From: Streptomyces exfoliatus
GTDB taxonomy: Bacteria > Actinomycetota > Actinomycetes > Streptomycetales > Streptomycetaceae
NCBI RefSeq assembly: GCF_000725545.1
Contig: NZ_JNZP01000018.1
Location: 1-64,000, forward strand
Reading direction: 5' to 3'
DNA length: 64,000 nt
The notes below the pieces were generated by a model that saw only the letters and a list, made by a program, of their open reading frames with translations, had not been told where the DNA came from and did not search any database. Position 1 is the first letter of the stretch. Each line of letters begins with the position of its first letter. This document shows, piece by piece, positions 1-64,000 of this stretch. The translations under genes were made by a program, and so were the position numbers.

Positions 1-106
1 CGGCCCCGACACCCCCATCATCACCACCGACGCCCGGCACCGCGCCGACGCCAAGAGCGCCCTCATCACGCTCGTCGAGCACGCCCTCATGGCCCGGCTG
101 CGCTAG
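1..106 (+). CDS. C-terminal end of a CvnD-like GTP/ATP-binding protein (partial)
   Basis: Only the last 34 codons are in the window, read from base 2 and closed by TAG at 104-106. The residues IITTDARHRADAKSALITL followed by VEHALMARLR resemble the C-terminus of the small Ras-like GTPases (CvnD) encoded last in Streptomyces conservons. From memory, S. coelicolor has a conservon ending next to accB/accE, which fits the neighbours here. The G-motifs lie outside the window, so the assignment rests on this tail and on context. Two strong hairpins follow the stop codon. Confidence 0.55.
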   Translation, partial: GPDTPIITTDARHRADAKSALITLVEHALMARLR

Positions 107-132
107 TCCCCGCAGACGTCGGTACGGAGTGA

Positions 133-166
133 GAGGCCCCGCGCACCCCACGGTGCGCGGGGCCTC
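133..166. terminator. Hairpin terminator after the CvnD-like gene
   Basis: A perfect 15-bp stem (133-147 with 152-166) closes a 4-base loop 26 bases past the stop codon. There is no T-run, as is common for Streptomyces terminators. It lies between convergent genes. Confidence 0.7.
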
Positions 167-195
167 GTCCGTGCCGCCCGCCGGTCCCGGCACGC

Positions 196-232
196 CGAAG
201 GCCCCCGCTCCGGGAGGGAGCGGGGGCCTTCG
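196..232. terminator. Hairpin terminator after accE
   Basis: A perfect 15-bp GC-rich stem (196-210 with 218-232) lies 13 bases beyond the accE stop codon. Together with the hairpin at 133-166 it separates the convergent transcription units. Confidence 0.7.
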
Positions 233-245
233 GTGCGACGTGCGG

Positions 246-440
246 TCAGCGCCAGCTGTGCGGGGCGCGGAAGCCGTGCTCGCGCTCCAGGCGGCGCCAG
301 CCGGCCGTGGTGCTGCCCTGGTGGTCCGTCTGCTCGGGCGTGGCGGCCGCGCGGGCGAGCAGCACCGCGGTGATGGCGGCGAGCTCCTCGGGGCCGGCGT
401 GGCCCTTCTCGACGCGGAGAAGATTGGCGGGAATGCTCAC
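246..440 (-). CDS. accE: Acyl-CoA carboxylase epsilon subunit
   Basis: A 64-residue protein of the AccE/PccE epsilon type, the small subunit that stabilises actinomycete acetyl/propionyl-CoA carboxylase complexes. It contains [20 protein letters not shown] near the start and ends with [17 protein letters not shown], features typical of these proteins (a conserved valine/lysine-glycine segment followed by [10 protein letters not shown]). The GTG start at 438-440 is chosen because AGGAG lies about 8 bases upstream and because it follows the accB stop by 14 bases. It is the second gene of an accB-accE operon. The upstream frameshift in accB places accE in the same frame as the accB N-terminus, so a naive reading fuses them. 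Confidence 0.85.
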
Positions 441-454
441 GTGGATGACTCCTC

Positions 455-1934
455 TTACTGAGGCGGGTTGCCGTGCTTGCGGGACGGCAGGTCGGCGTGC
501 TTGGTGCGGAGCATCGCGAGGGACCTGATGAGCACCTGGCGGGTCTCGGCGGGGTCGATGACGTCGTCGACCAGGCCACGCTCCGCGGCGTAGTACGGGT
601 GCATCAGCTCGGCCTTGTACTCCTTGACCATGCGGGCTCGCATGGCCTCGGGGTCCTCTGCCTCGGCGATCTGCTTGCGGAAGATCACGTTGGCGGCGCC
701 CTCGGCGCCCATGACCGCGATTTCGTTGGTGGGCCAGGCGTACGTCAGGTCGGCGCCGATGGACTGGGAGTCCATGACGATGTAGGCGCCGCCGTAGGCC
801 TTGCGCAGGATCAGGGAGATCCGGGGCACGGTCGCGTTGCAGTACGCGTAGAGCAGCTTGGCGCCGTGCCTGATGATTCCACCGTGCTCCTGGTCGACGC
901 CCGGCAGGAAGCCGGGGACGTCCAGAAGGGTGATGATCGGGATGTTGAAGGCGTCGCACATCTGCACGAAGCGCGCGGCCTTCTCGGAGGCCTCGATGTC
1001 CAGGACACCGGCCAGCGTCTGCGGCTGGTTGGCGACGATGCCGACGACCTGGCCGTCGAGACGGGCGAGGGCGCAGATGATGTTGCGGGCCCAGCGCTCG
1101 TGGACCTCGAGGTAGTCGCCGTCGTCGACGAGCTCCTCGATGACCTTGTGCATGTCGTACGGGCGGTTGCCGTCGGCCGGCACGAGGTCGAGCAGGACGT
1201 CGGAGCGACGGTCCGCCGGGTCCTCGGAGGGGACGGTCGGCGGATTCTCGCGGTTGTTCTGCGGGAGCATCGACAGGAGGTAGCGGACCTCCGCGATGCA
1301 GGTCTCCTCGTCGTCCCGTGATGAACATCTGCGAGGTCTCGCGGACCATGAACACGAAGTCCGTGAGGGCGGGCGAGTAGGCGGCGCCGCCGGCGCACGG
1401 GCCGAGCATCACCGAGATCTGCGGGATGACGCCGGAGGCGCGCGTGTTGCGCTGGAAGATGCCGCCGTAGCCGGCGAGCGCGGAGACGCCCTCCTGGATA
1501 CGGGCGCCCGCGCCGTCGTTCAGGGACACCAGCGGGGCTCCGGCCGCGATGGCCATGTCCATGATCTTGTGGATCTTCGTGGCGTGCGCCTCGCCGAGGG
1601 CGCCGCCGAAGATCCGGAAGTCGTGCGCGTAGACGAAGACGGTCCGGCCCTCGACCGTGCCCCAGCCGGTGATCACACCGTCGGTGTACGGCTTCTTCGC
1701 CTCGAGGCCGAAGCCCTGGGCGCGGTGCCGGCGCAGCTGCTCCACCTCGCTGAAGGAACCGGCGTCGAGCAGCAGCTCGATGCGTTCGCGCGCGGTCAGC
1801 TTGCCCTTGGCGTGCTGGGCCTCGGTCGCCCGCTCGCTCGGGCCGCGGAGCGCCTGCTCGCGCAGGACGTGCAGCTCGGCCACACGGCCACGGGCGTCAG
1901 CGGGCTCGCTCGGGATCTGGTCCACAACGGTCAT
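455..1934 (-). pseudogene. accB: Acyl-CoA carboxylase beta subunit, interrupted by an internal deletion and frameshift
   Basis: Carboxyltransferase (beta) subunit of acetyl/propionyl-CoA carboxylase. The N-terminal part runs from ATG at 1934 to about 1318 and ends in SQMFITG. The C-terminal part continues in another frame from about 1318 ([14 protein letters not shown]) to TAA at 455. It includes [40 protein letters not shown] and the C-terminal RKHGNPPQ. Each half matches the family well, but about 34 residues expected between ITG and DDEE (the segment with the conserved LGGA and H..TSG motifs) are missing, and the number of lost bases is not a multiple of three. The two parts sum to roughly 490 residues, while intact homologues have about 530. 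As written the gene cannot give a full protein. Because this subunit is normally important for malonyl-CoA supply, an assembly error is a serious alternative to a true mutation. Confidence 0.85.
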
Positions 1935-1940
1935 GTTCCG

Positions 1941-1946
1941 ACCCTA
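1941..1946 (-). promoter_or_regulatory. Candidate -10 element of accB, implying a leaderless mRNA
   Basis: On the minus strand TAGGGT lies six bases before the accB ATG. This resembles the Streptomyces -10 consensus (TAGRRT) and would place transcription start at or next to the A of ATG. No Shine-Dalgarno sequence precedes the start, which agrees with a leaderless transcript. The -35 region is not recognisable. Confidence 0.4.
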
Positions 1947-2008
1947 CGAAGTCGAACAAGAAAACCCCGCCGTCCACTCCGTACAGTCTCCCGTGTCGAA
2001 TCCTGGTG

Positions 2009-2039
2009 GGGCTGGACAGAACCGTCACCCGTCCAGCCC
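2009..2039. terminator. Hairpin downstream of the PL8 lyase gene
   Basis: Perfect 9-bp arms (2009-2017 and 2031-2039) with a 13-base loop lie in the 164-bp gap between the lyase stop and the accB start. A weaker hairpin at 2056-2076 sits just before it. Confidence 0.45.
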
Positions 2040-2098
2040 AAGTCGACAGCCAGACACCCCTCGTGTTTGTAGGGGTTTCACAAAGAGCGGCTGAGACC

Positions 2099-4420
2099 CT
2101 AGAGGAGCACCTCGCAACGGTGCGTGGCTCCGCCCGTACCGGGTGTGATCCGCAGCCTCAGCGAACGCCCGGTCGCGAGCACCTCCACCGAGGGGTCGTG
2201 GACGAGCACCCGGCGGACCGGCGCGTCCCAGACGAGGTCGAGCGGCTGTCCGGTGCGGAGGGGTTCGGAGACCCTCAGGTCGAGCACGGAGCGGCGGCGC
2301 CGCACGAGGACGCTCGCCGGCGCGGTGACCGCGAGGGGCCCCACCGTACCCGCCTGCCAGAGGTTCGCGGCGGTCAGTCCCAGGGACGGGACGGCGATCG
2401 CCTGGGCGTCGGCGCTGTTGTCGAGTACGTGCAGCCAGTCGGGGTCGGCGGCGCGGGCCGCGAGGGTGCGCCGGGAGGCGCCCGGCATCACGAGGTACGC
2501 GTACGAGGCGGCGACCGGGTCCGTGCCGTGGTCCAGCCACAGGGTCTGGTAGCGGCGGGTGCGGCGCTCGGTGGAGCTGGTGGTGTTGATGTCGCTCCAG
2601 GCGCCGGTGCGGTCCTCCCGGAGGGTGCGCAGGGCGTCGGCGCCCCCGGGGAGGACCCAGCCGCCGTGGCCCTCCAGATGGGCCCAGCCCTCACCGGTGG
2701 TGAAGGCCTGGGTGCCCGACTCCCCCAGGAGCCGGTTGTCGACGACCGTCTCGACGGGCACGCCGTCGGTCGCGGTGATCCCGGCGCCGAGGCAGATGAC
2801 GGCGTCCGCCGCGCAGAACCAGGACTTGCGGGCCTCCAGGGTGGAGCCGAGGCCCTTCAGGTGCTGGCCGACGGCCGCGTACTCGCCGTCGGTGGCCCCG
2901 CCGACCCAGCGCACGGCCGGCTTGGGCGCGCCCCATTCGCCGCCGGCCCGGTCGGCGAGGCGGCGGGTGGAGACGGTGGTGCCGGGGAGGCGGTACGGGT
3001 CGACGGTGGGCCAGAACCAGTCGGTGTACTGGTCGCCGAGGGCCGGGGTCCACCAGGAGAGCATCCCGGCGCCGGTGTGCCAGCCGCGCGGGTTCTCGCC
3101 GTTGCCGCACTCGTAGTACGAGATCCGGTTCGAGGCCATGGCGATGTTGGCGGCCCAGCCGGGGCGGCGGTGGACGGCCCGGTCCATGGCGGCGAAGAGC
3201 CGGTGCCCGGTGGGTTCGGGGGCGGCCGGGACGGGCGCGGCGGCCACGGCGTGGAGCCGCGCGAGGTCGGCGACGCCGAACTGGCGGGCGGACAGGATCG
3301 GGGAGACGGTGTCGCGCTCGATCCAGCCCTTCACGCGCGCGTGCCAGCGGTCCCGCTCGGCGGGGGTGGCGCCGCCCGCGAGGAGGGCGATGGCGGCGAT
3401 GACGCCCTGGCCGTGGAAGTGGTCGGAGCGCATGATCCGGCGGTCGTCGTTCCTGAGATAACCGCGACTGATGGCACGGCCGTTGACGCTGTCCATCATC
3501 AGGCCGTCGTAGATGAGGGGCGCGTACGCCTTCTCGACGCTGTCGAGGACGATCTGCCGGTTCGGGTCGGTGACGGCCCAGCTGGATCCGGCGAGGAGCG
3601 AGAAGAGCCTGCCGAGGCCGTCGAGCATGACCTGTCCGTAGGTGCCGGAGTAGGCGACCCAGGTGTGCTGGACGAAGGAGCCGTCGGCGTAGAGGCCGTC
3701 GCCCTTGGTGACGTACGGGAAGACGGGCGAGAGGGCGTCGCGGGCGAGGGCGATCTTTGCGGGGTTCGCGCCGAGGACTCCGCGCAGGGCGACCGAGCGG
3801 CACAGGTCGACGCGGTTGGCGCCGGTGGAGGTGCCGGTGTAGTTCGTGAGGACCGAGTCGGGGACGAAGTGGTCGACGGCGGCGCAGGCGGCGGCGATCC
3901 GTTCGGCGCCGAGGTGGGGGTGGAGCGCGGCCACGATGTCCATGAGGAGGCGCGGGCTGCCTATCTGCCATTCCCACCAGTTGCCGTAGCGCGGGGCGCC
4001 GGCCCGGTAGACGCCGGCGGAGAGGTGGTCGAGGCCGCGCAGGACGTCGGAGAGGAGGCCCGGGTCGCCGGTGAGGCCGGTGCCGGGCTGCGCGTACGCC
4101 TGGGTCATGGTCCACAGGCGGTTGTAGCTCTGGGTGATGCCGGCCGGCGGGTCGAAGGGCGCGTCGGGCCAGAGGGATCCGGTGGCGGGGGCCATGGCGG
4201 AGCGGAAGGCACGCGCGAGCGTGCCCGTCTCGGCGAGGCGCGAGGCGTAGGGCTCGCCGGCGGCGTCGAAGCCGGAGCCGAGCTGGAGGTCGAGCCAGCG
4301 GAGCCGAAGGGCCTCGAACTCGTCCTCCGCCGCATGGGCGGCGGAGGGGAGTCCGAGGGCCGCGGCCGTCGCGGACGCGGTGATCAGGAACGTGCGGCGG
4401 GACCAGGCGGGGACGGGCAC
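2099..4420 (-). CDS. Secreted polysaccharide lyase family 8 (hyaluronate/chondroitin/xanthan lyase type)
   Basis: A 773-residue exported lyase that cleaves uronic-acid polysaccharides by beta-elimination. The N-terminus is a Tat signal (SRRTFLITASATAAALGLPS, then AHA cleavage). The alpha-toroid domain contains the PL8 landmarks GNWWEWQIGSPR (about 146-157), TSTGANRVD with the catalytic Asn near 202, and FVQHTWVAYSGTYGQ with His252 and Tyr261 spaced nine residues apart as in known PL8 enzymes. GRAIS near 314 carries the conserved Arg. The C-terminal half is the beta-sandwich. The GTG at 4418-4420 is preferred because GGGAGG lies five bases upstream; a TTG at 4486 would add 22 residues. Exact substrate is not visible. 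It sits next to a GH101 gene in a glycan-degradation block. Confidence 0.85.
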   Translation of the reverse strand: MPVPAWSRRTFLITASATAAALGLPSAAHAAEDEFEALRLRWLDLQLGSGFDAAGEPYASRLAETGTLARAFRSAMAPATGSLWPDAPFDPPAGITQSYNRLWTMTQAYAQPGTGLTGDPGLLSDVLRGLDHLSAGVYRAGAPRYGNWWEWQIGSPRLLMDIVAALHPHLGAERIAAACAAVDHFVPDSVLTNYTGTSTGANRVDLCRSVALRGVLGANPAKIALARDALSPVFPYVTKGDGLYADGSFVQHTWVAYSGTYGQVMLDGLGRLFSLLAGSSWAVTDPNRQIVLDSVEKAYAPLIYDGLMMDSVNGRAISRGYLRNDDRRIMRSDHFHGQGVIAAIALLAGGATPAERDRWHARVKGWIERDTVSPILSARQFGVADLARLHAVAAAPVPAAPEPTGHRLFAAMDRAVHRRPGWAANIAMASNRISYYECGNGENPRGWHTGAGMLSWWTPALGDQYTDWFWPTVDPYRLPGTTVSTRRLADRAGGEWGAPKPAVRWVGGATDGEYAAVGQHLKGLGSTLEARKSWFCAADAVICLGAGITATDGVPVETVVDNRLLGESGTQAFTTGEGWAHLEGHGGWVLPGGADALRTLREDRTGAWSDINTTSSTERRTRRYQTLWLDHGTDPVAASYAYLVMPGASRRTLAARAADPDWLHVLDNSADAQAIAVPSLGLTAANLWQAGTVGPLAVTAPASVLVRRRRSVLDLRVSEPLRTGQPLDLVWDAPVRRVLVHDPSVEVLATGRSLRLRITPGTGGATHRCEVLL

Positions 4421-4498
4421 AGGAGCCTCCCGAGGGGAAGTGGTGGGGCCGGTGGCGCCTGGTGTAACACCCTGTTTCCGACGCAATCAATGAGCACG

Positions 4499-4534
4499 GC
4501 GCGGCCCGGCGGAAGCGCTTTCCGCCGGGCCGCG
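4499..4534 (-). terminator. Terminator of the GH101 gene
   Basis: A 16-bp near-perfect stem (4499-4514 with 4519-4534) and a GCGC loop begin six bases past the GH101 stop codon and precede the lyase gene on the same strand. Confidence 0.65.
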
Positions 4535-4539
4535 CGCGA

Positions 4540-7500
4540 TCAGCTTCCGCAGTGGAAGCGGGCGTCGCCCCAGTCGGCGTGGTCGTTGCCGTTGCCGTCG
4601 CCGCCGTCGCCGACGACGAGGTCGACGTAGGAGGCGCCGGTGACGTCGGCGGTGAGCGACCAGGCCGCGTCCGTGGCCTTGAGGACCGGGGACTTCACCT
4701 TCTCCGTGCCGTCGGCGAGGACGCTGAACTGGACGCTGCCCCGGGCGGTCTGCACGTCGTCCACCCCGACCTGGGCGGTGAAGGAGGTGCAGCGCCCGCC
4801 CAGGTAGTAGCGGATCTTCGCGGGGGCGTGGCTGCCCAGACCCTTGGCGTACGTCACTCCCCCGACGCGCAGCGGGGAGCCGTCGCCGGTGCCGGTCTCG
4901 CCGTTGGAGAGGTCACGTTCGACGGGTCCCCAGCCGTTGGTGGCGGAGGTCCAGTCCAGGTCGCTGGCCCAACTGTCCGCGGTGGGCGGCGGGGGCAGGG
5001 TGCGGGCGGTGGTGGCGGCGGTGAGCCCGCGCTCCTCTCCCCCGACGGCGTACGTGAGGGAGGCGCCGAGCGGGTACGGCCGGTAGGCCGCGTCCACGGG
5101 CGGGGTGACCTGCCAGGTGGCGGTGGCCTTCCCGCCCGCCGCGACCGTGCCGAGGGTGACCGGCGCGGCCGGTTCCGCGGTCCAGCCCTCGGGGAGGGTG
5201 AGGACGGCACGGGCGCCGGTGACGTCGGTGGCCTCGTCGTTGCCGAAGGTCGCCGTGACCTGGTTCGGGCGGCCGGGCTCCAAGGTGTCGGGCGCGGTGA
5301 GGGCGAGGGTGCCGCAGGCGGCGCGCTCGGCGGCCGGGCCGAGGTCGGTGACGGTGAAGGCGTCGAGGACGAAGTCGGCGCCGTCGGGGGCGTCCCCGCG
5401 CTTGCGCAGGCCGGTCCAGGTGTCGCCGCAGCCGGCGGTGACGGTCTCCGAGAAGTGCCCGTCGGTCCGCTGCTGCCCGAGCGGGGTGCGGCGGGTCTCC
5501 ACGGAGGTGCCGTTCGCGCGGTCGTAGCCGGTGACCCACTCGTAGGCGCCCGCGTGGCTGGACTGGTAGGCGTACTCCACGCGGTAGCTGTGGCCGTCCT
5601 TCATGGGGACGGTCCAGGGCGCGGTGCGGTAGACGAGTCCGCTGTTCTCGTCGTGGGACTTGAGGGACTCGGCGCCGCCGATGACGTCGTCGATCAGCTT
5701 CCCGTTCCAGCCGGCCTGGGTGTACGGGGCGTGCAGCTGGGCGATGTGGGTGCGCGGGTCGGTCGTGCCGCCGGAGTCGCCCTTGAGGAAGGGGCCCCAG
5801 CCCTGGTCGACGGCCTCGAAGTCCTCGTGCACGAGGGTCCCCGCCTCGGTGGCGGGGGCGTTGGCGACGATCCGTACGTCGTCGATCCGGACGGTCGCGG
5901 CGCTGCCGCTCGCGGCCTCGATCCGCAGCGGGGCGGTGCCGTCGGCGGGGGCGGTGAAGGTGACCTTGGCGCGCTGGAAGCGGGTGCCGTTCCAGTCGGA
6001 CGCGGCCACCCGGTCCTGGAGCGCGGAGCGTTCGACGGTGACGGACCGGCCGCCGGCGGTGAGGGTGGTGGGGCGGGTCTCGCCTGCCTGGACCTCGATC
6101 AGGGCGGAGGCCGTGTACCGCTCGCCGGGGGTGAGTCCGGTGATCCGCTGGTGGACCGAGGCGGCGGCGGAGCCGGTGAGCTTCGCGCTGTTGCGGCCCT
6201 GGGCGTCGGTGTCACGGGCGACGGTGCCGGCCTTCGACCAGGCGCCGAGCCGGCTGTCGTTGAAGCCGGGGTCCTTCACCGGGGTGCCCTGGCCCCAGAG
6301 CGGGTCCTGGGCGACGGGGGCGCTGCGGTAGAGGACGTACGGCTGTCCCGCGACGGCGTCGAGGGTGATGCGGCCGTTGACGGGCCGGACGGTCGCGGTC
6401 TGTGTGCGGCCGTTGTCGGTGAGCTTGTGGACGGTGTACGAGCCGGTGCCGGGCACGGCCCAACTCGTCTTCCCGCCCGTCTTGTTGTAGTGGTAGAGCT
6501 TGGTGCCGCCGGCCCACGGGAGCAGGTAGGTCTCGCCGTCGAGGACCTTGCGGCCGTTCTCGTAGAAGGTGCGACGGCCGTTCTCGACGGTGCCGCGGAC
6601 GCCGCCCGTGAAGGTGAGGTCGTTGCCGTTCCAGCGGGTGATCTTCTGCTGCTGGAGGTACTTGGCGGGCAGGTTCCGCTGCCAGATGTTGGCGGTGAAG
6701 TCGTTCCAGTCGGTCTCGCCGGTCCAGCCCTCGAAGTCGACGAGGGCGGTCTGGCCGAGGACGGGATGGTTGTTCCAGACGTCCTTCTCGCCGTTGCGGA
6801 TGAAGCGGATGATCTGCGAGTTGAGGCCCTTGTTGGTGGCGCCGCCGTAGTCGAGGTCGTTGGCCCAGTGGGACCAGAGGGAGGCCCGCTCGAACTTCTC
6901 CGACCACTCGGTGGCGACGTTCCAGCCCTGCTCCTGGACGGCCCTCATCGTCTCGTCGGCGATCCAGCCGTGGGTGTAGTAGACGTCGATGTAGAGCATG
7001 GAGAGGTTGGGGTCGGTCTCGTCGCGGAGCTGCTGGAAGCGGCGGGCGAGGTCGCCGCTGTTGATGTCGCGGCGCTGGTCGATGTAGTAGCTCTGGTTGA
7101 GCCAGTTCCAGCCGGGCTTGGTCCTGTCGACGAGGGTCTCGCTGAAGTTCTTCGCCTCGGGGTACGCCTCGGTGGCGTTGACGTGGACGCCGAAGCCGGC
7201 GCCCCACTTCTTGCCCTCCTTGAGGAGGACGTTGAGGTCGTCGAGGCCGCCGGCCCGCTTGTTGTAGTTGCCGCCGTAGTCCGGGTGGGCGGAGTCGTGG
7301 CCCTCGGAGCCGTACCCCTTGAGCAGCGCGAACTGGCCGAGTCCGTCGGTGGAGAGCGAGATCCGCTTGACGTCGTCGAGGGTGCGCAGGAAGGGGTGGG
7401 TGGCCTGGGAGGCGAAGTTGAACGGGATGTGGGCGACGACCCGGCCGGGGGTCCGGTCGCTGCCGGGGGCCTTGACGCCGATCGCCCGGAAGGCGACGGC

Positions 7501-8430
7501 GCCGTCCTGCCAGTCGGTGGTGCCGTCGGCGTTGGCGTCGGGGGTGACGACGACCTTGGCCCAGGGGAGGGCGTCGCCGCTCGCGGGCTTCGGGGCGCCC
7601 TCGCCGCGGTGGGTCCACTGGCCGGACCAGACGCCGACACGGGTCTCGGTCGCGGTCCTGCGGGCCTGGTGCCAGAAGCGGGCGCCGTCGCGGGCGGACG
7701 CGCCGGAGGGCTTGTCGTAGCTGGAGTTGGACTCGACGGCGGCGGCGAGCCGGCCGGTGTTGACGATCGCGTAGCTCGCCCCCACCGGGTTCGCGTCGAC
7801 GGCGGTCGCGTCGGTGACCTGGGCGAAGACGTCGGCGGTACGGGTGGAGTCCGGGTCGAGCCGGGTGAAGGCGGTCGCGGCGCCGGCGTCGGAGGAGCCG
7901 ACGGAGACCAGGTCGTGGCCGGGTATGTCGAGGGTGCCGACCCGGAAGCTCTCGGTGTCGCGGACGGCGGTCACCCGGAAGGTGGTGGTCCGCCCGTCGA
8001 CGCTCAGGCTCGCGTCGATCTCGACGCCGGGCAGGTCGGGGAAGGTCAGCGTGTACGCGGCGGAGGAGGCCGTGAGGACGGGGGCGCCCTTGGTCTGGAC
8101 GGCGCGCGAGGTGCCGTTGAGGACGATCCGGGTGACCGGGGCCGTACTGCCGAGGAGGCGGGCGCCCGTGCCGCGGTCGGTGTACGAGAGGACGCGGGGG
8201 AAGTCCTCGGCGACGGCGACGGAGAGCTGCGGGGAGGTGAGGAGCGGGGCGTCCTCGCTGAGGGTGGCGTCCGCCGTCGTGGCGTCCGCGACCCTGGCGG
8301 CTTCCAGGGCGGTCGCCTCCGTGGCCGTGGCGCCGTCGGCGAGGGCGGGCCCCGCCAGGGCGAACACGGCGGATGAGGCGACGGCGAGCGCGCAGGCCGC
8401 ACGGATTCTTCGCGATTGGGGGAGGGACAT
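4540..8430 (-). CDS. Secreted endo-alpha-N-acetylgalactosaminidase family protein (GH101) with NPCBM domain
   Basis: A 1296-residue secreted enzyme of the family that releases the core-1 disaccharide (Gal-beta-1,3-GalNAc) from Ser/Thr O-glycans. A Sec signal peptide (about 1-31) follows RRIRAACALAVASS. A beta-sandwich precedes the TIM barrel. In the barrel YIDVYY places the expected nucleophile at Asp482, and NVATEWSEKF places the acid/base at Glu508. An EF-hand-like Ca motif DANADGTTD lies near 298. Downstream are carbohydrate-binding beta-sandwich segments, a NEW3-like domain, and a C-terminal NPCBM domain (SDLDWTSATNGWGPVERD through WGDARF). ATG at 8428-8430 gives the best signal peptide, though its ribosome site is weak; GTG two codons upstream is possible. 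It forms a block with the PL8 lyase and the M15-like protein. Confidence 0.88.
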   Translation of the reverse strand: MSLPQSRRIRAACALAVASSAVFALAGPALADGATATEATALEAARVADATTADATLSEDAPLLTSPQLSVAVAEDFPRVLSYTDRGTGARLLGSTAPVTRIVLNGTSRAVQTKGAPVLTASSAAYTLTFPDLPGVEIDASLSVDGRTTTFRVTAVRDTESFRVGTLDIPGHDLVSVGSSDAGAATAFTRLDPDSTRTADVFAQVTDATAVDANPVGASYAIVNTGRLAAAVESNSSYDKPSGASARDGARFWHQARRTATETRVGVWSGQWTHRGEGAPKPASGDALPWAKVVVTPDANADGTTDWQDGAVAFRAIGVKAPGSDRTPGRVVAHIPFNFASQATHPFLRTLDDVKRISLSTDGLGQFALLKGYGSEGHDSAHPDYGGNYNKRAGGLDDLNVLLKEGKKWGAGFGVHVNATEAYPEAKNFSETLVDRTKPGWNWLNQSYYIDQRRDINSGDLARRFQQLRDETDPNLSMLYIDVYYTHGWIADETMRAVQEQGWNVATEWSEKFERASLWSHWANDLDYGGATNKGLNSQIIRFIRNGEKDVWNNHPVLGQTALVDFEGWTGETDWNDFTANIWQRNLPAKYLQQQKITRWNGNDLTFTGGVRGTVENGRRTFYENGRKVLDGETYLLPWAGGTKLYHYNKTGGKTSWAVPGTGSYTVHKLTDNGRTQTATVRPVNGRITLDAVAGQPYVLYRSAPVAQDPLWGQGTPVKDPGFNDSRLGAWSKAGTVARDTDAQGRNSAKLTGSAAASVHQRITGLTPGERYTASALIEVQAGETRPTTLTAGGRSVTVERSALQDRVAASDWNGTRFQRAKVTFTAPADGTAPLRIEAASGSAATVRIDDVRIVANAPATEAGTLVHEDFEAVDQGWGPFLKGDSGGTTDPRTHIAQLHAPYTQAGWNGKLIDDVIGGAESLKSHDENSGLVYRTAPWTVPMKDGHSYRVEYAYQSSHAGAYEWVTGYDRANGTSVETRRTPLGQQRTDGHFSETVTAGCGDTWTGLRKRGDAPDGADFVLDAFTVTDLGPAAERAACGTLALTAPDTLEPGRPNQVTATFGNDEATDVTGARAVLTLPEGWTAEPAAPVTLGTVAAGGKATATWQVTPPVDAAYRPYPLGASLTYAVGGEERGLTAATTARTLPPPPTADSWASDLDWTSATNGWGPVERDLSNGETGTGDGSPLRVGGVTYAKGLGSHAPAKIRYYLGGRCTSFTAQVGVDDVQTARGSVQFSVLADGTEKVKSPVLKATDAAWSLTADVTGASYVDLVVGDGGDGNGNDHADWGDARFHCGS

Positions 8431-8492
8431 GCGCACTAGTTGGCCCCGCCCCGGCGGCACCGTCAACGAGATCGAGCCGCGCGGGACCCTCC

Positions 8493-8522
8493 AGTCCAAG
8501 AACCCCCTTCGGTTAGTCCAAG
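8493..8522. promoter_or_regulatory. Direct repeat AGTCCAAG upstream of the GH101 gene
   Basis: AGTCCAAG occurs at 8493-8500 and again at 8515-8522, 22 bp apart or about two helical turns, in the 131-bp gap upstream of the GH101 start. This spacing suits an activator or repressor site, but no known consensus was matched. Confidence 0.25.
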
Positions 8523-8561
8523 TGACCACCGAGGGGGGCTCTTTCGGGGACGGCCGGGCGG

Positions 8562-9071
8562 TCAGCAGCCGCCGCAGTTGTAGAAGGTCACGTCCCAGTG
8601 GTTGCCCTCGTCGGCGTAGATGTTGCCCGCGCCGGACTTCCACTGCGGGGAGCCGTCGCCGCGGACGCCGATGTAGGTGAACGTGTTCTTGATGTAGTTC
8701 CCGAGGCAGGTGTACTTGCTGAAGTCGAGCTTGTAGCCGTTCCAGTGCGAGTACGTGCCGCTCGCGTGCCCGGTCTCGGTGCCGCCGGTGATGTTGAGGG
8801 CGCAGCCGCTGGCGCTCTTGAGGGTCTGGGCGCCCTGGGCGGTGGCGAGGTTGAGCTGCTCGAAGGACGTACAGGTGGAGTTGTAGCGGTCGGAGCAGCC
8901 GCCGGACGAGGACCAGGTGATTCCGGAGTTGCGGAACATCGAGGTCGCGGTGGCGTGGCTGATCTTGGTGACCGCGTGGGCGTCGCCGGCGGCGGTGAGG
9001 ACGCCGACGCCGGGCGCGAAGAGGGCGCCGAGGACCAGGGCGAGCGCGGTGAGGACGGAGCGGAGCTTCAT
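8562..9071 (-). CDS. Small secreted protein with an M15-like zinc site, candidate D-Ala-D-Ala carboxypeptidase-type peptidase
   Basis: A 169-residue protein with a clear Sec signal peptide (about 1-33, AHA/V). The mature part has SHWNGYKLDFS, which places His109 and Asp116 in the HxxxxxxD arrangement of peptidase M15, and DEGNHWDV, which places Glu155 and His158 in the ExxH arrangement. Together these reproduce the His-Asp-His zinc ligands and catalytic Glu of the VanX/Streptomyces carboxypeptidase fold. Six cysteines (59, 67, 90, 122, 166, 169) could form three disulfides. ATG at 9071 has AGGAGG nine bases upstream. It is co-directional with GH101. The M15 assignment is inferred from motif spacing and not from overall similarity. 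Confidence 0.6.
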   Translation of the reverse strand: MKLRSVLTALALVLGALFAPGVGVLTAAGDAHAVTKISHATATSMFRNSGITWSSSGGCSDRYNSTCTSFEQLNLATAQGAQTLKSASGCALNITGGTETGHASGTYSHWNGYKLDFSKYTCLGNYIKNTFTYIGVRGDGSPQWKSGAGNIYADEGNHWDVTFYNCGGC

Positions 9072-9204
9072 CGGGGAGTGCCTCCTGCGGGTGACCGTGA
9101 CGGTTGGGACGGCGGTGCAGGTGGAGCAGAGCGATGGTGCCGTAGTTCTACGCGCGTCCGCCAGAGGGCGTCAGCGTCCATTTGGGTGAACACTCTCCCG
9201 AGAT

Positions 9205-9255
9205 GTTGAAACTTGAACGGAATGGAGCTATCGTCATTCTCGTTGAAGCTTCAAC
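9205..9255 (+). promoter_or_regulatory. YceI promoter flanked by two 14-bp operator-like elements
   Basis: A promoter TTGAAA (9206-9211), 17-bp spacer, TATCGT (9229-9234) precedes the YceI gene. GTTGAAACTTGAAC at 9205-9218 covers the -35 box, and the perfect palindrome GTTGAAGCTTCAAC at 9242-9255 covers the expected start of transcription. A third partial copy (AAGCTTGAA) follows at about 9258. The layout suits repression by a dimeric factor such as a MarR-family protein, none of which is encoded nearby. Confidence 0.6.
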
Positions 9256-9310
9256 AAAGCTTGAAGCGGATCCCCCGCCTCGCACCGACTCGTCCCCCAA
9301 GGAGCACGTC

Positions 9311-9922
9311 ATGGGCATCTTCACCCGCAAGAGCAGCGACACCGCCACCGCCGTCGCCACCCTCCCCGTCGACCCGGCCCTGGCCGCGCTGACCGGCGAC
9401 TACACGATCGACCCGGCCCACAGCAGCATCGGCTTCACCGTCCGTCACGCCATGGTCACCAACGTGCGCGGCAGCTTCGCCGAGCACGAGGGCACGCTGA
9501 CCCTGGACGGCTCGAACCCGGGCGCGTCCGCCGCCTCCATCGAGGTCAAGATCGCCTCCATCGACACGGGCATCGCCGACCGCGACGGCCACCTGCGCAG
9601 CGGTGACTTCTTCGACGCCGAGCGGTTCCCGGTGATGAGCTTCCGCTCGACCACGGCCGAGCAGCTGGGCGGCGACAAGTACCGGATCACCGGCGACCTG
9701 ACCATCAAGGACGTCACCAAGCCGCTCTCCATCGACCTGGAGTTCAACGGCACCGCGACCGACGTCTACGGCAACGAGCGCGTCGGCTTCGAGGGCTCCG
9801 CCGAGATCCTGCGCTCCGCGTGGGGCCTGACCTGGAACGCGGCCCTGGAGACCGGCGGCGTGATGGTCAGCGACAAGGTCAAGCTGAACTTCGACATCTC
9901 CGCGATCAAGAACGCCGCCTGA
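9311..9922 (+). CDS. YceI family protein
   Basis: A 203-residue protein of the YceI lipocalin-like family, which binds isoprenoid or other amphiphilic lipids. The core DYTIDPAHSSIGFTVRHAMV, the central FFDAERFPVMSF and the C-terminal AWGLTWNAALETGGVMVSD are diagnostic. There is no signal peptide: the N-terminus MGIFTRKSSDTAT is hydrophilic, so the protein is probably cytoplasmic, unlike E. coli YceI. ATG at 9311 has AAGGAG seven bases upstream, and longer in-frame starts run into the promoter. It is a single-gene unit closed by the hairpin at 9949-9988. Confidence 0.88.
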   Translation: MGIFTRKSSDTATAVATLPVDPALAALTGDYTIDPAHSSIGFTVRHAMVTNVRGSFAEHEGTLTLDGSNPGASAASIEVKIASIDTGIADRDGHLRSGDFFDAERFPVMSFRSTTAEQLGGDKYRITGDLTIKDVTKPLSIDLEFNGTATDVYGNERVGFEGSAEILRSAWGLTWNAALETGGVMVSDKVKLNFDISAIKNAA

Positions 9923-9948
9923 CCCCGGCTCCACCCCGGACGACACAC

Positions 9949-9988
9949 GAGCGCGCCCGCCCTCCGCGACAGCGGAAGGCGGGCGCTC
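9949..9988. terminator. Bidirectional terminator between YceI and the serine hydrolase
   Basis: Arms 9949-9967 and 9972-9988 form a long GC-rich stem, with one bulge or mismatch, and a GACA loop between convergent genes. Confidence 0.65.
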
Positions 9989-10008
9989 GGCGTTCCCGGG
10001 GACGCTTT

Positions 10009-11157
10009 TCAGAGGCCGCGCGCCGCCTCGACGACGGCCGGGACCAGACGGTCGTTCTCGGCCGCGCCCGGCCCCGCCATGAAGCCGAAGCGGCGGCGGG
10101 TGTAGCTGTACGCGAGGCCGGTCGCCGGGTCGGCGAAGGCCTGGGAGCCGGGGGCGCCGCTGTGGCCGATCGCTGCGGGGGACAGGGCCGGGTACTTGGT
10201 GCCGAGGGGGACGAAGCCGAGACCGAAGGCGTTCTCCGCGCCCGTCACCAGATCGGTGCCCGAGGAGTGGACGCGGGCCACCTCGGCGAGGGTGTCCGGC
10301 TTCAGGAGCGGAGGCCGCCCGTCCAGCTCGCCGGCGACGGCCGCGTACATCCGGGAGAGGCCGCGCGCGGAGCCGACGCCGCCGCCGGAGAGCGGTGACC
10401 GCGCCCGGACCGTACGGGAGTTGGCATAGCCGACGATGTCGAACGGCGGGTCCGCGTGGAAGTTGAACGCGATGGCCATGAGGCTGTCCGGCGCGATCGG
10501 GTTCTCCGCAAGGAACGCCTGCTCGACGGGGGTGGGCAGCATCGGCAGGGCCGTACGGAAGCGCGGTTCGAGCTCCTCGGGCAGGCCCAGGTAGTAGTCG
10601 AGTCCGTACGGGGCACGGACCCGCTCCTCGAACAGGTCCTGGACCGTCCGGCCGGTGGCCCGCAGGACGACCTCGCCGACCAGGGCACCGATCACGAGGG
10701 CGTGGTAGCCGTGGCCGGTGTCCGGCTCCCAGAAGGGGCGCTGCCCGGCGAGCCGCGCGGCGATGGCCCGGTCGTCGGCGAGTTCGGCCGGGCTGAGGCC
10801 GCCGTCGGCGCCGATCACGCCGGAACGGTGGGCGAGCAGCTGGCGCAGGGTCAGCGCGCCCTTGCCCTCGGCGGCGAACTCGGGCCACCAGGAGGCGACT
10901 TTCCGGTCCAGGTCGAGGGCGCCCTCCTGGACGAGGAGGGCGGTGACGAGGGCCATGGCACCCTTCGAGGACGAGTAGAGGCCCAGGAGGGAGTCCCCTT
11001 CGACCCCGTCGCCGCCCCAGAGGTCCACGACGAGACGCCCGTGGTGATGGACGGCCAGCTGCGCTCCGCCGTCACGGGCCTCGTTCGCCACCACGGTGGC
11101 GAACTCCTCCCGTACGGACTCGAATCCGGGCTCCACCGTGCCGTGGACGTCACTCAT
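10009..11157 (-). CDS. Serine hydrolase, class C beta-lactamase/EstB-type esterase
   Basis: A 382-residue member of the beta-lactamase-related serine hydrolases (DD-peptidase fold). The SxxK motif is YSSSKG with Ser62 and Lys65. The Tyr motif is GHGYHALVIG with Tyr151, the arrangement seen in EstB-type esterases. No signal peptide is visible, so a cytoplasmic esterase is more likely than a secreted beta-lactamase. ATG at 11157 has GGGGAG eight bases upstream. It starts 48 bases past the DUF4267-like gene on the same strand and may share its promoter. The substrate cannot be told from sequence. Confidence 0.8.
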   Translation of the reverse strand: MSDVHGTVEPGFESVREEFATVVANEARDGGAQLAVHHHGRLVVDLWGGDGVEGDSLLGLYSSSKGAMALVTALLVQEGALDLDRKVASWWPEFAAEGKGALTLRQLLAHRSGVIGADGGLSPAELADDRAIAARLAGQRPFWEPDTGHGYHALVIGALVGEVVLRATGRTVQDLFEERVRAPYGLDYYLGLPEELEPRFRTALPMLPTPVEQAFLAENPIAPDSLMAIAFNFHADPPFDIVGYANSRTVRARSPLSGGGVGSARGLSRMYAAVAGELDGRPPLLKPDTLAEVARVHSSGTDLVTGAENAFGLGFVPLGTKYPALSPAAIGHSGAPGSQAFADPATGLAYSYTRRRFGFMAGPGAAENDRLVPAVVEAARGL

Positions 11158-11205
11158 CGCGTTGCTCCCCCATCGTTTCGCGGTCGGGCTCGAGAAGAAG
11201 AACGA

Positions 11206-11655
11206 TCAGACACGTGCTTCCCTTCCCGTACGGGCGGGTCCGCTCCGGCTCGGGCGCGGGAGGGCGTCGCCCCGGGAGCTGGTCGCGAAGAGCAGTCCGG
11301 CCGCGAGGAGGACCACCACGCCGGTCGCGGCGTGGATGCCGAGCGCGGCGGTGTACCCGCCCCCGTGACCGAGGACGGCGATCGCGTCGCCGAAGGGGAC
11401 GATGACGAAGAGGAGCATCACCCAGGCCAGCGTGCGGCGCCTGCCGAGCGCGAGGAGGGTGAGGACGATCGCTCCGTCGGCGAGGTCGCGGACCGCCTTG
11501 ACCGTGAAGTATCCGGCGGCGTCACCCTCGGGCCAGGAGGGGATGCCGAAGCCGGCGGCGGCGGTGGCGGGGGTCAGCAGGAAGCTGATGCCGAACCAGA
11601 GGCAGGCGAGGCCGAGGAGCACGGACAGGACGGTGGTGGCGCGGTGCAGATTCAT
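11206..11655 (-). CDS. DUF4267-like small integral membrane protein
   Basis: A 149-residue protein with four predicted membrane spans at about 7-28, 61-78 (following KAVRDLADGAIVL), 78-98 and 105-127, and a basic, Arg-rich tail. The KAVRDLADG segment between spans is typical of the DUF4267 family. The function is unknown. It is expressed from a promoter region with three CTAGC-NNN-GCTAG palindromes and precedes the serine hydrolase gene. Confidence 0.65.
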   Translation of the reverse strand: MNLHRATTVLSVLLGLACLWFGISFLLTPATAAAGFGIPSWPEGDAAGYFTVKAVRDLADGAIVLTLLALGRRRTLAWVMLLFVIVPFGDAIAVLGHGGGYTAALGIHAATGVVVLLAAGLLFATSSRGDALPRPSRSGPARTGREARV

Positions 11656-11678
11656 GGTCTCCCCCGGAAGAGAATGAC

Positions 11679-11743
11679 CTAGCGGCGCTAGGAAGTGATA
11701 GCAACGCTAGATCAAGCAGCGCTCCCTTGTCTAGCATTGCTAG
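11679..11743 (-). promoter_or_regulatory. Three CTAGC-NNN-GCTAG operators upstream of the DUF4267-like gene
   Basis: Perfect 13-bp palindromes lie at 11679-11691 and 11731-11743, and an imperfect copy (TAGCAACGCTAG) at 11699-11710. They fill the region between the ATG at 11655 and the divergent clamp gene. Their form suits a TetR-family dimer. No matching regulator gene is adjacent, so the controlling protein may be encoded elsewhere. Confidence 0.6.
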
Positions 11744-11827
11744 AAAGATGCGTGCGCGAAGGAGTCGGAAGACGCCTGAAACGGCCGGCCGGCGCCGTTG
11801 TCAGTGGTGGCCGCTAGCGTCGGCGGC

Positions 11828-12946
11828 ATGGAATTCCGCATCGACAGCGGCGTGTTGACCGATGCCGTGGCCTGGGCCGCGCGCGTCCTGCCGGCCCGCT
11901 CCCCCATGCCCGTCCTCGGCGGCCTGCTCCTGGAAGCGGCGGACGGCCGCCTCCGGGTCTCCGGTCTCGACCACGAGGCCTCGGCCCGCGTCGAGGTCGA
12001 GGCCGACACGGACGTCGAGGGCCGGGCGCTGGTCCTGGGCCGACGGCTGCTCGACATCTGCAAGGTCCTCCCCCGGGGCCGCACCGGGCTGGCCGTGGAG
12101 GGCGCCCGCCTCTCGGTGACCTCCGGGGACGCCCGCTTCGGCCTCTCCCTGCTGCCGCTCGACGACTACCCGGCCCCGCCCGGGCTCCCCGAGGTCCGCG
12201 GCCTGGTGGACGGGGACGCCTTCGCGGCGGCGGTCGGCCAGGTCGCGGTGGCGGCGGGCCGGGACGACTCGCTGCCCGTCCTGACCGGGATACGGCTCGC
12301 CCTGGACGGCACCACCATGACGCTGGCCGCCACCGACCGCTACCGCTACGCCGTCCGCACCCTGGAGTGGAAGCCGGAGGCCGACGCGCCCGCGCCACAG
12401 GACGCCGACGTCGTCGTGCCCGCCCGCCGCCTGAGCGAGATCGCCCGCTCCCTCGCGGGCACGGGCCCGGCCCGCCTCGCCCTCGACGGCGGCTCGATCG
12501 GCTTCGAGAGCGCCGGGCTGCGCACCACCACCCGACTGCTCGACGGGCGGCTCCCCCGCCACGACAAGCTCTTCGCCCTCGGCGAGCACGCCCTCGCGAC
12601 CACCGACCTGGCCCCGCTGACCGAGGCCGTCAAGCGGGTCGCGGTCGTCGCCGAGGGCGACAGCCCGGTGCAGCTGACCTTCACCCCCACCGCGCTCCAC
12701 CTCCAGGCGGGCTACGAGGACGACGTGGCCTCCCAGCGACTCCCGGCCGCCTTCACCGGCACGGGCGCGGATCCGGACACCCTGACGGTCGCCTTCAATC
12801 CGGGGTACCTCCTGGACGCCCTCACCGCCCTGGACACCCCGAAGGTCCACTTCCACCTCCTGGGGCCCGGCCAGCGCGCCCTGCTCACCGACGGACCCTC
12901 GGCGGCCCACCGCCATCTGCTGATGTCGGTGAAGCCGCTGGTCTGA
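11828..12946 (+). CDS. DNA polymerase III sliding clamp (beta subunit) paralogue
   Basis: A 372-residue protein with the three-domain DnaN architecture: domain 1 about 1-118 (MEFRIDSGVLTDAVAWAARV), domain 2 about 125-245 (TGIRLALDGTTMTLAATDRYRYAV) and domain 3 about 250-372, ending HLLMSVKPLV where canonical clamps end in a short MPxR-type strand. It is not in the dnaA-dnaN-recF context of the replication origin, so it is probably a second clamp, as some Streptomyces carry. ATG at 11828 is chosen because the fold begins there. It could serve translesion or repair synthesis; this is inference. It is transcribed divergently from the DUF4267-like gene. Confidence 0.85.
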   Translation: MEFRIDSGVLTDAVAWAARVLPARSPMPVLGGLLLEAADGRLRVSGLDHEASARVEVEADTDVEGRALVLGRRLLDICKVLPRGRTGLAVEGARLSVTSGDARFGLSLLPLDDYPAPPGLPEVRGLVDGDAFAAAVGQVAVAAGRDDSLPVLTGIRLALDGTTMTLAATDRYRYAVRTLEWKPEADAPAPQDADVVVPARRLSEIARSLAGTGPARLALDGGSIGFESAGLRTTTRLLDGRLPRHDKLFALGEHALATTDLAPLTEAVKRVAVVAEGDSPVQLTFTPTALHLQAGYEDDVASQRLPAAFTGTGADPDTLTVAFNPGYLLDALTALDTPKVHFHLLGPGQRALLTDGPSAAHRHLLMSVKPLV

Positions 12947-13017
12947 GCCCGGGGGCGACAACGCGGCGAGGCGCGGTGCCAGGGCCCGCGAGCCCGGCAT
13001 GATCCAAACGAAAGACC

Positions 13018-14364
13018 CTAGAACCCGCCTCCGCCGTCGAACCCTCCGCCGCCGCCGAAGTCCCCGCCGCCGAAGCCGCCCGAGTCGCCGCCACCGAAGT
13101 CACCACCGCCGAAGTCACCACCGGAGAAGTCGCCGCCGGAGAAGTCGCCGCCGCCGTACTCGGAGGCGTAGGCCGGGGTCGCGAGCATGGAGCCGAGGAC
13201 GGTGCCCATCAGCAGGCCGGGGAGCATGCCGCCGCCGTAGTAGCCGCCCGCCCAGGGCCCGTACGCCGGGCCCGCCTCCCAGTAGGGGCGGCGGACGCCG
13301 TCCGCGTCGACCGTGCGGGCCATCGGGTCGAGGCCGTCGTCGAGACGGGCCGCGTCGGCGGCGCAGACCGGGACCTGGCGGGCGGCGCCACCGGTCGGGG
13401 TCCAGGCGCGGTCCTCGGTGGAGGGGCCGTGGCGCGGGTCGAAGAAGCAGGGCGGGCGGCGCTCGGGGAGCGGTCGGGACTCGCGCCGGGCGGAGAGGAC
13501 GGCGAGCGAGTAGCGCCCGTCGTCCAGGGCCTCGGTGACCGCGCGGACGTCGTGGGGGTGGGCGGCGGAGGCCATCAGGGACTTGGCCTTGTCGTACGCG
13601 TCGAGGGCGCGTTCGTAGTCGGCGCGCATGGCGTCGTCGGCTCCGGGCTCGGCGGGACGGAAGTCGAGTCGTTCGAGTTCCTCGCCGAAGGCGGTGATGT
13701 CCTCGTCGACGACGACCCGCAGCTTGTCGAGCGCGGCCCGCTCCTCGGCCTCCTTGCGGAGCCGGTTGCGGCGGACGACCGCGTAGGCGCTCGCGCCTCC
13801 GGCGGCGACGACGGCGCCGAGGGTGACGAGTCCGGCGACGGGGACGCCTTCGTCGGTGTCGACGGATCCCCAGGTGGCGGGGGCGGAGCCGCGCATGGCG
13901 GGCAGCGCCTGGTCGACGAAGTCGTTCAGTTCGGTGGCCGCGCCGGCGCCGGGCTGACGTACCGAGGCGGCGAGGTTCTGGGCGGCGGCCGGGGACATCA
14001 CGGCGGGGTCGGAGCCCGCGTCGAAGCGGTCACCGAGGCGTACCGCGTACAGGCCCGCGGCTCCCGTCTGGGCGCGCAGGTTGTCGATGAGGCCGTTCGG
14101 CGGGAACTGGGCGCTCGCCGGCAGGACGGCCACGAAGAGCGGCTTGTCCGCGTCCTTGATCTTCTGGGCGAGGGCGTCCGCGTCGGCCTTCGACAGCTGG
14201 CCGGCGGCGCCCGGGTCGACGTAGACCGGGCCCTGCTTCAGGGCGGCGGCCGCGTCGGATATCCCCGTGGCCCTGGCGCCCGAGGAGGGTGCCAGGGCCA
14301 GGAGCATCAGCAGGAGCAGAAGCAGCCCGCCCACGGCCGACAGCATCGGAATCCTCGTCCTCAT
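13018..14364 (-). CDS. Membrane protein with Gly-rich repeat tail, function unknown
   Basis: A 448-residue protein. A signal/anchor with a run of leucines occupies about 9-27 and an extracytoplasmic domain follows (VYVDPGAAGQLSKADADALA). A transmembrane helix lies near 170-195 (VPVAGLVTLGAVVAAGGAS) and leads to a cytoplasmic coiled segment (LRKEAEERAALDKLRVVVDE). The tail is a Gly-Asp-Phe repeat of the form GGDFSGGDFGGGDFGG. The topology resembles YgcG/TPM-domain proteins with Gly-rich tails, but no TPM match can be claimed. ATG at 14364 has AGGTGG upstream. A cysteine-bearing PPCFFDP motif sits in the cytoplasmic part. Confidence 0.65.
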   Translation of the reverse strand: MRTRIPMLSAVGGLLLLLLMLLALAPSSGARATGISDAAAALKQGPVYVDPGAAGQLSKADADALAQKIKDADKPLFVAVLPASAQFPPNGLIDNLRAQTGAAGLYAVRLGDRFDAGSDPAVMSPAAAQNLAASVRQPGAGAATELNDFVDQALPAMRGSAPATWGSVDTDEGVPVAGLVTLGAVVAAGGASAYAVVRRNRLRKEAEERAALDKLRVVVDEDITAFGEELERLDFRPAEPGADDAMRADYERALDAYDKAKSLMASAAHPHDVRAVTEALDDGRYSLAVLSARRESRPLPERRPPCFFDPRHGPSTEDRAWTPTGGAARQVPVCAADAARLDDGLDPMARTVDADGVRRPYWEAGPAYGPWAGGYYGGGMLPGLLMGTVLGSMLATPAYASEYGGGDFSGGDFSGGDFGGGDFGGGDSGGFGGGDFGGGGGFDGGGGF

Positions 14365-14423
14365 ACCACCTGGATTACCCCTAATCGGGCATATTAAGAC
14401 CTTCCGGTCGGACTGTTGTGCGG

Positions 14424-16781
14424 TCAACTCGCGCCGACCCGGGTGGTGAGGCCCCAGCCGTAGCGGAACTGCGGGTCGTAGCCGTGGTCGCCCGCGTTCA
14501 GGGGCAGCTGCTGGGCCGACCTCGGCCAGGTCACCGGGAGGCGTCCGGTGAAGGCCCGCCGGCCGTAGAGCACGTCGGCGACGCCGTCGCCCTCGCTGCC
14601 CGGCAGCCAGGAGGCGACCAGCGCGTCGATCCCCGCGAGCCGGTCGCCGACGAGCTGCGGACGTCCGGAGACGACCAGGACCGCGCACCGCATCGCCGCG
14701 CAGACCCGGTCGACGGCCTTCTTGTCGTCCGCGGACAGTTCCAGGTCGTGGCCGTTGACGCCGACGTCACCGACCCCTTCCGCGTATGGCGTCTCGCCGA
14801 CGACGACCACGCCCACGTCGTGCCCGGTGGTCGGCGCCGAGGCGTCCTCGGAGTAGGTGACGTGCGCCCGCGGGTCCGCCCTCCGGATGCCGTCCAGAAC
14901 GGTGGTGCCCTGGATCTCCCGCCCTCCGGCGCCCTGCCAGCCGACGGTCCAGCCACCTGCCTGGTTGGCCAGGTCGTCCGCGTTGGACCCGGCGACGTAC
15001 AGCCGCTGCCCGGTGCGCAGCGGCAGCACGCCCCCGCTGTTCTTCAGCAGCACCTGCGACCGGGCGACGGCCTCGCGGGCCGCCGCCCGGTGTTCGGGGG
15101 AGCCGATCCCGGCGAGGTGGGTGGTGTCGGCGTACGGCTTCTCGAAGAGGCCGAGGCGGAACTTCTGCTCCAGCACGCGGCCGACCGCGTCGTCGATCCG
15201 GGCGAGGGGGATCCGGCCGACGGCGACCTCGTCGGCGACGATCCGGCCGAACTCCTTGTACGTGAGCGGGGCCATGTTCATGTCGATGCCGGCGTTGACC
15301 GCGTCACGTACGTCGGTGACCGCGTCGCCCGGCATCTGGTCGACGGCCTCCCAGTCGCTGACAACGATCCCCCGGAACCCGAGCTCGCTCTTCAGCAGCC
15401 CGCTGATCATCTCGCCGTACGCGTGCATCTTCACCGGCCCGCTGCGCTCGCCGGTCAGGTGGAGCGAGGAGAACGAGGGCATGACGGCGCCCGCCCCGAG
15501 TCCGATCGCCCGCCGGAAGGGTGGGATGTGCACCTTCTCCAGCTCGCCCCGGTCGATCCGGGTGACGCCCTGGTCGATGGCGTACGGGGGGCGACCGGAG
15601 CCGTAGGCGGTGCCGCCGTCCCCGACGAAGTGCTTGGCGGTGGCGAGGACCTTGTCGTTGCGGGCGAGGTCACGGCCGTCGGCGGCGCCCTGGAGGCCCC
15701 GTACGGCGACCGCCATGGTCGCCACGAGCTCCGGGTCCTCGCCGAAGGACTCGTACGTACGGCCCCAGCGCACATCCCGCACGACGCACACACAGGGCGC
15801 GAAGTTCCAGGCGATCCCGGTCGCCCTCGTCTCCTCGGCGGTGATCGCGGCGAGCCGCTCGACGAGCGCGGGGTCGCGGGTGGCGCCGAGCCCGATGTTG
15901 TGGGGCATGACCGTGGCGCCCTTGACGAAGGAGTGGCCGTGCACGGCGTCGGTGGCCAGGAGCAGCGGGATCTGGAGGCGGGTGGCGCGGGCGTACCACT
16001 GGTAGGTGTCCGTCACCTTCCGCCAGGCCTCGGGGGTCTGCGCCGGCGAGCCGTCGGCCTCGGCCTCGTAGATCACCGAGCCGAGGGCGTAGGAGGTGAT
16101 GTCCTCGTGGGCGGCGAGGGCGTTGCGGCCGGCCTGGGTCATCTGGCCGGCCTTCTCGGCGAGCGTCATCCGCCCGAGGAGGTCGGCGACCCGTTCCCGG
16201 ACGGGGCGCGCCGGGTCGAGGTAGGGCAGTCCGTGCGCGTCCACGACGACCAGCGGGGCGCGCTCGGGCGCGGTGGCACCGGTGACGTCGAGCGTGACCG
16301 GCACGGCCTCGGCCGCCTCGGGCACGCGGTCGCGAAGGGTGGCGACCTCAAGGGTGCGCGCGGCCCCTGGTCTGCTTCCGGCGGGGAAGGTCACCGTGCC
16401 GGAGGCCGCCCGGTAGTCCCGGCCGGGGGCCGCGGCCCCGGCGCGAGGGGCGCGCGTCGACGCGTCCGTCCGGCCGCCCGGTCCCGCCGCGGTGGCGGGG
16501 GCGGTCGCGGCCGTCGTCCAGCCGACCGTCACCGGGTGCGTCAGCGGGCGGGCGGATTCGACGGTGAGGCGGACGCGGGCCGTGGCCCCCTCGGCCACCG
16601 TGGTGACCGGGGCGGCGGTGACGCGTACCGGGTCCGGGGGCCACGTGGTCGCGGGCACGGCCTCCGTCGCTGTGGCTGTGGCAGTCGCGGTGAGGCATCC
16701 GGCGAGGACGGCGCCGGACGCGACGGCCGCCGCCATGCCCGTCCGCGCCGCACGGAACGTATGACCATTCATACCGGACAT
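14424..16781 (-). CDS. Glycoside hydrolase family 3 lipoprotein (beta-glucosidase type) with N-terminal Calx-beta domain
   Basis: A 785-residue exported enzyme. The signal peptide ends in a lipobox (VLAGC), so it is probably a membrane-anchored lipoprotein. A Calx-beta-like domain follows (about 50-190, with the GRDYRAASGTVTFPAG strand signature). The GH3 N-terminal barrel contains LLLATDAVHGHS, KHFVGDGGT and GIVVSDWEAVDQ with the catalytic Asp in SDW. The GH3 C-terminal domain contains SQVLLKNSGGVLPL and VVVVGETPYAEGVGD, which is typical of beta-glucosidases and exo-beta-glucanases. ATG at 16781 has only a weak ribosome site; ATG at 16772 is an alternative. Confidence 0.87.
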   Translation of the reverse strand: MSGMNGHTFRAARTGMAAAVASGAVLAGCLTATATATATEAVPATTWPPDPVRVTAAPVTTVAEGATARVRLTVESARPLTHPVTVGWTTAATAPATAAGPGGRTDASTRAPRAGAAAPGRDYRAASGTVTFPAGSRPGAARTLEVATLRDRVPEAAEAVPVTLDVTGATAPERAPLVVVDAHGLPYLDPARPVRERVADLLGRMTLAEKAGQMTQAGRNALAAHEDITSYALGSVIYEAEADGSPAQTPEAWRKVTDTYQWYARATRLQIPLLLATDAVHGHSFVKGATVMPHNIGLGATRDPALVERLAAITAEETRATGIAWNFAPCVCVVRDVRWGRTYESFGEDPELVATMAVAVRGLQGAADGRDLARNDKVLATAKHFVGDGGTAYGSGRPPYAIDQGVTRIDRGELEKVHIPPFRRAIGLGAGAVMPSFSSLHLTGERSGPVKMHAYGEMISGLLKSELGFRGIVVSDWEAVDQMPGDAVTDVRDAVNAGIDMNMAPLTYKEFGRIVADEVAVGRIPLARIDDAVGRVLEQKFRLGLFEKPYADTTHLAGIGSPEHRAAAREAVARSQVLLKNSGGVLPLRTGQRLYVAGSNADDLANQAGGWTVGWQGAGGREIQGTTVLDGIRRADPRAHVTYSEDASAPTTGHDVGVVVVGETPYAEGVGDVGVNGHDLELSADDKKAVDRVCAAMRCAVLVVSGRPQLVGDRLAGIDALVASWLPGSEGDGVADVLYGRRAFTGRLPVTWPRSAQQLPLNAGDHGYDPQFRYGWGLTTRVGAS

Positions 16782-16788
16782 GCTGGGG

Positions 16789-16814
16789 CGTACCGACCCC
16801 GGAGGGTCGGTACG
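16789..16814 (-). terminator. Hairpin between cimA and the GH3 gene
   Basis: Perfect 10-bp arms (16789-16798 and 16805-16814) with a 6-base loop sit in the 79-bp gap. It probably terminates cimA, but lies so close to the GH3 start that it could also affect GH3 expression. Confidence 0.5.
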
Positions 16815-16860
16815 ACGCGCGGCTACTGGACGGGGCGACGCTCGGCGGGGCGACCGGCGG

Positions 16861-18492
16861 CTACTCGGCGGGGTCGATCCCGGCCCGGAGGAGTCCGTAC
16901 GTGAAGGCGTCCTCCAGGGCCTGCCAGGAGGCCGCGATCACGTTCTCGCCGACGCCGACCGTCGCCCACTCGCCGTTGCCGTCGCTGGTGGTGATCAGGA
17001 CACGGGTCGTGGACTCGGTGCCGTGGCGGCCCTCCAGGATGCGGACCTTGTAGTCGACCAGCTCGAACTTGGCGAGCTGCGGGTAGATCCGCTCCAGGGC
17101 CACCCGCATCGCCAGGTCGAGCGCGTTGACCGGGCCGTTGCCCTCGGCGGTGGCGACGATCCGCTCGCCCTTGGCCCAGAGCTTCACGGTGGCCTCGTTG
17201 GCGTGGGTGCCGTCGGGGCGGTCCTCGACGATCGCGCGCCACGACTCCGTACGGAAGTAGCGGCGGGCCCGGCCCTCCACCTCCTCGCGCAGGAGGAGCT
17301 CGAAGGAGGCGTCGGCGGCCTCGTACGTGTAGCCCTGGAGCTCGCGCTCCTTGACCCGCTCGACGACGCGGGCGATGAGCTCGCGGTCGCCGCCCAGGTC
17401 GACGCCGAGCTCCTTGCCCTTGAGCTCGATGGAGGCGCGTCCGGCCATGTCGGAGACGAGCATCCGCATGGTGTTGCCGACCAGCTCGGGGTCGATGTGC
17501 TGGTAGAGGTCCGGGTCGACCTTGATCGCGGAGGCGTGGAGTCCGGCCTTGTGGGCGAAGGCGGAGACGCCGACGTAGGGCTGGTGGGTGGAGGGCGTCA
17601 GGTTGACGACCTCGGCGATGGCGTGCGAGATCCGGGTCATCTCGGCGAGGGCGCCGTCGGGCAGCACCTTCTTGCCGTACTTGAGTTCCAGGGCCGCGAC
17701 GACGGGGAAGAGGTTGGCGTTGCCGACCCGCTCGCCGTAGCCGTTGGCGGTGCACTGGACGTGGGTGGCGCCGGCGTCGACGGCGGCCAGGGTGTTGGCG
17801 ACGGCGCAGCCGGTGTCGTCCTGGGCGTGGATGCCGAGGCGGGCGCCGGTGTCGGCGAGGACGGTGGCGACGACGGCCTGGACCTGGGCCGGGAGCATGC
17901 CGCCGTTGGTGTCGCAGAGGATGACGACGTCGGCGCCGGCCTCGTGCGCGGCGCGGACGACGGCCTTGGCGTAGTCGGGGTTGGCCTTGTAGCCGTCGAA
18001 GAAGTGCTCGCAGTCGACGAAGACGCGGCGGCCCTGGGAGCACAGGTGGGCGACGGTGTCGCGGACCATCTCCAGGTTCTCGTCGAGGGTGGTGCGCAGG
18101 GCCAGTTCGACGTGCCGGTCGTGGGACTTGGCGACGAGGGTGACGACCGGGGCGCCGGAGTCCAGGAGGGCCTTGACCTGCGGGTCCTCGGCAGCCTTGC
18201 CGCCGGCCCTGCGGGTGGCGCCGAAGGCCACGAGCTGCGCGTTCTTGAACGCGATCTCCTGGGTGGCGCGGGCGAAGAACTCCGTGTCGCGCGGGTTGGC
18301 GCCGGGCCAGCCGCCCTCGATGAAGCCCACACCGAACTCGTCGAGGTGCCGGGCGATGGTCAGCTTGTCCGCGACGGTGAGGTTGATGCCTTCACGCTGC
18401 GCCCCGTCGCGCAGCGTCGTGTCGAAGACATGGAAGCTGTCGTCGACGTGGCTGTCGCCGAGGCGCGAGCTCTCGCCGTTCTCCGTGGTCAT
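16861..18492 (-). CDS. cimA: (R)-citramalate synthase
   Basis: A 543-residue enzyme of the alpha-isopropylmalate synthase/homocitrate synthase family that condenses pyruvate and acetyl-CoA to citramalate, the threonine-independent entry to isoleucine. The HMGL-like barrel starts with FDTTLRDGAQREGINLT, includes EGGWPGANPRD and CDTNGGMLP, and the Zn/metal region HAQDDTGCAVANTLAAV. NGYGERVGNANLFPVV and HKAGLHASAI follow, then a C-terminal LeuA-type regulatory dimer domain. The EGGWPGA and length pattern separate it from true LeuA. ATG at 18492 follows AGGAG by 11 bases. A leader peptide and attenuator lie upstream, so it is probably controlled by isoleucine supply. Confidence 0.85.
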   Translation of the reverse strand: MTTENGESSRLGDSHVDDSFHVFDTTLRDGAQREGINLTVADKLTIARHLDEFGVGFIEGGWPGANPRDTEFFARATQEIAFKNAQLVAFGATRRAGGKAAEDPQVKALLDSGAPVVTLVAKSHDRHVELALRTTLDENLEMVRDTVAHLCSQGRRVFVDCEHFFDGYKANPDYAKAVVRAAHEAGADVVILCDTNGGMLPAQVQAVVATVLADTGARLGIHAQDDTGCAVANTLAAVDAGATHVQCTANGYGERVGNANLFPVVAALELKYGKKVLPDGALAEMTRISHAIAEVVNLTPSTHQPYVGVSAFAHKAGLHASAIKVDPDLYQHIDPELVGNTMRMLVSDMAGRASIELKGKELGVDLGGDRELIARVVERVKERELQGYTYEAADASFELLLREEVEGRARRYFRTESWRAIVEDRPDGTHANEATVKLWAKGERIVATAEGNGPVNALDLAMRVALERIYPQLAKFELVDYKVRILEGRHGTESTTRVLITTSDGNGEWATVGVGENVIAASWQALEDAFTYGLLRAGIDPAE

Positions 18493-18594
18493 GACTGTGA
18501 TGGCTCCTGTCGGATGTGGCTCCGGAAGGTCTGGATCCACTTGCCCCCATTCTCACGCGTCGTCCGCTTCCGGCATGGGTGGGGCCGGAAAACG

Positions 18595-18620
18595 AAAAAA
18601 CCCCTCGCGGGTGCGAGAGG
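18595..18620 (-). terminator. Attenuator terminator upstream of cimA
   Basis: On the minus strand CCUCUCGC, an ACCC loop, GCGAGGGG (one mismatch) and then six U residues form a classical intrinsic terminator about 100 bases before the cimA start. U-run terminators are rare in this genome type, which supports a regulated attenuator. Confidence 0.75.
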
Positions 18621-18674
18621 TCTGCGCGCGGGTCTGAGGCACGGTGTCCACTGCCGCGGGGGTCGTGCCGCGGT

Positions 18675-18716
18675 TCAGTGGCCACTGCGGACCGGCGCGC
18701 TGCTGCCGATAATCAT
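18675..18716 (-). CDS. cimA leader peptide
   Basis: A 13-codon open frame MIIGSSAPVRSGH, with two consecutive isoleucine codons at positions 2 and 3, lies upstream of the attenuator hairpin. Its last codons form one arm of a strong stem (18668-18681 with 18648-18659), so a ribosome finishing or stalling on the leader would change the fold. A candidate promoter TGTCAG, 17-bp spacer, TACCAC would start transcription near the ATG, and no Shine-Dalgarno is seen, so the leader may be translated from a leaderless transcript. Isoleucine starvation is the inferred signal. Confidence 0.6.
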   Translation of the reverse strand: MIIGSSAPVRSGH

Positions 18717-18774
18717 CGTGGTAGCAAGCACGCCGGAAGTCTGACACAGGTGGAACGCGGGCGGGACGCCGGTC

Positions 18775-20103
18775 TCACGATACGGGCAGCTGATCCCGCT
18801 TCTGCCCCGGCACGGCGGCCTCGCCCGTCCCGACCCGGCCCAGGTCGATGTCCCGGGTCTCCCGCATCGTGAGGTAGACGACCAGGCTGACGGCCGCGCA
18901 GCCCGCCACGTACCAGAAGAAGCCCGACTCGATGCCGGCGTCCTTGAACCAGAGGGCCACGTACTCGGCGGTGCCGCCGAAGAGGGCGTTGGCGATCGCG
19001 TACGGCAGGGCGACGCCGAGGGCGCGGATGCCGGTGGGGAAGAGCTCGGCCTTCACGCAGGCGTTGATGGAGGTGTAGCCGGTGATGACGACGAGCGCGA
19101 GCAGGGAGAGGCCGAGGGCCGGCCAGAAGGAGCCGGCGTGCTTCAGCATCGTCATGATCGGCACGGTGAGGAGGGTGGAGCCGACCGCGAAGGTGATGAG
19201 GAGCGGCCGGCGGCCGATCCGGTCGGAGAGGCGCCCGGCCAGCGGCTGGAGGCAGGCGAAGACGATCAGGGCGCAGAAGGAGACCAGGGTCGCGGTCTGC
19301 TTGGGGAGCCCGGCGGAGTTGGACAGGTACTTGGTGAGGTAGGTGGTGTACGTGTAGTACGCCACGGTCCCGCCCATGGTGAGCGCGACGACGAGGAAGG
19401 CCTCGCGCCTGTGCGCCCAGAGGGCCTTGAGGGTGCCCTTCTGGTCGCCCGCGACGCCGGCGTCGGCGCTCTCCTCGTACACCTCGGTCTCCAACATGGT
19501 GCGGCGGAGGTAGAAGACGACGGCCGCGCCGAGGGCGCCGATGACGAAGGGGATGCGCCAGCCCCAGCTGTGCAGGGCCTCGGTGGACAGGGCCTGCTGG
19601 AGGATGAGCAGCAGGCCGAGGCCCAGGATCTGGCCCGCGGTCATCGACACGTACTGGAAGCTGGAGGCGAAGCCGCGGTGCTTCGGGTCCGAGGCCTCGG
19701 TGAGGTAGGTGGCGCTGGCGGCGTACTCGCCGCCGACGGAGAGCCCCTGGAGGAGGCGGGCGACCAGGAGGACGGCGGCACCGCCGTAGCCGGCGACGGC
19801 GTAGGTGGGCGCGACCGCGATGAGGAGGGCGGAGGCGGACATCAGGGTGACGGTGAGGGTGAGGGCCGCCTTGCGACCCTTGCGGTCACCGACCCGGCCG
19901 AGGAGCCAGCCGCCGACGGGCCGCATGAAGAAGCCGACCGCGAAGATGCCGGCGGTGTTCATGAGTCTGGCGGTGTCGTTGCTCTCGGGGAAGAACGCTC
20001 CCGCGAAGTAGGTGGCGAAGCTCGCGTACACGAACCAGTCGAACCACTCGACCATGTTGCCCGCGGATCCGACCCAGATCTTCTTCCACTGATCTCGTCC
20101 CAT
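18775..20103 (-). CDS. MFS transporter, metabolite:H+ symporter (MHS) type
   Basis: A 442-residue, 12-span carrier of the major facilitator superfamily. MVEWFDWFVYASFATYFAGA at span 1, GRVGDRKGRKAAL between spans 2 and 3, RLLQGLSVGGEYAAS in span 4 and GWRIPFVIG are hallmarks of the MHS family, which includes KgtP, ProP and ShiA and moves organic acids or zwitterions with protons. The substrate is unknown. It starts 75 bases downstream of the TetR gene and is the last gene of the ureAB-ureC-deiminase-TetR run, so it may supply or export a substrate of those enzymes. Confidence 0.85.
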   Translation of the reverse strand: MGRDQWKKIWVGSAGNMVEWFDWFVYASFATYFAGAFFPESNDTARLMNTAGIFAVGFFMRPVGGWLLGRVGDRKGRKAALTLTVTLMSASALLIAVAPTYAVAGYGGAAVLLVARLLQGLSVGGEYAASATYLTEASDPKHRGFASSFQYVSMTAGQILGLGLLLILQQALSTEALHSWGWRIPFVIGALGAAVVFYLRRTMLETEVYEESADAGVAGDQKGTLKALWAHRREAFLVVALTMGGTVAYYTYTTYLTKYLSNSAGLPKQTATLVSFCALIVFACLQPLAGRLSDRIGRRPLLITFAVGSTLLTVPIMTMLKHAGSFWPALGLSLLALVVITGYTSINACVKAELFPTGIRALGVALPYAIANALFGGTAEYVALWFKDAGIESGFFWYVAGCAAVSLVVYLTMRETRDIDLGRVGTGEAAVPGQKRDQLPVS

Positions 20104-20178
20104 GGTCCGGAACCGTGCCGGAGATCACGCGCCGACAACAAGGCCGCGGCCCACAACGATCAGGTCTACTTACGTGCG

Positions 20179-20808
20179 TTACGGTCGCGACACCAGATCC
20201 TGATCGATGAACTCCCGTACGTGCCCGAGGACTTGCTCCCTCCCGGTGCCCGGAATACCCACGGCGACGTGCACGCTGAAGCCGTCGAGCAGGGCGCGCA
20301 TCCGGGTGGCGAACCGGTCGGGGTCGACCGCCCGGAACTCGCCCCGCGAGACGCCCTCGGCGAGGATCGCGACGAGGTCCCGGTGCCAGGCCCCCTCGAT
20401 GGCGGCCTGGCGCGCGCGGGCGTCGTCGTCGGCGTTCTGCGACCGGTTCCAGACCTCCAGCCAGAGGGTCCAGTGCGGGTCACGCGGCCCGTCGGGCACG
20501 TACACGTCGACGTACCCGTCGAGCCGCTCGCGCGCGCTCCCGGGCCGGGAGAGCAGCGCGCTGCGCTCAGCCCCGAGCCGCCCCTCGCTCCACTCCAGGG
20601 TCTGGAGCAGCAGCTCGTCCTTGGTGCGGAAGTAGTAGAGCAGGTGCCCGCTGCTCATCCCGACCTGCCGCCCGAGCCCGGCCATGGTGAGCCCGTCGAG
20701 CCCGCGCTCGGCGATGGTGTCCATGGCCGCGGCGAGAAGCTCCTCGCGGGGCGGGGCGGCCTGGTTGCGGCGGCGGGGAGGGGGCGGCGGGCTGCTGCTC
20801 TGACTCAC
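20179..20808 (-). CDS. TetR/AcrR family regulator
   Basis: A 209-residue repressor with a Pro-rich start and an N-terminal helix-turn-helix at about 20-68 (DTIAERGLDGLTMAGLGRQV, HLLYYFRTKDELLLQTL). The C-terminal domain resembles BetI-type ligand domains (WLEVWNRSQNADDDARARQA). The GTG start at 20808 is 29 bases past the deiminase stop, which places it in the same transcription unit. It is the best local candidate to bind the repeated element at 24267-24352. Confidence 0.82.
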   Translation of the reverse strand: MSQSSSPPPPPRRRNQAAPPREELLAAAMDTIAERGLDGLTMAGLGRQVGMSSGHLLYYFRTKDELLLQTLEWSEGRLGAERSALLSRPGSARERLDGYVDVYVPDGPRDPHWTLWLEVWNRSQNADDDARARQAAIEGAWHRDLVAILAEGVSRGEFRAVDPDRFATRMRALLDGFSVHVAVGIPGTGREQVLGHVREFIDQDLVSRP

Positions 20809-20837
20809 TCGTACGTTCTACCGCATGCCCGGGGGGC

Positions 20838-21854
20838 TCAGACCTTCGGCTGCTGCTGGGTGATGCAGTGGATGCCGCCGCCGCCCGCGAAGATCGTCCG
20901 GGCGTCGACGAGGACGACCTCGCGCTCCGGGAAGAGGCGGCGGAAGATCTCGGCCGCCAGTTCGTCGTGGGGGTCGTCGAAGGCGCAGAGGACCACGCCG
21001 TCGTTGCACAGGTAGTGGTTGATGTACGAGTAGTCGACCCAGTCGCCGTCCTCGTCCTTGAGGACGGTGGGGGCCGGGATCTCGACGACCTCCAGGGGGC
21101 GGCCCTGGGCGTCGGTCTGGCCGCGCAGGATGTTCACGTACATCCGCGACCGCTCGTAGTCGGGGTGGGCCGGGTTCTGCTGGCTGTGCACGAGGACCGT
21201 GCCGGGGCGGGCGAAGGCGGCGACGATGTCGACGTGGCCCTGGGTGCCGTAGAGGCCGTAGTCGCCGGTGAGGCCGTTGGGGAGCCAGATCGCCTTGGTG
21301 GTGCCGAGCTTGGCGTGGATCTCGTTCTCGACCTGTTCGCGGGTCCACTCGGGGTTGCGGCCCGAGCCGAGCTGCACGGTGTCGGTGAGCAGGACGGTGC
21401 CCTCGCCGTCGACGTGGATCGCGCCGCCCTCGTTGACGAGGGAGGAGGCGAGTACGGGGACCTGCGCGAGGTCGGCGACATGGCGGGCGATCTTGGAGTC
21501 GTGCTCCCAGCGGGCCCAGTCCTGGGCGCCCCAGCCGTTGAACACCCAGTCCACGGCGGCGAGTTCGGTGCCGTTCGTGACGAACGTCGGGCCGATGTCC
21601 CGCATCCAGGCGTCGTCGAGGTCCCGCTCGACCAGCTCGATCTCCGGGCCGAGCAGCGCGGCGGCCGACGCGGCGTCGCCGGGGGCGACCACCATCGTCA
21701 CCGGCTCGAAGCGGCGTACGGCGCGGGCCACCGACGCCCAGGCGGCGCGGGCCTCGGCGAGTTCGTCCTCGTTGGTGAAGGTGGGGTTGGTGCCGGGCCA
21801 GGCCATCCAGGTGCGCTCGTGCGGCATCCACTCGGCGGGCATGCGGTAGCTCAT
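20838..21854 (-). CDS. Agmatine deiminase/peptidyl-arginine deiminase family protein
   Basis: A 338-residue guanidino-modifying enzyme. Agmatine deiminase converts agmatine to N-carbamoylputrescine and ammonia. The N-terminal MPAEWMPHERTWMAWP, DDAWMRDIGPTFV, NEGGAIHVDGEG, QGHVDIVAAFARPG and the C-terminal GGGGIHCITQQQPK with nucleophile Cys330 are all present. The start ATG at 21854 has AAGGAC upstream and lies 19 bases beyond the ureC stop. No N-carbamoylputrescine amidase (AguB) gene accompanies it. Substrate could be agmatine or another guanidino compound. Confidence 0.85.
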   Translation of the reverse strand: MSYRMPAEWMPHERTWMAWPGTNPTFTNEDELAEARAAWASVARAVRRFEPVTMVVAPGDAASAAALLGPEIELVERDLDDAWMRDIGPTFVTNGTELAAVDWVFNGWGAQDWARWEHDSKIARHVADLAQVPVLASSLVNEGGAIHVDGEGTVLLTDTVQLGSGRNPEWTREQVENEIHAKLGTTKAIWLPNGLTGDYGLYGTQGHVDIVAAFARPGTVLVHSQQNPAHPDYERSRMYVNILRGQTDAQGRPLEVVEIPAPTVLKDEDGDWVDYSYINHYLCNDGVVLCAFDDPHDELAAEIFRRLFPEREVVLVDARTIFAGGGGIHCITQQQPKV

Positions 21855-21873
21855 CGACAGGTCCTTAGCGGGG

Positions 21874-23556
21874 TCAGAGGAAGTAGAGGCGGTTGAGGGA
21901 GACGGACTCGACCGCCTCGGAGCGGATCGGGGAGCCGTCGAGCGAGACGAGTCCCGTGCGGTCGTCGACCTGGACGTCTCCGACCCGGGAGTTGAGCAGC
22001 AGGTCGGCGGGGCCGATCCCGCGCGTGCCGCGCACCGGGACGCGGCGGCGCCGGGTCGGCATCCTGTCGGCGCCGAGGTCGACGGCGGCCTGGGCGACGA
22101 ACGCGACGGAGATGTCGGCGGCGGTGGCGCCGTGCCCGCCGAACAACGGCCCGAGGACGAGCGGTTCGCAGGTGTCGGTGGCGGCGTTCGGATCGCCCAC
22201 GACTCCCCACGCGGGGAAGCCGGACTTGAGCACCAGCTGCGGCTTGGCGCCGAAGAACTCGGGCCGCCACAGCACGATGTCGGCCAGCTTCCCGGCCTCG
22301 ATCGAGCCGATCTCGTGGGCGAGGCCGTGGGCGATCGCCGGGTTGATGGTGAGCTTGGCCAGGTAGCGGAGCACGCGCGCGTTGTCGTCGTGTGCGCCGT
22401 CACCCTCCATGGGGCCCAGCTCGGCCTTCATCTTCCCGGCCATGGCGAAGGTCCGGCGTACGGTCTCGCCGGCCCTTCCCATCCCCTGCGCGTCGGAGGA
22501 GGTGATCCCGATCGCGCCGAGGTCGTGCAGGACGTCCTCCGCGCCCATCGTCCCGGCCCGGATCCGGTCGCGCGCCATGGCGGCGTCGCCCGGCAGGTCG
22601 GTCTTCAGGTCGTGGACGGAGACGATCATCCCGTAGTGCTCGGCGACCGCGTCGCGACCGAAGGGCAGGGTGGGGTTGGTGGAGGAGCCGATGACGTTCG
22701 GCACGCCCGCCATCTTCAGGACGTTGGGGACGTGTCCGCCGCCGCAGCCCTCGATGTGGAAGGCGTGGATCGTGCGCCCGTCGAGGACGCGGAGGGTGTC
22801 CTCCACGGACAGGCACTCGTTGAGGCCGTCGCTGTGCAGGGCGACCTGCACGTCGTGCTCCTCGGCCACCCGCAGGGCGGTGTCCAGGGCGCGGGTGTGG
22901 GCGCCCATGTCCTCGTGGACCTTGAAGCCGGACGCGCCGCCCTCGGCGAGCGCCTCGACCAGCGGCGCCGGGTCCGAGGAGGAGCCGCGGGCGAGGAAGC
23001 CGATGTTGACCGGCCAGGCGTCGAAGGCGTTGAACGCGTGCCGCAGGGCCCAGGGCGAGTTGACGCCGACGCCCCAGACCGGGCCGAACTCCTGCCCGAT
23101 GACGGTGGTGACACCGCTCGCGAGCGAGGCCTCCATGATCCGGGGGGAGAGCAGGTGGACATGGGTGTCGACGGCTCCGGCGGTGGCGATGAGGCCCTCG
23201 CCGGAGACGATGGAGGTGCCGGTGCCGACGACGACGTCGACGCCGTCGAGGGTGTCGGGGTTGCCGGCCCGCCCGATGGCGTGGATCCGGCCCTCGCGGA
23301 TGCCGATCGACACCTTCCGGATGCCGAGGACGGCGTCGAGCACCAGGACGTTGCTGATGACGACGTCGCAGGTCTCGCGGACGGCGGCGGCCTTGAGGTG
23401 GAGCCCGTCGCGGGCGGTCTTGCCGAAGCCGGCGAGGAACTCGTCGCCGGGCTGCTGGGAGTCCGACTCGACCCGGACGACGAGCCCGGAGTCGCCCAGG
23501 ACGACACGGTCGCCGGCGCGCGGGCCGTGCACGGATGCGTACTCGTACGGGTCCAT
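21874..23556 (-). CDS. ureC: Urease alpha subunit paralogue with an altered active-site flap
   Basis: A 560-residue member of the urease catalytic subunit family. The metal ligands are complete: DTHVH (His132, His134), FKVHEDMG (carbamylated Lys212, His214, Asp216), His241 in ALHSDGLNE, His267 in FHIEGCGGGH and Asp355 in SSDAQGMGR. The mobile flap that reads MVCHHLD in classical ureases is here IVSVHDLKTD: the catalytic His (His315) is kept, the flap Cys is Val and the second His is Asp. Its ATG overlaps the ureAB stop (TGATG), indicating translational coupling. No ureDEFG accessory genes are in the window. Activity on urea is possible, but a substituted urea is an alternative. Confidence 0.85.
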   Translation of the reverse strand: MDPYEYASVHGPRAGDRVVLGDSGLVVRVESDSQQPGDEFLAGFGKTARDGLHLKAAAVRETCDVVISNVLVLDAVLGIRKVSIGIREGRIHAIGRAGNPDTLDGVDVVVGTGTSIVSGEGLIATAGAVDTHVHLLSPRIMEASLASGVTTVIGQEFGPVWGVGVNSPWALRHAFNAFDAWPVNIGFLARGSSSDPAPLVEALAEGGASGFKVHEDMGAHTRALDTALRVAEEHDVQVALHSDGLNECLSVEDTLRVLDGRTIHAFHIEGCGGGHVPNVLKMAGVPNVIGSSTNPTLPFGRDAVAEHYGMIVSVHDLKTDLPGDAAMARDRIRAGTMGAEDVLHDLGAIGITSSDAQGMGRAGETVRRTFAMAGKMKAELGPMEGDGAHDDNARVLRYLAKLTINPAIAHGLAHEIGSIEAGKLADIVLWRPEFFGAKPQLVLKSGFPAWGVVGDPNAATDTCEPLVLGPLFGGHGATAADISVAFVAQAAVDLGADRMPTRRRRVPVRGTRGIGPADLLLNSRVGDVQVDDRTGLVSLDGSPIRSEAVESVSLNRLYFL

Positions 23557-24248
23557 CAGACGTCGTCTCCGCTCTCGGTACCCAGGTAGCCGCACGCCCG
23601 CGCCCTGCGCAGGGCCTCTTCCTTCGCGCCGGGCGCGTCCAGCGGGCCGTCGACCAGGCCCGCGAAGCCGATGGCGACGCGGGCGCCGCCGATCGGTACG
23701 AGCGGCACGTCGGCCTCGCCGCCCGGGTCGAAGCGGAAGGAGGCGCCGGCCGGGATGGCGAGCCGCATGCCGTAGGCGGCGGCCCGGTCGAAGTCGAGGC
23801 GCGGATTGGCCTCGAAGAAGTGGAAGTGGGAGGTGACGCTGACCGGGACGGTGGCCGTGTTCCGTACCGGGAGGGTGAGCGCCGGCTCGGTCTCCGGGTG
23901 TCCGGGGCCGGGCAGCAGCGCGCCGGGCGCCGCCGGACCGAGGCCGCCGCCGATGGGGTCGGAGACGACCGCGAGCCGTGAGCCGTCGTCGAAGACGGCT
24001 TCGACGTGGACCTCGGTGACCACGTCGGCGACGCCGGGGAGGACGTCGTCGGGGCCGAGCACCGAGCGGGCGGCCTCGATCGCCTCGGCGAGTCGCTTGC
24101 CGTCGCGGGCCGCCTCGCAGACGGTGTCCGCGATGAGCGCGGTCGCCTCGGGGACATTGAGCCGCAGGCCCCTGGCCCGGCGGGCACGGGCGAGCTCGGC
24201 GGCGCCGAAGAGCAGCAGCCGGTCGCGTTCCGTGGGGGTCAGTCGCAC
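23556..24248 (-). CDS. ureAB: Urease gamma-beta subunit fusion
   Basis: A 230-residue fusion of the urease gamma subunit (about 1-100, MRLTPTERDRLLLFGAAELA, LNVPEATALIAD, VLPGVADVVTEVHVEAVFDD) and beta subunit (about 110-225, NTATVPVSVTSHFHFFEAN, RAAAYGMRLAIPAG). Such fusions occur in Helicobacter and in second urease loci of actinomycetes. It is the first gene of the unit that continues into ureC. The start ATG at 24248 is the first Met of the conserved gamma-subunit N-terminus. Confidence 0.87.
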   Translation of the reverse strand: MRLTPTERDRLLLFGAAELARARRARGLRLNVPEATALIADTVCEAARDGKRLAEAIEAARSVLGPDDVLPGVADVVTEVHVEAVFDDGSRLAVVSDPIGGGLGPAAPGALLPGPGHPETEPALTLPVRNTATVPVSVTSHFHFFEANPRLDFDRAAAYGMRLAIPAGASFRFDPGGEADVPLVPIGGARVAIGFAGLVDGPLDAPGAKEEALRRARACGYLGTESGDDV

Positions 24249-24266
24249 GTCCGAAACACCTCCTGT

Positions 24267-24352
24267 TTGAGCACCACTCTAAATGTTGAGGCGCAGGGAT
24301 CCAAGCATTGACTCGCCAGCGGACTCAGGTCACATTGAGTGTCACTCTAAAT
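24267..24352. promoter_or_regulatory. Two copies of TTGAGNNNCACTCTAAAT in the ureAB/permease divergent promoter
   Basis: The 18-bp element occurs in the same orientation at 24267-24284 and 24335-24352, 68 bp apart, in the 147-bp gap between ureAB and the permease. The right copy contains the inverted repeat GAGTG-T-CACTC. One copy lies near each divergent gene, as expected for one regulator controlling both units. Confidence 0.6.
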
Positions 24353-24395
24353 CCGTCACCCCCCACCCCCACCGCTCCCGTCCCCAGGAGTCCCC

Positions 24396-25823
24396 ATGCC
24401 GATAGAACAGCGCGGAGTCGACACCGTCCCCGAGGCGGAACGCACCAGCGGCCCCCGCGATCTCGTCTCGATCCTGCTCGGCTCCAACCTCTGCCTGGGG
24501 GTGATCGTCTTCGGCTGGCTCCCCGTCTCCTTCGGCCTCGGCCTCTGGGCCTCGGTCACCTCCGTGGTCGCCGGCACCCTCCTCGGCGTGGCCGTCACCG
24601 CCCCGCTCGCCCTGGTCTCGCTCCGCACCGCGACCAACCTCTCCACCTCCTCCGGCGCCTTCTTCGGCGTCCGGGGCCGGCTCGTCGGCTCCGTGGTCGG
24701 ACTGCTGCTCTCGCTCGGCTACACCGCGCTGACCCTCTGGATCGGCGGCGACGTGATGGTGGGGACGCTCGCCCGGCTCACCGGCCTGCCGACCGGCGAC
24801 GCCACCCACGCCGTCGTGTACGCGCTGCTCGCCGCCTGCACGGTGGTCGGCGCGGTGTACGGCTACCGGCTGCTCCTCAAGCTGAGCAAGGCCCTCGCCT
24901 TCGGCATGACCGCGCTCCTCGCCCTCGGAGTCGTCGCCTACGCCGGTGACTTCACGACGGCGGCGGTGCCCGACACCCCGTACCTGCTCGGCTCGTTCTG
25001 GCCGACCTGGCTGCTCTCCGCCGTCGCGGCCGGCCTCAGCGGACCGGTCGCCTTCATCACCCTGCTCGGCGACTACACCCGGTACGTCTCCCCCGAGCGG
25101 CACAGCTCCCGCACGGTCCTGCGGGCCACCTGTCTCGGCCTGGTCGTCGGCCTCCTGATCCCCCAGCTCTTCGGTACGTTCACGGCGCTCGCCGCACGCG
25201 GATCGCTCGACTACGCGGGGCCGCTCGTCGCCGCCTCCCCCGTTTGGTACCTGGTCCCGCTGCTCATCGCGGCCACCGCGGGCTCCGTCGGCAACGCCGG
25301 TCTGATGCTGTACTCGATGGGTCTCGACCTGGACGCCATCCTGCCGAAGGCCACCCGGGCCCGCGCCACCCTGGTGGTCGCGGCGGTCGCCACCGGCTTC
25401 GTCTTCCTCGGCCACTTCGCCTCGGACGCGCAGACCGCGATGACCTCGTTCGTCCTGCTGCTCACCGCGATCGGCACCCCGTGGGCGGTGATCACCCTGA
25501 TCGGGCACGTGCGCTGCGGGGGCGCGTACGACCCGGAGGCGCTCCAGGTCTACAACCGCCGTGCGCGCGGCGGGATCTACTGGTTCTCGGCGGGCTGGCA
25601 CCCGCGCGCCACCGCCTCCTGGGCGATCGGCGCGGCGGCCGGCCTGGCCTCGGTGTCGACGCCCCTCTACGAGGGACCGCTGCTCGCCCTGACGGGCGGG
25701 ATCGACTGCAGCTTCGTGGTGTCGGGGATCGTGGGCGGCGCGCTGTACACGGTACTGACGCCGAACAGGGCTCCCGCGACCGTCGATGCGACGGCCCCGG
25801 AAGCCCTGGCGGCCACGGAGTAG
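24396..25823 (+). CDS. NCS1-family permease (purine/cytosine/allantoin type)
   Basis: A 475-residue, about 12-span transporter of the nucleobase:cation symporter-1 family. LLGSNLCLGVIVFGWLPVSF in span 1, RTATNLSTSSGAFFGVRG, ITLLGDYTRYVSPE and the YWFSAGWHPRATASW motif before the last spans are typical. ATG at 24396 has AGGAG about 7 bases upstream. It is divergent from ureAB, with a shared repeat element, so it probably imports a nitrogen-rich substrate (nucleobase, ureide, hydantoin or similar) used by that cluster. Confidence 0.84.
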   Translation: MPIEQRGVDTVPEAERTSGPRDLVSILLGSNLCLGVIVFGWLPVSFGLGLWASVTSVVAGTLLGVAVTAPLALVSLRTATNLSTSSGAFFGVRGRLVGSVVGLLLSLGYTALTLWIGGDVMVGTLARLTGLPTGDATHAVVYALLAACTVVGAVYGYRLLLKLSKALAFGMTALLALGVVAYAGDFTTAAVPDTPYLLGSFWPTWLLSAVAAGLSGPVAFITLLGDYTRYVSPERHSSRTVLRATCLGLVVGLLIPQLFGTFTALAARGSLDYAGPLVAASPVWYLVPLLIAATAGSVGNAGLMLYSMGLDLDAILPKATRARATLVVAAVATGFVFLGHFASDAQTAMTSFVLLLTAIGTPWAVITLIGHVRCGGAYDPEALQVYNRRARGGIYWFSAGWHPRATASWAIGAAAGLASVSTPLYEGPLLALTGGIDCSFVVSGIVGGALYTVLTPNRAPATVDATAPEALAATE

Positions 25824-25838
25824 CGACTAGGGCGTGGC

Positions 25839-26927
25839 CTAACCCAGCTCGTGCATCCAGCCGTGGACGTCCTCGGACTTGCCCGTCTGGATGGCGAGCA
25901 GCGCCTCGCGCAGCTTCATCGTGACCTCGCCGGGCTCGCCGCCCGACTGCTGCCACTCGCCCCGCTCGGACTTGACCGTGCCGACCGGGGTGATCACGGC
26001 GGCGGTGCCACAGGCGAAGACCTCGGTCAGGGTGCCGTTCGCGCTGTCGGCCTGCCACTGGTCGATGGAGACGCGGCCCTCCTCCGGCTCCAGGCCGAGG
26101 TCCGCGGCGAGCCTGAGCAGCGAGTCACGGGTGATGCCGGCGAGCAGCGAACCGGTGAGGGTGGGGGTGACCAGCTTGTTCCCGTACACGAAGTACAGGT
26201 TCATGCCGCCGAGCTCCTCGACCCACTTGTGCTCCACGGCGTCGAGGTAGGCGACCTGGTCGCAGCCCTTCGCCGCCGCCTCGGCCTGCGCGAGCAGGGA
26301 GGCCGCGTAGTTGCCGCCGGTCTTGGCGTCGCCCATGCCGCCGGGGACGGCGCGGACGCGGTTCTCCGAGAGCCAGATGGAGACGGGCTTCACGCCACCC
26401 GGGAAGTACGGGCCGGCCGGGGAGGCGATGACCACGAAGAGGTACTCGTTGGCCGGGCGGACACCGAGGCCCACCTCGGTCGCGATCATGAACGGGCGCA
26501 GGTAGAGCGAGGCCTCGCCGCCGTGCGCCGGGACCCACGCCTTGTCCTGCTGGACGAGGGCGTCACAGGCCGCGACGAAGGTCTCGACGGGCAGCTCCGG
26601 CATGGCCAGGCGGTGGGCGGAGGCCTGGAAGCGGCGGGCGTTGGCGTCCGGGCGGAAGCTGGCGACCGAGCCGTCGGGGCGGCGGTAGGCCTTGAGGCCC
26701 TCGAAGATCTCCTGCGCGTAGTGCAGGACGTTCGTGGCCGGATCCAGGTGCAGCGGGCCGTACGGCACGAGCTGACCGTCGTGCCAGCCACGGCCCTCGG
26801 TCCACCGGATGGTGACCATGTGGTCGGTGAAGTGGCGGCCGAATCCGGGGTTGACCAGGATCGCCTCGCGCTCCGCGTCGGACAGCGGGCTGGAGGAGGG
26901 CTTGAGCTCGATCGTGGGCGTCGTCAT
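25839..26927 (-). CDS. ilvE: Branched-chain amino acid aminotransferase
   Basis: A 362-residue PLP enzyme (class IV fold) that interconverts Val, Leu and Ile with their 2-keto acids. [20 protein letters not shown], the [10 protein letters not shown] segment, [11 protein letters not shown], the PLP lysine in [11 protein letters not shown], and [13 protein letters not shown] are family signatures. ATG at 26927 has AAGGA upstream and gives the usual length. The stop lies 16 bases from the end of the convergent permease gene. Confidence 0.93.
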
Positions 26928-27125
26928 GAGTGCGTGTCCTTCACCGGTTGTGTGTGTAGGACCGCGTCCCGCCTCGCTCATCGACCGAAGTCCATGATCG
27001 TGTGGACGTCCGAGCATGCCCGTATGCCACGGCCCCACGTCCGATTATCGCTCGCGGGGACCGGTGTACGAAACGGGTGAACGCGGTCCAGGGTTCGATG
27101 GTGGCACCCTGCGGCCGCACAGGTA

Positions 27126-27159
27126 CAGCCGCCGGGCGCAGGTTGCGACCCGGCGGCTG
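27126..27159 (-). terminator. Terminator of leuB
   Basis: Perfect 11-bp arms (27126-27136 and 27149-27159) with a 12-base loop lie 24 bases past the leuB stop and before ilvE. Confidence 0.65.
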
Positions 27160-27183
27160 CTGTCAGAAGTCAGTCGGCGCGGG

Positions 27184-28224
27184 TCAGCTCGCTACTCGCG
27201 CGGCGAGCGCGTCGCCGATCTCGTCCGTCGTGCGGACGGTGTCGCCACGCTCGGTGAGGTCGGCCGCGACGGCCTTCTCGACCCGGGCGGCCTCGGTCTC
27301 GTAGCCGAGGTGGCGCAGCAGGAGGGCGACGGAGAGGACGGTGGCCGTGGGGTCGGCCTTGCCCTGGCCCGCGATGTCCGGCGCGGAGCCGTGGACCGGC
27401 TCGAACATCGACGGGAACTCGCCGCTCGGGTTGATGTTGCCGGAGGCGGCGACGCCGATGCCGCCGGAGACGGCCGCGGCGAGGTCGGTGATGATGTCGC
27501 CGAAGAGGTTGTCGGTGACGATCACGTCGAAGCGGGCCGGGTCGGTGACGAGGAAGATCGTCGCGGCGTCGACGTGCAGGTAGTCGGTGGTGACCTCGGG
27601 GAACTCCTGGGCGACCCTGTTGAAGATGTTCGTCCAGAGGTGGCCGGCGAAGGTCAGCACGTTGTTCTTGTGGACCAGCGTCAGCTTCTTGCGCGGGCGG
27701 GCCTGGGCGCGGGCGAAGGCGTCCCTGACGACCCGCTCGACGCCGAAGGCGGTGTTGACCGAGACCTCGGTGGCGACCTCGTGCGGGGTGCCCTTGCGGA
27801 TGGTGCCGCCGTTGCCGGTGTACGGGCCCTCGGTGCCCTCGCGGACCACGACGAAGTCGATCTCGGGCTGGCCGGCGAGCGGGGTGGCGACGCCGGGGAG
27901 CAGCTTCGAGGGACGCAGGTTCACGTGGTGGTCGAAGGCGAAGCGGAGCTTCAGGAGGAAGCCGCGCTCCAGGACGCCGGAGGGCACCGACGGGTCGCCG
28001 ATGGCGCCCAGCAGGATGGCGTCGTGCTTCTTGAGGGAGTCGAGGTCGGCGTCGGTGAGGGTCTCACCGGTGGCGTGGTAGCGCTTGGCGCCGAAGTCGT
28101 ACTCCTCGGTCTCCAGCTTCACGTCCTGGGGAAGGACGGCCGAGAGGATCTTGAGGCCCTGGGCCACGACCTCCTGGCCGATGCCGTCGCCGGGAATGAC
28201 TGCGAGATTGATGCTGTGAGACAT
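27184..28224 (-). CDS. leuB: 3-isopropylmalate dehydrogenase
   Basis: A 346-residue NAD-dependent decarboxylating dehydrogenase of leucine synthesis. It is of the actinobacterial short type: [88 protein letters not shown] and [19 protein letters not shown]. It follows a 43-codon open frame and shares its promoter region. Confidence 0.93.
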
Positions 28225-28306
28225 GTCGGCACCCTACTCTTCGTCCCATCGTCTGACACGTTCCGTCCATCATGTGGACGAACCGCCATGTCGGACGGGG
28301 TGCGCC

Positions 28307-28438
28307 TCAGTGCCCGGTGGAGCCGCCGTTGTCACGGCGGTCGAGGGCTCGCTGGAGGGCTGCGGCGGCGTTCTGGCGGGCCTCGTCGCTGGGCCGGTGG
28401 GCGGAGTGGCGGACGCGGGGGGCGGTCTGAGCGGCCAT
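28307..28438 (-). CDS. Small basic protein of 43 residues upstream of leuB
   Basis: The frame MAAQTAPRVRHSAHRPSDEA through DRRDNGGSTGH starts with ATG at 28438, preceded by GAGGAG about ten bases upstream, and stops at 28307. Third-position GC is high and the second half (ARQNAAAALQRALDRRD) can form an amphipathic helix. A promoter-like GAGACA/TAGCTT pair lies upstream. Function is unknown; it may simply be co-transcribed with leuB, 82 bases downstream. Confidence 0.6.
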   Translation of the reverse strand: MAAQTAPRVRHSAHRPSDEARQNAAAALQRALDRRDNGGSTGH

Positions 28439-28576
28439 GGGGGATCGACTCCTCGAGATCAGTGGTGATCGAAGGCGCCGGAAGGGGCGGGGAGCGCGGC
28501 CGCAGGGGTTGCCTGCTCGGGGCGTCGCGCTCTCGTCCGCCCTGCGCTCGATGGAGCGGGACGTTCGGCTCCTACA

Positions 28577-28605
28577 AAGCTAGGACAGGAACGCGCGTCT
28601 GTCTC
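28577..28605 (-). promoter_or_regulatory. Candidate promoter of the 43-codon gene and leuB
   Basis: On the minus strand GAGACA (28605-28600), 17 bases, then TAGCTT (28582-28577). The -10 box overlaps the inverted repeat TCCTA-N6-TAGGA at 28570-28585, which could be an operator. Confidence 0.4.
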
Positions 28606-28665
28606 CACAATTACTCGGACTTCCTACTATCTGAGACGGCCCGGAAGGGGGACGCCGTTACGATA

Positions 28666-28693
28666 TTCCTACCTAGTTTGCGTTCCTACCTAG
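28666..28693 (+). promoter_or_regulatory. Two direct TTCCTACCTAG repeats before the padR gene
   Basis: TTCCTACCTAG occurs at 28666-28676 and 28683-28693 (17-bp period), with a partial copy TTCCTACTAT at 28621-28630. They lie between a weak promoter-like TACGAT (28659-28664) and the PadR start, the position expected for an autoregulatory operator. Confidence 0.5.
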
Positions 28694-28712
28694 CTGGTGA
28701 TGCAATACGTCC

Positions 28713-29054
28713 ATGGCCGCAGACCGCAGATCCAGCTGGCTCAAGGGAGTCCTCGACCTGCTCGTCCTCTCCCGCCTGACCGACGGAGAGAGCTACGGGT
28801 ACGAGATCGCCAAGGCACTCGCAGAGGCGGGACTCGGCGAGATCAAGGGCGGGACGCTGTACCCCGTACTGAACCGCCTGGAGGAAGCCGGTCTGGTGGA
28901 GGCCGAGTTCCGGGCCGCCGAGCGCGGCCCCGGACGCCGCTACTACCGGCTCACCACACAGGGGCGCACCCACCTCGCCACCGAGAGCCGCGACTGGCTG
29001 CGCTTCCACCGCGCCGTCGAGACCACGCTCCACCCAGGGGGAAACACACCATGA
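28713..29054 (+). CDS. PadR family transcriptional regulator
   Basis: A 113-residue winged-helix regulator. LKGVLDLLVLSRLTDGESYG, YEIAKALAEAGLGEIKGGTL, YPVLNRLEEAGLVEAEFRAA and GPGRRYYRLTTQGR cover the full PadR fold with no extra C-terminal domain (PadR-s2 type). It is translationally coupled to the next gene through an ATGA overlap. It probably binds the TTCCTACCTAG repeats just upstream. Confidence 0.9.
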   Translation: MAADRRSSWLKGVLDLLVLSRLTDGESYGYEIAKALAEAGLGEIKGGTLYPVLNRLEEAGLVEAEFRAAERGPGRRYYRLTTQGRTHLATESRDWLRFHRAVETTLHPGGNTP

Positions 29055-29809
29055 CCGAGGACTCCGACCGCTACTTCAGCGCGCTCACCGACACGCTGCA
29101 CGCCTCGGGTGTGCCGCACGAGCAGATCGCCGCCACCGTGGAGGACCTGCGCGCCCACCTCGCCGAGTCCGGGACGGGCCCCGAGGAGGAGTTCGGCCCC
29201 GTCGCCGCCTTCGCCGCACAGCTCGGCGGGCTCGTGCCGCCGCCGGGCGAGCCGGACGAGGCGGCGGAGAGCTGGACCTGGACGGCCGACCTCTTCAACG
29301 ACCGGCGGATGCTGGCCGTCCACGGCGACCAGGGCTGGGAGGTGGAGTCGCTCGACGCGATCGGGCGGTTCGTCTGCCGCCGGGCCCCCGGGGCGGCGCT
29401 GCGCTGGGAGTACCGCCGCGAGGTCCTCAAGGGCGGGCGCCGCGAGCGGGTCCTCGGCGAGCTGGAACCCGAGGGCTGGGAGCTGTGCGGCGAGTGGATG
29501 ATGTACGGCTACTTCAAGCGCCCGAAGGCCGCGACCGCCGGCCCCGAAGGGGGCCTGGAGGCGCTGCCCGCCCGCCCGCGCGGGTGGCTGTTCCTCGGCG
29601 CCCGGGGCAAGGTGGCGCTGGTGATCTGGGTGCTGGCCCTGCTCGGCATGGTGGGGGTGTCCCTGACGGGCCTCGGGCTTCCCGGGTACACCATCGCGCT
29701 GCTCGGCGTCGGCTGGGCGATCGGCGCGACGTACACGGCGAAGCTGGAGACGGACAAGGGTCACGTCCACCGGGACCGCGAGGCCGCACGACGACGCGGC
29801 GAGAGCTGA
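29051..29809 (+). CDS. HAAS-domain-like membrane protein coupled to PadR
   Basis: A 252-residue protein. The N-terminal 60 residues (DRYFSALTDTLHASGVPHEQ, IAATVEDLRAHLAESG) resemble the HAAS helical domain often paired with PadR regulators. The middle is a soluble domain with WEYRREVLKGGRRERVLGEL. Two transmembrane helices follow at about 190-235 (VALVIWVLALLGMVGVSLTG). The ATG overlaps the padR stop. Such PadR/HAAS pairs are thought to respond to membrane or envelope signals; the ligand is unknown. Confidence 0.7.
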   Translation: MTEDSDRYFSALTDTLHASGVPHEQIAATVEDLRAHLAESGTGPEEEFGPVAAFAAQLGGLVPPPGEPDEAAESWTWTADLFNDRRMLAVHGDQGWEVESLDAIGRFVCRRAPGAALRWEYRREVLKGGRRERVLGELEPEGWELCGEWMMYGYFKRPKAATAGPEGGLEALPARPRGWLFLGARGKVALVIWVLALLGMVGVSLTGLGLPGYTIALLGVGWAIGATYTAKLETDKGHVHRDREAARRRGES

Positions 29810-29831
29810 CGCTCCCCGGCATCACGCCCTC

Positions 29832-30368
29832 TCACATCACGTCGCCGTCGCGCCAGTCGAAGACCAGCGGGGCGGCGGGGTCCGGCAGTTCGCGGCCGGC
29901 CGCAGGACGCAGGAGAACGAAGCCCTCCTCCTCCGAGAGGTGGACGAGCCCCTCGGGTCCGAGCGCTTCGAGGCGCCCCTCCCAGACGTGCCAGCCGCGC
30001 GCCCGGTAGAGCGCGGCCCCGTCGTCCGTGGCGCCGAGGGCCCCGAACACGTACGCCCCGTCGATGACCCGCTCCAGCTCGGCCATGACCGCCCCGCCGA
30101 GCCCCCGCCGCCTGAGACCGGCCCGTACGGCGACCCCTTCGACGTATCCGACGCGGTGCGAGCGGCCGCGGTGGAGCGCCCGCCGCATCACGACGGCGCC
30201 ATGGGCGGCGATGCCGTGCTCGTCCTCGACCCAGGCGTGGACGCCTCCGAGGGTGTGGTCCCAGTCGTCGTCGCCGAAGTCGCCCTCGAAGGCGGCGTCG
30301 AGGAGTTCGCGTACGGCGCGGAGCCGGGCGGCCCCGAGTTCATGGGTGGGCGCGGTTCTCACGGTCAT
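29832..30368 (-). CDS. AAC(2')-type aminoglycoside N-acetyltransferase
   Basis: A 178-residue GNAT enzyme close in layout to the mycobacterial AAC(2')-Ic, which acetylates the 2'-amino group of aminoglycosides. AFEGDFGDDDWDHTLGGVHA carries the substrate-binding Asp30 and Asp35. GYVEGVAVRAGLRRRGLGGA combines catalytic Glu77 with the acetyl-CoA loop. The C-terminal DWRDGDVM ends at the same point as AAC(2')-Ic, whose terminal carboxylate takes part in catalysis, but Trp is replaced by Met. ATG at 30368 has GGAAGG upstream. It is divergent from the hydrolase gene. It could confer intrinsic aminoglycoside tolerance or act on a polyamine-like substrate. Confidence 0.82.
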   Translation of the reverse strand: MTVRTAPTHELGAARLRAVRELLDAAFEGDFGDDDWDHTLGGVHAWVEDEHGIAAHGAVVMRRALHRGRSHRVGYVEGVAVRAGLRRRGLGGAVMAELERVIDGAYVFGALGATDDGAALYRARGWHVWEGRLEALGPEGLVHLSEEEGFVLLRPAAGRELPDPAAPLVFDWRDGDVM

Positions 30369-30408
30369 GCGCCCACCCTTCCACACCCACTTAACCCCTA
30401 AAGAGTCA

Positions 30409-30452
30409 TTGACAGGTTACAGACGAGCCTGGTTAGGTCGACTCATAACCAG
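30409..30452 (+). promoter_or_regulatory. Divergent promoter with CTGGTTA/TAACCAG operator
   Basis: TTGACA at 30409-30414 is a consensus -35 box for the + strand gene. The expected -10 region falls in the inverted repeat CTGGTTA-N10-TAACCAG (30429-30452). A second, wider inverted pair TTAACCCCTAA (30391-30401) and TTAAGGGGTTA (30463-30473) encloses the whole region. All share the GGTTA core. Confidence 0.5.
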
Positions 30453-30477
30453 TGAGCAGCGCTTAAGGGGTTAGAAC

Positions 30478-31362
30478 ATGTCCGTACTGCCGACCCGCCA
30501 CCGCACCGTCACCGTCCGCGGCCACCGGATCGCCTACCGCGAGGCCGGCCCGGCCGACGCCCCCGTGCTCCTGCTCCTGCACGGCTTCCCCACCAGCTCG
30601 CACATGTTCCGCGACCTGATCCCGCCGCTCGCCGGCCGGGGCTACCGGCTGATCGCCCCCGACCACCTGGGCTTCGGCCGCAGCGCCGCCCCCTCCGCCG
30701 ACGAGTTCGACTACACCTTCGCCGCACTCGCCTCCCTCACCGCCGAGTTCACCGAGGCGCTCGGCCTCGACCGGTACGCGCTCTACATCCAGGACTACGG
30801 CGCCCCCATCGGCCTCCGCCTCGCACTCGCCCACCCCGAGCGCGTCACCGCGATCGTCACCCAGAACGGCAACGCCTACACCGAGGGCCTCGGCGCCGAG
30901 GCCTGGGCCCCGGTCCTCGCCCTGATCGAGAACCGCACCCCCGAGACCGAGGAGCCGGTCCGCGCCATCCGCTCCCTCGACGGCATCAGGTGGCAGTACG
31001 AGACGGGCGTCCCCGCCGAGTACCGCGAGCTCCTCAGCCCCGACGCCTGGCACCACGACGCCGCCCTGATGGCCCGCGAGGGCCAGGACGGGATCCAGCT
31101 CGGCCTGATCGCCGACTACGGCTCCAACTTCGCGCTCTACCCCGCCTTCCAGGAGTACTTCCGCACCAGCCGGGTCCCCCTCCTCGCCGTCTGGGGCGAG
31201 GGCGACCAGGTCTTCGTCCCGGCGGGCGCCGAGGCTTTCCGCCGCGACCTCCCGGACGCCGAGATCCACCTCCTCCCGACCGGCCACTTCGCCCTGGAGA
31301 CCCACGCCCCGCGGATCGCGGAGCTGATCGGCGACTTCCTGAAGCGCCGCGCCGGGGAATGA
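30478..31362 (+). CDS. Alpha/beta hydrolase with Asp nucleophile (haloalkane dehalogenase/epoxide hydrolase type)
   Basis: A 294-residue alpha/beta hydrolase. The oxyanion motif HGFP is at 35-38 and the nucleophile elbow reads YIQDYGAPIGL with Asp106 in place of Ser, the hallmark of haloalkane dehalogenases and epoxide hydrolases. WGEGDQVF supplies the acid near 241-243 and GHFALE the base at His270. The cap domain lies between about 135 and 220. The natural substrate cannot be told. Start ATG at 30478. A strong terminator follows the stop codon. Confidence 0.8.
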   Translation: MSVLPTRHRTVTVRGHRIAYREAGPADAPVLLLLHGFPTSSHMFRDLIPPLAGRGYRLIAPDHLGFGRSAAPSADEFDYTFAALASLTAEFTEALGLDRYALYIQDYGAPIGLRLALAHPERVTAIVTQNGNAYTEGLGAEAWAPVLALIENRTPETEEPVRAIRSLDGIRWQYETGVPAEYRELLSPDAWHHDAALMAREGQDGIQLGLIADYGSNFALYPAFQEYFRTSRVPLLAVWGEGDQVFVPAGAEAFRRDLPDAEIHLLPTGHFALETHAPRIAELIGDFLKRRAGE

Positions 31363-31364
31363 GA

Positions 31365-31406
31365 ACCGCCCCCGTCCTCAGTTGGGGGACCGAGGAGGGG
31401 GGCGGT
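31365..31406. terminator. Bidirectional terminator between the hydrolase and pruA
   Basis: Perfect 15-bp arms (31365-31379 and 31392-31406) lie between convergent genes. Confidence 0.7.
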
Positions 31407-31428
31407 GATCAGGGGTGCTACGGGCGTG

Positions 31429-33060
31429 TCAGCCCATGTGCGGGTAGCCGTACTCGGTCGGCGGGACCAGCGTCTCCTTGATGGCGCGGGTCAGCGTCCA
31501 GCGCATCAGGTTCTGCGGGGCGCCGGCCTTGTCGTTCGTGCCCGAGGCGCGGCCGCCGCCGAAGGGCTGCTGGCCGACGACGGCGCCGGTCGACTTGTCG
31601 TTGATGTAGAAGTTGCCCGCGGCGAAGCGGAGCTTCTCCATCGTGTACGCGGCGGCGGCGCGGTCGCCGGAGATGACCGAGCCGGTGAGGGCGTAGTCCG
31701 AGACCGACTCCATCTGGGTCAGCATCTCGTCGTACTTCTCGTCGTCGTACACGTGGACGGCGAGGATGGGGCCGAAGTACTCGGCCTTGAAGACCTCGTT
31801 CTCGGGGTCGGTGCAGGCGATGACGGTCGGGCGGACGAAGTAGCCCACCGAGTCGTCGTACGTGCCGCCCGCGATGATCGTGCAGGCCGGGTCGGCCGCG
31901 GCACGGTCGATCGCCGCCTTGTTCTTGGCGAACGAGCGCTCGTCGATGACGGCGCCGATGAAGTTCGACAGGTCGGTGACGTCACCCATGGTGATGCCGT
32001 CGACCTCGGCCGCGAACTCCTCCTTGAAGCCGTCGTTCCAGATGGACGCCGGGACGTAGGCGCGCGAGGACGCCGAGCACTTCTGGCCCTGGAACTCGAA
32101 GGAGCCGCGGGTCAGCGCGGTCTTCAGGATCGCGCGGTCGGCGCTCGGGTGGGCGACGACGAAGTCCTTGCCACCGGTCTCGCCCACGATCCGCGGGTAC
32201 GAGCGGTACTTCTCGATGTTGGTGCCGACCGTCTTCCACAGGTGCTGGAAGGTCTTGGTGGAACCGGTGAAGTGGATGCCGGCCAGGTCGCGGTGGTTCA
32301 GGGCCACCTCGGAGACGGCGATGCCGTCGCCGGTCACCAGGTTGATGACGCCCTTCGGCAGGCCTGCCTCCTCCAGGAGCTCCATGAGGAGCACGGCGGA
32401 GTGGGTCTGCGTCGGGGACGGCTTCCAGACCACCACGTTGCCCATGAGGGCGGGGGCGGTGGGCAGGTTGCCCGCGATGGCCGTGAAGTTGAACGGCGTG
32501 ATCGCGTAGACGAAGCCTTCGAGCGGACGGTGGTCGAGACGGTTCCACACGCCCGGGGAGTTGGCCGGGGGCTGCTCGGCCAGGATCTGGCGGGCGTACG
32601 CCACGTTGAAGCGCCAGAAGTCGACGAGCTCGCAGGGGGTGTCGATCTCGGCCTGCTGGGCGGTCTTCGACTGGCCGAGCATGGTGGACGCGGCCAGCGT
32701 CTCGCGCCACGGTCCCGCCAGCAGCTCGGCGGCGCGCAGGATGATCGCGGCGCGGTCGTCGAAGGCCATCGCGCGCCAGGCCGGGGCCGCGGCGAGGGCC
32801 GCGTCGATCGCGTCCTGGGCGTCCTGGGTGGTGGCGCCGCGGAAGGTGCCGATGACGGCCTTGTGGTTGTGCGGCTGGACGACCTTGAACTCCTCGCCGC
32901 CGCCGAGACGCTTCACGCCGCCGATGGTCATCGGCAGCTCGCGCGGGTTCTCGGCCAGCTCCTTGAGCTTGACCTCGAGGCGGGCACGCTCCGGGGAACC
33001 GGGGGCGTAGCTGTGCACCGGCTCGTTGACCGGAGCGGGGACCTGGGTGACAGCGTCCAT
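31429..33060 (-). CDS. pruA: L-glutamate gamma-semialdehyde (1-pyrroline-5-carboxylate) dehydrogenase
   Basis: A 543-residue NAD-dependent aldehyde dehydrogenase that oxidises glutamate semialdehyde to glutamate, the second step of proline catabolism. VYAITPFNFTAIAGNLPTAP, FTGSTKTFQHLW, VGETGGKDF with Glu294, FQGQKCSASSR with nucleophile Cys328 and the C-terminal QQPFGGGRASGTNDKAG are diagnostic of the P5CDH group. It lies 31 bases downstream of the proline dehydrogenase gene on the same strand. ATG at 33060 has AAGGAG about 11 bases upstream. Confidence 0.92.
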   Translation of the reverse strand: MDAVTQVPAPVNEPVHSYAPGSPERARLEVKLKELAENPRELPMTIGGVKRLGGGEEFKVVQPHNHKAVIGTFRGATTQDAQDAIDAALAAAPAWRAMAFDDRAAIILRAAELLAGPWRETLAASTMLGQSKTAQQAEIDTPCELVDFWRFNVAYARQILAEQPPANSPGVWNRLDHRPLEGFVYAITPFNFTAIAGNLPTAPALMGNVVVWKPSPTQTHSAVLLMELLEEAGLPKGVINLVTGDGIAVSEVALNHRDLAGIHFTGSTKTFQHLWKTVGTNIEKYRSYPRIVGETGGKDFVVAHPSADRAILKTALTRGSFEFQGQKCSASSRAYVPASIWNDGFKEEFAAEVDGITMGDVTDLSNFIGAVIDERSFAKNKAAIDRAAADPACTIIAGGTYDDSVGYFVRPTVIACTDPENEVFKAEYFGPILAVHVYDDEKYDEMLTQMESVSDYALTGSVISGDRAAAAYTMEKLRFAAGNFYINDKSTGAVVGQQPFGGGRASGTNDKAGAPQNLMRWTLTRAIKETLVPPTEYGYPHMG

Positions 33061-33091
33061 GGTTCGCGTTACTCCTTGTGAGAGGTGGGGC

Positions 33092-34018
33092 TCAGCCCTT
33101 GGTGAGGATGGAGCGGACGAAGAAGAGGAGGTTGGCCGGCTTCTCCGCGAGACGGCGCATGAAGTAGCCGTACCAGTCGGTGCCGTACGCGGTGTAGACG
33201 CGCATGCGGTGACCCTCGGCGGCGAGGCGGTGCTGCTCCTCGGAGCGGATGCCGTACAGCATCTGGAACTCGTACTCGTCCAGCTTGCGCCCGGCACGGC
33301 GGGCAAGCTCCTGGCCGACGGCGATCAGGCGCGGGTCGTGGGAGCCGATCATCGGGTAGCCCTCGCCGTCCATCAGGATCTTCATGATCCGGACGTACGC
33401 CTTGTCGATCTCGGGCTTGTCCTGGATGGCGACGGACGCGGGCTCCTTGTAGGCGCCCTTCACGATCCGGACGCGGGAGCCGTTGGCGGCGAGGCGGCGG
33501 GCGTCGTCCTCGGTGCGGAAGAGGTACGCCTGGATGACGCAGCCGGTCTGCGGGAAGTCCTTCCGCAGCTCCTCGTGGATGGCGAACATCGAGTCGAGGG
33601 TGGTGTGGTCCTCGGCGTCCAGGGTGACGGTGGTGCCGATCTCGGCGGCGGCCGCCACGACGGGCCGGACGTTCGCGAGGGCCAGCTCGTGGCCGTTCTC
33701 GAGGGACTGGCCGAACATCGACAGCTTCACGGACATCTCGGCGCGCTCGCCGAGGCCCAGCTCCTTGAGGCGGCCGACGAGCTCCAGGTAGGCGTCCCGG
33801 GCGGCGTACGACTGCTCGACGGTGGTGATGTCCTCACCGACGACGTCGAGGGTGACCTCCAGGCCGCGGTCGCTCAGCTCCTGGACGATCGGGACGACGT
33901 CGTCGACCGACTCACCGGCGATGAAGCGGGCGACGACCTGCTTGGTCCCGGGGGCGGCCGACACGAAACGGCGCATCTTGTCGCTGCGCGACGCGGCGAG
34001 GATCACGGGACCCAGCAC
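33092..34018 (-). CDS. Proline dehydrogenase (monofunctional, FAD)
   Basis: A 308-residue TIM-barrel flavoenzyme that oxidises proline to pyrroline-5-carboxylate. LDVVGEDITTVEQSYAARDA, EMSVKLSMFGQSL, TTVTLDAEDHTTLDSMFAIH, QAYLFRTEDDARRLA, VRIVKGAYKEPA and YEFQMLYGIRSEEQHRL match the actinobacterial monofunctional type. The GTG at 34018 has GGAGG six bases upstream and gives the family length; upstream in-frame sequence lacks similarity. It forms a two-gene operon with pruA and is divergent from a PucR-type regulator. Confidence 0.9.
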   Translation of the reverse strand: MLGPVILAASRSDKMRRFVSAAPGTKQVVARFIAGESVDDVVPIVQELSDRGLEVTLDVVGEDITTVEQSYAARDAYLELVGRLKELGLGERAEMSVKLSMFGQSLENGHELALANVRPVVAAAAEIGTTVTLDAEDHTTLDSMFAIHEELRKDFPQTGCVIQAYLFRTEDDARRLAANGSRVRIVKGAYKEPASVAIQDKPEIDKAYVRIMKILMDGEGYPMIGSHDPRLIAVGQELARRAGRKLDEYEFQMLYGIRSEEQHRLAAEGHRMRVYTAYGTDWYGYFMRRLAEKPANLLFFVRSILTKG

Positions 34019-34202
34019 GGGGGACCTCCAGAAGGACAGGTGACGAAGGATGCCGTACCCGCTCTTTCGTAAGAAACCGGGAACAGCACGAAGAACCACC
34101 GTGAAACCTATGGATCGCTCCGATCGTCCGCCATCTACAGCTGTCACGCATCCGTGGACAGCGGCTCATACATTTGTCTGAGAGGGGTGCGAGAATGGCG
34201 CC

Positions 34203-35333
34203 GTGAAAGGCGATTACCAAGAACTGGTGGACGAGATCTCGGCGCTGCTCGGCGCCCCGGCGACGCTGGAGAACCGCGATTTCGGACTGATCGCCTTCGG
34301 CGCCCACGACAGCGACGACGACACCGCGATGGACCCGGTCAGGACGCGGTCGATCCTGACCCGGAAGTCGACCCCGGCGGTCCGCGCCTGGTTCGAGGGC
34401 TTCGGCATCACCCGGGCGACCGGCCCGGTCCGCATCCCGGCCGCCCCCGACGCCGGGGTGTTCCGGGACCGCCTCTGCCTGCCCGTACGCCACCGGGGCG
34501 TCGTCCTCGGTTACGTCTGGCTGCTCGACGCGGAGCCCGGCCCCACGCCCGCCCAGCTCGACGCCGCGATGGAGGTCGCCACCCGGATCGGCGACCTCCT
34601 CGCCGGGGAGGAGCGCGCGGACGCCGACCTCTCGCGCGAGTTCGCCGCGGTCCTGACCGCCGGGCGCGGCTGGCAGAGCGACATGGCCGTCGCGGCGCTC
34701 CGGGCGGCCCTCGGCCCCAGCGCGGACGGTCTGCACACCGTCGTCTGCGTGACTCCCTGGCGGGGCGAGGCGCCCTCGATCCGGGCGGTCCCCGGCGCGG
34801 CGGCGGTCACCGCCCTCCCCGAGGGAGCGTCCGGCCCCGAGGGCGAGTCCCTCGCCGTCCTCGTACGCCTGCGCACGGCCGAGGACCTCTCCCCCGCCCA
34901 CACGGCCGCCCACCGGCTGCGCGCCGCCGCCCCGGCCGGCATCGCGACCCCACGCCGGGGCCTCACGGAGCTCCCCGCGGCCTGGCGCGAGGCCAACACG
35001 GCGGCCCGCGCCGCCACGGCACAGCCGAAGCTCGGTCCCGTCGCGGAGTGGGCCGGCATCGGCCCGTACCGTCTGCTCGCGGCGCTCTACCACCCCGAGA
35101 TCGACCCCGTCGTCGCACCGCTGCTCACCCCGGCCCACACCGAACTCGCCCGCACCGCGGAGGCGTTCCTCGACAACGCGGGCCAGGCCGGCCGCACGGC
35201 GGCGGCCCTCGGCATCCACCGCCAGACCCTGTACTACCGGCTGTCCCGGGTCGAACAGCTCACGGGCCTCGACCTGGACGACGGCGAGGACCGCCTGCTC
35301 CTCCACATGTCCCTGAAGTCCGCCCGGCTCTGA
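34203..35333 (+). CDS. PucR-family transcriptional regulator, probable proline catabolism activator
   Basis: A 376-residue regulator. The N-terminal 150 residues ([40 protein letters not shown]) form a GAF-like or PucR-type sensor. The C-terminal helix-turn-helix is [20 protein letters not shown] followed by [19 protein letters not shown], the PucR C-terminal signature. GTG start at 34203. It is divergent from the proline dehydrogenase-pruA operon, the usual place for its activator in Streptomyces. Confidence 0.8.
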
Positions 35334-35367
35334 GAGACCGCCCGGGCCCCTTCATTAGGATCGCCCC

Positions 35368-36516
35368 ATGACCACGGGGACTTGGGCCGCACCGACGTAC
35401 ACCGAGCGACTGCTGTACGAGGCCGGGGCACGCGGGGACCGGGCGGCCGTCCTCGACGCCCTCGGGCGCACCCGCCTGTACGTGCTCGTCCCCCGGCTGC
35501 ACGCCGACGTCCCCGGATTCACCACGCCGCTCCCCTCCCAGCGCGACAAGGCCGCCCGGCGCACCGTCGTACCGGTCCTCACCGAGGGCATGCTGCCGCC
35601 GTGGCACGCGGACTGGGTGTTCCGGCAGACCACCCTCGACGCGCTCGCCGCGGCCTGGCCGCACGACAGGTGGTGGCTCGCGGTCAACCCGGGGACCCCG
35701 TTCGAGGTCTCCCTGCCCGCCCGACCGGCCGACCGGCGGGCCTGGCAGGAGGCGGCCGGACGGGGCGGCGGCCCCGCGCGGCTGCGGCTGCTCACCCACG
35801 CGGGCGAGCACCTGCACGGCCCTGTCGCACACGCCCTCGCGCTCGGCGCGCACCTCGCCGTCCTCAACGGCCTGGTGTGGAACGGACTCGGCGCCCAGTA
35901 CGAGGACTACCCCACCGACATCGCCCGGCTGCGCCGGCCCTGGGGCGTGTACCACCGGGCGGACTTCCGCGACAAACTGCGGACCCTCATCGACACCCGG
36001 CTCGTCGGCCGGATCCCCGAGTCCGTCCTGGGGATGCGGCGCCGTCTCACCGCACGCCTCGGCCACCCGCCGACCGCCGTGCAGTGGGACTCGATGGTCA
36101 CCGTGAACTTCGAGCGGGACGACCCCTACGGCGAGGACCGGGCCGAGGCCGCGGAGTTCCTGCGCCGGATCACGCACTACGAGGAGCGGTTCCGCGCCGA
36201 CGGCCTCCTCCCGCCGGACGGCCGGGTCGACACCCTCGCCGCCTTCGACCACGGCCGCGCCGTGAACGTCGTACGCCTCGCGCTCGGCGCCCGGTACTGC
36301 GACCCGCGGGAGGCCGAGCAGTCCGTCCTCGCGGTCCTCGGCGCCGCCCGGCAGGCGTACGGCTCCTGGGAGGCGTTCTCGCTCGGCTACCTGCTCGCCC
36401 GCCTGATCCACTTCGACGAGGGCGACGCCGAGCCGATGTACCAGGAGTCCGTGGCCATCCACCGCATCCTCACCCAGGACCCTTCGAGCCCCTACCGGAA
36501 CATCCCGTGGTCATGA
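35368..36516 (+). CDS. DUF1266 domain protein, first of a tandem pair
   Basis: A 382-residue protein, probably cytoplasmic. The first 110 residues (TEGMLPPWHADWVFRQTTLD) are an SseB-like region, and the C-terminal 200 residues carry the DUF1266 pattern: WGVYHRADFRDKLRTLID, THYEERFRADGLLPPDGRV, AFDHGRAVNVVRLALGARYC. No catalytic motif or membrane span is visible. The next gene overlaps its stop by four bases and is a paralogue, so the two arose by duplication and are co-translated. Function is unknown. Confidence 0.7.
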   Translation: MTTGTWAAPTYTERLLYEAGARGDRAAVLDALGRTRLYVLVPRLHADVPGFTTPLPSQRDKAARRTVVPVLTEGMLPPWHADWVFRQTTLDALAAAWPHDRWWLAVNPGTPFEVSLPARPADRRAWQEAAGRGGGPARLRLLTHAGEHLHGPVAHALALGAHLAVLNGLVWNGLGAQYEDYPTDIARLRRPWGVYHRADFRDKLRTLIDTRLVGRIPESVLGMRRRLTARLGHPPTAVQWDSMVTVNFERDDPYGEDRAEAAEFLRRITHYEERFRADGLLPPDGRVDTLAAFDHGRAVNVVRLALGARYCDPREAEQSVLAVLGAARQAYGSWEAFSLGYLLARLIHFDEGDAEPMYQESVAIHRILTQDPSSPYRNIPWS

Positions 36517-37685
36517 GCCCCCGCCACCGCCCCGACGCCCACACCGCCCCGTGGATCCCGCCCTCCGAGACCGAGCAGCTGCTGCACGAGGCGGGGCTGC
36601 GCGGCGACGAGGCCGAACAGATCCGGATCCTCGCCGGGGCCGAGCTGTTCATCGGCGCCCCCCGGGCCGAGGTGGACGCCGAACCCGACGCGGTCTACTG
36701 GCGTCCCCAGCAGGTGGCGAAGGGGCTCGTCGTCCGGCAGGTCCTCACCCGCGGGATGTTGCCGCCGTGGCATCCGGACTGGGTGTTCCACCAGATCACT
36801 CTCCGATGGGCCGCCGAGTGCAGGTGGAGCGATCCCCGGGTGCTCCTCGCCGTGAACGGCGGCACCCCCGGGCAGTTCCTGCTGCCCGCCACGCCCGAGC
36901 ACCGCGCCTGGTGGCTGCGCGCGTACAGCGAGAACGAGCGAGGTACGAACGACCGCTTCGCCGCCCTGCGCCACGGGCCACTCCTCGGCCCGCTCGCCTT
37001 CGGCCTCGCCTGCGGCGCCCATCTGGCGTTCCGCAACGGCGTGCCGTGGAACGACGTCGGCTCGGTCTTCACCGGGTACACCGACGAGCTCGAATCGCTC
37101 CGCGACGCCTGGGGCGTCACCGACCGGGCGGGCTGGCGCAAGCAGCTGGACGCGCTGCTCGACGGGCGCAACAGCCCGCCGGAGCCGGACTTCGCCCTCA
37201 AGGTCCGCGAGGAGCTGCGCAGGGCGCGGGGCGAGATGCCCTCGGCCGACGAGTGGCGCGAGACGGCCGCCGGGCACGCCCAGGACCTGGGCGCGAGCCC
37301 CTCGTCCGTGCGGCACATCGAGGAGCTGGTGCGCCGCATCCTGCGCTACGAGTCCCGGTTCCGCGCCGACGGGCTGCTGCCCCCGCAGGGACGGGTGCGC
37401 AAGACGATCGCGTACGACTACGGACGGGCGGTGAACCTGGCCCGCTGGGGCCTCTCGGCCCGCTTCTGCGCACCCCCCGAGGCCGAACAGGCGATCGTCC
37501 ACGCGGGCGCGCTCGCCCGGTCGGCCTACGAGTCCTGGCAGGACTACGCGGCGGGGTACGCGCTGGGGCGGGTGCTGCGCTTCGACGGCGAGGAGTACGG
37601 CCACTTCCACGAGCAGTGCGTGGCCGCCCACCGCGTCCTGACGGAGCACGAGGGCAGCCCCTGGCGGCACATCCCCTGGCGCTGA
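36513..37685 (+). CDS. DUF1266 domain protein, second of a tandem pair
   Basis: A 390-residue paralogue of the preceding protein, sharing TRGMLPPWHPDWVFHQITLR, WGVTDRAGWRKQLDALLDG, RYESRFRADGLLPPQGRV, AYDYGRAVNLARWGLSARFC and the C-terminal PWRHIPWR. ATG at 36513 overlaps the upstream stop as ATGA; an in-frame GTG at 36507 is possible. Function is unknown; the pair may form a heteromer. Confidence 0.7.
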   Translation: MSPRHRPDAHTAPWIPPSETEQLLHEAGLRGDEAEQIRILAGAELFIGAPRAEVDAEPDAVYWRPQQVAKGLVVRQVLTRGMLPPWHPDWVFHQITLRWAAECRWSDPRVLLAVNGGTPGQFLLPATPEHRAWWLRAYSENERGTNDRFAALRHGPLLGPLAFGLACGAHLAFRNGVPWNDVGSVFTGYTDELESLRDAWGVTDRAGWRKQLDALLDGRNSPPEPDFALKVREELRRARGEMPSADEWRETAAGHAQDLGASPSSVRHIEELVRRILRYESRFRADGLLPPQGRVRKTIAYDYGRAVNLARWGLSARFCAPPEAEQAIVHAGALARSAYESWQDYAAGYALGRVLRFDGEEYGHFHEQCVAAHRVLTEHEGSPWRHIPWR

Positions 37686-37695
37686 GCCGCGCGCG

Positions 37696-38271
37696 CTACT
37701 CCCCCATCAGGACCTTGAGCCCTTCCGTGAGGTCGTCGGCGCTCGGTGCCGTGTCGGGGTCGACCATCCACTGGATCATCACGCCGGTCGCCAGGGCCTG
37801 GCAGAGCAGTCCGGCCACCCGGGCCCTCTCGGGGTCCGCCTCCGGGTCGATGCCGAGCATGCCCTCGGCGATGCCCAGCCGGCCCTCCCGCTGCGGTTCC
37901 TTGATGGCCTCGCGCAGTTTCTCGTCGTCGTCGAGCCGGGTGACGACCTCGGTCTGGAGCTTCCAGACCGGGCGGCTGGCCTCGGCGGCACCGATGAGCT
38001 GCGCCCACATGGCGCGGAAGCGCTCGTACGGATCGGCCGGGGGGCGTACGGCACCCTCGCCGGCGTCCGGGACCGTGACCCGCTCGCCCCACTCCTCCGT
38101 GAGGGCGAGGAAGGCCTGCTGGAGCAGGGCGTCCTTGGAGCCGTAGTGGTAGCCGATGGAGGCGAGGTTGGTGCCCGAAGCGGCGACGATGTCGCGGGCG
38201 GTGGTGCGCCCGTACCCCTTCTCCAGGAGGCAGCGCTTGGCGCCTTCCAGGAGGTCTTCCTTGTGTCCCAT
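37696..38271 (-). CDS. TetR family regulator
   Basis: A 191-residue repressor with the N-terminal helix-turn-helix LLEGAKRCLLEKGYGRTTAR, DIVAASGTNLASIGYHYGSK and DALLQQAF. The C-terminal ligand domain is of the TetR_C type without a known ligand signature. ATG at 38271 lies 21 bases from a perfect 8-bp-arm palindrome, so it is very probably autoregulated. Confidence 0.85.
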   Translation of the reverse strand: MGHKEDLLEGAKRCLLEKGYGRTTARDIVAASGTNLASIGYHYGSKDALLQQAFLALTEEWGERVTVPDAGEGAVRPPADPYERFRAMWAQLIGAAEASRPVWKLQTEVVTRLDDDEKLREAIKEPQREGRLGIAEGMLGIDPEADPERARVAGLLCQALATGVMIQWMVDPDTAPSADDLTEGLKVLMGE

Positions 38272-38291
38272 GACAGCACTGTACCCGGCCA

Positions 38292-38320
38292 CTAGACGCT
38301 TGTGTAAGACGAGCGTCTAG
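38292..38320. promoter_or_regulatory. TetR operator CTAGACGC-N13-GCGTCTAG
   Basis: A perfect inverted repeat with 8-bp arms (38292-38299 and 38313-38320) lies between the TetR start and the serA stop, where it would block its own promoter. Confidence 0.65.
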
Positions 38321-38343
38321 CGACCGGGCACGAGGGGCGTGCG

Positions 38344-39933
38344 TCAGACCAGGTTGACCGAGCGGGCCGAGGTGGCGCCGATCTCCGAGGCGATCTCCGC
38401 GAGCACCGGAGCCGGGAGCGTGTCGTCGACGGTGAGCACGACGAGCGCCTCGCCGCCCTCCTCCGCGCGGGAGACCTGCATGCCGGCGATGTTCAGACCG
38501 GCCTCGCCGAGGATCCGGCCGACGGTGCCGACGACACCCGGGCGGTCCTCGTAGCGCAGCACGACCATGTGGTCGGCGAGCGCCAGGTCCACGTCGTAGT
38601 CGCCGACCGCGACGATCTTCTGGAGGTGCTTCGGACCGGCCAGCGTGCCGGAGACCGCGACCTCCTCGCCGCTGGAGAGCGTGCCGCGCACGGTGACGAC
38701 GTTCCGGTGGTCGGGCGACTCGGAGCTCGTCGTCAGCCGGACCTCGACACCGCGCTCCTGCGCGAACAGCGGGGCGTTGACGTACGACACGGTCTCGTCG
38801 ACCACGTCCTCGAACACGCCCTTGAGCGCGGAGAGTTCGAGCACCTTGACGTCGTGCTGGGTGATCTCGCCGTACACCTCGACGTCGAGACGGGCCGCGA
38901 CCTCGCCCGCGAGCGCGGTGAAGATCCGGCCGAGCTTCTCGGCGAGCGGCAGGCCCGGCTTGACGTCCTCGGCGATGACACCGCCCTGGACGTTGACCGC
39001 GTCCGGGACCAGCTCACCGGCGAGCGCGAGGCGCACCGAGCGGGCGACGGCGATGCCGGCCTTCTCCTGGGCCTCGTCCGTGGACGCGCCGAGGTGCGGG
39101 GTGCAGACGACCTGGTCGAGCTCGAAGAGCGGGGAGTCCGTGCAGGGCTCCTTCGCGTACACGTCGAGGCCGGCGCCGGCGACCCGGCCCTCCTTGAGCG
39201 CCGAGTACAGCGCCTCCTCGTCGACGATCCCGCCACGAGCGGCGTTGACGATCCGGACGGAGGGCTTGACCTTGTGCAGCGCCTCGTCACCGATGAGGCC
39301 GAGGGTCTCCGGGGTCTTCGGCAGGTGGACGGTGATGAAGTCGGCGACTTCGAGCAGCTCGTCCAGGGCGAGGAGCTTCACGCCCATCTGGGCGGCGCGG
39401 GCCGGCTGCACGTAGGGGTCGTACGCGACGATCTTCATGCCGAAGGCCGACATGCGCTGGGCGACCAGGACACCGATGCGGCCGAGGCCGACGACGCCGA
39501 GGGTCTTCTCGCTCAGCTCGACGCCCGTGTACTTGTTGCGCTTCCACTCGCCGTTCTTCAGCGCGGTGTTGGCCTGCGGGATGTTGCGCGCGGTGGCGAC
39601 GAGCAGACCGCACGCGAGCTCGGCGGCGGTGACGATGTTCGACGTCGGCGCGTTGACGACCATGACGCCGGCCTTGGTGGCGGCGGAGACGTCGACGTTG
39701 TCCAGACCGACACCGGCACGGGCGACGACCCGCAGCTTGTTCGCGGCGGCGAGGGCCTCGGCGTCGACCTTGGTCGCGGAACGGACCAGGATCGCGTCCA
39801 CGTCCGCGATGGCGGGGATCAGCTCGGCGCGGTCCGCGCCGTTGCAGTGCCGGATCTCGAAGTCCGGGCCCAGCGCGTCGACGGTGGCGGGCGACAGCTC
39901 TTCAGCGATGAGTACGACAGGTTTCGAGCTCAC
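38344..39933 (-). CDS. serA: D-3-phosphoglycerate dehydrogenase
   Basis: A 529-residue NAD-dependent enzyme that commits 3-phosphoglycerate to serine synthesis. It contains VVARAGVGLDNVDV, the dinucleotide motif GVVGLGRIGVLVA, VNAARGGIVDEEAL, TPHLGASTDEAQ, an intervening ASB domain (about 320-445) and a C-terminal ACT domain (VVLRYEDRPGVVGTVGRILG). This is the long type found in actinobacteria. GTG at 39933 has GAGGA six bases upstream; an ATG four codons earlier is possible. Confidence 0.93.
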   Translation of the reverse strand: MSSKPVVLIAEELSPATVDALGPDFEIRHCNGADRAELIPAIADVDAILVRSATKVDAEALAAANKLRVVARAGVGLDNVDVSAATKAGVMVVNAPTSNIVTAAELACGLLVATARNIPQANTALKNGEWKRNKYTGVELSEKTLGVVGLGRIGVLVAQRMSAFGMKIVAYDPYVQPARAAQMGVKLLALDELLEVADFITVHLPKTPETLGLIGDEALHKVKPSVRIVNAARGGIVDEEALYSALKEGRVAGAGLDVYAKEPCTDSPLFELDQVVCTPHLGASTDEAQEKAGIAVARSVRLALAGELVPDAVNVQGGVIAEDVKPGLPLAEKLGRIFTALAGEVAARLDVEVYGEITQHDVKVLELSALKGVFEDVVDETVSYVNAPLFAQERGVEVRLTTSSESPDHRNVVTVRGTLSSGEEVAVSGTLAGPKHLQKIVAVGDYDVDLALADHMVVLRYEDRPGVVGTVGRILGEAGLNIAGMQVSRAEEGGEALVVLTVDDTLPAPVLAEIASEIGATSARSVNLV

Positions 39934-40105
39934 GTGAGTCCTCACAGATCCAGTGCGGACGGCCGTCCCGACGGCCGCAGGCGGTGGAGGGGGCTTGCCG
40001 CGTGAAAGCGCACGACGCTGTGGGCCTGAACGCGAATGTTGTTGAGAAGTGTAGTGGTGCGTCGGCGCACTTCATGCGCCTCGTTGGAAGGATCACCCGT
40101 CCGTG

Positions 40106-40124
40106 GTTGGACGGGGTGTCCAAC
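40106..40124 (-). promoter_or_regulatory. GTTGGAC-N5-GTCCAAC inverted repeat upstream of serA
   Basis: Perfect 7-bp arms (40106-40112 and 40118-40124) lie in the serA upstream region, and TCGTTGGA at 40081-40088 repeats the half-site. It could be an operator or a small hairpin that follows the ilvC terminator. Confidence 0.35.
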
Positions 40125-40136
40125 GATGCGGCAAGG

Positions 40137-40161
40137 GGCCGGACACAGTGTCCGGCCCCCG
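40137..40161 (-). terminator. Terminator of ilvC
   Basis: A 12-bp perfect stem (40137-40148 with 40150-40161, one central base) lies 11 bases past the ilvC stop. Confidence 0.6.
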
Positions 40162-40171
40162 CCCCGAAGGC

Positions 40172-41820
<1,649 letters not shown>

Positions 41821-41861
41821 GGTCTGGGTCTCTTCCTTTTCGCTCTGCTTCGTTCCGCGCT

Positions 41862-43706
41862 TCAGTCGTCTTCGCCGTCGCCGAAGTCGGGGCGCACGCC
41901 CCGCGCGGCCATGACCTCGTCGTTGGAGGTGCCGGCGGCGACCATCGGCCACACCTGGGCGTCCTCGTGGACGATGAAGTCGATGACGACCGGACGGTCG
42001 TTGATGGCGTTGGCCTCGGCGATGACCTTGTCCAGGTCGGCCGGGTCCTCACAGCGCAGGGCGACACAGCCCATGGCCTCGGACAGCTTGACGAAGTCGG
42101 GGACGCGCGTGCCCTTGTTCGCCTGGACGTCGTCCGGGCCGGAGTGCAGGACGGTGTTCGAGTAGCGCTGGTTGTAGAAGAGGGTCTGCCACTGGCGGAC
42201 CATCCCGAGGGCGCCGTTGTTGATGATGGCGACCTTGATCGGGATGTTGTTCAGGGCGCAGGTCGTGAGCTCCTGATTGGTCATCTGGAAGCAGCCGTCG
42301 CCGTCGACCGCCCAGACCGTGCGGTCCGGCATGCCGGCCTTGGCGCCCATCGCGGCGGGGACCGCGTACCCCATCGTCCCGGCGCCGCCGGAGTTCAGCC
42401 AGGTGGCCGGCTGCTCGTAGTCGATGAAGTGGGCGGCCCACATCTGGTGCTGGCCGACGCCCGCGGCGAAGATCGTGCCCTCGGGGGCGAGCTGCCCGAT
42501 GCGCTGGATGACCTGCTGCGGCGAGAGGCTGCCGTCCTCCGGCAGGTCGTAGCCGAGCGGGTAGGTCTCGCGCCAGCGGTTCAGGTCGCTCCACCAGGCG
42601 GTGTAGTCGCCCTTGTTGCCCTCGCTGTGCTCGGCCTGGACCGCCTGCACCAGGTCGGCGATGACCTCGCGGGCGTCACCGACGATCGGGACGTCGGCGG
42701 CGCGGTTCTTGCCGATCTCGGCCGGGTCGATGTCCGCGTGGACGATCTTGGCGTACGGGGCGAAGCTGTCGAGCTTGCCGGTGACGCGGTCGTCGAAGCG
42801 GGCGCCGAGCGCGACGATCAGGTCGGCCTTCTGCAGCGCGGTGACGGCGGTGACCGCACCGTGCATGCCGGGCATGCCCACGTGCAGCGGGTGGCTGTCG
42901 GGGAAGGAGCCGAGGGCCATCAGGGTGGTGGTGACCGGGGCGCCGGTCAGCTCGGCGAGGATCTTCAGCTCGGCGGTGGCGCCGGCCTTGATGACGCCGC
43001 CGCCGACGTAGAGGACCGGGCGCTTGGCGGCGCTGATCAGCTTGGCGGCCTCGCGGATCTGCTTGGCGTGCGGCTTGGTCACCGGGCGGTAGCCGGGCAG
43101 GTCGGTCTGCGGCGGCCAGCTGAAGGTGGTCTTCGCCTGGAGGGCGTCCTTGGCGATGTCGACCAGGACCGGGCCCGGGCGGCCGGTGGAGGCGATGTGG
43201 AAGGCCTCGGCGATCGTCCGCGGGATGTCCTCGGCCTTGGTGACCAGGAAGTTGTGCTTGGTGATCGGCATGGTGATGCCGCAGATGTCCGCCTCCTGGA
43301 AGGCGTCCGTGCCGATCGCCTTCGAGGCGACCTGGCCGGTGATCGCGACGAGCGGGACGGAGTCCATGTGCGCGTCGGCGATCGGGGTGACGAGGTTGGT
43401 CGCACCGGGCCCCGAGGTCGCCATGCAGACGCCGACCTTGCCGGTCGCCTGGGCGTAACCCGTGGCGGCGTGGCCCGCGCCCTGCTCGTGACGGACCAGG
43501 ATGTGACGCACCCGCTTGGAGTCCATCATCGGGTCGTACGCGGGAAGGATCGCGCCGCCGGGGATGCCGAAGACGGTGTCCGCGCCCACTTCCTCGAGAG
43601 AACGGATGAGGGACTGCGCACCCGTGACGTGCTCGACGGTGGCGGCGGGCTGCCCGCCGTTACGGGGCCGCGGCTGCGGATGGTGCCCGGTGGCCTGCTC
43701 GGTCAT
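41862..43706 (-). CDS. ilvB: Acetolactate synthase large (catalytic) subunit
   Basis: A 614-residue ThDP enzyme that makes acetolactate and acetohydroxybutyrate. It contains [20 protein letters not shown], the activating Glu in [36 protein letters not shown], a central FAD region, and [20 protein letters not shown] with the Mg-ThDP motif. ATG at 43706 is preferred because AGAAGAG is suitably spaced; ATG two codons upstream is too close to it. Expression is controlled by the leader and attenuator upstream. Confidence 0.95.
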
Positions 43707-43787
43707 CAGCATCTCTTCTCGAAGCAGAGGGTTTTTGCGAGGTGTTTTGCGAGGGTTTGCGGCGACTTGGGGGTGAGCCGGTGCAAC

Positions 43788-43821
43788 AAAAAACCCCTCG
43801 TGCCGTGAGGCAAGCGAGGGG
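43788..43821 (-). terminator. Attenuator terminator upstream of ilvB
   Basis: On the minus strand CCCCUCGCUUGCC, UCAC, GGCACGAGGGG and a six-U run form an intrinsic terminator about 80 bases before ilvB. Just upstream AGCGCGTCGG (43822-43831) pairs perfectly with CCGACGCGCT (43871-43880), which lies inside the leader peptide frame and gives the ribosome-controlled alternative fold. Confidence 0.85.
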
Positions 43822-43866
43822 AGCGCGTCGGGTGCTTTCTAAGCCGGGCCTACGGTGGGCCCTGCT

Positions 43867-43908
43867 TCAGCCGACGCGCTTTCCAAGTACGAGAATTCGG
43901 GTGCGCAT
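43867..43908 (-). CDS. ilvB leader peptide
   Basis: A 13-codon frame MRTRILVLGKRVG with Ile-Leu-Val-Leu in a row, which matches the branched-chain leader peptides known in Streptomyces and other actinomycetes. The last codons form one arm of the 10-bp stem described for the attenuator. Starvation for a branched-chain amino acid would stall the ribosome at codons 5-8 and favour readthrough into ilvBNC. Confidence 0.85.
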   Translation of the reverse strand: MRTRILVLGKRVG

Positions 43909-43915
43909 GGCACTG

Positions 43916-43945
43916 ACCCTCCCTCTCGGGCCTCACCACTGTCAA
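43916..43945 (-). promoter_or_regulatory. ilvB promoter overlapping the end of the upstream gene
   Basis: On the minus strand a consensus TTGACA (43945-43940), 18 bases, then GAGGGT (43921-43916). The -35 box overlaps the stop codon of the GGDEF/EAL gene, and transcription would start within about ten bases of the leader ATG. Confidence 0.55.
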
Positions 43946-46900
43946 GTGGGTGGGACAGGCGTCTCAGTATTTGAGCGGAACGGGGGACGGTTTCCGACAC
44001 GGAGCGGGACCGTGCCGGGCAGCGGGTACTCGTCCCGCACCAGGGCTCTGCGCAGCCGGTACTCGTCGAGCGGGCCCGAGAAGGCCATGCCCTGGGCATG
44101 ACCGCAGCCCATCGCCCGCAGCGCGATGACCTGCTCCGGTACGTCGACTCCTTCGGCGACGGTCTGCATCCCCAGCTCCCCCGCGATACGGAGCACCCCA
44201 CGGGTGATCTTGCGGAGCCGGGCCGACTCGACGACGCCCTCGACCAGGCCCCGGTCGAGCTTCAGTATGTCGACGGGAAGCCTCCGCAGGGCGTTGATCG
44301 CCACGTGTCCGCTGCCGAATCCGTCGAGGGCGATCCGCACCCCGAGGCGCCGCAGGGTGGCCAGGCGCTGCTCCAGCTCGTCGAGCGGGATCCGGGGGTC
44401 GCTGTCGCCCAGCTCGATGATCAGGGAGCCCGACGGCAGACCGTGCCGGGTCAGCAGGGACTCGACGGAGCCGAGCGGGAACGAGCGGTCCAGGAGGCGG
44501 CCGGCCGGGAGCCGGATGGACACCGGCGCATGGTGGCCGATTCCCGCCCGCTCGGCGGCCTGCTCCACAGCCGATTCGAGCAGCCATCTGCCCAGCTCCG
44601 CGGTGCGCTCGCCGTCGTCGGTGACGCGGAGGTACTCGGCGGGGGTGAAGAGGATGCCCTGGGCCGAGCGCCAGCGCGCCTGGGCGCTGACGGCGGAGAT
44701 CCGTCCGGTGGCGAGGTCGACGACCGGCTGGTGGAGGAGAGCGAACTCGCCGTCGTGGAGTGCGGTGCGCAGCCGGGCGGCCAGCTCCGTCCTGCGCACC
44801 ACCTCGGCCTGCATCTGGGGCGCGTAGAGCTCGACGCGGTCCTTGCCGGCCGCCTTGGCCCGGTACATGGCGAGGTCGGCGTTGCGCAGGAGGTCGCCGG
44901 CCTCTATCCCCGCCTCGGCGAAGGCGACGCCGATGGAGGCGGCGACCCGCACCTCGTTGCCCCCGTCGACGCGGTACGGACGGGAGAGCGTGAGCCGGAG
45001 CCGGTCGGCGATCTCCTGGACCTGGATCCGGCGGGAGGCCTGGTCACGACTCCCGTCGCCGAGGATGAGGGCGGCGAACTCGTCGCCGCCGAGCCTGGCG
45101 GCCGTGTCCCCGGCCCGTACGGAGTCGTGGAGGCGGCGCGCGGCCTGGACGAGGAGGTCGTCCCCTGCCTGGTGGCCGAGCCGGTCGTTGACGCCCTTGA
45201 AGCCGTCGAGGTCGATGAAGAGCACGGCGGTGCCGGGGTCGGTGGCGCGCCGGCCGCCGAGCGCCTGCCGGACCCGCCGGGTGAAGAGCGCCCGGTTGGG
45301 CAGGTCGGTGAGCGGGTCGTGCTCGGCGTTGTGCTGCAACTGGGCCTGGAGCCGGACGCGTTCGGTGACGTCCCGGCTGTTGAAGATCAGGCCGCCCTGG
45401 TGCCGGTTGACGGTGGACTCGACGTTGAGCCAGTCGCCGCGGCCCGAGCGGAAGCGGCACTCGATCCGGGTGGTGGGCTCCTCCGCGGGCGAGGCGGCCA
45501 GGAAGCGCCGCACCTCGTGGACGACGGCGCCGAGGTCCTCGGGATGGATCAGGCCGGCCAGCTCGGAGCCGATCAGCTCCTCGGCGTCACGTCCGTACAC
45601 CCCGGCGGCGGCCGGACTGACGTAGCGGAGGATCCCGGACGGTGCGGCGATCATGATGACGTCGCTGGATCCCTGCACGAGTGACCTGAAGTGGTTCTCC
45701 TTCTGAGCCAGTTCATGGGTGAGGGCGATGTTGTCGAGGAGCATGATGCCCTGCCGGACGACGAGGGCGAGGACCACCGTGCAGCCGGTGAGGACGACGA
45801 CGCGGTCGACCCTGCGCCCCTCGACGACGTTGTAGAGGATCCCGAGCGTGCAGACCGCGGCGGCGAGGTACGGGGTGAGGGCGGCGAGCGAGCCGGCGAC
45901 CGGCCGGCTGTGGAGCCGCGGTGCGCTCTCGGCGGCCGAGCTGTCCGGCAGCCGGCGCACCCCCCAGGGCGCGTAGGCGAGCAGCAGGGAGCCGGCGAAC
46001 CAGCCCGCGTCGAGCAGCTGGCCGGAGGCGTAGTTCTCGCGGAGCAGCGGCGAGGTGAACAGGGCGTCGCACAGGACGGTCAGGGCGAGGGCGGCGATGG
46101 CGGTGTTGGTCGCCGACCGGTTCGCCTGCGAGCGGCGGAAGTGCAGGACCAGGACCATGCTCACGAGGACGATGTCGAGCAGCGGGTACGCGAGCGACAG
46201 CGCCGCCTGGGCGACGGATTCGTCCTGGAAGTGCGCGGTGTGGGCGAGGGCGAGGCTCCAGGAGAGCGTCAGGAGGGAGCCCCCGATGAGCCAGGCGTCG
46301 AGACCGAGGCAGACCCAGCCGGCCCGGGTGACGGGCTTCTTGGCCAGGACGAGGAGGCCGACGATGGCGGGCGGCGCGAAGAGTAAGAAGAAGAGGTCGG
46401 CGACGGAGGAGTCCGGCACCTCCATGCGCAGCACGACCTCGTACCAGCCCCAGATGGCGTTGCCCACGGCGGCCATGAACGAGGAGAAGGCGAAGAGCAG
46501 CCAGGCGGGGCGGGCGCTGCCGCGGTGGGTGCGGCCGTAGAGGAAGCAGGAGACCGCGGCGGCGAGGGCGGCGGCGCTGAGCCCGAAGTCCCCCATGAAG
46601 AGCGCGAGTCCGGGCGAGCCCCAGCCGAGCGAGGCGCCGGTCGTGTATCCGGCGCAGACGAGTCCGAGGGCGATCTGGGCGAGGATCCCGCCGGTGCCGG
46701 GGCGCCCGGGGTCCGGATGGCCGGAGTCGCCGCCTCCGCCGCCGACGGGGCGGCGTTCGAGGACCACTCCCGGCGCGCTCACCGGACCCTCCGGCGCCGC
46801 ACCACCGCACCCGGCCACGTCGTGCGGGCGCGCCTTCGGCTCGTCGGCACGCCCGGGGGCGTGCCCGTCGCAGTCGTGGGGCCCTGCGGGGTCCCGCAGA

Positions 46901-47367
46901 GCGGGGGCGACGGGCTCCGGTACTGCGGCGCCACGGGCCTCACGCGCGCCGGGGGCGACGGGCTCCGGTACTGCGGCGCCACAGGCCTCACACGCGCCGG
47001 GGGGCGCGGGGGCAGGGGTGCCGGAAGCGACAGGGAGGCGGGGTGCCCCGCCGTCACCGTCGCCGTCGCTGTCGCTGTCGGCCGGTGGTTCGGCAACGCG
47101 GCCCTCGGCGCCGTCCCCGTACGGGAGCGGCGATGCGGCACCCGGTCCGGGTTCGTCCGGTGGCCCGACGCGCGGCCCGGCGGCCGGTTCGGTGGCCGGC
47201 GGCTCGGCGGCGCGGGGCGCGCGGTGGGGCGCGGCCTGGTCCGGCACGGCGTGCGTGAGACCCGCGGCGAGGCGTGAAAGGCTTGCCGGCGGCGTCGCCA
47301 CCTCGGATCGTCGGTCCTCCGGCCGTGCCTCACCCGTCGCCCCCCTCGGAATCTGATGTCCCGTCAC
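43942..47367 (-). CDS. Membrane GGDEF/EAL cyclic-di-GMP signalling protein with degenerate EAL motif (CdgC-like)
   Basis: A 1141-residue protein. The first 220 residues are Pro/Ala-rich and low in complexity. Eight to ten membrane spans follow (about 225-530), then a PAS domain (FRSLVQGSSDVIMIAAPSG), a GGDEF domain with intact GGDEF at 760-764, and an EAL-like domain. In the latter the EAL triad reads S894-A-Q896, the Asn of the usual NLS motif is Arg (SIRLPAGRLL), and the DD pair is DG in IALDGFGSGHVAINAL. It should therefore make rather than cleave c-di-GMP. By position it matches the S. coelicolor gene next to ilvB, I believe CdgC. GTG at 47367 with GGGGAG upstream is preferred to GTG at 47436. 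Confidence 0.8.
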   Translation of the reverse strand: MTGHQIPRGATGEARPEDRRSEVATPPASLSRLAAGLTHAVPDQAAPHRAPRAAEPPATEPAAGPRVGPPDEPGPGAASPLPYGDGAEGRVAEPPADSDSDGDGDGGAPRLPVASGTPAPAPPGACEACGAAVPEPVAPGAREARGAAVPEPVAPALRDPAGPHDCDGHAPGRADEPKARPHDVAGCGGAAPEGPVSAPGVVLERRPVGGGGGDSGHPDPGRPGTGGILAQIALGLVCAGYTTGASLGWGSPGLALFMGDFGLSAAALAAAVSCFLYGRTHRGSARPAWLLFAFSSFMAAVGNAIWGWYEVVLRMEVPDSSVADLFFLLFAPPAIVGLLVLAKKPVTRAGWVCLGLDAWLIGGSLLTLSWSLALAHTAHFQDESVAQAALSLAYPLLDIVLVSMVLVLHFRRSQANRSATNTAIAALALTVLCDALFTSPLLRENYASGQLLDAGWFAGSLLLAYAPWGVRRLPDSSAAESAPRLHSRPVAGSLAALTPYLAAAVCTLGILYNVVEGRRVDRVVVLTGCTVVLALVVRQGIMLLDNIALTHELAQKENHFRSLVQGSSDVIMIAAPSGILRYVSPAAAGVYGRDAEELIGSELAGLIHPEDLGAVVHEVRRFLAASPAEEPTTRIECRFRSGRGDWLNVESTVNRHQGGLIFNSRDVTERVRLQAQLQHNAEHDPLTDLPNRALFTRRVRQALGGRRATDPGTAVLFIDLDGFKGVNDRLGHQAGDDLLVQAARRLHDSVRAGDTAARLGGDEFAALILGDGSRDQASRRIQVQEIADRLRLTLSRPYRVDGGNEVRVAASIGVAFAEAGIEAGDLLRNADLAMYRAKAAGKDRVELYAPQMQAEVVRRTELAARLRTALHDGEFALLHQPVVDLATGRISAVSAQARWRSAQGILFTPAEYLRVTDDGERTAELGRWLLESAVEQAAERAGIGHHAPVSIRLPAGRLLDRSFPLGSVESLLTRHGLPSGSLIIELGDSDPRIPLDELEQRLATLRRLGVRIALDGFGSGHVAINALRRLPVDILKLDRGLVEGVVESARLRKITRGVLRIAGELGMQTVAEGVDVPEQVIALRAMGCGHAQGMAFSGPLDEYRLRRALVRDEYPLPGTVPLRVGNRPPFRSNTETPVPPT
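46902..46997. repeat. 48-bp tandem duplication in the GGDEF/EAL gene
   Basis: Two nearly identical 48-bp units (46902-46949 and 46950-46997) encode a duplicated 16-residue segment containing GAAVPEPVAP in the low-complexity N-terminus. In-frame, so copy number can change without breaking the gene. Confidence 0.75.
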
Positions 47368-47604
47368 TTCGCTCCCCAGCGTCAGCCCGTACTCGACGCA
47401 GTCCCCCGCTCCGGGACGATACACCAGGACGGTCACTCAGGGACAGGGTCGCAGTACTCTCCGTGACGGCCTGGGGGCTTGTACGCGGCGCGTGTCGGGG
47501 GCGCGCTCACCCGACCGGCCCAGGCGCGGCCCCGGCCGTCCGGCCGTACACCCTGCCCGGCGGCCCGAGCGCGCCGTCCGGCCACCCCGGCGCGCCGCCC
47601 GCGG

Positions 47605-48570
47605 TCAGCCGGTGGTGAGGAGGACGTTCGCCAGTTCCTCGCCCGCCGTGAACCGGCGCAACTGTCCCGCGATCAGCCGCTTCGCACGCGGCATGAAGGC
47701 CGACGTGGAACCTCCCACATGGGGACTGATCAGGACACCGGGAGCGTGCCACAACGGGTGCCCGGCCGGCAGCGGTTCCGGATCGGTGACGTCGAGCGCC
47801 GCCGTGATCCGGCCGCTCTCGACCTCCTTGAGCAGCGCCGTCGTGTCCACGACCGGTCCGCGGGAAACGTTCACGAGAAGCGCCCCGTCCTTCATCCGGG
47901 ACAGGAACCCCGCGTCGGCGAGATGCCTGGTCGCGGGCGTGAGCGGAGTGGAGAGCACGACCACGTCCGCCTCCGGGAGCAGCGCCGGCAGCTCCGTCAG
48001 GGCGTGGACGGGACCGCGCGCTGTGGTGCGCGCGGAGCGTGCGACGCGCGCTACCCGCGCGCACTCGAAGGGCGCGAGCCGGTCTTCGATGGCGGCGCCG
48101 ATCGACCCGTACCCGACGATCAGGACGGACTTGTCGGCGAGGGCCGGGTAGAAGCCGTCCCGCCACTCCTCGGCGTCCTGGCCGCGCACGAAGCCGGGGA
48201 TGCCGCGCAGCGAGGCCAGGATCAGCGCGAGCGTGAGCTCGGCGGTGCTGGCCTCGTGGACGCCCTTCGCGTTGCAGAGGGCGACGCCCGGGGGCAGTGA
48301 GCCGATGCCGGGCGTGACGTGGTCGATGCCCGCGGACAGCGTCTGCACGGCCCGGACCGAGGTCATCGCGGCCAGCGGCCGGACGGCGATCTCGCTGCCC
48401 TTCATGTACGGGACGACGTAGAAGGCGCAGCGGGCCGGGTCGGCGGGGAACTCCGGTCCGCCGTCCCAGAAGCGGTAGTTCAGGCCCGACGTGCCCGGTT
48501 CGGGGAGTCCTTCGATCTCGCCCGCGGGAATCGGAAGCCACACGTCGGTGGTCGTGTCTTCGAAGCTCAT
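47605..48570 (-). CDS. D-isomer-specific 2-hydroxyacid dehydrogenase
   Basis: A 321-residue NAD(P)-dependent oxidoreductase. TLSAGIDHVTPGIGSLPPGV, the Rossmann motif VLIVGYGSIGAAIEDRLAPF, LVNVSRGPVVDTTALL and DVTDPEPLPAGHPLWHAPGV with ISPHVGGST are diagnostic; the catalytic Arg, Glu and His are in place. Substrate is unknown. It is divergent from an aldo/keto reductase across a 75-bp gap. Confidence 0.85.
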   Translation of the reverse strand: MSFEDTTTDVWLPIPAGEIEGLPEPGTSGLNYRFWDGGPEFPADPARCAFYVVPYMKGSEIAVRPLAAMTSVRAVQTLSAGIDHVTPGIGSLPPGVALCNAKGVHEASTAELTLALILASLRGIPGFVRGQDAEEWRDGFYPALADKSVLIVGYGSIGAAIEDRLAPFECARVARVARSARTTARGPVHALTELPALLPEADVVVLSTPLTPATRHLADAGFLSRMKDGALLVNVSRGPVVDTTALLKEVESGRITAALDVTDPEPLPAGHPLWHAPGVLISPHVGGSTSAFMPRAKRLIAGQLRRFTAGEELANVLLTTG

Positions 48571-48645
48571 GACCGGGAGGCTATGCGAAGAATCCTTTGC
48601 GCCATTGGTTACTTTGGGGGACGGCACAGGGAGGGGTACCGGCAG

Positions 48646-49656
48646 GTGGAGCGCAGGACTATCGGGGCGACGGCGCTCGACGTGGGTGCGATCGGCCTGG
48701 GGTGCATGCCGATGAGCTGGGCGTACAGCCGTTCGGAACAGCGGGGGGACCGCTCGCTGCGGACGGTGCACGCGGCGCTCGACGCCGGGGTGAGCCTGCT
48801 CGACACCGCCGACATGTACGGGCCGTTCACCAACGAGCTTCTGTTGGGGCGGGTGTTGAAGGAGCGACGGGCGGAGGCGTTCGTCTCGACGAAGTGCGGG
48901 CTGCTCGTCGGCGATCAGCACGTGGTCGCCAACGGCAGGCCGGGATACGTGCGTCGGGCCTGCGACGCCTCGCTCCGGAGGCTCCAGACCGATGTGATCG
49001 ACCTGTACCAGCTGCACCGCGCGGACCCCGAGGTGCCGGTCGAGGAGACCTGGGGCGCGATGGCCGAGCTGGTCTCCGCGGGCAAGGTGCGGGCCCTCGG
49101 GCTGTGCGCCGTCGGCGCCCGGTCGGCCCGCAGGGGCGCTACGGGCGTCAGCCGTGACGGCTATGAGGGAACGATCCGCCAACTGGAGCGGGTCCAGCAG
49201 GTCTTCCCGGTGGCCGCGGTGGAGGCCGAGCTGTCGGTGTGGTCGCAGGAGGCGCTGGTGCGGCTGCTGCCGTGGTGCGCGGCGCGGGGTGTCGGGTTCC
49301 TGGCGGCGATGCCGTTGGGGAACGGTTTCCTCACCGGGACGCTGACCCCGGGCGGCGGCTTCGAGCCGGACGATCCGCGGGCCCGGCATCCCCGGTTCAC
49401 GGCCGAGATGATGGCGGCGAACCAGCCGCTGGTGGTGGGGCTGCGGCGGGTGGCCGCGCGGCACGGCCCGGACGTCACGCCGGCGCAGGTGGCGCTGGCG
49501 TGGGTGCTCGGCCGGGGGCCGCACGTCGTGCCGGTGCCGGGGGCGAAGCGGGAGCGGTGGGTGCTGGAGAACGCCCGGGCCGCGGGGCTGCGGCTGACGC
49601 CGGTGGACCTGGCGGAGATCGCGGCGCTTCCGGCGCCCCGGGGGTCCTGGGACTGA
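48646..49656 (+). CDS. Aldo/keto reductase
   Basis: A 336-residue (alpha/beta)8 NADPH-dependent reductase. GAIGLGCMPMSWAYS, the catalytic tetrad in SLLDTADMYGPFTNE (Asp, Tyr), VSTKCG (Lys) and YQLHRADPEVPVEE (His), and the NADP-binding VPVPGAKRERWVLEN are present. It resembles the AKR13/YakC group. GTG at 48646 is the likely start, with GGGAGG about ten bases upstream. Confidence 0.87.
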   Translation: MERRTIGATALDVGAIGLGCMPMSWAYSRSEQRGDRSLRTVHAALDAGVSLLDTADMYGPFTNELLLGRVLKERRAEAFVSTKCGLLVGDQHVVANGRPGYVRRACDASLRRLQTDVIDLYQLHRADPEVPVEETWGAMAELVSAGKVRALGLCAVGARSARRGATGVSRDGYEGTIRQLERVQQVFPVAAVEAELSVWSQEALVRLLPWCAARGVGFLAAMPLGNGFLTGTLTPGGGFEPDDPRARHPRFTAEMMAANQPLVVGLRRVAARHGPDVTPAQVALAWVLGRGPHVVPVPGAKRERWVLENARAAGLRLTPVDLAEIAALPAPRGSWD

Positions 49657-49793
49657 GGGCGGCGCCGGGAGGCCGCCCGGCGCCCCCGCGGGCGACACCG
49701 GGGGCGGGCCGGGGCGGTCGGGAACCTGATCGGGTCGAGCGGTGTATCAAGAGTGAAGGGATGCAGCTCGACTCGTCGAAGGGGGACCGTGCC

Positions 49794-50948
49794 ATGAGCC
49801 GTCCTGCTGTTGTGAAAGCCCTGTGGGGCACCGCCGTGCTGATCCTGGTGGCGGGCTGCTCCTCGGGAGGCACCGAGGACCGCTCGGGTACGGCTCCGCT
49901 GACGTCGTCGCCCCCTTCGGCCTCCGCCCCGTCCTCCGCCTCGTCTCCGGCCTCTTCTCCGGCCTCTTCCTCCGCGCCCGCCGGGGGCCGGGCGACGGTG
50001 TCGGGCACGCTGACGGAGGGGCTGAAGTCGCCGTGGGGGCTGGCGGAGCTGCCCGGCGGGGACCTCCTCGTCTCCTCGCGGGACGAGCGGACGATCACCA
50101 GGGTGGACGGGCGGACCGGGGCGAAGACCTCGCTCGGCGAGGTGCCGGGGGTGGTTCCGGGCGGCGAGGGCGGCCTCATGGGCCTCGCGGTGCGGGACGG
50201 CTGGGTGTACGCGTATCTGACGGCGGAGTCGGACAACCGCATCGTGCGCATGCGGTACGGGGACGGGGACCGGCTCGGTCCGCCGCAGCCGGTGCTCACG
50301 GGCATCCCGAAGGGGGTCGTGCACAACGGCGGCCGCATCGCGTTCGGGCCGGACCGGATGCTGTACGCGGGGACGGGCGAGACGGGCCGCACGGGCCTCG
50401 CGCAGGACCGGGAGTCGCTCGGCGGGAAGATCCTGCGGATGACACCGGAGGGCCGGCCCGCGCCGGGCAATCCCTTCGCCGGTTCGGTGGTCTATTCGTA
50501 CGGCCACCGCAATGTGCAGGGCATCGCCTGGGACACGGAGGGCCGCCTGTGGGCGGCGGAGTTCGGGCAGAACACCTGGGACGAGCTGAATCTGGTCGAG
50601 GCCGGCAAGAACTACGGCTGGCCGGAGGCCGAGGGGCAGGCCGGGCGGGAGGGGTTCGTGGACCCGGTGGCGCAGTGGCGGACCTCCGAGGCCTCCCCCA
50701 GCGGAATCGCCTACGCGAAGGGAGCGATCTGGATGGCCGGGCTCAGAGGCGAGCGGCTGTGGCGGGTCCCGCTCTCCGGCGCGGAACAGTCGGGGAACCC
50801 TGAGGCGTTCCTGACAGAGGAGTACGGACGCCTGCGCACGGTCCTCGCCGGGGGCGGCGGGCGGCTCTGGCTGGTGACCAGCGAAACCGACACCCGGGGC
50901 ACTCCCGGGCCAGGGGACGACAGGATCCTCCGGCTGGAGGTGAACTGA
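49794..50948 (+). CDS. PQQ-dependent sugar dehydrogenase-like lipoprotein (GDSH family)
   Basis: A 384-residue exported protein. The signal peptide ends with the lipobox LVAGC and is followed by a Ser/Pro/Ala-rich linker (about 30-65). The beta-propeller contains LKSPWGLAELPGGDLLVSSR, GGEGGLMGLAV, KGVVHNGGRIAFGPD with the conserved His, YSYGHRNVQGIAWD and WAAEFGQNTWDELNLV, typical of soluble aldose/sorbosone dehydrogenases. ATG at 49794 has GGGGGA eight bases upstream. Confidence 0.85.
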   Translation: MSRPAVVKALWGTAVLILVAGCSSGGTEDRSGTAPLTSSPPSASAPSSASSPASSPASSSAPAGGRATVSGTLTEGLKSPWGLAELPGGDLLVSSRDERTITRVDGRTGAKTSLGEVPGVVPGGEGGLMGLAVRDGWVYAYLTAESDNRIVRMRYGDGDRLGPPQPVLTGIPKGVVHNGGRIAFGPDRMLYAGTGETGRTGLAQDRESLGGKILRMTPEGRPAPGNPFAGSVVYSYGHRNVQGIAWDTEGRLWAAEFGQNTWDELNLVEAGKNYGWPEAEGQAGREGFVDPVAQWRTSEASPSGIAYAKGAIWMAGLRGERLWRVPLSGAEQSGNPEAFLTEEYGRLRTVLAGGGGRLWLVTSETDTRGTPGPGDDRILRLEVN

Positions 50949-50963
50949 AGGAGGCGGGCGACC

Positions 50964-51317
50964 GTGTTCGACTCGATGGCGGAGCTGTTCGCGCCGGGAC
51001 GCAGGCACACCGAGGAGGAACTGCGCAGGCAGGCCCTGACCAGGGAGGATCCGGGCGACGCCGATCCTTCGCGCGGACCGATAGACCTGACCTCGGGCCG
51101 GGTGACGATACGGGCGCCCCGCCCGGCCCCGATGGACTCAGCGGAACCAGTGGGCTCAGTGGACCCAGAGGGCTCAGTGGGCTTAGAGGGCTCAGAGGGC
51201 TCAGAGGGTGGTGTCGAGGAGGTGGAGGCGGTGGGCCAGGGCGGCGGCCTCGCCGCGCCCGGCGACGCCCAGCTTGGCGAGGATGTTGGAGACGTGGACG
51301 CTCGCCGTCTTCGGTGA
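50964..51317 (+). CDS. DUF6191-like small protein with run-on C-terminus
   Basis: A 117-residue frame. The first 50 residues (MFDSMAELFAPGRRHTEEEL, then GPIDLTSGRVTIRAP) match a short family of about 60-residue Streptomyces proteins of unknown function (DUF6191). Here the frame continues through a 9-bp repeat that encodes Gly-Ser-Glu/Val tripeptides and then antisense to the last 117 bases of the LuxR-type regulator gene before reaching a stop. GTG at 50964 has AAGGAGG nine bases upstream. The normal stop codon seems to have been lost or displaced by repeat expansion. Confidence 0.6.
   Translation: MFDSMAELFAPGRRHTEEELRRQALTREDPGDADPSRGPIDLTSGRVTIRAPRPAPMDSAEPVGSVDPEGSVGLEGSEGSEGGVEEVEAVGQGGGLAAPGDAQLGEDVGDVDARRLR
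51152..51205. repeat. 9-bp tandem repeat, six units, spanning a convergent gene overlap
   Basis: Six 9-bp units of the form GGGCTCAGA/T (51152-51205), with variants GGACCCAGA and GGGCTTAGA, followed by a partial unit. The last unit contains the stop codon of the LuxR-type gene (51201-51203) and all are translated in the DUF6191-like frame. Confidence 0.8.
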
Positions 51318-54257
51318 GATGAACAGCTGCTCGGCGATCTGACGGTTGGTGCGGCCGGCCGCGACCAGGCGCAGCACGTCCTGCTCGCGAGGGGTCAGGC
51401 CGAAGGTGTCGTCGGCGGCCTCGGCCGGTGCCGCGGCCCGCTTCTCGGGCGTCAGGGAGAGGCGGGCGCGGGCCGCGAGGAGTTCCACGTCCTCGCGGAG
51501 CGGGCGGGCGCCGAGCCGGGTGGCGGTGGCGTGGGCCTCGCGGAGCAGGGCCGCGGCCTCCTCGCGGTGGCCTCCCTCGACGAGGAGGGCGTCGGCGAGG
51601 CGGTGGCGGGCGCGGGCCAGCTGGGCGGGGCGTTCCAGCGGTTCGTAGGCGGCGACGGTCTCGGCCCAGCGGGCGGCGGACTCGCGGCCCTCGGCGCGGG
51701 CGATCTCCTCGGAGACCTGCTGGGCGTGGGCGGCCCAGACGGGGGCCGGGGTGGCGAGGCGGCGGACGCAGGCGCGGATGGTGTCCAGCGCCTCCGCGCG
51801 GCCCTCGTCGGCGGCGGGCAGTCCCCGGCTGTCGGCCTCGGCGGTGGCCGCGGTGAGGACGAGCGGCCAGCCGTAGCGGTGGGTGCCCGGCGGGAAGCCG
51901 GCCTGTTCGACGGCGCCGAGCCGGGTCCTGACGTCGGCGAAGCGGCCCTCCGCGGCGGCCACGGCGATCTCGATCTGCCCCATGAGCAGGGTGTACTGCG
52001 GGATCGGGTCGCGGGCGCCGTAGGCGGCGCGGGCGTCGGCGAGGTGGCGGCGGGCCGCGTCGAGTTCGCCGCGGGCGACGGCGAGCTGGGCGAGGCGGAG
52101 GGAGGCCGAGCCGCGGGGCTTGCTGCTGGACGCCGAGCGGAGGAGCCGTTCGGCGGCCTCCTGGGTCTCGTCCCAGTGTCCGAGGGAGAGGAGGGACTCG
52201 GCCCGGTTGGCCTCGATCCAGCTGACGCTGTCGACGAGTCCGTAGGTGCGGGCGAGACGGATTCCGGCGTCGGAGAGTTCGACGGCCTCGCGGGAGCGGC
52301 CGAGGGCTTCGAGGGAGGAGGCGATGTTGATGTGTGCGCGGGCGGCCTCGGTGAACTGGCCGAGGGCCGTGGTCCGTTCCCGTACGTCGTGCATCTCGGC
52401 GAGGCCCGCCTCGACGTCCCCGGCGGCGGTCATGAGGGTGCCGAGGGTGAGGCGTGCGTTGAGCTCGATCGACTCGGCGTTGACGTGGCGGGCGTATTCG
52501 ACGGCGCGTTCGGCGGCGGTGAGGGCCTCGGGTCCGGGGTTGCGGAGCATGCCCCAGCCGGCGGCGCCGACGAGGACCGCGGCGTGGACGGCGGACGGCG
52601 GCAGGCCCTTGACGAGTTCCTGGGCGCGGGAGATCTCCTCCCACCCGTCGCCCCGGCCGAGGTTGGACTGGAGGCGGGCCCGCTCGGTCCAGAACCAGGC
52701 GGCCCGGAGGGGGTCGTTCTCGTCCGCGCCGTCGAGGAGGCGGAGCGCCGTCTTGCCGATCTTCAGGGCGCGTTCGCGGTCGCCGCTGAGCCGGGCGGCG
52801 ACGGCGGCCTCGGCGAGCAGGTCGAGGTACCGGAGCGGGGTGGTCTCGGGGTCGCAGCCGCAGGGCGGGTAGGCCTCGGCGTAGTCCATGGGCCGCAGCG
52901 AGCGGCGGATCTCGGCGGGGGCCTCGTCCCAGAGCTCCATGGCCCGTTCGAGGAGGCGCAGTTGTTCGGCGTAGGCGTGGCGCTTGCGGGTGGCGACGGA
53001 GGCGCGGAGGACGGCGGGCAGGGCCTTGGCCGGGTCGTGCGCGTGGTACCAGTAGGTGGCGAGCCGGGTGGCCCGTTCGTCGGCCCGGACGAGCCCGGGG
53101 TCGGCTTCCAGTGCTTCGGCGTAGCGCCGGTTGAGGCGGGAGCGTTCGCCGGGCAGCAGGTCGTCGCTGACGGCTTCACGGACGAGGGAGTGGCGGAAGC
53201 GGTAGCCGTCGCCGTCGGGGACGGCGAGCAGGATGTTGGCGCCGACGCAGGCCCGGAGCGCCTCGATGAGTTCGTCCTCGGTGAGCCGGGAGACGGCGGC
53301 GAGCAGACCGTACTCGACGGTGGAACCGCCCTCGGCGACGATCCTGGCGACCCGCTGGGCGTCCTCGGGGAGCGTCTCGACCCGGACGAGCAGGAGGTCG
53401 CGCAGGGAGTCGCTGAGCTGGCCGGGGGCGCAGCCCGCCTCGTGGGAGACGACGAGTTCCTCGACGAAGAAGGCGTTGCCGTCGGAGCGTTCGAAGACCT
53501 CCTCGACGAGGCCGGGGTCGGGTTCGGCGGCGAGGATGCCGGTGAGCTGGCGGTGCACCTCGGTACGGGTGAAGCGGGCGAGTTCGATGCGGCGGATGGT
53601 GCGGAGCCGGTCGAGTTCGGCGAGGAGGGGGCGCAGCGGGTGGCGGCGGTGGATGTCGTCGGCGCGGTAGCTGGCGAGGACCACGATGCGGCCGCGGCGG
53701 AGGGTGCGGAGGAGGTAGGTGAGGAGGTGGCGGGTGGAGGCGTCGGCCCAGTGCAGGTCTTCGAGGACGAGCACGATCGTACGGTCGGTGGCGAGCCGTT
53801 CCAGGAGCCGTACGGTCAGCTCGAAGAGGCGGGCGGTGCTGTCCTCGTCGGAGGGTTCGTGGCTGCCGGGTTCGCCGAGTTCGGGCAGCAGGCGGGCGAG
53901 TTCGCCCTCTTGTCCTTCGGCGGCCGCGGTGAGTTCGTCGGGGAGTCGACGGCGCAGCGAGCGCAGCGCGGCGGCGAAGGGCGCGAAGGGCAGTCCGTCG
54001 GCGCCGAGTTCGACGCAGCCGCCGAGCGCGACGACGGCGCCCCGGTCGCAGGCCGTGTCGAGGAACTCCTCGATGAGCCGGGTCTTGCCGACCCCCGCCT
54101 CGCCGCCGATGAGCAGCGCCTGGGGCTCTCCCGCGCCTCCGCGGGAGAGCGCCTCGGTGAGGGCGGTGAGTTCGCCGGCTCGGCCGACGAACACGGGGCT
54201 GACTGACCTGGTCTCCACGGCGCCGAGCATCGCACAGCCGTCCGTACCATCGCTCAT
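51201..54257 (-). CDS. LuxR-family LAL-type transcriptional regulator with AAA ATPase domain
   Basis: A 1018-residue regulator. The N-terminus FVGRAGELTALTEAL leads to Walker A IGGEAGVGKTR (about 50-60) and Walker B IVLVLEDLHWAD near 165. A long TPR-like helical region (about 400-930) follows. The C-terminus holds a LuxR helix-turn-helix (FGLTPREQDVLRLVAAGRTN, RQIAEQLFISPKTASVHVSN). This is the large ATP-binding LuxR (MalT-like) layout common in Streptomyces. The ATG at 54257 has a weak ribosome site. Its 3' end overlaps the convergent DUF6191-like frame by 117 bases. The inducer is unknown. Confidence 0.87.
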   Translation of the reverse strand: MSDGTDGCAMLGAVETRSVSPVFVGRAGELTALTEALSRGGAGEPQALLIGGEAGVGKTRLIEEFLDTACDRGAVVALGGCVELGADGLPFAPFAAALRSLRRRLPDELTAAAEGQEGELARLLPELGEPGSHEPSDEDSTARLFELTVRLLERLATDRTIVLVLEDLHWADASTRHLLTYLLRTLRRGRIVVLASYRADDIHRRHPLRPLLAELDRLRTIRRIELARFTRTEVHRQLTGILAAEPDPGLVEEVFERSDGNAFFVEELVVSHEAGCAPGQLSDSLRDLLLVRVETLPEDAQRVARIVAEGGSTVEYGLLAAVSRLTEDELIEALRACVGANILLAVPDGDGYRFRHSLVREAVSDDLLPGERSRLNRRYAEALEADPGLVRADERATRLATYWYHAHDPAKALPAVLRASVATRKRHAYAEQLRLLERAMELWDEAPAEIRRSLRPMDYAEAYPPCGCDPETTPLRYLDLLAEAAVAARLSGDRERALKIGKTALRLLDGADENDPLRAAWFWTERARLQSNLGRGDGWEEISRAQELVKGLPPSAVHAAVLVGAAGWGMLRNPGPEALTAAERAVEYARHVNAESIELNARLTLGTLMTAAGDVEAGLAEMHDVRERTTALGQFTEAARAHINIASSLEALGRSREAVELSDAGIRLARTYGLVDSVSWIEANRAESLLSLGHWDETQEAAERLLRSASSSKPRGSASLRLAQLAVARGELDAARRHLADARAAYGARDPIPQYTLLMGQIEIAVAAAEGRFADVRTRLGAVEQAGFPPGTHRYGWPLVLTAATAEADSRGLPAADEGRAEALDTIRACVRRLATPAPVWAAHAQQVSEEIARAEGRESAARWAETVAAYEPLERPAQLARARHRLADALLVEGGHREEAAALLREAHATATRLGARPLREDVELLAARARLSLTPEKRAAAPAEAADDTFGLTPREQDVLRLVAAGRTNRQIAEQLFISPKTASVHVSNILAKLGVAGRGEAAALAHRLHLLDTTL

Positions 54258-54264
54258 ACGGGGG

Positions 54265-54459
54265 TCACGCGGCCCGGACGAAGCGGCTGCGCCCGCCGTC
54301 GCCCACCCGCCCCTCCGCGTCCTGGCCGCCGCTCCGCCGGCCGAGGCGGCGCAGGCCCCGGGCGGTGGAGACGGCGGCGGCCCGGCGGGACAGACGCTGT
54401 GCGGCGGCCTCACGGACGAGTTCGGCGTGGTGCATGCGGTGGAGTTCGTACGCGAACAT
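54265..54459 (-). CDS. Small basic protein of 64 residues
   Basis: MFAYELHRMHHAELVREAAA followed by an Arg-rich stretch (RLSRRAAAVSTARGLRRLGR). ATG at 54459 has AGGAG about eight bases upstream. The stop is seven bases before the LuxR-type start, so the two are probably co-transcribed. A hairpin (GGCATCGC/GCGATGCC, 54485-54505) lies upstream of the ribosome site. Function is unknown. Confidence 0.55.
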   Translation of the reverse strand: MFAYELHRMHHAELVREAAAQRLSRRAAAVSTARGLRRLGRRSGGQDAEGRVGDGGRSRFVRAA

Positions 54460-54628
54460 CGGGTGCTCCTGGTGTCTCGGTCTCGGCATCGCTCCTTGCG
54501 ATGCCTCGACTTTCGTCTCCCAGGGGGTGCGGCCACATCGGGCGAGTGCCGCATGTTCGGGGTACGGGGGTCCTTAGGCGGTCCTCAGGGGGCCTTAGGC
54601 ACCGCCCGAGGGATCAAGGCCGGGGGTC

Positions 54629-55252
54629 TCAGGACCCGGCGGTCGGGAGGTTCAGGAAGAGGTCGAAGTAGGTACCGACCGACAGGAGCAGGCCGAGGCC
54701 GCCCAGGACGGCGCCCGCGACGGCGACCGCGCGGACCCAGGAGGGGCGCCCGGGAAGGGCGAGCACCAGGACGGCCACGAGCAGGGCGACGAGCGACAGG
54801 ACACCGTTCACCAGGGCGACGCTGTGCCAGGCGTCGGCGTAGATCTCGGAGATCTGCTGGGCCGGCGTGCCGGATCCGGAGGTCTTGATCTGGCCGATGA
54901 GGGTCTCGCGCTCGGCGACGACCTTGCCGGTCCAGGTTCCGGTGAGCGCGACGACGCCGAGGGCGGCGGACACCACGGCCGCTGCGGCGCCGCCGATGCC
55001 GGCGGAGGCGGAAGCGGGGGCCTCGTCCGGGAACAGCGCCTCGTCGTCGTCCTCGTCGTCGTCCTTGTCGACCTCGTCGGCCGGACCGAGGGCGTCGGCG
55101 TCCAGCGGCTCCACGGCGGGCGCGGCCTCAGCCGCCTCGACCGGCTCGGTGGTCTTCGCGGCGATGTCCGCCCCGGCGCTCCCGGCGCCCTCGGGGCTCT
55201 CGGCGTTGTCGCCGGTCTCGCCGGTCTTCTCTGTCGTCGTCTTGGTGTCCAT
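54629..55252 (-). CDS. Membrane protein with acidic N-terminal tail
   Basis: A 207-residue protein. About 80 residues rich in Ala, Glu and Asp (with an acidic run DKDDDEDDDEALF) precede three membrane spans near 87-110, 145-165 and 172-195, with a short extracytoplasmic loop (GKVVAERETLIGQIKTSGSG). No family is recognised. The hydrophobic half alone would be typical of small integral membrane proteins; the acidic tail may bind cations or a partner. Confidence 0.6.
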   Translation of the reverse strand: MDTKTTTEKTGETGDNAESPEGAGSAGADIAAKTTEPVEAAEAAPAVEPLDADALGPADEVDKDDDEDDDEALFPDEAPASASAGIGGAAAAVVSAALGVVALTGTWTGKVVAERETLIGQIKTSGSGTPAQQISEIYADAWHSVALVNGVLSLVALLVAVLVLALPGRPSWVRAVAVAGAVLGGLGLLLSVGTYFDLFLNLPTAGS

Positions 55253-55287
55253 GCGGCGCACGCTAGGCGGCGCACATGAGAACCGTC

Positions 55288-55854
55288 TTAAGACGCCGCC
55301 CCGGTCTTCGCCGCCCGCCACTCGGGGGCCAGGATCGCCCAGACCTCCGTGTCCGTGCGCGTGCCGCGGTGCGGGTAGTTCTCCCGCAGGACGCCCTCCC
55401 GCGTCATGCCCAACCGCCGGGCGACGGCGATGCTCGCCCCGTTCTTCACGGAGGCGTGCCATTCGACGCGGTGGATGCCGCGCTCCTCGATCGCCCAGTC
55501 GATGATGACCCGGCAGGCCCGGGTGATCAGGCCCTTCCCGGCGGCGGTGGGCTCCAGCCAGCAGCCCGCCTCGGCGGTGCCGTGCGTGGCGTCGAACGTC
55601 CGGAAGAGGACGCCGCCGACGAGGGTGCCATCGGTCCAGATGCCGTAGATCCGTCCGGTGTCGCTCGCGGCCTTCTCGGCGTACGAGCGGAGGAAGGAGC
55701 GGGCGGAGTCCAGGTCGGCGACGAAGTCCGGCAGGGCGATGTGCTCCCCGATGAACTCCCGTCCCCGATCCATGTGCGCCAGGAACTCCTCGGCCCGCCA
55801 GGGCTCCAGGGGCCTCAGCTCCGCGCCGTCGTCACCCAGCGATATCGCGAACAT
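55288..55854 (-). CDS. GNAT family N-acetyltransferase (RimJ/RimL type)
   Basis: A 188-residue acetyltransferase. ELRPLEPWRAEEFLAHMDRG, GCWLEPTAAGKGLITRACRV (acetyl-CoA loop) and HRVEWHASVKNGASIAVARR with LGMTREGVLREN are the RimJ/RimL-type motifs. Its ATG lies inside the 3' end of the MMPL gene (23-base overlap), which indicates translational coupling. Substrate is unknown. Confidence 0.83.
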   Translation of the reverse strand: MFAISLGDDGAELRPLEPWRAEEFLAHMDRGREFIGEHIALPDFVADLDSARSFLRSYAEKAASDTGRIYGIWTDGTLVGGVLFRTFDATHGTAEAGCWLEPTAAGKGLITRACRVIIDWAIEERGIHRVEWHASVKNGASIAVARRLGMTREGVLRENYPHRGTRTDTEVWAILAPEWRAAKTGAAS

Positions 55855-58072
55855 CCTCGATCCTCTCCTCCACGGCCGGAACCGTCACGAACTGCGTGGG
55901 GATCTTCGCACGCGCGTCGGCCGCCTCGCGGCACTCGGGCGGTTCGATGCTGATCCGGGGGAGCAGACGGTCGAGCCATCGGGGCAGCCACCAGTTCGCC
56001 CCGCCGAGCAGGTGCATGAGCGCGGGGACGAGGAGGGTGCGCAGCACGAACGCGTCGAGGGCGACGGCCGCCGCGAGCGCGATGCCGAACATCGCGATGA
56101 CCCGGTCGCCGGAGAGGACGAAGGCGAGGAAGACGGAGATCATGATGACGGCGGCGGAGTTGATCACCCGGCTGGTCTCGGCCAGGCCGACCCGTACCGC
56201 GCGCCGGTTGTCGCCGGTCTCCAGCCACTCCTCGTACATCCGGCTGACCAGGAAGACCTGGTAGTCCATGGAGAGTCCGAAGAGGACGGAGACCATGATC
56301 ACCGGCAGGAAGGGTTCGATCGGCCCGGCGCTGCCGAGGCCGAGGAGCTCGCTGCCCCAGCCCCACTGAAAGATCGCCACGACGACGCCGAAGGCGGCGG
56401 CGACGGCGAAGACGTTCATGGCGGCGGCCTTGAGCGGGATGCCGATCGAGCGGAAGGCGAGCAGGAGCAGCAGACAGCCGAGGGCGATGACGACGCCGAC
56501 GAAGAGCGGCAGCTTGCCGATGATGATCTCGGCGAAGTCGTCGTACGAGGCGGTGACACCGCCGACGTGCACGTCGAGGGAGGTGCCGGCCTCGGCCCGC
56601 GGGAGGACGTCCGCGCGGAGCCGGTCGACGAGCTCGCTGGTGGCCTTCGACTGGGGCGAGGACTCGGGGACGACGGTGAGGACGGCGGTGTCGCCGGAGC
56701 TGTTGTACGTGACCGGGGAGACGGAGGCGACCCCGCGGGTGGCGGAGAGCGCGGCGGGCAGCTGGTCGAGGGCGACCCGGTCGTCGGCGCCGTCGAGCCC
56801 GGCGACGAGGGTGAGCGGACCGTTGACGCCGGGCCCGAAGCCGTCGGCGATCAGGTCGTACGCCTGCCGCGTGGTCGCGGTCGCCGGGCCGTTGCCCTGG
56901 TCGGAGGTGCCGAGGTGGAGCGAGAGGGTCGGCAGGGCAAGGAAGCCCATGACGACGACGGCGACGACCCCGAGCAGCTTCGGGTGCCGCTCGACGAAGG
57001 CGGACCAGCGGGCGGCGAAGCCGGTGGGCAGTTCGGGCTGCGGCCCGTGTTCGGCGAGCGTCCGGCGTTCGCGCCGGGACAGCGCCCGCATGCCGATGAG
57101 CGAGAGCAGCGCCGGAAGGAAGGTGACGGAGGCGGCGACGGTGAGGACGACGGTGAGGGAGGCGGCGATGGCGACGCCGTTGAGGAAGCTGAGCCGCAGG
57201 ATCAGCATGCCGAGCAGCGCGATGCAGACGGTGGCCCCGGCGAAGACGACGGCGCGGCCGGTGGTGGCGACGGCCGTCTCCGCGGCCTCCGCGACGGACA
57301 GGCCGCGTTTCAGGCCTCTGCGGTGCCGGGTGACGATGAAGAGGGCGTAGTCGATGCCGACGCCGAGCCCGACGAGCATGCCGAGCATGGGGGCGAAGTC
57401 GGCGACGGTCATGAGGTGGCCGAGGAGCACGATCCCGGAGTAGGCGATGCCGACGCTGACGAGCGCGGTCGCGATGGGGAGCGCGGAGGCGGCGAGGGAG
57501 CCGAAGGCGAGGAAGAGGACGACGGCGGCGACGGCGACGCCGACGACTTCGGCGATGTGCCCGCCGGGGGCCTCGGTGAGGGCTACGGCGCTGCCGCCCA
57601 GCTCGACCGCGACGCCGTCGGCCTCGGCGGCCTTCGCGGTGTCGACGAGGGCTTGGGCCTGCGCCTGGGGGATGTCGTCGGCCTGCTCGTGGAACGTGAC
57701 GACGGCGTAGGCGGTGTGGCCGTCCTCGCTGACCTGTCCCGGGACGGCGCCGTACGGGGAGGTGACGGCGGCGATGCCGGGCAGTTCGGCGACCTCGTCG
57801 AGCATCGCGCTCATGCGCTTCTCGACGGCGTCGGCGCGGACGCTGCCCTGGTCGGTGTGCCAGACGATGGTGTCGCTGTCGCCGCCGAGGCCGTGGAAGC
57901 CGCGGTCGAGGAGGGCGGTGGCCCGGCCGGACTCGGTGCCGGGGACCTCGTAGTCGTTGGAGTACGCGCTGCCGGCGACGACGGCCGTGGTGCCGACCCC
58001 GCCGAGGGCGAGGAGCCACAGGAGGACGGCGACGAGGCGGTGCTTGATGCACCACCGTGCGATGGCTGCCAA
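55832..58072 (-). CDS. MMPL-family (RND) transporter
   Basis: A 746-residue exporter with two repeats of one plus five membrane spans and two large outer loops. The signatures GMLVGLGVGIDYALFIVTRH in the first repeat and SVLFGLSMDYQVFLVSRMYE in the second carry the Asp-Tyr proton-relay pairs of MmpL proteins. It probably exports a lipid or hydrophobic compound. TTG at 58072 is preferred, since GGGAG lies about eight bases upstream and the resulting protein starts at the first span (AAIARWCIKHRLVAVLL). The GNAT gene is coupled downstream. Confidence 0.85.
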   Translation of the reverse strand: MAAIARWCIKHRLVAVLLWLLALGGVGTTAVVAGSAYSNDYEVPGTESGRATALLDRGFHGLGGDSDTIVWHTDQGSVRADAVEKRMSAMLDEVAELPGIAAVTSPYGAVPGQVSEDGHTAYAVVTFHEQADDIPQAQAQALVDTAKAAEADGVAVELGGSAVALTEAPGGHIAEVVGVAVAAVVLFLAFGSLAASALPIATALVSVGIAYSGIVLLGHLMTVADFAPMLGMLVGLGVGIDYALFIVTRHRRGLKRGLSVAEAAETAVATTGRAVVFAGATVCIALLGMLILRLSFLNGVAIAASLTVVLTVAASVTFLPALLSLIGMRALSRRERRTLAEHGPQPELPTGFAARWSAFVERHPKLLGVVAVVVMGFLALPTLSLHLGTSDQGNGPATATTRQAYDLIADGFGPGVNGPLTLVAGLDGADDRVALDQLPAALSATRGVASVSPVTYNSSGDTAVLTVVPESSPQSKATSELVDRLRADVLPRAEAGTSLDVHVGGVTASYDDFAEIIIGKLPLFVGVVIALGCLLLLLAFRSIGIPLKAAAMNVFAVAAAFGVVVAIFQWGWGSELLGLGSAGPIEPFLPVIMVSVLFGLSMDYQVFLVSRMYEEWLETGDNRRAVRVGLAETSRVINSAAVIMISVFLAFVLSGDRVIAMFGIALAAAVALDAFVLRTLLVPALMHLLGGANWWLPRWLDRLLPRISIEPPECREAADARAKIPTQFVTVPAVEERIEDVRDIAG

Positions 58073-58170
58073 AGGACGTGCTCCCTGGGTGGTTCGTGGA
58101 TCTTTCGCGGGAACAGCCCGAGAAGAACGCATGACCGACACGCATGACTACGTGCGCCCACTCTGGCAGC

Positions 58171-58186
58171 CAAACGTGATCGTTTG
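58171..58186. promoter_or_regulatory. CAAACG-N4-CGTTTG inverted repeat upstream of the MMPL gene
   Basis: Perfect 6-bp arms at 58171-58176 and 58181-58186, about 100 bp before the MMPL start. A plausible operator for a TetR/MarR-type repressor, none of which is adjacent. Confidence 0.35.
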
Positions 58187-58212
58187 CCCCTTTCGTGGCG
58201 ATACTCACAGGC

Positions 58213-58252
58213 GTGCCCGGGGATCGGGACGAAGGTCCTGCACCCCGGGCAC
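58213..58252 (-). terminator. Terminator of the phospholipase C gene
   Basis: Perfect 10-bp arms (58213-58222 and 58243-58252) lie 20 bases past the phospholipase stop codon. Confidence 0.55.
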
Positions 58253-58271
58253 GGAAGGTCACCGTGGACGC

Positions 58272-60410
58272 TCAGCCGGAGACGCTGGCGCGACCGTTCT
58301 CGATGTGCCCCATGAGCCGGCGGCGGAAGCCCCCGGGCGCGGTCACCTCGACGTCGTACCAGCCGTGCGCGTCGGCGGCCGAGTGGACGACGGTACGGGT
58401 CTTCCCGGGCTTCACGGTGACGGTGCGGGTCCAGTCGCCGAGGTCGTCGGGGTCCACGTACCCGAGCGGCCTGACCGTGAAGGAGACGGCGGCCGATCCG
58501 GTGTTCCGTACGGTGAGGTGCAGGTCACGGTCGTGATGGTCGATGCGGGAGCCCAGTTCGGCGCCGCCCGTCGCGGGGCCCTCGAACTCGCGGCGGAAGC
58601 CGTTGGGGCCGGTGATCGTGAAGCGGTAATGATCACCCGGAACGGGGACGGTCCACTCCCCCGTACCCCTGACGTCCTGGTGCTGGGGGACGGCGAACTC
58701 GCCCGCGTACGGGTAGAGGGCGAAGTGCGCGCTCGCCCTGCCCCGGTTGCTGAGCGCGACCGTCACCGCGCCGTCGCCGGTGGTCGCGGCGGCGTCCGGC
58801 TGGTACGGCAGCGGGCGGGCGGGGCGGACACCCGGCTCCTGCACGGGCATCCGCTGCACGGCCGGGGGCTGCGGCCGCCAGCGGCCGGTGAAGGGCGGGA
58901 TCGGGCCCGGCTGCTCGACGGGCGGCTGCCGGCGGCCCCGCCTGAAGTCGAAGGCGGAGGTGAGATCGCCGGTGACGGCCCGGCGCCAGGGGGTGATGTT
59001 GGGCTCCTCGATGCCGGTGAGCTTCTCCAGGAAGCGGATCACCGAGGTGTGGTCGAAGGTCTCGGAGCAGACGTAGCCGCCGACCGACCAGGGGGAGACG
59101 ACGAGCAGCGGGACGCGGATGCCGAGGCCGGTGGGCCGGCCCTTCCAGCGCTCGTCCGTGTTGTCGGCGGGCGGGACCGGCGGCGGCACGTGGTCGAAGA
59201 AGCCGTCGTTCTCGTCGTAGTTGATCAGGACGACGGTGTGACGCCACACGTCCGGGTGCGCGCCGAGGGCGTCGAGCACCTTGTAGACGAGGGTGGCGGA
59301 GGCGATCGGCGAGGAGGAACCGGGGTGCTCGGAATCGATCGCCGAGGGAACGAGGTAGGAGACCTCGGGGAGGGTGCCGGCGGCGACGTCGGCGCGGAAG
59401 GCGTCGGCGAGGGTGCCGCTCTCCACGCGGCGCAGTCCGCGCTCGAAGAGGGAGCGCTCGGCCTCGGTGAGGGTGGCGACGCCCTCCTCCAGGAGGCCGA
59501 GCAGGCGGGCGCGCTCGGTGGCGTCGCCCGTGTCGCGGACGGCGGCGTAGAAGGACTCCATGAAGGTGTGCCCGCCGGTCCCGGCGAGGGCCTTGCGGGC
59601 GATCTTCTTGAAGGTGGTGAAGAACTCGATGTTGTTGTCGGTGAAGTTCTCCCACTCGGTGTACGTCTTCCAGCTGCGACCGGCGGCTTCGAGACGCTCG
59701 GCGTAGGTGGGCCAGCCGTAGCCGGGGTGGGTGCCCTCGGCGTACGCGGCGTTCGTGACCGCCCGGCTGCCGTCGGCCTCGAAGCCGGTCCAGCCGGACC
59801 AGAGGTGGTTGCGGTTGGGGCTCGTCGAGGTGTGGACGGACGAGTGGTAGGCGTCGCAGACGGTGAAGGTGTCGGCCAGCTCGTAGTGCAGGGGGAGGTC
59901 CTGCCGGTCGTAGTACGCCATGGTGGCGGCGGTCTTCGCCGAGACCCAGCCGTCCATCCAGCCGTCGCGCCAGGCCTTGGCGCCGCCGCTCCAGGAGTGG
60001 TCGAGGTCCCCGATGTACTGGAGGTCCTTCTTCTGGGTCTCGGCGGCGCCGCGGATCGGGAAGGGCAGCACGGTCCGGTCGAGGGCGGCGGGCTGCTCGA
60101 ACACCGACGTGCCGGAGGGCAGCTCGATCGCATTGCGGTCGCCGAATCCGCGGACGCCGCGGAGGGTGCCGAAGTAGTGGTCGAAGGAACGGTTCTCCTG
60201 CATCAGGATCACCACGTGCCGGACCGCCGGCATCCCCCCGGCCGGGGGCTCCGCGGCCATCGCGGCCTGCAGCGACGGCGGCAGCAGCGACCCGGCGGCG
60301 GCGACACCGAAGGCGCCTCCACCCAGCGCGAGGAGCCTTCTGCGGGACATCTCGGGGGACTTCTCGGGGGACTTCTCGGGGGACTTCTCGGGGGACCTCT
60401 CGGGGGGCAA
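58272..60410 (-). CDS. Tat-exported phosphocholine-type phospholipase C
   Basis: A 712-residue enzyme of the non-haemolytic phospholipase C/acid phosphatase superfamily that cleaves phospholipid head groups outside the cell. A Tat signal (SRRRLLALGGGAFGVAAAG) leads to HVVILMQENRSFDHYFGTLR, YHSSVHTSTSPNRNHLWSG, NYDENDGFFDHVPPPVPP and TFDHTSVIRFLEKLTG, the conserved metal and catalytic regions. Two C-terminal PLC-specific beta domains follow. The TTG at 60410 has GGAGG six bases upstream and gives an extended N-region with SPEK repeats; the ATG at 60350 directly before RRR has only weak ribosome sites. Confidence 0.85.
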   Translation of the reverse strand: MPPERSPEKSPEKSPEKSPEMSRRRLLALGGGAFGVAAAGSLLPPSLQAAMAAEPPAGGMPAVRHVVILMQENRSFDHYFGTLRGVRGFGDRNAIELPSGTSVFEQPAALDRTVLPFPIRGAAETQKKDLQYIGDLDHSWSGGAKAWRDGWMDGWVSAKTAATMAYYDRQDLPLHYELADTFTVCDAYHSSVHTSTSPNRNHLWSGWTGFEADGSRAVTNAAYAEGTHPGYGWPTYAERLEAAGRSWKTYTEWENFTDNNIEFFTTFKKIARKALAGTGGHTFMESFYAAVRDTGDATERARLLGLLEEGVATLTEAERSLFERGLRRVESGTLADAFRADVAAGTLPEVSYLVPSAIDSEHPGSSSPIASATLVYKVLDALGAHPDVWRHTVVLINYDENDGFFDHVPPPVPPADNTDERWKGRPTGLGIRVPLLVVSPWSVGGYVCSETFDHTSVIRFLEKLTGIEEPNITPWRRAVTGDLTSAFDFRRGRRQPPVEQPGPIPPFTGRWRPQPPAVQRMPVQEPGVRPARPLPYQPDAAATTGDGAVTVALSNRGRASAHFALYPYAGEFAVPQHQDVRGTGEWTVPVPGDHYRFTITGPNGFRREFEGPATGGAELGSRIDHHDRDLHLTVRNTGSAAVSFTVRPLGYVDPDDLGDWTRTVTVKPGKTRTVVHSAADAHGWYDVEVTAPGGFRRRLMGHIENGRASVSG
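60351..60405. repeat. 12-bp tandem repeat encoding SPEK units
   Basis: About 4.5 units of CTCGGGGGACTT (plus strand) run from 60351 to 60405. On the minus strand each gives Ser-Pro-Glu-Lys or, if translation starts later, a GAGAAG Shine-Dalgarno-like site every 12 bases before the ATG at 60350. Confidence 0.8.
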
Positions 60411-60730
60411 GACCGACCTCCAGTCGACGGCCAATGGTTCGCCTTCGAGCCATTGGGTGGTACGCGAGGGACGGTAGTGAGGTCGGATGACGCCGACAAG
60501 ACCCCGTGACGGCGCGGTGGTGAACGGTCCGTCAGGGCCCGCCACGGCAGGCAGTCCGTCGAGGGACGTGAACCCGCTCGCGACGAAGGCGGCGCGCGTC
60601 GGGGTCGGACCCCTCCGCGGGGATGCTCGGGTTTCGGGCAGCATCGGGACCTCGTCGCACAACCTCAGCTACCAGAACTTCGACTTCTGTGTGAACCCGG
60701 GCAGCTACGTGACCCACGACGGCGACGAAA
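60411..60730. other. Intergenic region upstream of the phospholipase C gene
   Basis: A 320-base stretch without a convincing gene. Frames on both strands lack family similarity or a ribosome site. It should contain the phospholipase promoter. A single GTTCACC on the minus strand (60519-60525) resembles one unit of a PhoP-binding PHO box, but no second good unit follows. Confidence 0.4.
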
Positions 60731-60766
60731 GGCGGCCCCCCACCGGAGTTCCGGTGGGGGGCCGCC
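60731..60766 (-). terminator. Terminator of gatB
   Basis: A perfect 16-bp stem (60731-60746 with 60751-60766) and AGTT loop lie 25 bases past the gatB stop. Confidence 0.7.
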
Positions 60767-60791
60767 CTCGTACGTGTGACGGAAAGCGGGC

Positions 60792-62303
60792 TCAGCCCTC
60801 GCTGACGCCGAGCTTCTCCAGGATCAGGTCCTTGACCTTCGCCGCGTCCGCCTGGCCCCTGGTGGCCTTCATGACCGCGCCGACCAGGGCGCCGACCGCC
60901 GCGACCTTGCCGCCGCGGATCTTGTCCGCGATGGCCGCGTTGCCCGCGATGGCCTCGTCGACCGCCGTGCCGAGCGCGCCGTCGTCGGAGACGACCTTCA
61001 GACCGCGCTTCTCGACGACCGCGTCCGGGGTGCCCTCGCCGGCGAGAACGCCCTCGATGACCTGACGGGCCAGCTTGTCGTTGAGGTCGCCGGAGGCGAC
61101 CAGGGCCGAGACCCGGGCCACGTCCGCCGGCGTGATCGCCAGCTCCTCGAGGGAGACGCCCTGCTCGTTGGCGTTACGGGCGAGCTCGCCCATCCACCAC
61201 TTGCGGGCCGAGGCCGCGTCGGCGCCCGCCTCGATCGTGGCGACGATCGCGTCGACCGCGCCCGCGTTGAGGATGGACTGCATGTCCAGCTCGGACACGC
61301 CCCACTCCTCGCGCAGCCGGTTGCGGCGCACGCGCGGCAGCTCGGGAAGCCCCTTGCGGAGCTCCTCGATCCACTCGCGGGCAGGGGCCACCGGGACGAG
61401 GTCGGGCTCCGGGAAGTACCGGTAGTCCTCGGCGTTGTCCTTGATGCGGCCGGAGGTGGTGGAGCCGTCGTCCTCGTGGAAGTGACGGGTCTCCTGCACG
61501 ATCGTGCCACCGGAGGTGAGCACGGCCGCGTGGCGCTGGATCTCGAAGCGCGCCGCACGCTCCACCGAACGGAGCGAGTTGACGTTCTTCGTCTCCGAAC
61601 GGGTGCCGAAGGTCTTGGTGCCGTGGGGGCGCAGCGACAGGTTCACGTCGCAGCGCATCTGGCCCTTGTCCATGCGCGCGTCGGACACACCGAGGGCGCG
61701 GATCAGCTCGCGCAGCTCGGCGACGTACGCCTTGGCGACCTCGGGGGCCCGCTCGCCCGCGCCCTCGATCGGCTTGGTGACGATCTCGATGAGCGGGATG
61801 CCGGCCCGGTTGTAGTCGAGCAGCGAGTGCGAGGCGCCGTGGATGCGGCCGGTCGCGCCGCCGACGTGCAGCGACTTGCCGGTGTCCTCCTCCATGTGGG
61901 CGCGCTCGATCTCCACGCGGAAGATCTCGCCGTCCTCCAGCTGGACGTCCAGGTAGCCGTTGAAGGCGATCGGCTCGTCGTACTGGGAGGTCTGGAAGTT
62001 CTTCGGCATGTCCGGATAGAAGTAGTTCTTCCGGGCGAAGCGGCACCACTCGGCGATCTCGCAGTGCAGCGCGAGGCCGATCTTGATGGCGGACTCGACG
62101 CCGATCGCGTTGACGACCGGCAGCGAGCCGGGCATGCCGAGGCAGGTCGGGCAGGTCTGCGAGTTCGGCTCCGCGCCCAGCTCGGTCGAGCAGCCGCAGA
62201 ACATCTTCGTCCGGGTGCCGAGCTCGACATGGACCTCCAGGCCCATGACGGGGTCGTACTCGGCAAGCGCCGCTTCGTACGACAGCAGTTCAGTGACAGT
62301 CAC
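60792..62303 (-). CDS. gatB: Asp-tRNA(Asn)/Glu-tRNA(Gln) amidotransferase subunit B
   Basis: A 503-residue kinase/transamidation subunit that converts Glu-tRNA(Gln) and Asp-tRNA(Asn) to the cognate amides. It shows [67 protein letters not shown] and [18 protein letters not shown]-terminal helical YqeY-like tail domain follows. GTG start at 62303. The 80-codon membrane protein gene ends 16 bases upstream. Confidence 0.95.
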
Positions 62304-62319
62304 GGTGAGACTTTCCCTC

Positions 62320-62562
62320 TCAGCCCAGCAGGACGTCGTCGTCGCCCAGGCGCTTCAGCTCCCGGTAGAGGATCGCCAGGCCGGTAACGATGGCGGCGGC
62401 GGACACCGCGGCGTCGACGAGCCGCAGCATGTCGCCGTCGTTGCGGGCCATCTTGGCCTGCTTGGCGACGCTGACCGCGCCGAACGCGGTGGTGGCCAGC
62501 GAGACGTAGACGCCGGTCTTCGACTTCTTGAAGTTCTTGGCCTTCTTTGCCATGGCACTCAC
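62320..62562 (-). CDS. Small membrane protein coupled to gatA
   Basis: An 80-residue protein with a basic N-terminus ([14 protein letters not shown]) and two hydrophobic segments near 18-36 and 50-68. The GTG at 62560-62562 overlaps the gatA stop as GTGA, and GGAGG lies ten bases upstream, so translation is coupled to gatA. An ATG three codons later is possible. Homologues occur at this place in Streptomyces (by memory). Function is unknown; its position suggests a link to the amidotransferase unit or simple operon hitchhiking. Confidence 0.7.
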
Positions 62563-64000
62563 AGCGACGGAGCCTCCTCAAGCAGCGGATGCCCCCACTT
62601 TTCCACGAACGCGGCCTCGACGGCGGCGCCGACCTTGTACAGCCGGTCGTCCTTCATGGCGGGAGCGATGATCTGCAGGCCGACCGGCAGACCGTCCTCG
62701 GGCGCCAGGCCGCAGGGCAGCGACATGGCGGCGTTGCCGGCCAGGTTGGTCGGGATGGTGCACAGGTCCGCGAGGTACATCGCCATCGGGTCGTCGGCGC
62801 GCTCGCCGATCGGGAAGGCGGTGGTGGGCGTCGTCGGGGAGACGATCACGTCCACCTCCTCGAAGGCCTTCTCGAACTCGCGGGTGATGAGCGTGCGGAC
62901 CTTCTGGGCCGAGCCGTAGTACGCGTCGTAGTAGCCGGAGCTGAGCGCGTACGTACCGAGGATGATGCGGCGCTTGACCTCGTCGCCGAAGCCGGCCTCA
63001 CGGGTGAGGGCGGTGACGTCCTCGGCGGACCGCGTGCCGTCGTCGCCGACCCGCAGGCCGTAGCGCATGGCGTCGAAGCGGGCCAGGTTCGAGGAGCACT
63101 CGGACGGCGCGATCAGGTAGTACGCCGAAAGGGCGAGATCGAAGGTCGGGCAGTCCAGCTCGACGATCTCGGCGCCCAGCGACCTGAGCAGCTCGACGGA
63201 CTCGTCGAAGCGCTGCACGACACCGGCCTGGTAGCCCTCGCCGCGGAACTGCTTGACGACGCCGACGCGCATGCCGCCGACGGAGCCGCTCAGGGCCGCC
63301 TCGACGACCGGCGGGACCGGGGCGTCGATGGAGGTCGAGTCGAGCGGGTCGTGTCCGGCGATGGCCTCGTGGAGGAGGGCCGCGTCCAGGACCGTGCGGG
63401 CGCAGGGGCCGCCCTGGTCGAGGGAGGACGAGAAGGCCACCATGCCGTAGCGGGAGACGCCGCCGTAGGTCGGCTTGACGCCGACGGTGCCGGTGACGGC
63501 GGCGGGCTGGCGGATGGAGCCGCCGGTGTCCGTGCCGATGGCGAGGGGGGCCTCGTACGCGGCGAGCGCGGCGGAGGAGCCGCCGCCGGAGCCGCCGGGG
63601 ATCCGGGTCAGGTCCCAGGGGTTTCCGGTGGGGCCGTACGCGCTGTTCTCCGTGGAGGAGCCCATCGCGAACTCGTCCATGTTGGTCTTGCCGAGGATGA
63701 CGACGTCGGCGGCCTTGAGGTTCTTGACCAGGGTCGCGTCGTACGGCGGGATCCAGCCCTCCAGGATCTTCGAGCCCACGGTCGTCGGCATGCCGACGGT
63801 GGTGAAGATGTCCTTGAGCGCGAGCGGCACACCGGCGAGGGGGCCGAGCTTCTCGCCGCGGGCACGCTTCTCGTCCACGGCGCGGGCCTGGGCGAGGGCG
63901 CCCTCACGGTCGACGTGCAGGAAGGCGTGGACCTTCTCGTCGACGGCCTCGATGCGGGCGAGGTGTGCCTCGGTGACCTCGACGGCCGTCAGGTCGCCTG
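62559..64000 (-). CDS. gatA: Asp-tRNA(Asn)/Glu-tRNA(Gln) amidotransferase subunit A (5' end outside window)
   Basis: The glutaminase subunit of GatCAB. About 480 codons are present, running off the right edge; the reading frame is open to 64000 ([20 protein letters not shown]). The amidase Ser-cisSer-Lys triad is visible in LALKDIFTT (Lys) and in the [14 protein letters not shown] and [12 protein letters not shown] segments (both Ser). The C-terminus is [20 protein letters not shown]. It overlaps the next gene by four bases. Confidence 0.94.

Follow-up and report, generated by a model that had tools for sequence, protein, structure and literature searches.

The window analysed here, a 64,000-nucleotide stretch of Streptomyces exfoliatus DNA (contig NZ_JNZP01000018.1, positions 1 to 64,000), contains a cluster of six genes, five on the minus strand and one divergent from them. 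The first minus-strand gene, ureAB (23556..24248), encodes a fused urease gamma/beta protein of 230 aa (PF00547, PF00699) and is followed by ureC2 (21874..23556; PF00449, PF01979), which encodes a urease alpha paralogue proposed here to be an N-carbamoylputrescine hydrolase. Further along the same strand lie the genes for ADI, an agmatine-deiminase-like pentein of 338 aa (20838..21854; PF04371, 382 bits), a TetR-family regulator with a BetI-type C-terminal domain (20179..20808; PF00440 (TetR_N), PF13977) and an MHS-type (metabolite:H+ symporter) MFS transporter (18775..20103; PF00083). In this order of transcription the intergenic gaps are -1, 19, 29 and 75 bp; the ATG of ureC2 overlaps the stop of ureAB, and an alternative, longer GTG frame extends to 23595. 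The gene for an NCS1-family permease (24396..25823, plus strand; PF02133, 300 bits) is divergent and lies 147 bp from ureAB. A preliminary description of this DNA had named the same genes in the same orientations, and all six were found. Across 24 of 24 UreC2 places (21 in Streptomyces and three in family f17), the matched stretches of UreC2 and ADI are 22-221 bp apart, and in two genomes of another family (L049, L050) the order is ADI-ureAB-ureC2. This recurrence in several families with differing gene orders rules out a chance adjacency.

UreAB and UreC2 together represent the gamma, beta and alpha subunits of nickel urease (EC 3.5.1.5) through the four Pfam domains given above. UreAB scores 321 bits against NF009671 (cut-off 243). 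Almost every UreC2 locus read shows UreAB as one fused match, as opposed to the two separate ones of most canonical loci. UreC2 exceeds the cut-off of the broader NF009686 (739 vs 354 bits) but falls below the equivalog cut-off of TIGR01792 (636 vs 680 bits), is about 45% identical to known ureases, carries a 4-residue deletion and belongs to a clade separate from other UreC. A near relationship to the nickel-independent urease of Helicobacter mustelae is unsupported, as 3qga, which we take to be the UreAB2 enzyme of that species, scores like ordinary ureases; UreAB2 is also not known to have a deiminase partner. The H. mustelae enzyme, to which UreC2 is not specially close, is presented as a urease in the pertinent part of its description (PMC2846917).

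All 24 UreC2 sequences compared, which come from several families, keep the two-metal site (H134, H136, K217, H246, H272, D360) and H219, as well as the catalytic His320 together with Arg336 and Asp221, in a K. aerogenes numbering set by the metal-ligand positions. In the SPU enzyme, urea is held by the backbone of Ala170 and Ala366, and Cys322 lies in the flap, as outlined in PMC7433671; these residues correspond to Ala167, Ala363 and Cys319 in K. aerogenes numbering. Position 167 is V, L or I and position 363 is Gly in 24/24 UreC2, and the flap Cys319 is present in two and replaced in 22. The canonical UreC set retains Ala167 in 15/19, Ala363 in 17/19 and Cys319 in 18/19, and the two canonical sequences that also have Gly at 363 count against the residue argument. 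Judged from its sequence, UreC2 is a urease-fold protein with a predicted intact two-metal site and a predicted altered substrate pocket. The replaced flap cysteine would also suit an inactive or purely structural relative of urease, but the conservation of every metal ligand, Lys217, His320, Arg336 and Asp221 across families makes such a protein highly improbable.

The distribution of the urease GTPase UreG differs sharply between the two kinds of UreC. UreG scored over its cut-off in 0/15 genomes with UreC2 as the sole UreC, compared with 82/83 genomes with other UreC only; in G288, UreG is a contig-end fragment (199.7 bits). This independence of UreG suggests that UreC2 probably matures without the nickel-urease chaperones. 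The S. exfoliatus genome has a classical urease region on another contig (C2), where ureC and UreG were found by search, ureA and ureB were also matched, and ureF and ureD were recognized by eye. A second urease consisting of ure(AB)C only has been noted in S. coelicolor (SCO5526) and S. avermitilis (PMC2492869). This second urease, the presumed orthologue, shares with the present cluster a fused ureAB and a ureC without accessory genes; the portion of that paper dealing with the cluster treats it as a urease and raises neither a deiminase link nor the substrate.

The strongest indications of function come from the hydrolases that accompany ADI in other genomes. In a class sample of 296 genomes, where only the top few candidates were scored per genome and single misses are possible, UreC2 was found in 38, AguY (called by NF005127 over its cut-off) in 12 and an AguB-like gene in 25, with zero overlap; the counts are not independent because 20 of the 38 UreC2 genomes belong to one genus. 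Exactly one of these three hydrolases was present in 65 of the 69 ADI genomes, vs one in 10 of the 227 without ADI. The four ADI genomes without any of them comprise three with only other ADI types and one that is 73% complete (G076). The preliminary description had proposed surveying genomes for co-occurrence of the cluster with aguB, and in this sample UreC2 and AguB-like genes occupy disjoint sets of genomes. A PF04371 gene was not found in five of the 38 UreC2 genomes, and ADI lies elsewhere in the genome in six more. The same ADI subfamily directly adjoins AguY in 12 places and an AguB-like gene in 18 places. Further, among 80 named AguY loci, the best 80 of at least 587, ADI adjoins AguY in 58 and no ADI adjoins it in 21, with the adjacency seen in Microbacterium, Arthrobacter and others. 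The AguY label is based on NF005127/PF01425, length and neighbourhood, and Microterricola gilva (Microbacteriaceae) is not among the 120 homologues listed.

Replacement is also seen within Streptomyces, where UreC2 occurs in 225 of 362 genomes searched. In Streptomyces sp. CB02009 (L226) and Streptomyces sp. NRRL F-6492 (L227), the slot retains ADI, TetR and MHS and lacks UreAB-UreC2; the search turned up no UreC2 in the rest of these two genomes, and both have AguY at a site other than the slot. Absolute exclusivity of the three hydrolases is ruled out by the retention of UreC2 in 8 of 10 selected AguY-bearing genomes of Streptomyces, Kitasatospora and Yinghuangia. The content of UreC2-minus Streptomyces was read in the class sample plus two further genomes (G296, G300); in seven of the eight from the class sample no PF04371 gene was found. 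The eighth (G039) has one, with no UreC2 found in the assembly and an AguB-like gene present, but its ADI stops at a contig end and the gap could be an assembly effect, so that it lends weak support only as a case of UreC2 loss. UreC2 is thus encoded with an AguA-type deiminase, replacing AguB or AguY, in the context of an N-carbamoylputrescine amidohydrolase (EC 3.5.1.53), with the exceptions given above.

Two pathways provide the closest parallels. The AguA-AguY pathway of Shewanella oneidensis and M. gilva, as outlined in PMC12283126 (2025), likewise pairs an agmatine deiminase with a hydrolase of its ureido product, and N-carbamoylputrescine is a substrate of M. gilva AguY, whose Km was the lowest among the three enzymes tested. 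The hydrolase there is an amidase-signature enzyme, whereas here a urease-fold metalloenzyme would take its place. The AguA-AguB pathway of Pseudomonas and plants has the same overall chemistry as that proposed for UreAB-UreC2, but AguB is nitrilase-like according to the same account (PMC12283126), and none over the cut-off is present in the S. exfoliatus genome.

We consider it likely that the cluster is an agmatine-catabolic operon in which UreAB-UreC2 hydrolyses the ureido product of ADI. ADI would deiminate agmatine, or a guanidino-amine closely resembling it, releasing NH3 and leaving N-carbamoylputrescine. UreAB-UreC2 would then hydrolyse the ureido group to yield putrescine, NH3 and CO2, a step that falls to AguB or AguY in other organisms. 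Judged by the gene swaps between genomes, the substrate is probably N-carbamoylputrescine rather than urea. The suggestion, already made in the preliminary description, that the urease paralogue acts on the ureido product is partly supported overall, with strong indirect support from the placement of ADI beside AguY and AguB-like genes and from the swaps in L226 and L227.

The identity of the ADI substrate bears directly on this proposal. The catalytic agmatine deiminase residues Cys366, His224, Asp226 and Asp94, as given in PMC6447857, are kept in 51/51 ADI subfamily rows, apart from an X at the Cys in one row. ADI nevertheless falls below the cut-off of the AguA equivalog TIGR03380 (317 vs 381.8 bits), and all 51 rows have Gly at the position of Asp220, the residue that binds the agmatine amine in plant AIH; both points count against the agmatine reading. 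ADI might instead deiminate a modified agmatine or a guanidino acid, with UreC2, AguY and AguB-like enzymes hydrolysing the matching ureido compound. NCS1 and MHS transporters, which are unusual for polyamines, would fit such a substrate, as would the amidohydrolase_3 gene that adjoins UreC2 in genomes without ADI. Such a substrate is quite unlikely, however, given the activity of M. gilva AguY on N-carbamoylputrescine and the other neighbours of UreC2. In G027, UreC2 lies 0.5 kb from a convergent gene for a full agmatine deiminase, whose 517.9 bits exceed the cut-off of 381.8, and PotD-like polyamine-binding-protein genes occur near UreC2 at five loci (L053, L058, L063, L121, L123). ABC sets were read in L053, L058 and L063; an aldehyde dehydrogenase lies near UreC2 in L053, and an amine oxidase and an aldehyde dehydrogenase in L063.

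A different enzyme of the same genome could also complete the pathway. The earlier statement that AguB is absent holds for the window and at the AguB cut-off (TIGR03381, 410 bits), which no match in the genome exceeds, but the genome does encode an AguB-like CN hydrolase on contig C14 (259 bits). Its best PDB match is the N-carbamoylputrescine amidohydrolase 5h8i (E 1.3e-58), with beta-ureidopropionases ranking behind. In addition, SCO6414, assumed to be its orthologue, is listed with SCO5527 among the ADC-pathway homologues of S. coelicolor in the corresponding part of PMC3293853. If this hydrolase finished the ADI product, UreAB-UreC2 would be an ordinary second urease, placed here by chance or by nitrogen co-regulation. 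That arrangement appears unlikely, since the C14 protein is far under the cut-off and shares only 29-34% identity with the AguB-like proteins adjoining ADI elsewhere, and its neighbour, a PF01979 gene resembling dihydropyrimidinase, points to the breakdown of pyrimidines or hydantoins. It would also leave unexplained the non-overlap of UreC2, AguY and AguB-like genes, the altered urea contacts and the retention of UreC2 without UreG.

To N-carbamoylputrescine hydrolysis by UreAB-UreC2 may be added a more specific proposal, to which we give an even chance: a UreG-independent, perhaps nickel-free enzyme whose urease fold was recruited to polyamine metabolism. Urease is the textbook single-substrate enzyme. 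If a urease fold does act on a substituted urea without UreG, agmatine-to-putrescine conversion would have another independent, non-homologous enzyme, and the retention of a second Streptomyces urease without accessory genes would be explained. Many 'urease subunit alpha' annotations would need rereading, including those of Streptomyces and of Nanopelagicales, since UreC2 also occurs in proteins named Nanopelagicales and in these freshwater organisms could be mistaken for urea use.

The transporters and the regulator can be placed in this proposal tentatively. Substrate import would be carried out by the NCS1 and MHS transporters. The best NCBIfam match of the MHS transporter is NF007710 (454 bits, cut-off 550); for the NCS1 permease, the PDB holds no related sequence at E 0.001, and an assignment of its substrate from solved structures was dropped for this reason. 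The wider guanidino/ureido scavenging once envisaged, of allantoate and others, finds no support beyond the family name of this permease. Where UreC2 occurs without ADI, the adjoining amidohydrolase_3 gene might be an alternative deiminase, which we offer as an idea only. A probable role of the TetR regulator is to repress the two divergent transcription units, and it may act at two candidate operators in the intergenic region, one on the ureAB side (core GAGCACCACTC, 24269..24279) and one on the NCS1 side (core GAGTGTCACTC, 24337..24347). The strict pattern of the first is also present in L061, L074, L084 and L124 and in the UreC2-minus L226, and that of the second is limited to the window, L061 and L226, with a degenerate sequence resembling it seen by eye in L074, L084 and L124.

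The gene cluster put forward in the preliminary description is present with all its members. On the minus strand, genes for fused urease gamma/beta subunits (ureAB), the urease alpha paralogue UreC2 (21874-23556), an agmatine-deiminase-like enzyme (ADI), a BetI-type TetR and an MHS transporter follow one another with gaps of -1, 19, 29 and 75 bp, and an NCS1 permease gene lies divergently, 147 bp upstream of ureAB. The genome comprises 7.87 Mb in 128 contigs, and named UreC2 homologues at 93-95% identity are from Streptomyces. The flanking genes are presumably cimA/leuA-like, ilvE and leuB. Between ureAB and the permease gene, two candidate 11-bp operator cores, GAGCACCACTC (24269-24279) and GAGTGTCACTC (24337-24347), are embedded in longer sequence of the TTTGAG...CACTCTAAA type. 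Under a strict pattern, the first recurs in 5/6 relatives inspected (the exception, locus L118, is a stretch cut differently) and the second was matched in L061 and L226 alone; TetR presumably binds both.

Among 296 genomes of the class, PF04371 was found in 69 and UreC2, called at ≥53% identity to the window protein, in 38 (39 places). By coordinates, ADI lies ≤1.5 kb from UreC2 in 28/39 places: all 21 of Streptomyces, three of family f17, and genomes G194 and G229 (both ordered ADI-ureAB-ureC2), G027 and G288. Three of the adjoining ADIs belong to other ADI types (G027, G288 and, in G143, the second pair). Of the 11 unlinked places, six are in genomes with an ADI at another location (G264, G043, G061, G024, G177, G256) and five in genomes where no PF04371 gene was found (G257, G272, G238, G280, G247). 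The window's ADI subfamily (≥48% identity, Streptomyces G073 and G261 being included by position only; non-Streptomyces loci searched with seed proteins) occupies 65 places. It adjoins UreC2 in 25, an AguY-type amidase in 12 (NF005127 over cut-off in 12/12; PF01425 matched in both scanned) and an AguB-like CN hydrolase in 18, one judged from a contig end (PF00795 matched in 3/3 scanned). In seven further places ADI is non-adjacent and the genome has UreC2, in two it lies at a contig end with an AguB-like gene in the genome, and in one (G076, 73% complete) none of the hydrolases was found.

At genome level, AguY over cut-off (12/296), AguB-like genes at E 1e-40 or less (25/296) and UreC2 form sets with zero overlap. 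Exactly one of the three occurs in 65/69 ADI genomes and none in four (G076, and G047, G107 and G127, with other ADI types only); one occurs in 10/227 ADI-less genomes (five UreC2, five AguB-like). These searches score only a few best candidates per genome, and isolated misses are possible. Because the genomes are related and 20/38 UreC2 genomes belong to one genus, the ADI-hydrolase association (Fisher's p = 2e-49) is read as a pattern rather than a probability. The hydrolases are swapped within families: UreC2 and AguB-like in f1, AguY and AguB-like in f3 and f36, UreC2 and AguY in f17.

The reported absence of AguB holds for the window and, at the AguB profile cut-off, for its genome, which does carry an AguB-related CN hydrolase on contig C14. 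Should this protein be a true AguB, UreC2 may have another role. Its best PDB match is an N-carbamoylputrescine amidohydrolase, and S. coelicolor SCO5527 and SCO6414, the latter taken to be the C14-type enzyme, were given as ADC pathway homologues in 2012 (PMC3293853). However, it scores 259 bits against the AguB profile (cut-off 410) and is only 29-34% identical to ADI-linked AguB-like proteins. Its gene adjoins a PF01979 gene that reads as dihydropyrimidinase-like.

N-carbamoylputrescine is hydrolysed by AguY of Microterricola gilva with a kcat/Km of 6.4e5 per M per s; putrescine transcarbamylase, AguB and AguY are the enzymes named for this step, and the word 'urease' has no occurrence in the main text of that paper (PMC12283126). 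Named genomes hold at least 587 AguY relatives, the best 80 of which (Microbacterium, Arthrobacter, Agromyces, Leifsonia and others) were analysed. Among these best 80, the window's ADI subfamily adjoins AguY in 58, another ADI in one and none in 21; no UreC2 or UreAB was found at any of these loci. As in the window cluster, an NCS1-type permease gene can be a partner, near AguY in nine of these best 80 and adjoining ADI-AguY in 3/12 class loci (L080, L090, L105). L080 also holds a frame read as TetR-like.

Eleven of the best 80 loci, ten from Streptomyces, Kitasatospora or Yinghuangia and one from Pseudonocardia, have no adjoining ADI. The Pseudonocardia genome, searched for UreC2, yielded none and has one ADI of unassigned type. 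UreC2 is also present in 8/10 of the other genomes, which contradicts strict exclusivity of UreC2 and AguY. The remaining two are telling as natural deletions. In Streptomyces sp. CB02009 (G296, L226) the slot reads leuB-ilvE-NCS1-ADI-TetR-MHS-cimA at 92-97% identity, with both candidate operator cores retained and UreAB-UreC2 absent between NCS1 and ADI; in Streptomyces sp. NRRL F-6492 (G300, L227) it reads cimA-MHS-TetR-ADI-ilvE-leuB at 86-97%, with neither UreAB-UreC2 nor NCS1. No UreC2 was found in either genome, and both carry AguY elsewhere. In G039, cimA-TetR-ADI runs to a contig end, the genome has an AguB-like gene, and a search of the assembly found no UreC2. This Streptomyces AguB-like gene (L126) has no adjoining ADI and is the sole gene labelled in its 13-kb stretch. 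Within the window's genus, UreC2 occurs in 225/362 genomes.

ADI scores 317 bits against the agmatine deiminase equivalog (cut-off 381.8), and its subfamily forms a clade (local support 0.998). In plant AIH positions (PMC6447857), pentein residues Cys366, His224, Asp226, Asp94, Trp91, Trp125 and Asp218 occur in 51/51 subfamily rows (one with X at Cys), and Gly replaces the amine-binding Asp220 in all 51. We infer that the substrate is agmatine.

Against the urease-alpha equivalog, UreC2 reaches 636 bits (cut-off 680). Of 45 UreC sequences placed in a tree, 24 form the UreC2 clade (local support 1.0), beside 19 others, mostly canonical, and a third group of two. In K. aerogenes numbering, which we anchored on the ligand positions, all 24 keep H134, H136, K217, H219, H246, H272, D360, H320, R336 and D221. 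All lack residues 170-173 and carry G158 to E or D, E163 to W, A276 to C, A363 to G, and V, L or I for A167; flap Cys319 is present in only two. The 19 others have Ala167 in 15, Ala363 in 17 and Cys319 in 18. In S. pasteurii urease, backbone oxygens of Ala170 and Ala366, corresponding to A167 and A363, hold the urea NH2 groups (PMC7433671). Because ligand and catalytic residues are kept while urea-contact positions differ, UreC2 is predicted from sequence to have intact hydrolytic machinery and an altered urea pocket.

UreC2 also seems independent of the urease GTPase UreG, since no UreG over cut-off was found where UreC2 is the sole UreC. UreG is over cut-off in 106/296 genomes, including 82/83 carrying only non-UreC2 UreC and 0/15 with UreC2 alone; G288 has a UreG fragment at a contig end (199.7 bits, cut-off 204.2). 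UreG over cut-off was likewise not found in G089, which has UreC2 and a second UreC match beyond those listed. The nickel-independent Helicobacter mustelae UreAB2 provides a precedent (PMC2846917).

The central proposal, that the urease paralogue hydrolyses the ureido product of ADI, is probably right, favoured by the UreC2/AguY/AguB-like swaps and by G296 and G300, although the 8/10 AguY genomes with UreC2 speak against it. ADI would deiminate agmatine, and the urease-fold UreC2 would then perform the second step on N-carbamoylputrescine, likely a novel form of the agmatine deiminase pathway. Among the open-access papers listed, none was found, judging from titles and abstract openings, to suggest a urease relative for N-carbamoylputrescine, and none turned up on Nanopelagicales with urease. 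That S. coelicolor and S. avermitilis have a second urease consisting of ure(AB)C only has been on record since 2008 (PMC2492869). UreC2 of locus L050 (G229, family f34) shares 99% identity with a protein named Candidatus Nanopelagicales, and therefore UreC2, as judged by this match, reaches the Nanopelagicales, which are freshwater actinobacteria. There it goes under the annotation urease subunit alpha.

Further neighbours suggest polyamine uptake and putrescine oxidation close by. UreC2 has PotD-like genes in its vicinity in L053, L058, L063, L121 and L123, in the first three as parts of gene sets read as ABC transporters (the L058 binding protein scores 184 bits against PotD, below the cut-off of 582); L063 also has amine oxidase and aldehyde dehydrogenase genes, and L053 an aldehyde dehydrogenase gene. 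In G027, UreC2 lies 0.5 kb from a convergent ADI scoring above the cut-off of the AguA equivalog (517.9 against 381.8 bits). The second UreC2-ADI pair of G143 (L060, L113) is surrounded by several ADI paralogues, some with Tat-like N-termini by eye.

An amidohydrolase_3 gene adjoins ureAB-ureC2 in L055, L056, L058, L059, L122 and L123 (PF07969 matched in L058, the one scanned). Because PF04371 was not found in 5/6 of these genomes (G257, G272, G238, G280, G247), this enzyme might stand in for the deiminase. The third UreC group, ~49% identical to UreC2, comprises L127 (G277, no UreG match) and L065 (G206), where amidohydrolase_3 and MHS-like genes adjoin. The window's genome has a weak PF00449 match (25 bits) at C3:197299 (L003/L013), and a 785-aa frame at 14424-16781 of the window presumably encodes a glycoside hydrolase family 3-like enzyme.
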